NCBI GenBank assembly: GCA_028706735.1
Contig: JAQTVS010000036.1
Location: 1-13,942 of the forward strand
DNA: 13,942 nt
DNA from: Thiomonas sp.
GTDB lineage: Bacteria > Pseudomonadota > Gammaproteobacteria > Burkholderiales > Burkholderiaceae_C
Reading direction: 5' to 3'
Shown: positions 1-13,942 of the stretch, one piece after another
Layout of the letters: each line of letters starts with the position of its first letter
Position numbering within the stretch: the stretch's first letter is position 1
Translations under genes and position numbers: made by a program
The notes under the pieces: model-generated
What the model saw: the letters and a program-made list of their open reading frames with translations, nothing else
Databases searched by the model: none
Told to the model about the DNA's origin: nothing

Positions 1-433
1 CCACGGCATAGGCCACCCAGGTGACGACGATCAGCAGGCTGATAGGCCACTCTAGTTCGGCGTATTCTTTGCCGCTGGTGATGCCCAGCGGATAGGTGAT
101 GGCGCACAGCACGATCACCGCGGTCCAGCCCCAGAAGGTGAACTCAGCCAGCTTCGGAGCGAACAGCGGCACCTGGCAGGTGCGCTGCACGATGTAGTAC
201 GAGGTGGCGAACAGCGCCGTGCCGCCGAAACCGAAAATCACCGCATTGGTGTGCAGCGGGCGCAAGCGCCCCCAGCTCAGCCACTCCATGCCATAGGTCA
301 TGTCGGGCAAGACCAGTTGCACCGCAATGAACACGCCAACCAGCATGCCCACCACGGCCCAGACCAGGGTCATGACGGTGAATTTGCGCACCAGCGCGTA
401 GTTGTAAGTTTGTTTAAGCGTCAGATCGCTCAT
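1..433 (-). CDS. ccoN: cbb3-type cytochrome c oxidase subunit I (CcoN), N-terminal part, cut by the window edge
   Basis: CcoN is the heme-copper catalytic subunit of the high-affinity cbb3 terminal oxidase in the inner membrane; it reduces O2 and pumps protons. The 144 visible residues start at ATG 433 with [18 protein letters not shown] and show about four hydrophobic segments (roughly 18-40, 63-82, 98-115, 130-144). The motif [17 protein letters not shown] at 56-71 carries His61, which in this family is the expected axial ligand of the low-spin heme b. A good ribosome site (AGGTGGAG, 444-437) supports the start. The gene follows ccoI and ccoS on the same strand but has its own 160-base leader with an FNR-type box, so it is probably the first gene of a separately controlled ccoNO(Q)P operon continuing beyond position 1. 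Identification is secure; only the first third or so of the protein is present. Confidence 0.95.
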
Positions 434-505
434 CTGCTCCACCTGTTGATAAGAAGAAATGAAACGTAATGTAGAGCATCGTCATTTACTTATAGACACA
501 TGAAG

Positions 506-519
506 TTGACATGTATCAA
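506..519 (-). promoter_or_regulatory. FNR/ANR-type box upstream of ccoN
   Basis: On the minus strand the sequence reads TTGATACATGTCAA, one mismatch from the FNR/ANR consensus TTGAT-N4-ATCAA. Its centre is 79.5 bases upstream of the ccoN start codon. Class II spacing (centre at -41.5) would put transcription start near 471 and the -10 hexamer at 483-478 (GACGAT, 3 of 6 matches). That leaves a leader of about 38 bases containing the ribosome site. cbb3 operons are classic FNR/ANR/FixK targets, so low-oxygen induction is the expected behaviour. The box is read directly from the sequence; activity and the exact start are inferred. Confidence 0.85.
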
Positions 520-593
520 CACATTTCTTTTGGTAAGGGTAAGCACTAGGGAAAGCCGTGTGTCAATGCGACAACCCGCCGCAGAACTCTGGC

Positions 594-800
594 TTATGGC
601 TTGGATTGCGTCGCGTCCGCATTCGCTGACTTGTCCGGCTTTGCCTCGGATTGCGGCGTGTCGTCGTCCATCAAAATGGCGTGCGCCGGGCCTTCCATAT
701 CGTCGAACTGGCCGCTGCGCGCCGCCCACCAAAGCACCCCCACGATCAGCAGCACCAGCACCACGCTGATGGGAATGAGGATGAGCAGTGAGCCTTCCAT
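594..800 (-). CDS. ccoS: cbb3-type cytochrome oxidase assembly protein CcoS
   Basis: This small inner-membrane protein (68 aa) is needed to insert cofactors, heme b and copper, into CcoN during cbb3 oxidase maturation. It has one N-terminal transmembrane segment (about residues 5-26, ILIPISVVLVLLIVGVLWWA) followed by the family signature RSGQFDDMEGPAHAILMDDD (29-48). The final 20 residues are a charged, low-complexity tail of variable type. It starts 9 bases after the ccoI stop, with AGGCG just upstream of the ATG, so ccoI and ccoS are almost certainly co-transcribed. The 160-base gap to ccoN includes a new FNR-type promoter. Length and signature are normal for the family. Confidence 0.95.
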   Translation of the reverse strand: MEGSLLILIPISVVLVLLIVGVLWWAARSGQFDDMEGPAHAILMDDDTPQSEAKPDKSANADATQSKP

Positions 801-809
801 GACACGCCT

Positions 810-3320
810 TCAGATCGTTTTCACCGGCCGCTCACGCCGCGCCAGGCGCGCCGCGTTGAGGACGACCAGCAGCGAGGAGGAACTCATGCCGACAGCGGCC
901 CAGACCGGGGTGATGTAACCCGCCACCGCCAGGGGAATCGCAATCAGGTTGTAGACCACGGCCCAGATCAGGTTCTGCCGCATCACTCCCACGGTGCGGC
1001 GCCCTGTGGCGACCAGTCGGGGCAAGGCCCGCATATCCGGGTGATGAAGGATGACATCCGCCCCGGCCCGCGCAATCGGCGCTGCACCCGCAAAGCTCAC
1101 TGACAGATCGGCGGCGGCCAGCACCGGGGCGTCATTCACCCCGTCGCCCACCATCGCCACCACCCTGCCCTGTGCGCGCCACGCCCGCACCCGCGCGAGC
1201 TTGTCTTCCGGACTCAGGCCGCCATCGGCGCGCGCAACACCCAGCTGCCTTGCCCAGGCCTGCACCGTGCGCTGCGCGTCGCCAGACAGGATGGCCACTT
1301 CGGCCCCGCTGCTGCGCAGGGCCCGCAGGGCATCCACCGCGCCGGGGCGCAGGGTTTCGGCGATGTCGAATACCGCCAGAGAACGCGCGTCCAGACTCAG
1401 GCCCAGACGGGTCAGCGGAATGTCGCTGTCATCAGGCGCCACCGCCTCGGCCACGCCGGAAAACGCCGCATTGCCCAGGCGCAGTGTCTGCCCGCGCCAC
1501 TGCGCCTGCATGCCGCCATGTGGCACGGCCTGCAGATCCTGGACGGCTTCGACCGGATCACCTTCGGCGGCGGATGCGGCAAATGCACGCGCCAGGGGAT
1601 GCAACACGCCCTGCTCCATGGCGCGCGCCAGGGCCAGCACCTGCTCCCGGCTGAAGTCGGCATCGAGCACCTGCACCTGCGCCACCGCGGGCTCGGCGGT
1701 GGTCAGCGTGCCGGTCTTGTCGAACAGCCACAGATCGACCTTGGGCGCGCGGTCAAGCGCATGGCCGCGCGCCAGCAGCACGCCATGCCGCGAGAGTTGT
1801 GCGGTGGACGCAGCCAGAGCCGCCGGCACGGCCAGCGACAAGGCGCAGGGGCAGCTCACCACCAGCACCGCCACCAGCGTGGGCACGATGCGTGACGGGT
1901 CGAGCCACCACCACAGCAACGCCGTGAGCGCGGCCACCAGCAGCAAGCCCAGCGTGAACCACTGCGCGGCGACATCTGCCAACTGCGCCGAGCGCGGCTT
2001 GCTCGCCAGCGCGTGCTGCATCAGCTCGACCATCTGCGCGATGCGCGTGCCCGCGCCGGTTTGCGTGGCGCGCAGCACCAGCGGGGATTGCCGGTTCATG
2101 CTGCCGGCCAGAATGGCGTCGCCCGCCTGTTTGTGCACCGCGCGGCTTTCTCCTGTGAGCAAGGCTTCATCCACTTGCGAGCTGCCAGCGATCACGACGC
2201 CGTCCACCGCTGCGGCGCTGCCGCTGGGCAATTCCACTTCGTCGCCCACACGCACCTGGGTGATGGCCACGCTGCGCCAGTCGTCCTCGGCGCTGGAGCG
2301 CACGCGCACGGCGGCGGGCAACTGCTCCATCAGTTCTTCTGCGGCGTTCAAGCTGCGCTGGCGCAGGCCGTCTTCGATCAGCCGCGCGGTGAGCAGCAGC
2401 GCGAGAAACATCACCACCGAATCGAAATACACATGGCTTTGCCCGTGCGACACACTCCACACACTGGCGGCAAACGCACTCCACAGCCCGAGGGTGACGG
2501 GCACGTCCATGCCCAGTCGGCGGTTGCGCACATCGCGCAGCGCCCCCATGAGGAAGGGCCAGCCGGAAAACAGCAGCGCGGGCAGCGTGAGCGCCAGGCT
2601 GCCCCACTGAAAAATGCCCTGCTCAGCGGAGTTCAGCCCCTCAGGGTCGATGTAGCCGGGCCAGGCGAACATCATCACCTGCATCATTGCCAGCCACGCC
2701 ACCAGGGTGCGCAAGATGGCCAGGCGCCGCGCGCGGCGATGGTTGAGTTCGCTTTGATGCCGCGCATTGGGCAGCGGGCGATACCCCACCTCGGCCAGCG
2801 CCTGAAATACCTGCGGCAGTTGCACCGTGCGCGCGTCCCATTGCAGCGCGACGCGGCGCGTGGAGTAGTTGACCGTGGCGGCCATCACCCCGGGAATGGC
2901 GCGCAGCCGCTGCTCAATCAGCCAGACGCAGGCGCCGCAGTGAATGCCGTCTACCGCGATCTGCGTGCTCCACTTGTCGTCGCCCAGCGTGGTGGCGTAA
3001 GCGGTGAGGAACGCGGGATCGGCCAAGGCCATCCATTGTTGATGCAGCCGGTCGATTTCTCCCGGCGGCAGCGCGGCAATGGCGCCCTCACCCGCGGTGC
3101 GGCGGTCGTAATACGCACACAAACCGCCCTGTACGATGATTTCCGCTGCCGCCGCGCAGCCTTGGCAGCAGAAGCTGCGCCACTGGCCGTCGAGCTCCAT
3201 GCGCACTGGCGCGTTGCCCAAGGGCAGGCTGCAGTGGTAGCAGCCCGATTCGGCTACGGGCCGCCCCGGCGCGCGCTCTGTTGCGGACACGCTGGACAGC
3301 GGAAGGCCTGGACTTGACAT
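810..3320 (-). CDS. ccoI: Copper-translocating P1B-type ATPase for cbb3 oxidase assembly (CcoI/FixI)
   Basis: This inner-membrane ATPase (836 aa) exports Cu(I) for assembly of the cbb3 binuclear centre. Residues 27-55 form a Cys-rich N-terminal metal region (CYHC at 27-30, CCQGC at 51-55). A heavy-metal-associated domain follows with GIHCGAC at 125-131. Membrane segments start near 200. The phosphatase motif TGES is at 389-392, the transmembrane metal-binding motif CPC at 490-492, the phosphorylation motif DKTGT at 534-538 (Asp534), the HP motif at 574-575 and the hinge GDGVND at 725-730. A last membrane pair carries MSSSS near 812-816. All catalytic motifs are intact, and CPC plus the double Cys-rich N-terminus fit the CcoI/FixI subgroup rather than CopA housekeeping pumps. 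The start is uncertain: the upstream FNR-type box predicts transcription beginning almost at this ATG, so either the mRNA is leaderless or GTG at codon 11 (3290) is used. Confidence 0.95.
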   Translation of the reverse strand: MSSPGLPLSSVSATERAPGRPVAESGCYHCSLPLGNAPVRMELDGQWRSFCCQGCAAAAEIIVQGGLCAYYDRRTAGEGAIAALPPGEIDRLHQQWMALADPAFLTAYATTLGDDKWSTQIAVDGIHCGACVWLIEQRLRAIPGVMAATVNYSTRRVALQWDARTVQLPQVFQALAEVGYRPLPNARHQSELNHRRARRLAILRTLVAWLAMMQVMMFAWPGYIDPEGLNSAEQGIFQWGSLALTLPALLFSGWPFLMGALRDVRNRRLGMDVPVTLGLWSAFAASVWSVSHGQSHVYFDSVVMFLALLLTARLIEDGLRQRSLNAAEELMEQLPAAVRVRSSAEDDWRSVAITQVRVGDEVELPSGSAAAVDGVVIAGSSQVDEALLTGESRAVHKQAGDAILAGSMNRQSPLVLRATQTGAGTRIAQMVELMQHALASKPRSAQLADVAAQWFTLGLLLVAALTALLWWWLDPSRIVPTLVAVLVVSCPCALSLAVPAALAASTAQLSRHGVLLARGHALDRAPKVDLWLFDKTGTLTTAEPAVAQVQVLDADFSREQVLALARAMEQGVLHPLARAFAASAAEGDPVEAVQDLQAVPHGGMQAQWRGQTLRLGNAAFSGVAEAVAPDDSDIPLTRLGLSLDARSLAVFDIAETLRPGAVDALRALRSSGAEVAILSGDAQRTVQAWARQLGVARADGGLSPEDKLARVRAWRAQGRVVAMVGDGVNDAPVLAAADLSVSFAGAAPIARAGADVILHHPDMRALPRLVATGRRTVGVMRQNLIWAVVYNLIAIPLAVAGYITPVWAAVGMSSSSLLVVLNAARLARRERPVKTI

Positions 3321-3355
3321 GCCTCACATCCTAAAAACAGCGCAGACCTTTCGGC

Positions 3356-3369
3356 TTGAGATGTATCAA
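3356..3369 (-). promoter_or_regulatory. FNR/ANR-type box and class II promoter upstream of ccoI
   Basis: The minus strand reads TTGATACATCTCAA, identical at 13 of 14 positions to the box upstream of ccoN. Exactly 22 bases downstream lies TAGGAT (3333-3328; 4 of 6 matches to TATAAT), the spacing of a class II FNR promoter. Transcription should then begin near 3321-3322, essentially at the annotated ATG (3320). The box sits in the 96-base gap between the hrpA stop and ccoI. I see no clear terminator for hrpA there. Confidence 0.82.
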
Positions 3370-3416
3370 GAAGTTTCTATCTATCGTCGCGGGTATTCCC
3401 GAATCCGCTGGCCGTC

Positions 3417-6400
3417 TCAACCTTCCCATTGCGCCCAGACCTTTTCCAGCCGCTTGAGCGACACCGGCATCGGCGTGCGCAGTTCCTGCGCAAACAGCGA
3501 AACGCGCAGCTCTTCAAGCAGCCAGCGCAGGTCTTGCAGCCGTTGCGGCAGGGCGCCGCGGTACTGCGCCGCCTCGCGCTGCCAGCGCGTCAACCAGGGG
3601 GCGAGTTGGCCACTGAGCTGGGCGTCGCGGGCGGGATCGGTGCGAAATTTATCCAGCCTCCGCCCGATGCCCTGGAGATAGCGCGGGAAATGGCCGATCT
3701 GCGCCGCAGGCGTTTGCGCGATGAATTGCGCTGGAAGCAGCAGTTGCAACTGCGCGCGGATATCGACGAGCAAAACCGGCTGATTCTTGAACCCGGCAAG
3801 CTTCTTCTGCACCTGTGCATTCTCATCCAGAATCTGCCCGGCAAGCCGCGCCACCTCTGCCGCGAGGAGCTGAAACCGCGGCTTGCCTTCGGCCAGACGC
3901 TGGGCAAAGGCGGCCTTGTCCGCGGGCCAGGGATCAGTCAGAAAAGCGCGGTCCAGCGCGGCATCAATGATCTGCGTGCGCAGCACATCGGCGGCGCCCA
4001 ACGCCATGAACAGCATGGCCGCCTGCTGAAAGCCGGGCAGGCTTTTTTCCGCATGCTTGATCTGGTCACGGAGCTGCAAGGCGAACAGGCGGCGCAAACC
4101 GCTGCGGTGCAGGCGCGCGGCTTCCTCGGCGGTGTCGAACACTTCGACATCCACACTGCCGCCCTTGTCCACCAGGGCGGGGAAGCCGATCAGGGTGTGC
4201 GCGCCGCGGCGCAGTTCCAGCAATTCCGGCAGGGCGTCGAAGCTCCAGTCGGTCAGGCCCTGGAGGGCGTCGGCTGCGGTGTTGCCCGGCGCGGCTTGGA
4301 TGGGTGTCGAGGCGGCGCCCGAACCGGCTGCGCCCGGGCCGGGCGCCGACGCATCGGCCTCGCGTTGCGGCAGTTTGGTGCGCAGCTTGGCGAGTTCGGC
4401 AAACGCGCTGCGCGAGGCCTGGCCGTGATCGGCGCGCAGTTTGTCGAGATCGCGGCCGGTGTCGATGCGCCGCCCGTGCGCGTCCATCACCTGAATATGG
4501 AAAAACAGATGCGGCCCCAGGGTTTCGAGCTTGAAGTCGCTGCGCTGCAACGCCAGCCCAGTGTGCTCGCGCACCAGATCGCGCAGGGCGTCGAGCAGGT
4601 CGCCCTGGCCGAACCGCTCGGCAGCGCTGAGTTGCTGCGCGAACTGCTCCGCGGTTTGCGGCAGGGGCACGAGCCGCGCGCGCGGACGCTGCGGCAGGCT
4701 CTTGAGCAGCGCCAGGGTCTTTTCCCTGAGCAGGCCGGGCACCAGCCATTGCAGCCGCTGCGCCGGAATCTGGTTGAGCGCCGCCAGCGGCGCCTGCACG
4801 GTGACGCCGTCGCGCGCGCCGCCGGGGTCGAAGGTGTAGTCGAGCTGCAGTTCCAGTGCGCCGAGCCGCAGGCGATTGGGAAATGCATCGGTGGTGATGC
4901 CGGCCGCCTCGTGGCGCATCAGTTCATCACGCTGCAAAAAAAGCAGTTTGGGCGCGGCGCGCATCGCGTCACGATACCAACGGTCGAAACTGGCGCCGCC
5001 ATGGACCTCGGCGGGCAGATGCTGGTCGTAAAAGGCGTAGATCAGTTCATCATCGACCAGCACGTCCAGACGCCGGGCCTTGTGCTCCAGATGTTCGATG
5101 TCGGCAATCAGCGCCCGGTTGTGGGTGAAGAAAGGCCAGCGGCAATCCCACTCGCCTTCCACCAGCGCCTGGCGTATGAAAATGTCGCGCGCCTGCGCCG
5201 CATCGAACCGGCCGAAATCCACGCGCCGCTGGTTGTAAACGACCAGGCCGTACAGCGTGGCGCGCTCGAACGCCGTCACCTGCGCCGGACGCTTTTCCCA
5301 ATGCGGGTCGAGCAAGCTGGTCTTGAGCAGATGCGCGCCGACTTGTTCCAGCCATTGCGGCTCGATGCGCGCCACGCCGCGGGCGTAGAGCCGCGTGGTT
5401 TCCACCAATTCGGCGGCCATGATCCAGCGGCCCGCCTTGCGGCCCAGCGGCGAGGAGGGGTGGATGGCGAAACGCAGGCCTCTTGCCCCCAGGTATTGCG
5501 GCTCCTCGTCGCCCTTGTAGCCCACGTTGCCCAGCAGCCCCGCAAGCAGGGCGCAATGAATCTGCTCGTAGGTCGCCGGGGCGGTGTTGAGCCGCCAGCC
5601 ATGTTCGGCCACCAGGGTGTGCAACTGGCTGTGGACGTCATGCCACTCGCGCAGGCGCAACGGCGAGAGGAACTGGCCGCGCAGCTCGGTCCACAGCTTG
5701 CGGTGCGATTTCTTGTGTTCGACCGCCGCGTTGTAATGCGCCCAGAGCTTGAGCCAGCCGAGGAACTCCGAGCGTTCGTCGGCAAATTTGCGGTGCGCCT
5801 CATCCGCCGCCTGCTGCGCCTCGGCGGGACGCTCGCGCGGGTCTTGCACCGACAGCGCGGCGGCGATGATCAGCACTTCGGTGAGCGCCTCGCGGCTGCG
5901 CGCCTCAAGAATCATGCGGCCGATGCGCGGGTCGAGCGGCAGCCCGGCCAGCTCGCGTCCGAGCGGGGTGAGCGCGTTGCGCTCATCCACTGCACCGAGT
6001 TCAGCGAGCAACTGGTAGCCGTCGGCAATCGCCTTGCCCGGCGGCGCGTCAATGAAAGGAAAGTCCTCGATCGCATCCAGCCCGAGCGACTTCATCCGCA
6101 GGATCACCGCCGCGAGCGACGAGCGCAGCACTTCCGGCAGGGTGAAGCGTGGCCGATTGTTGAAGTCGGCTTCCTCATACAACCGGATGCACACGCCATT
6201 GGCCACCCGCCCGCAGCGTCCGGCGCGCTGCTGCGCCGCGGCCTGGCTGATGGGCTCGACCTGCAGCATCTCCACCTTGTTGCGATAGCTGTAGCGCTTC
6301 ACCCGCGCCAGCCCGGCGTCGATGACGTAGCGGATGCCCGGCACGGTGAGCGAGGTCTCGGCCACATTGGTGGCCAGCACCACGCGCCGCGCGCCGCCGG

Positions 6401-7457
6401 TGGAAAACACCCGGTCCTGCTCGGCCTGTGACAGCCGCGAATAGAGGGGAAGAATCTCCACGGCCTGCCGCGAGGTTTCGAGATGGTGTTTGCGCAGCGC
6501 AGCCTCGGTGTCGCGGATTTCACGCTCGCCCGGCAGAAACACCAGAATGTCGCCCGAACCCAGCCGCCACAACTCGTCCACCGCGTCGCAGATCGCGGCG
6601 GCCTGGTCGCGGTCGTCGCCCTTGTCGATGCCAAAGGGACGCCAGCGCACTTCCACCGGATACAACCGCCCGGAAACTTCGATGACCGGCGCAGGGATCA
6701 TGGGCCCCCACGCTTCGCTGCCCCCCGAGGGGGCGCCGCCCGGCTTGGGGCGGCCCGGCGCCGGGACCAACGCCCCCCACGCTTCGCTGCCCCCCGAGGG
6801 GGCGCCGCCCGGCTTGGGGCGGCCCGGCGCCGGGCGGGGCATTGCGAAATGCTGCGCAAAGCGCTCGGCGTCGATGGTTGCGGAGGTGACGATGACCTTC
6901 AGATCCGGGCGCCGGGGGAGCAACTGCTTGAGGTAGCCCAGCAGCACGTCGATATTCAGGCTGCGCTCGTGCGCCTCGTCGATGATGATCGTGTCGTAAG
7001 CGCGTAGCAGGGGATCGCTCTGCGTCTCAGCCAGAAGGATGCCGTCGGTCATCAGCTTGATGGACGCTCCTGGCTGCAGCCGGTCATTGAAGCGCACTTT
7101 GTAGCCCGCGTGGACGCCGAGTTCGCTGCCCAGTTCCTGGGCAATCCGCCGGGCGATACTGACCGCCGCCAGCCGCCGCGGCTGGGTGTGGCCGATCAGC
7201 CCCTTGCCGCCCGCACCCAGGCCGCGTCCGATGGACAGCGCGATCTTCGGCAATTGCGTGGTCTTGCCCGATCCGGTTTCGCCGCAGACGATCACCACTT
7301 GGTGCTCTCGCAGCGCCCGCGCAATGTCCTCGCGCCGCAGCGAGACGGGCAGATCCTCCGGGAATTGCACCGTGCCCACCGGCGTGGCGAGCACCGGCGC
7401 ACGCGGGGTGGCGGGGCGGCGTGTGCGGGGCGTGCGTGCAGAGGTCTGTTCGGGCAT
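3417..7457 (-). CDS. hrpA: DEAH-box ATP-dependent RNA helicase HrpA, with an in-frame repeat insertion
   Basis: HrpA-family helicases unwind RNA in the cytoplasm and in E. coli have been linked to mRNA processing and to rescue of stalled or collided ribosomes. The protein (1346 aa from ATG 7457) has Walker A GETGSGKT (59-66), DEAH (160-163), SAT (192-194) and the arginine-finger motif QRAGRCGR (410-417). After the helicase core come the winged-helix/ratchet and OB-like parts and the long HrpA-specific C-terminal region. Length is typical (E. coli about 1300 aa). Unusually, residues about 206-255, between the two RecA domains, contain a 23-residue Gly/Pro-rich tandem repeat encoded by a dispersed DNA element. 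Where I recall E. coli HrpA running directly from RHF to IIEVSGRTYPVEVRY, this protein runs from QHFA through the insert to PVIEVSGRLYPVEVRW. A TTG at 7481 would add eight residues, but ATG 7457 is more plausible. No strong ribosome site is visible. It is divergent from argA. Confidence 0.95.
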   Translation of the reverse strand: MPEQTSARTPRTRRPATPRAPVLATPVGTVQFPEDLPVSLRREDIARALREHQVVIVCGETGSGKTTQLPKIALSIGRGLGAGGKGLIGHTQPRRLAAVSIARRIAQELGSELGVHAGYKVRFNDRLQPGASIKLMTDGILLAETQSDPLLRAYDTIIIDEAHERSLNIDVLLGYLKQLLPRRPDLKVIVTSATIDAERFAQHFAMPRPAPGRPKPGGAPSGGSEAWGALVPAPGRPKPGGAPSGGSEAWGPMIPAPVIEVSGRLYPVEVRWRPFGIDKGDDRDQAAAICDAVDELWRLGSGDILVFLPGEREIRDTEAALRKHHLETSRQAVEILPLYSRLSQAEQDRVFSTGGARRVVLATNVAETSLTVPGIRYVIDAGLARVKRYSYRNKVEMLQVEPISQAAAQQRAGRCGRVANGVCIRLYEEADFNNRPRFTLPEVLRSSLAAVILRMKSLGLDAIEDFPFIDAPPGKAIADGYQLLAELGAVDERNALTPLGRELAGLPLDPRIGRMILEARSREALTEVLIIAAALSVQDPRERPAEAQQAADEAHRKFADERSEFLGWLKLWAHYNAAVEHKKSHRKLWTELRGQFLSPLRLREWHDVHSQLHTLVAEHGWRLNTAPATYEQIHCALLAGLLGNVGYKGDEEPQYLGARGLRFAIHPSSPLGRKAGRWIMAAELVETTRLYARGVARIEPQWLEQVGAHLLKTSLLDPHWEKRPAQVTAFERATLYGLVVYNQRRVDFGRFDAAQARDIFIRQALVEGEWDCRWPFFTHNRALIADIEHLEHKARRLDVLVDDELIYAFYDQHLPAEVHGGASFDRWYRDAMRAAPKLLFLQRDELMRHEAAGITTDAFPNRLRLGALELQLDYTFDPGGARDGVTVQAPLAALNQIPAQRLQWLVPGLLREKTLALLKSLPQRPRARLVPLPQTAEQFAQQLSAAERFGQGDLLDALRDLVREHTGLALQRSDFKLETLGPHLFFHIQVMDAHGRRIDTGRDLDKLRADHGQASRSAFAELAKLRTKLPQREADASAPGPGAAGSGAASTPIQAAPGNTAADALQGLTDWSFDALPELLELRRGAHTLIGFPALVDKGGSVDVEVFDTAEEAARLHRSGLRRLFALQLRDQIKHAEKSLPGFQQAAMLFMALGAADVLRTQIIDAALDRAFLTDPWPADKAAFAQRLAEGKPRFQLLAAEVARLAGQILDENAQVQKKLAGFKNQPVLLVDIRAQLQLLLPAQFIAQTPAAQIGHFPRYLQGIGRRLDKFRTDPARDAQLSGQLAPWLTRWQREAAQYRGALPQRLQDLRWLLEELRVSLFAQELRTPMPVSLKRLEKVWAQWEG
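6705..6765. repeat. GC-rich dispersed repeat, copy A (inside hrpA)
   Basis: On the plus strand the unit reads CCCCCA, a short spacer, CCCCCCGAGGGGG (a 5-base hairpin), an arm, the 15-base core TTGGGGCGGCCCGGC (6745-6759) and a second arm. The arms pair over 6 bases (CCCGGC 6739-6744 with GCCGGG 6760-6765). Copy A is identical to copy B over all 61 bases, and the two form a 69-base-period tandem with an 8-base spacer. The unit has no stop codon in any of the six frames. In hrpA it is read as PAPGRPKPGGAPSGGSEAWG. Confidence 0.93.
6774..6834. repeat. GC-rich dispersed repeat, copy B (inside hrpA)
   Basis: This is the second tandem copy, identical to copy A over 61 bases and exactly 69 bases (23 codons) further on, so it keeps the hrpA frame. 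Its core is at 6814-6828. Here the arms pair perfectly over 9 bases, CCGCCCGGC (6805-6813) with GCCGGGCGG (6829-6837), three more than in copy A because copy A's right flank has been replaced by the spacer. The absence of any drift between copies suggests a recent duplication or gene conversion. Confidence 0.93.
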
Positions 7458-7494
7458 GGAAGACAACAAAATCGGAAGCAACCCGGCATTTTCG

Positions 7495-7500
7495 GATAAT
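7495..7500 (+). promoter_or_regulatory. Candidate -10 element for argA
   Basis: GATAAT matches TATAAT at 5 of 6 positions and ends 6 bases before the argA ATG, which would place transcription start at or next to the start codon. No convincing -35 hexamer is seen 16-18 bases upstream, and only a weak GGA (7494-7496) could act as a ribosome site. The whole hrpA/argA divergent region is only 49 bases (7458-7506). Confidence 0.4.
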
Positions 7501-7506
7501 CACAGC

Positions 7507-8832
7507 ATGATTGCCCAACAAGAACAATTCGTCGGTTGGCTGCGCTCGGTCGCGCCTTACATCCATGCGCACCGCGGCAAGACCTTTGTGGTCGCCATCG
7601 CGGGCGAGTTGATCGCCGCTGGCCGCCTCAACGCCCTGGTGCAGGATGTCGCCCTGCTCACCGCGATGGGCGTGCGCATCGTGCTGGTCCACGGTTTTCG
7701 CCCGCAGGTCGAAGCCCAGTTGCGCGAAAAAGGCGTCGGCGCGCGCTATTCGCACGGCATGCGCGTGACCGATGAAGTGGCGCTCGACGCCGCGCAGGAA
7801 GCCGCCGGGCAACTGCGCTTTGAGATCGAAGCGACCTTCTCGCAGGGACTGCCCAACACGCCGATGGCCGGAGCCACTGTGCGCGTGGTGTCGGGCAATT
7901 TCATCATCGCCCGCCCTGTTGGCGTGATCGACGGCCTGGACTTTCAGCACACCGGCCTGGTGCGCAAGGTCGACGCCTCCACCATTCAGCGCGCGCTGGA
8001 ATATGGCGCGGTCGTGCTCATGTCGCCCTTCGGCTATTCCCCCACGGGCGAAGCCTTCAACCTCAGCATGGAAGACGTGGCCAGCAGCGTGGGCGCGGCG
8101 ATCAAGGCGGAAAAGCTCGTGCTGATCACCGAGGTGGACGGCGTGATCGACGACGCGCACAACCTCATTCCCGAACTGACCGTCGCGCAGGCCGAGCAGT
8201 TGCTCTCGCGCCTGCCCGACCCGCAGCAACCCACCGACACCGCGTTTTATCTGCGCCACGCGGTACGCGCGGTGCGCGGCGGCGTGACGCGTGCGCACAT
8301 CGTGCCGTTCTCCATCGACGGCTCACTGCTGCTCGAACTCTTCACCCACGACGGCGTGGGCACCATGATCGCCGACGAGCATCTCGAACATCTACGGCAA
8401 GCCACGGCCGATGATGTGGGCGGCATCCTGCAGCTCATCGAGCCGCTGGAAGAACAAGGCGTGCTGGTCAAGCGCAGCCGCACCGAAATCGAGCGCGACA
8501 TCGGCTATTACACCGTGCTCGAACACGACGGCATCATCTTCGGCTGCGCTGCGCTCTACCCCTACCCGTCCGATAAAACCGGGGAAATGGCCGCTCTCAC
8601 CGTGTACCCCTCCGCGCAGGGCCAGGGCGACGGCGAGCGCATCCTCAAACACATTGAGCAACGTGCCCGGGCTCAAGGATTGCAAAGTATTTTTGTGCTC
8701 ACCACCCGCACCATGCACTGGTTTCTCAAGCGCGGCTTCGTTTTGGTGGAGCGCGAATGGCTGCCGCACGAACGCCGCCTGCGCTACGACGACCAGCGGC
8801 GCTCGCGCGTGCTGGTCAAACATCTCAGCTGA
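7507..8832 (+). CDS. argA: Amino-acid N-acetyltransferase (N-acetylglutamate synthase) ArgA
   Basis: ArgA transfers an acetyl group from acetyl-CoA to glutamate, the first step of arginine biosynthesis in the cytoplasm; in many bacteria it is feedback-inhibited by arginine. The 441 aa (E. coli 443) comprise an amino-acid-kinase-fold domain (about 1-290; conserved [14 protein letters not shown] at 59-72, LITEVDGVI at 206-214) and a C-terminal GNAT domain (about 295-441). The GNAT domain includes the acetyl-CoA-binding stretch [18 protein letters not shown] (363-380) and [16 protein letters not shown] (396-411), closely matching the E. coli pattern FVLTTRSIHWF. The start [13 protein letters not shown] fits the usual ArgA N-terminus. 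There is no strong ribosome site but a -10-like hexamer just upstream. yggX follows on the same strand after 65 bases and may be partly co-transcribed. Confidence 0.95.
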
Positions 8833-8884
8833 TCGCCGCGCTTCCCTCCGCCGCAATTGGCGAAAAGCGCTTTCAAACCTCAAT

Positions 8885-8890
8885 AAAGGA
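8885..8890 (+). promoter_or_regulatory. Ribosome binding site of yggX
   Basis: AAAGGA lies 7 bases before ATG 8898. It settles the start: the frame stays open upstream into the argA end, but no upstream start has a comparable site and the known family N-terminus begins here. Confidence 0.75.
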
Positions 8891-8897
8891 CACTTTC

Positions 8898-9170
8898 ATG
8901 GCACGCACGGTTCACTGCATCAAACTCGGCCGCGAGGCCGAAGGCCTCGACTTCGCGCCCTATCCTGGAGAACTCGGCGCACGCATCTACAACAGCGTCT
9001 CCAAGGAGGCCTGGGCTGCCTGGCTCAAACACCAGACCATGCTGGTGAATGAAAACCGCCTGAACCTGGCCGACGCCCGCGCCCGCCAGTATCTGGCGCG
9101 GCAGATGGAAAAATACTTTTTCGGCGAAGGTGCCGAAATGCCGCAAGGCTATGTGCCGCCCACGACCTGA
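8898..9170 (+). CDS. yggX: Fe(2+)-trafficking / oxidative damage protection protein YggX
   Basis: YggX-family proteins are small cytoplasmic proteins that protect iron-sulfur clusters from oxidants and have been proposed to handle Fe(II); in enterobacteria the gene belongs to the SoxRS response. This copy has 90 aa, normal length. It opens with [19 protein letters not shown], including the conserved Cys7, followed by [19 protein letters not shown] and [25 protein letters not shown], and ends with a motif containing EKYFFGEG. All are hallmark segments. No SoxR-type site was recognised. It lies 65 bases after argA and is followed by a repeat element and then a terminator. The functional link to argA is unclear; the nearest iron-sulfur genes are fdx and hscA about 3 kb away. 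Confidence 0.94.
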
Positions 9171-9175
9171 GAGCG

Positions 9176-9249
9176 CCCCCAGACCTGCCGCGTTCGCGTC
9201 AGGCCCCCCGAGGGGATGAGAAAACTTGGGGCGGCCCGGCGTTTTCTCA
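9176..9249. repeat. Diverged dispersed repeat, copy C (downstream of yggX)
   Basis: This copy has the same order of parts, in the same plus-strand orientation, as the two copies in hrpA: CCCCCA (9176-9181), a first hairpin with CCTG/CAGG at its base and CGC/GCG inside (9184-9203), CCCCCCGAGGGG (9204-9215), a left arm TGAGAAAAC (9217-9225), the identical 15-base core TTGGGGCGGCCCGGC (9226-9240) and a right arm GTTTTCTCA (9241-9249). The arms are perfectly complementary over 9 bases although their sequence differs entirely from the GC-rich arms in hrpA. Confidence 0.85.
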
Positions 9250-9302
9250 GGAGTTGAACTGAGCAGCCCAAATCTAGGCTGTGCACGGATGCCACACACT
9301 CG

Positions 9303-9341
9303 CCGCACAAATACTCCATGCAGTATTTTGTGCGGTTTTTT
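9303..9341 (+). terminator. Rho-independent terminator after yggX
   Basis: The stem is CCGCACAAATACT (9303-9315) pairing with AGTATTTTGTGCGG (9322-9335), with one bulged T and a 6-base loop CCATGC, followed by six T residues (9336-9341). This would end argA-yggX transcription about 130 bases past the yggX stop. The inner part of the stem is also one of two near-identical palindromes in this gap. Confidence 0.82.
9309..9328. repeat. 20-base palindrome, copy 1 (within terminator stem)
   Basis: AAATACT-CCATGC-AGTATTT is a perfect 7-base inverted repeat with a 6-base spacer. It matches the copy at 9433-9452 at 18 of 20 positions, including the non-palindromic edge of the spacer. It may be part of the terminator only, an operator, or both. 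Confidence 0.7.
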
Positions 9342-9432
9342 CTGATTTCCTACAACAATTCACACAGTCGCGCAATCAACACTAAACACAATGTGGTGTA
9401 TGCGCTTGTCCTCCTACCATCGCTTCAGCCTC

Positions 9433-9452
9433 AAATACTCAATTCAGTATTT
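9433..9452. promoter_or_regulatory. 20-base palindrome, copy 2; candidate operator upstream of the FadL-type gene
   Basis: AAATACT-CAATTC-AGTATTT repeats the palindrome seen 124 bases upstream, differing only at two spacer positions. No T-run follows, so it is not a terminator, and it lies 77 bases before the downstream start codon, where an operator or activator site could sit. The size and symmetry suit a dimeric helix-turn-helix regulator. I do not recognise the motif, and no regulator gene is in the window. Confidence 0.5.
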
Positions 9453-9529
9453 CGAGTCATTGCCGTGACACAGCGGCGCTATCAACCACCGATGGAGGCC
9501 GGGTTGCTCGCCCGGTAGGAGACAAAAGA

Positions 9530-10816
9530 ATGCAATTCAAGAAACTGGCACTCTCGCTGGCCCTGGCCGGCATCGCACTTCCCGCAGCGCACGCCACGAA
9601 TGGCTACTTTCAACCCGGTTTCAGTGTGAAATCCGTGGGCATGGGCGGCGTCGGCATCGCCTTCCCGCAAGATGCCCTCGCTGCGGCTATCAACCCTGCG
9701 GGGATGGTCGATGTCGGCAACCGCCTGGATTTCGGTGTCAGCGCATTCCAGCCTAAGCGCGATGCCAGTTTGAGCTCGGATGCAACCGTCATGACCCCGA
9801 TGGGCGTTTATCCAATCGGTGGGAGCTACGGCGGCAACGACACCAAGACGTTCGTCATTCCCGAATTCGGCGTGAATTACATGCTCAACCCGACGATGTC
9901 AGTTGGCGTGAGTGTCTACGGAAACGGCGGATTAAACACCGGTTATTCAAAAATCTTTCCGCCCTTCAGTCCTGGAACCGGTGTTGATTTGCAGCAATTG
10001 TTCATCGCACCCACGTTCGCGATGAAGGTCAATTCTTCCAACTCCATCGGTGTCAGCCTGAATATCGTCCACCAGTCGTTCCGAGCCAACGGTTTGAGCA
10101 ATTTATGCAATGCTCCAGTACCCGGTGCGCCTGCTGGCACAACCTTGTCAGCCAACCCATCAGCGTGTACCGACAACGGCCATGCTGACTCGAACGGTGT
10201 GGGAGTGCGCATCGGCTGGATCGGACAACTCACTCCGACGTTTTCTGTCGGCGCGACCTACCAGTCTGAAACCCATATGCAGGGTTTCGACAAATACAGC
10301 GGACTTTTCGCAAATGCTGGCCAGTTCAACATCCCAGCCAATTTTGGTGTCGGCGTGGCATGGAAAGCGACCCCCGCTATGACTGTCGCAGCCGACGTGG
10401 TGCGCATCGATTACGGCAGCATTCCAGCGATTGCCAACGGCATGCTGCCCGGTCAGCTGGGTGGACAGACTAATGGCCCAGGTTTTGGCTGGAAGAGCAT
10501 CAATGTGTACAAACTCGGGGTGGCCTACCAGTACAACGAAGCGTTGACATTGCGCGCCGGATGGAACCATGGCGACAATCCGATCGACTCGTCCAACATT
10601 CTGTTCAACACCCTTGCCCCTGGCGTGGTCAAAGACCATCTGACCTTAGGCGCGACCTACGCGATCGCGAAAAACATGGAGTTGTCGTTCGATTACGTCC
10701 ATGCGCTCGGCAATTCTGTTACCGGGCAGCTGCCCAGTAATTTTGGCTTCACCGGAACAGAAACTCTCAGCATGAGCCAAAACGTGCTTGGCGTCTCCCT
10801 TGGCTGGAAGTACTGA
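9530..10816 (+). CDS. FadL/TodX-family outer membrane transport protein
   Basis: FadL-type proteins are 14-stranded outer-membrane barrels that take up hydrophobic substrates such as long-chain fatty acids or aromatic hydrocarbons; the substrate here cannot be read from sequence. The protein has 428 aa. Residues 1-22 are a clear Sec signal peptide (KK, a hydrophobic core, then AHA before T23). The mature N-terminus TNGYFQPGFSVKSVGMGGVG and the motif AINPAGM (53-59) match the family plug region with its NPA signature. Alternating beta-strand patterns run to a C-terminal GVSLGWKY with the aromatic last residue expected of barrel proteins. Cys193 and Cys213 flank a Pro/Ala-rich stretch, probably a surface loop closed by a disulfide. 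AGGAG lies 8 bases before the ATG. The gene stands alone between terminators, and by eye its codons are less GC-rich than its neighbours'. It could equally be annotated as an OMPP1 family porin. Confidence 0.88.
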   Translation: MQFKKLALSLALAGIALPAAHATNGYFQPGFSVKSVGMGGVGIAFPQDALAAAINPAGMVDVGNRLDFGVSAFQPKRDASLSSDATVMTPMGVYPIGGSYGGNDTKTFVIPEFGVNYMLNPTMSVGVSVYGNGGLNTGYSKIFPPFSPGTGVDLQQLFIAPTFAMKVNSSNSIGVSLNIVHQSFRANGLSNLCNAPVPGAPAGTTLSANPSACTDNGHADSNGVGVRIGWIGQLTPTFSVGATYQSETHMQGFDKYSGLFANAGQFNIPANFGVGVAWKATPAMTVAADVVRIDYGSIPAIANGMLPGQLGGQTNGPGFGWKSINVYKLGVAYQYNEALTLRAGWNHGDNPIDSSNILFNTLAPGVVKDHLTLGATYAIAKNMELSFDYVHALGNSVTGQLPSNFGFTGTETLSMSQNVLGVSLGWKY

Positions 10817-10837
10817 TCCGTTTTTGCCTCACAAAAA

Positions 10838-10862
10838 CCGCAGCTTCGGCTGCGGTTTTTTT
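10838..10862 (+). terminator. Rho-independent terminator after the FadL-type gene
   Basis: The stem CCGCAGC/GCTGCGG with a TTCG tetraloop (10838-10855) is followed by seven T residues (10856-10862) and preceded by five A residues (10833-10837). It starts 22 bases after the stop codon. The T-run ends immediately before the first possible ATG (10863) of the next gene. Confidence 0.93.
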
Positions 10863-10889
10863 ATGCCCGTTTCACCGACAATTCCAGCC

Positions 10890-12305
10890 ATGCTGCCCTG
10901 CTACGTTCTGCTCGACCTCGAAACCACTGGCTCCAACCCCGTGCATGACCGCATCACCGAAGTGGCGGCCCTGCGGATTGAACAGGGGGACGTGGTGGCG
11001 AAGTGGAGCCGCCTGGTCCATCCCGGGCAGCGCATCCCGCCGTTCATCCAGCAGCTTACCGGCATTGATGACGCGATGGTGGCGGACGCGCCCGCGTTCG
11101 GCGCGGTGCTGCCGGAGTTGCTCGCGCTGCTGAACGGCGCAGTGCTGGTGGCGCACAACGTGCGTTTCGATCATGGTTTTCTCAAGCAGGCGGCGGCGCG
11201 CGAGGGAGTCGATCTGCGGGTGAAGACGCTGTGCACCGTGCGCCTCTCGCGCAAGCTCTACCCGCAGGCGCGCGGGCATGGACTGGACGCCATCATGCGC
11301 CGCCACGGGCTGCACACCACAGCGCGCCACCGCGCCATGGGCGATGTGGCGTTGCTGCACGATTGGCTGGGCATCGCCACGGCGGAACTCGGCGCCCCCG
11401 CGGTGCAGGCTGCCGCACAGGAGCTGTTGCGCGGCGGCGCCAGCGTGCCGCCGCAACTGGAAACGCCAATTGACGACATCCCCGATGGCCCCGGCGTCTA
11501 TCTGTTTTATGGCGAAGGCGATGTTCCGCTCTACATCGGCAAAAGTGTGCGGCTGCGCGGCCGGGTGCTGTCGCACTTTCAGGCGGATCACCGCGACGCG
11601 AAGGAGATGCGCATCGCGCAGGACGTGCGGCGAGTCGAATGGCGGGAAACCGCTGGAGAATTTGGCGCCCTGTTGCTGGAGGCGCAGCTGGTCAAGAACC
11701 TGCAGCCCCTGCTCAACCGGCAACTGCGCCGCGAGCGTCAGCTCTGCGCATGGCGGCTGGCGGACACCGCAGACGCCCTGCCTTTGCTCACCCTGGTGCG
11801 CGGTGACGAACTCGATCCACAGCAGTTCCCGCGTCTTTACGGCACCTATCGCAGCAAGCGGCAAGCGGTTGAGAGTCTGCGCACGCTGGCGCAGCGCCAC
11901 GCCCTATGCCCGCAGGCGCTGGGGCTGGAATCCGGCAAGGGGCGCTGCTTTGCGCACCAGATCGGGCAGTGCAAAGGGGTGTGCTGCGGCAAGGAAAGTG
12001 CGGCGCAACATCATCTGCGCCTGCAATTGGCGCTCGCTGCCGAGCGGCTGCGGGCGTGGCCTTTTTCGGGGCCGATCGGGCTGCGCGAACAAGATGCGCA
12101 GCACGAGCGCACCGACATCCATGTGTTCGATCAGTGGCGGCATCTGGGCACCGTGCGAACCGAGGCGGAACTGGCCGAGCTGCTCGAAGGCCGCAGTGAC
12201 GATGCGCCGGGCGGCTTCGACCTCGATACCTATCGTCTGCTGCTGGGTCGGCTGCTCGGCACCAAAGGCCCGCCAGCGGGTTTGATGCTGCTTGATCGGC
12301 GTTGA
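10890..12305 (+). CDS. DnaQ-like DEDDh 3'-5' exonuclease fused to a Cho/UvrC-type GIY-YIG endonuclease
   Basis: The protein (471 aa from ATG 10890) joins two nucleases. Residues 1-165 are a DnaQ-type exonuclease with DLET (Asp9, Glu11), AHNVRFDH (Asp94) and HRAMGD (His147, Asp152), a complete DEDDh set. Residues 195-280 are a GIY-YIG domain as in UvrC and Cho: GVY at 202-204, YIG at 215-217 and Glu264 in LLLEAQLVKN. A Cys cluster follows (Cys340, 353, 361, 365, 366), resembling the region after the GIY-YIG domain in UvrC/Cho. The UvrB-binding and C-terminal RNase H-like parts of UvrC are absent, as in Cho. The architecture suggests incision at a DNA lesion plus end trimming, but this is inferred. 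The start could instead be ATG 10863 (480 aa), directly on the terminator T-run; neither start has a clear ribosome site. It converges on fdx with a single base between the stop codons. Confidence 0.88.
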   Translation: MLPCYVLLDLETTGSNPVHDRITEVAALRIEQGDVVAKWSRLVHPGQRIPPFIQQLTGIDDAMVADAPAFGAVLPELLALLNGAVLVAHNVRFDHGFLKQAAAREGVDLRVKTLCTVRLSRKLYPQARGHGLDAIMRRHGLHTTARHRAMGDVALLHDWLGIATAELGAPAVQAAAQELLRGGASVPPQLETPIDDIPDGPGVYLFYGEGDVPLYIGKSVRLRGRVLSHFQADHRDAKEMRIAQDVRRVEWRETAGEFGALLLEAQLVKNLQPLLNRQLRRERQLCAWRLADTADALPLLTLVRGDELDPQQFPRLYGTYRSKRQAVESLRTLAQRHALCPQALGLESGKGRCFAHQIGQCKGVCCGKESAAQHHLRLQLALAAERLRAWPFSGPIGLREQDAQHERTDIHVFDQWRHLGTVRTEAELAELLEGRSDDAPGGFDLDTYRLLLGRLLGTKGPPAGLMLLDRR

Positions 12306-12306
12306 G

Positions 12307-12645
12307 TCAGCCGTGCTCCTTGGCGTGGTTGATCGAGTATTTTGGAATTTCGACGGTCACGTCCTGATCGGACAGGATGGCCTGGCAGGACAGCCGCGAA
12401 GTCGGCTCCAGGCCCCAGGCGCGGTCCAGCAGGTCTTCTTCGCTTTCGTCGGGCTCGCCCAGGCTGTCGTAGCCTTTGCGCACGACCACATGACAGGTGG
12501 TGCAGGCGCATTGCATGTCGCAGGCGTGCTCGATCGGCACGCCGTTCTCCAGCAGGGCTTCGCAAATGGACGTTCCGCGTCCGGCTTGGACCTGCTTGCC
12601 TTCAGGGCAGTATTCGGGGTGCGGCAGGACGGTGATGGTAGGCAT
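12307..12645 (-). CDS. fdx: ISC-type [2Fe-2S] ferredoxin
   Basis: This adrenodoxin-like ferredoxin supplies electrons for iron-sulfur cluster assembly by the ISC machinery in the cytoplasm. The 112 aa contain the cluster ligands Cys42, Cys48 and Cys51 in ACDMQCACTTC and Cys87 in SRLSCQA, at the same positions as in E. coli Fdx (111 aa). An extra Cys46 is present, as is usual in ISC ferredoxins. It begins 26 bases after the hscA stop, so the two are co-transcribed, although no good ribosome site is visible before the ATG. No iscX follows: the next gene is convergent, its stop one base away, and no terminator lies between them. Confidence 0.96.
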   Translation of the reverse strand: MPTITVLPHPEYCPEGKQVQAGRGTSICEALLENGVPIEHACDMQCACTTCHVVVRKGYDSLGEPDESEEDLLDRAWGLEPTSRLSCQAILSDQDVTVEIPKYSINHAKEHG

Positions 12646-12671
12646 GATGCGTGAGGAGAAACAGGAAAGGG

Positions 12672-13942
12672 TCAGTGCGTGCCGGAAGGCTGCGCATCGG
12701 TGAGCCATGCAAGGCGATCGACCGACTGGCCTGCGAGCGCCCGCTGGATGCTGCGGTTCATGCGGCGCGCGGCGAAGGCGTCGGTCAGGCGGGTCAGCGC
12801 CTCGGTGGCGTTGCGGATCTGGTCGATGTCTGCGCCCTGCTCGGCCTGCGCGAGCGCAGCCATGCCGGTGTGAATCTGCGCGTCTTCTTCGGGGCTGAGG
12901 AGGTCGCGGTCGAGTTGCATGGCGGTGCGCGTGGCGGCAAGCAGCGCCTGCGCGTCCACCCGGGCCTCCTGCAGCATACGCGCGGCGCGGTCGTCCTGAG
13001 CGTGCGCGAAGCTGTCTTGCAACATCTGCGTGATCTGGGCGTCGTCCAACCCGTAAGCCGGCTTGACCTGTATCTGCGCCTGCACCCCGGTGGTGAGTTC
13101 CTGCGCGCTGACTTCGAGCAGGCCATCGGCATCCACAGCGAAGGTTACGCGGATGCGCGCGGCGCCGGCCACCATGGGCGGAATACCGCGCAGCTCGAAG
13201 CGCGCCAGCGAGCGGCAGTCGCTGACCAGCTCGCGTTCGCCCTGCACCACATGGATGGCCATGGCGGTCTGACCGTCGCGGAAGGTGGTGAAGTCTTGCG
13301 AGCGCGCCTGCGGAATGGTGCTGTTGCGCGGCAGGATGTGCTCGACCAGCCCGCCCATGGTTTCGACGCCAAGCGACAGCGCAATGACGTCGAGCAGCAG
13401 CACGTCGTCCGCCCCGGCATTGCCGGCCAGCGCATTGGCCTGGATGGCCGCGCCCAGCGCCACCACCTGATCGGGGTCGAGATCGGTCAGCGGCGCCTTG
13501 CCCATGGCGCGTTGCACCGCAGTGCGAATCATGGGCATGCGGGTTGCGCCGCCTACCAGCACGACGCCCTGCACCTCGGCAGCCTGCACCTGGGCATCGC
13601 TCAAGGCACGGCGCAACAGGCCCAAGGTGCGTTGCACCAGATCGGCGCTGGCCTGTTCGAACTCTGCGCGCTGCAGGGTTCCAGCCCAAGTCGTTCCATC
13701 GGGCAAAGGCGCTGAACAGACCGTGCTTTGGGCGTCGCTCAAGGCCTCTTTTGCGCGGCGCGCGGCCATGCGCCACTGGCGCTGCAGACCGGGCGGCAGC
13801 GCGGGCGCGCCCGCCCGCGCCAGCATGAGGGACATGAGGCGCTGATCAAAGTCGTCGCCGCCCAGGGCGGTGTCGCCGCTGGTCGCCACCACCTCGAACA
13901 CGCCCCGGGTCAAGCGCAGCACCGAAAGATCGAAGGTGCCGC
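12672..13942 (-). CDS. hscA: Fe-S assembly chaperone HscA, C-terminal part, cut by the window edge
   Basis: HscA is the Hsp70-class ATPase that, with HscB, releases clusters from the scaffold IscU. About 422 residues are visible, roughly the last two thirds of a protein near 620 aa. In order they show the nucleotide-binding motifs GTFDLSV and [11 protein letters not shown] at the cut edge, the adenosine motif [11 protein letters not shown], the interdomain linker region [14 protein letters not shown], and the substrate-binding domain with [20 protein letters not shown] and [33 protein letters not shown] and the Gly-Ile-Pro-Pro-Met segment favour HscA over DnaK, and fdx directly downstream confirms it. 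The frame runs open through position 13942, so the start lies beyond the window; the GTG at 13922 is internal. Confidence 0.95.

Follow-up and report, generated by a model that had tools for sequence, protein, structure and literature searches.

An untagged, REP-like hairpin repeat of Burkholderiales with a nearly invariant apex on a variable but paired stem

Introduction

A 15-base core occurs three times in a 13,942-nucleotide stretch of DNA from Thiomonas sp. (contig JAQTVS010000036.1 of assembly GCA_028706735.1; hereafter the window), twice within hrpA and once downstream of yggX. In an earlier note on this stretch, it was pointed out that two of these copies carry arms that are complementary to each other and dissimilar between the copies. 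This arrangement raises the question of what preserves a hairpin when the sequence of its stem is free to change. Two answers were offered: that structure rather than arm sequence is maintained, or that each copy acquires a new matched pair of arms. The repeat was analyzed here in the window, in the source genome and in other bacterial genomes.

Results

Repeat units in the window

Coordinates of the repeat units and neighboring features are given in Table 1. The core was present at 6745, 6814, and 9226, as the earlier note had stated, and the perfect 9-bp arms of the intergenic copy and of copy B in hrpA were likewise verified, together with the different lengths (10 versus 22 bases) of the stretch from CCCCCA to CCCCCC. 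The intergenic unit begins at 9171, right after the yggX stop codon, so that the start originally proposed, 9176, was a few bases late; it ends at approximately 9249–9252. From 9171 to 9249, this unit consists of a C-run, a variable stretch, the CCCCCCGAGGGG box, and the arm-core-arm hairpin. In other copies, the counterpart of the variable stretch is unrelated sequence, which is often self-complementary. Copy A in hrpA, not discussed previously, has the same left arm as copy B, and its right side, GCCGGGACC, pairs over 6 bases only.

Table 1. Repeat units and adjacent features in the window.
Feature	Position	Strand	Evidence
Unit A, antisense within hrpA; core at 6745-6759; 6 bases of arm pairing	6704..6765	+	sequence
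Unit B in hrpA, in tandem with unit A (core-to-core distance 69 bases); core at 6814-6828; arms CCGCCCGGC/GCCGGGCGG	6772..6837	+	
yggX (Fe2+ trafficking protein) stop codon TGA, immediately 5' of the intergenic unit	9168..9170	+	
Intergenic repeat unit, between yggX and ompP1/fadL-like gene	9171..9249	+	sequence; relatives (e.g., L097) without unit, flanks alignable
Upstream variable stretch GACCTGCCGCGTTCGCGTCAGG, 22 bases, self-folding possible	9182..9203	+	sequence
C-run/G-run box CCCCCCGAGGGG	9204..9215	+	similar box 5' of 183/228 copies
Left arm TGAGAAAAC	9217..9225	+	pairs with 9241-9249; covariation
Core TTGGGGCGGCCCGGC: TT/GGC internal loop (or U.G pairs), GGG/CCC stem, GCGG tip	9226..9240	+	sequence, fold, compensatory change at positions 3/12
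Right arm GTTTTCTCA	9241..9249	+	sequence
Terminator-like hairpin and T-run, 3' of the intergenic unit	9302..9341	+	fold -17.5 kcal/mol, z -5.39

The two tandem units add approximately 45 residues to the hrpA product of the source genome, just after its TSATIDAERF motif (window 6690–6840). A scan of 81 hrpA sequences yielded 60 readable ones; the 21 sequences that gave no result included two (L134 and L158) with the core in a similar context. Inserts were found in five of the 60 (the window, L102, L107, L109, and L133) and the short form in 55, and all inserts found were in frame, the scan having read a continuous frame in which only in-frame inserts were detectable. The inserts of L107 and L109 did not contain the exact core.

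Copy number and distribution

The ArgA product of the source genome was up to 95% identical to Thiomonas records, in agreement with a place in Burkholderiales. The 2.93-Mb Thiomonas assembly contained 77 exact copies of the core, 47 in forward and 30 in reverse orientation. Since the reversed pattern used as a control gave 0 matches, chance occurrence was excluded. A covariance model recognized at least 148 copies among the 150 candidates scored in this genome (E ≤ 0.01), 60 and 78 in two complete congeners, and 75 and 12 in two further genomes from outside the family, with no matches in seven of the 15 genomes searched (G085, G030, G326, G460, G502, G510, and G723), among them all four from outside the order. 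The exact core occurred in 22 of 40 near relatives, including the source genome (12/12 congeners, 9/11 genomes of the rest of the family, and 0/16 of other families), and in 157 of 200 genomes of the family (43 being without it) and 117 of 141 genera. Elements with paired arms were also present in other families of the order (f4, f21, f30, f39, and f44). A 17-base form was detected in 12 of 299 genomes of the phylum, eight from the family, two from other families of the order, and two from outside the order; the two matches from the 279 sampled genomes outside the order both had arms that were not complementary.

A search of a plasmid collection returned one match (87%), on a Burkholderia arboris replicon, and a search of a phage collection returned none. 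The window had no match in Rfam release 15, and for five loci searched there with a limit of E ≤ 1, the three matches returned were weak and under the gathering cutoff. No description of the repeat was encountered in the accessible portions of the non-subscription literature retrieved with sequence strings and topic searches.

One contig of a relative (L096) ends at TGAGAG after yggX, perhaps the first bases of a unit, and several source-genome copies are situated no more than 110 bases from a contig end. Based on these observations, the repeat probably breaks assemblies.

Pairing and covariation of the arms

Among the matches listed, 211 of 322 distinct arm pairs were complementary at seven or more of eight positions, versus a mean of 9 and a maximum of 18 in 500 shuffles of the arm pairs. 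This set consisted of 40-mers among the matches listed, with identical repeats within a genome mostly omitted. Across 346 distinct arm pairs, Watson-Crick pairing amounted to 80% in register versus 31–37% when the arms were slid by 1 or 2 bases. All four pair types were frequent at pairs 2–8, while pair 1 was C-G nearly always. A covariation score of 0.659, versus 0.157 for shuffled sequences, was obtained with 47 sequences; it overstates pairing, because these were chosen to pair at five or more of nine arm bases and to differ from one another (48 candidates, of which two were dropped by hand, plus the window-type copy L007), a filter not applied to the sets of 322 and 346 pairs.

Arms flanking the core are thus usually complementary, and their covariation was strong in the custom statistics that took the place of the R-scape test suggested in the earlier note. 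The proposal that structure rather than arm sequence is maintained was borne out by arms that are unrelated and yet complementary, and the description of fixed loops with interchangeable stems holds for the core hairpin. Single linkage merged 343 of the 346 arm pairs, so that the arms did not separate into independent classes.

Within one genome, many copies fall in a few arm classes, and these classes are genome-specific. Stems included TGAGAAAAC and CAAGGAAAC in Thiomonas, CTCAGTCCC, CACCCGCCC, and CGTTCAGCC in G209, TTTTTTGTC in G177, and GATCCGGC and GTTTTGCC in G141. Mismatched hybrid arms of the type CAAGGAAGC/GTTTTCTCA were also seen (L033, L049, L052, L054, and L058); in the L049 hybrid, the left arm belongs to one class and the right arm to the other, an outcome that a deletion between two array cores could have produced.

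Near-perfect arms are common, and mismatch types are not strongly biased, as a DNA process would predict (see below). Both observations are consistent with a neutral process, in which template switching at the replication fork would copy one arm onto the other and the resulting fold would have no function. Such palindrome perfection is an improbable explanation of the repeat, as it accounts neither for an apex that hardly varies and has a compensatory pair within it nor for the persistence of the mismatched hybrids.

The core and its upstream modules

A search of 250 genomes from the order, with positions 3 and 12 of the core each allowed to be G or C, gave 110 rows after removal of identical repeats and of the G000 and G141 rows. 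These comprised 87 G-C, nine C-G, nine C-C, and five G-G forms. Arms paired at six or more of eight positions accompanied 73 of the 87 G-C forms, six of the nine C-G forms, and none of the 14 mixed forms (C-C and G-G). The core itself is therefore paired at positions 3 and 12 and has undergone compensatory change there, and the mixed forms behave like chance matches. When hairpins with perfect 9-bp arms were surveyed with the core not required, the 15-base loops seen more than twice were the core (78) and two single-change variants of it, TTGGGACGGCCCGGC (8) and TTGGGGCGGCCCTGC (7), in a sample that was bycatch of loci fetched via the core or neighboring genes rather than random. Variant core copies numbered 54, versus seven for the reversed core.

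The view of the unit as a two- or three-hairpin element was upheld only in part. The upstream C-run/G-run box accompanied most copies (183/228), but some consist of the bare core hairpin (without the box in L012 and L063), and whole units folded no better than shuffled sequences (see below).

Other sequences adjoined the hairpin in some copies. A second GC-rich palindromic repeat, CTCACCTCCCCCACGGCGTGGGGGAGGTCGGGAGGGGG, often stands directly 5' of it in the source genome (L017, L028, L031, L033, L041, L052, and others), and an upstream module built around AAGCTGCCCTGCGGCAGCTTGGACGG...GCTTGCAAGC is joined to the same hairpin in L010, L020, L057, L205, L208, L219, and L238. Three copies (L035, L042, and L063) share GAGGGTGTGAA...AATCCG 3' of the right arm. 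In Variovorax (L155, L156, and L170), the hairpin occurs with yet another module at the apparent start codon of an oppositely oriented gene, where hairpin and module supply a GGAGG sequence resembling a ribosome-binding site; the core of L155 is a one-base variant.

Folding and mismatch types

None of 200 shuffles folded as well as the 37-base arm-core-arm sequence, whichever strand was considered (z -3.27 and -3.80). For the whole intergenic unit (z -0.72 and -0.83) and for the whole of unit B in hrpA (z -0.55 and 0.06), folding was no better than that of shuffled sequences. In the minimum-energy fold of the plus strand of the intergenic unit, the C-run box pairs with the core and the arms are unused. 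Because the box sequence CCCCCCGAG can pair with a complementary CTTGGGG where the core begins (window 9204–9232), in place of arm pairing, two mutually exclusive folds are possible.

The 37-base hairpin was more stable on the plus strand than on the other strand (-17.6 versus -14.4 kcal/mol), owing to U.G wobbles in the core. This difference would suit an element selected as RNA in mRNA 3' ends, where the transcribed hairpin would control the ending of translation, stability, or processing via an RNA-binding protein and its spread would be secondary. Arm pairs with a single mismatch showed no excess of G.T over A.C (12 versus 17, in the 322-pair set, among the matches listed). Over all mismatches at pairs 1–8 of the 346 pairs, G.T slightly exceeded A.C (106 versus 95), with the surplus sitting at pairs 3 and 4 and coming mainly from one arm class, that ending in CTTGC. 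Since selection on plus-strand RNA should clearly favor G.T, these counts give it little support.

Position relative to genes and terminators

With genes called by a custom codon model trained on the window, which is least sure in other genera, intergenic arrays lay on the strand of the upstream gene in ratios of 29:8 in the source genome, 21:8 in other Thiomonas genomes, and 35:8 in other genera. Divergent placement was seen for four of 122 arrays, and 46 of the 62 source-genome arrays examined were outside genes. A coding-like frame ended within 78 bases upstream of 72 of 186 arrays (TGA 55, TAA 9, and TAG 8), with none nearby for 114. The first C-run followed the stop codon by 0–7 bases in 58 of the 186 arrays, that is, in 58 of the 72 with a stop. 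Within genes of the source genome, 13 of 16 arrays were antisense (3:13). A rule of antisense-only placement inside genes was dropped, as the other sets showed no bias (10:11, antisense 11/21, and 18:20, antisense 20/38).

Placement immediately 3' of stop codons, with all three types represented, and the same-strand bias are what an RNA element of mRNA 3' ends would show. Many copies, however, were called inside genes, in both orientations outside the source genome, and sites are empty in close relatives. Taken together with the mismatch counts, these findings make primary selection as RNA an unlikely explanation.

A simple terminator scan of the window called 9226–9239 plus CGTTTTCTCA terminator-like; the hairpin at 9302–9341 was absent from its list. 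A T-rich right arm or tail was present in 31 of 53 distinct copies of the source genome. Both observations agree with an intrinsic transcription terminator that became amplified in the genome. Over the whole collection, however, only 61 of 354 distinct copies, mostly from Thiomonas, had such a tail, and in G177 the right arms were A-rich in 25 of 27 cases. In the window and in L097, the unit lies between the stop codon and another terminator-like hairpin, 5' of the latter, and relatives have that hairpin too; a similar one is found at the empty yggX site of L097. Because relatives share the terminator-like hairpin, the unit was probably not needed for termination. Termination as a general role was rejected on the basis of the low proportion of T-rich tails, and an amplified terminator is very improbable as the origin of the repeat.

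Empty sites, arrays and candidate mobilizing genes

At the yggX site, the unit is missing from the aligned position in L097, and other Thiomonas-like loci have no unit after yggX. In L012, a UvrD/PDDEXK (RecB-like) gene carries a bare hairpin as an insertion of 42 bp (14 codons), and this insertion is absent from 12 other Thiomonas genomes. Sites are thus occupied in one genome and empty in relatives, as is characteristic of mobile elements. At both sites examined, the window copy and L012, the empty allele did not contain the arms, so that capture of arms from the landing site was rejected there and the arms appear to have arrived with the element. The idea in the earlier note that each copy gains a new arm pair is not supported by these two clear empty alleles or by the few arm classes common to many copies, which together indicate that arms move as part of the element and become different from lineage to lineage. 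When unit ends were compared by eye, TGAG or GAG was seen at both ends of many copies, not all, and no clear target duplication was established.

The source genome contained 19 arrays, sought one strand at a time, in which close copies were spaced with a period of 69–84 bases. Neighboring pairs in these arrays differed at three or more of nine left-arm bases in nine of 25 cases, which indicates that arrays grow by addition of different members and not by slippage alone. Wherever two exact copies lay within 110 bases of each other (15 pairs), they had the same orientation. No strand polarity by replication was apparent when listings of copies were inspected by eye, runs being mixed.

RAYT-type genes (PF01797) were detected in 15 of 18 genomes, with no match in three core-rich genomes, G005, G006, and G012 (the last 83% complete). 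PF01797 was also present in six genomes without the exact core (G013, G046, G054, G079, G085, and G194). None of 20 PF01797 loci, inspected with flanks of up to 1.5 kb, contained GGGGCGGCCC or a C/G box. A RAYT mobilizer was therefore rejected for now, and the search, for which RAYT genes were the candidate, yielded no mobilizing enzyme.

Discussion

The repeat is dispersed, its sites are empty in relatives, its arms were brought along at the sites examined, and its apex is nearly invariant on a free but paired stem. These properties suggest that something in the cell reads its folded shape and spread it between places. The repeat is probably a REP-like, non-autonomous mobile hairpin of Burkholderiales, of which the apex is read and the stem need only pair.

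According to this mobile-hairpin model, a trans-acting protein would recognize the folded apex and its strand, most likely in single-stranded DNA, and the same protein would copy or insert the hairpin. A stem that only has to pair would drift by paired changes, with each lineage amplifying its own stem classes. Copies would land beside existing copies, giving rise to mixed-class arrays that, in the source genome, run the same way round, and would often survive immediately downstream of stop codons or as in-frame inserts where genes tolerate them. More tentatively, the machinery might read only the apical motif (TT/GGC internal loop, 3-bp stem, and GCGG tip) and the pairing of the stem, so that lineages re-invented their stems; it might be an enzyme other than RAYT whose insertions go next to stop codons and alongside copies of the repeat. 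A hairpin in 3' untranslated regions may also affect mRNA, as has been reported, in the part of the account available, for REPs located up to 15 bases from a stop codon, which lowered translation (PMC12306157).

Hundreds of natural stem variants on one apex constitute a ready-made experiment on the needs of a hairpin-reading enzyme. With inserts in frame in conserved genes (hrpA and recB-like) and after many stop codons, the repeat may tune expression in a large bacterial group.

Integron attC sites are recognized as folded single strands by their shape, while their stem is variable. The resemblance of the Thiomonas repeat to attC would be a general one, that of a hairpin read by shape on a free stem.

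Closer parallels are found among short palindromic repeats. The Bor repeats of Bordetella (26–30 bp) are described, in the accessible section of the source, as resembling the REP of Escherichia coli; compared by description only and not by sequence, they share with the Thiomonas repeat the character of untagged short stem-loop repeats near coding regions of betaproteobacteria (PMC1590033). Rickettsia palindromic elements, as summarized in the excerpted text of PMC3733652, are palindromic inserts inside genes that are translated in frame. In a comparison by description only, they differ in host group and from a repeat that is mostly outside genes (46/62 source-genome arrays examined). For TnpAREP/RAYT, the available portion of the source reports strand-specific recognition of a single-stranded folded hairpin with a stem irregularity, and the Thiomonas repeat also has a conserved irregularity near its apex (PMC8266576). 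By its appearance, the repeat would suit recognition of this type. It differs in having neither a linked RAYT gene nor the GTAG tetranucleotide.

REPs of the GTAG and CGTC superfamilies, as far as described in the accessible text of Di Nocera (2013; PMC3733652), are short, high-copy palindromes located mainly near gene 3' ends, for the most part in spacers of tandem or convergent genes, with some inside genes such as recB and RNA helicases. The Thiomonas repeat matches them in size, copy number, and 3'-end placement, being a short palindrome in high copy that is often intergenic near 3' ends, and in its inserts in recB-like and RNA-helicase genes. In contrast to REPs, which in the same text form mainly head-head or tail-tail pairs, it occurs in head-to-tail arrays and, in these scans, was seen in one order only. 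It also lacks the GTAG/CGTC tag and has a nearly invariant structured apex instead. At the hairpin foot of 228 copies, GTAG occurred twice on the left and once on the right and CGTC 0 and 5 times; on the other strand, CTAC occurred 0 and 2 times and GACG 5 and 15 times. The corresponding counts for control words were 2 and 9 (GATG) and 6 and 12 (CTGC). The best-known model of small-palindrome spread, a RAYT with a GTAG tag, does not fit here. Untagged REP-like families have been noted and more were expected, in the text available (PMC3733652), and the Thiomonas repeat is classed with these untagged REP-like elements, outside the tagged superfamilies.
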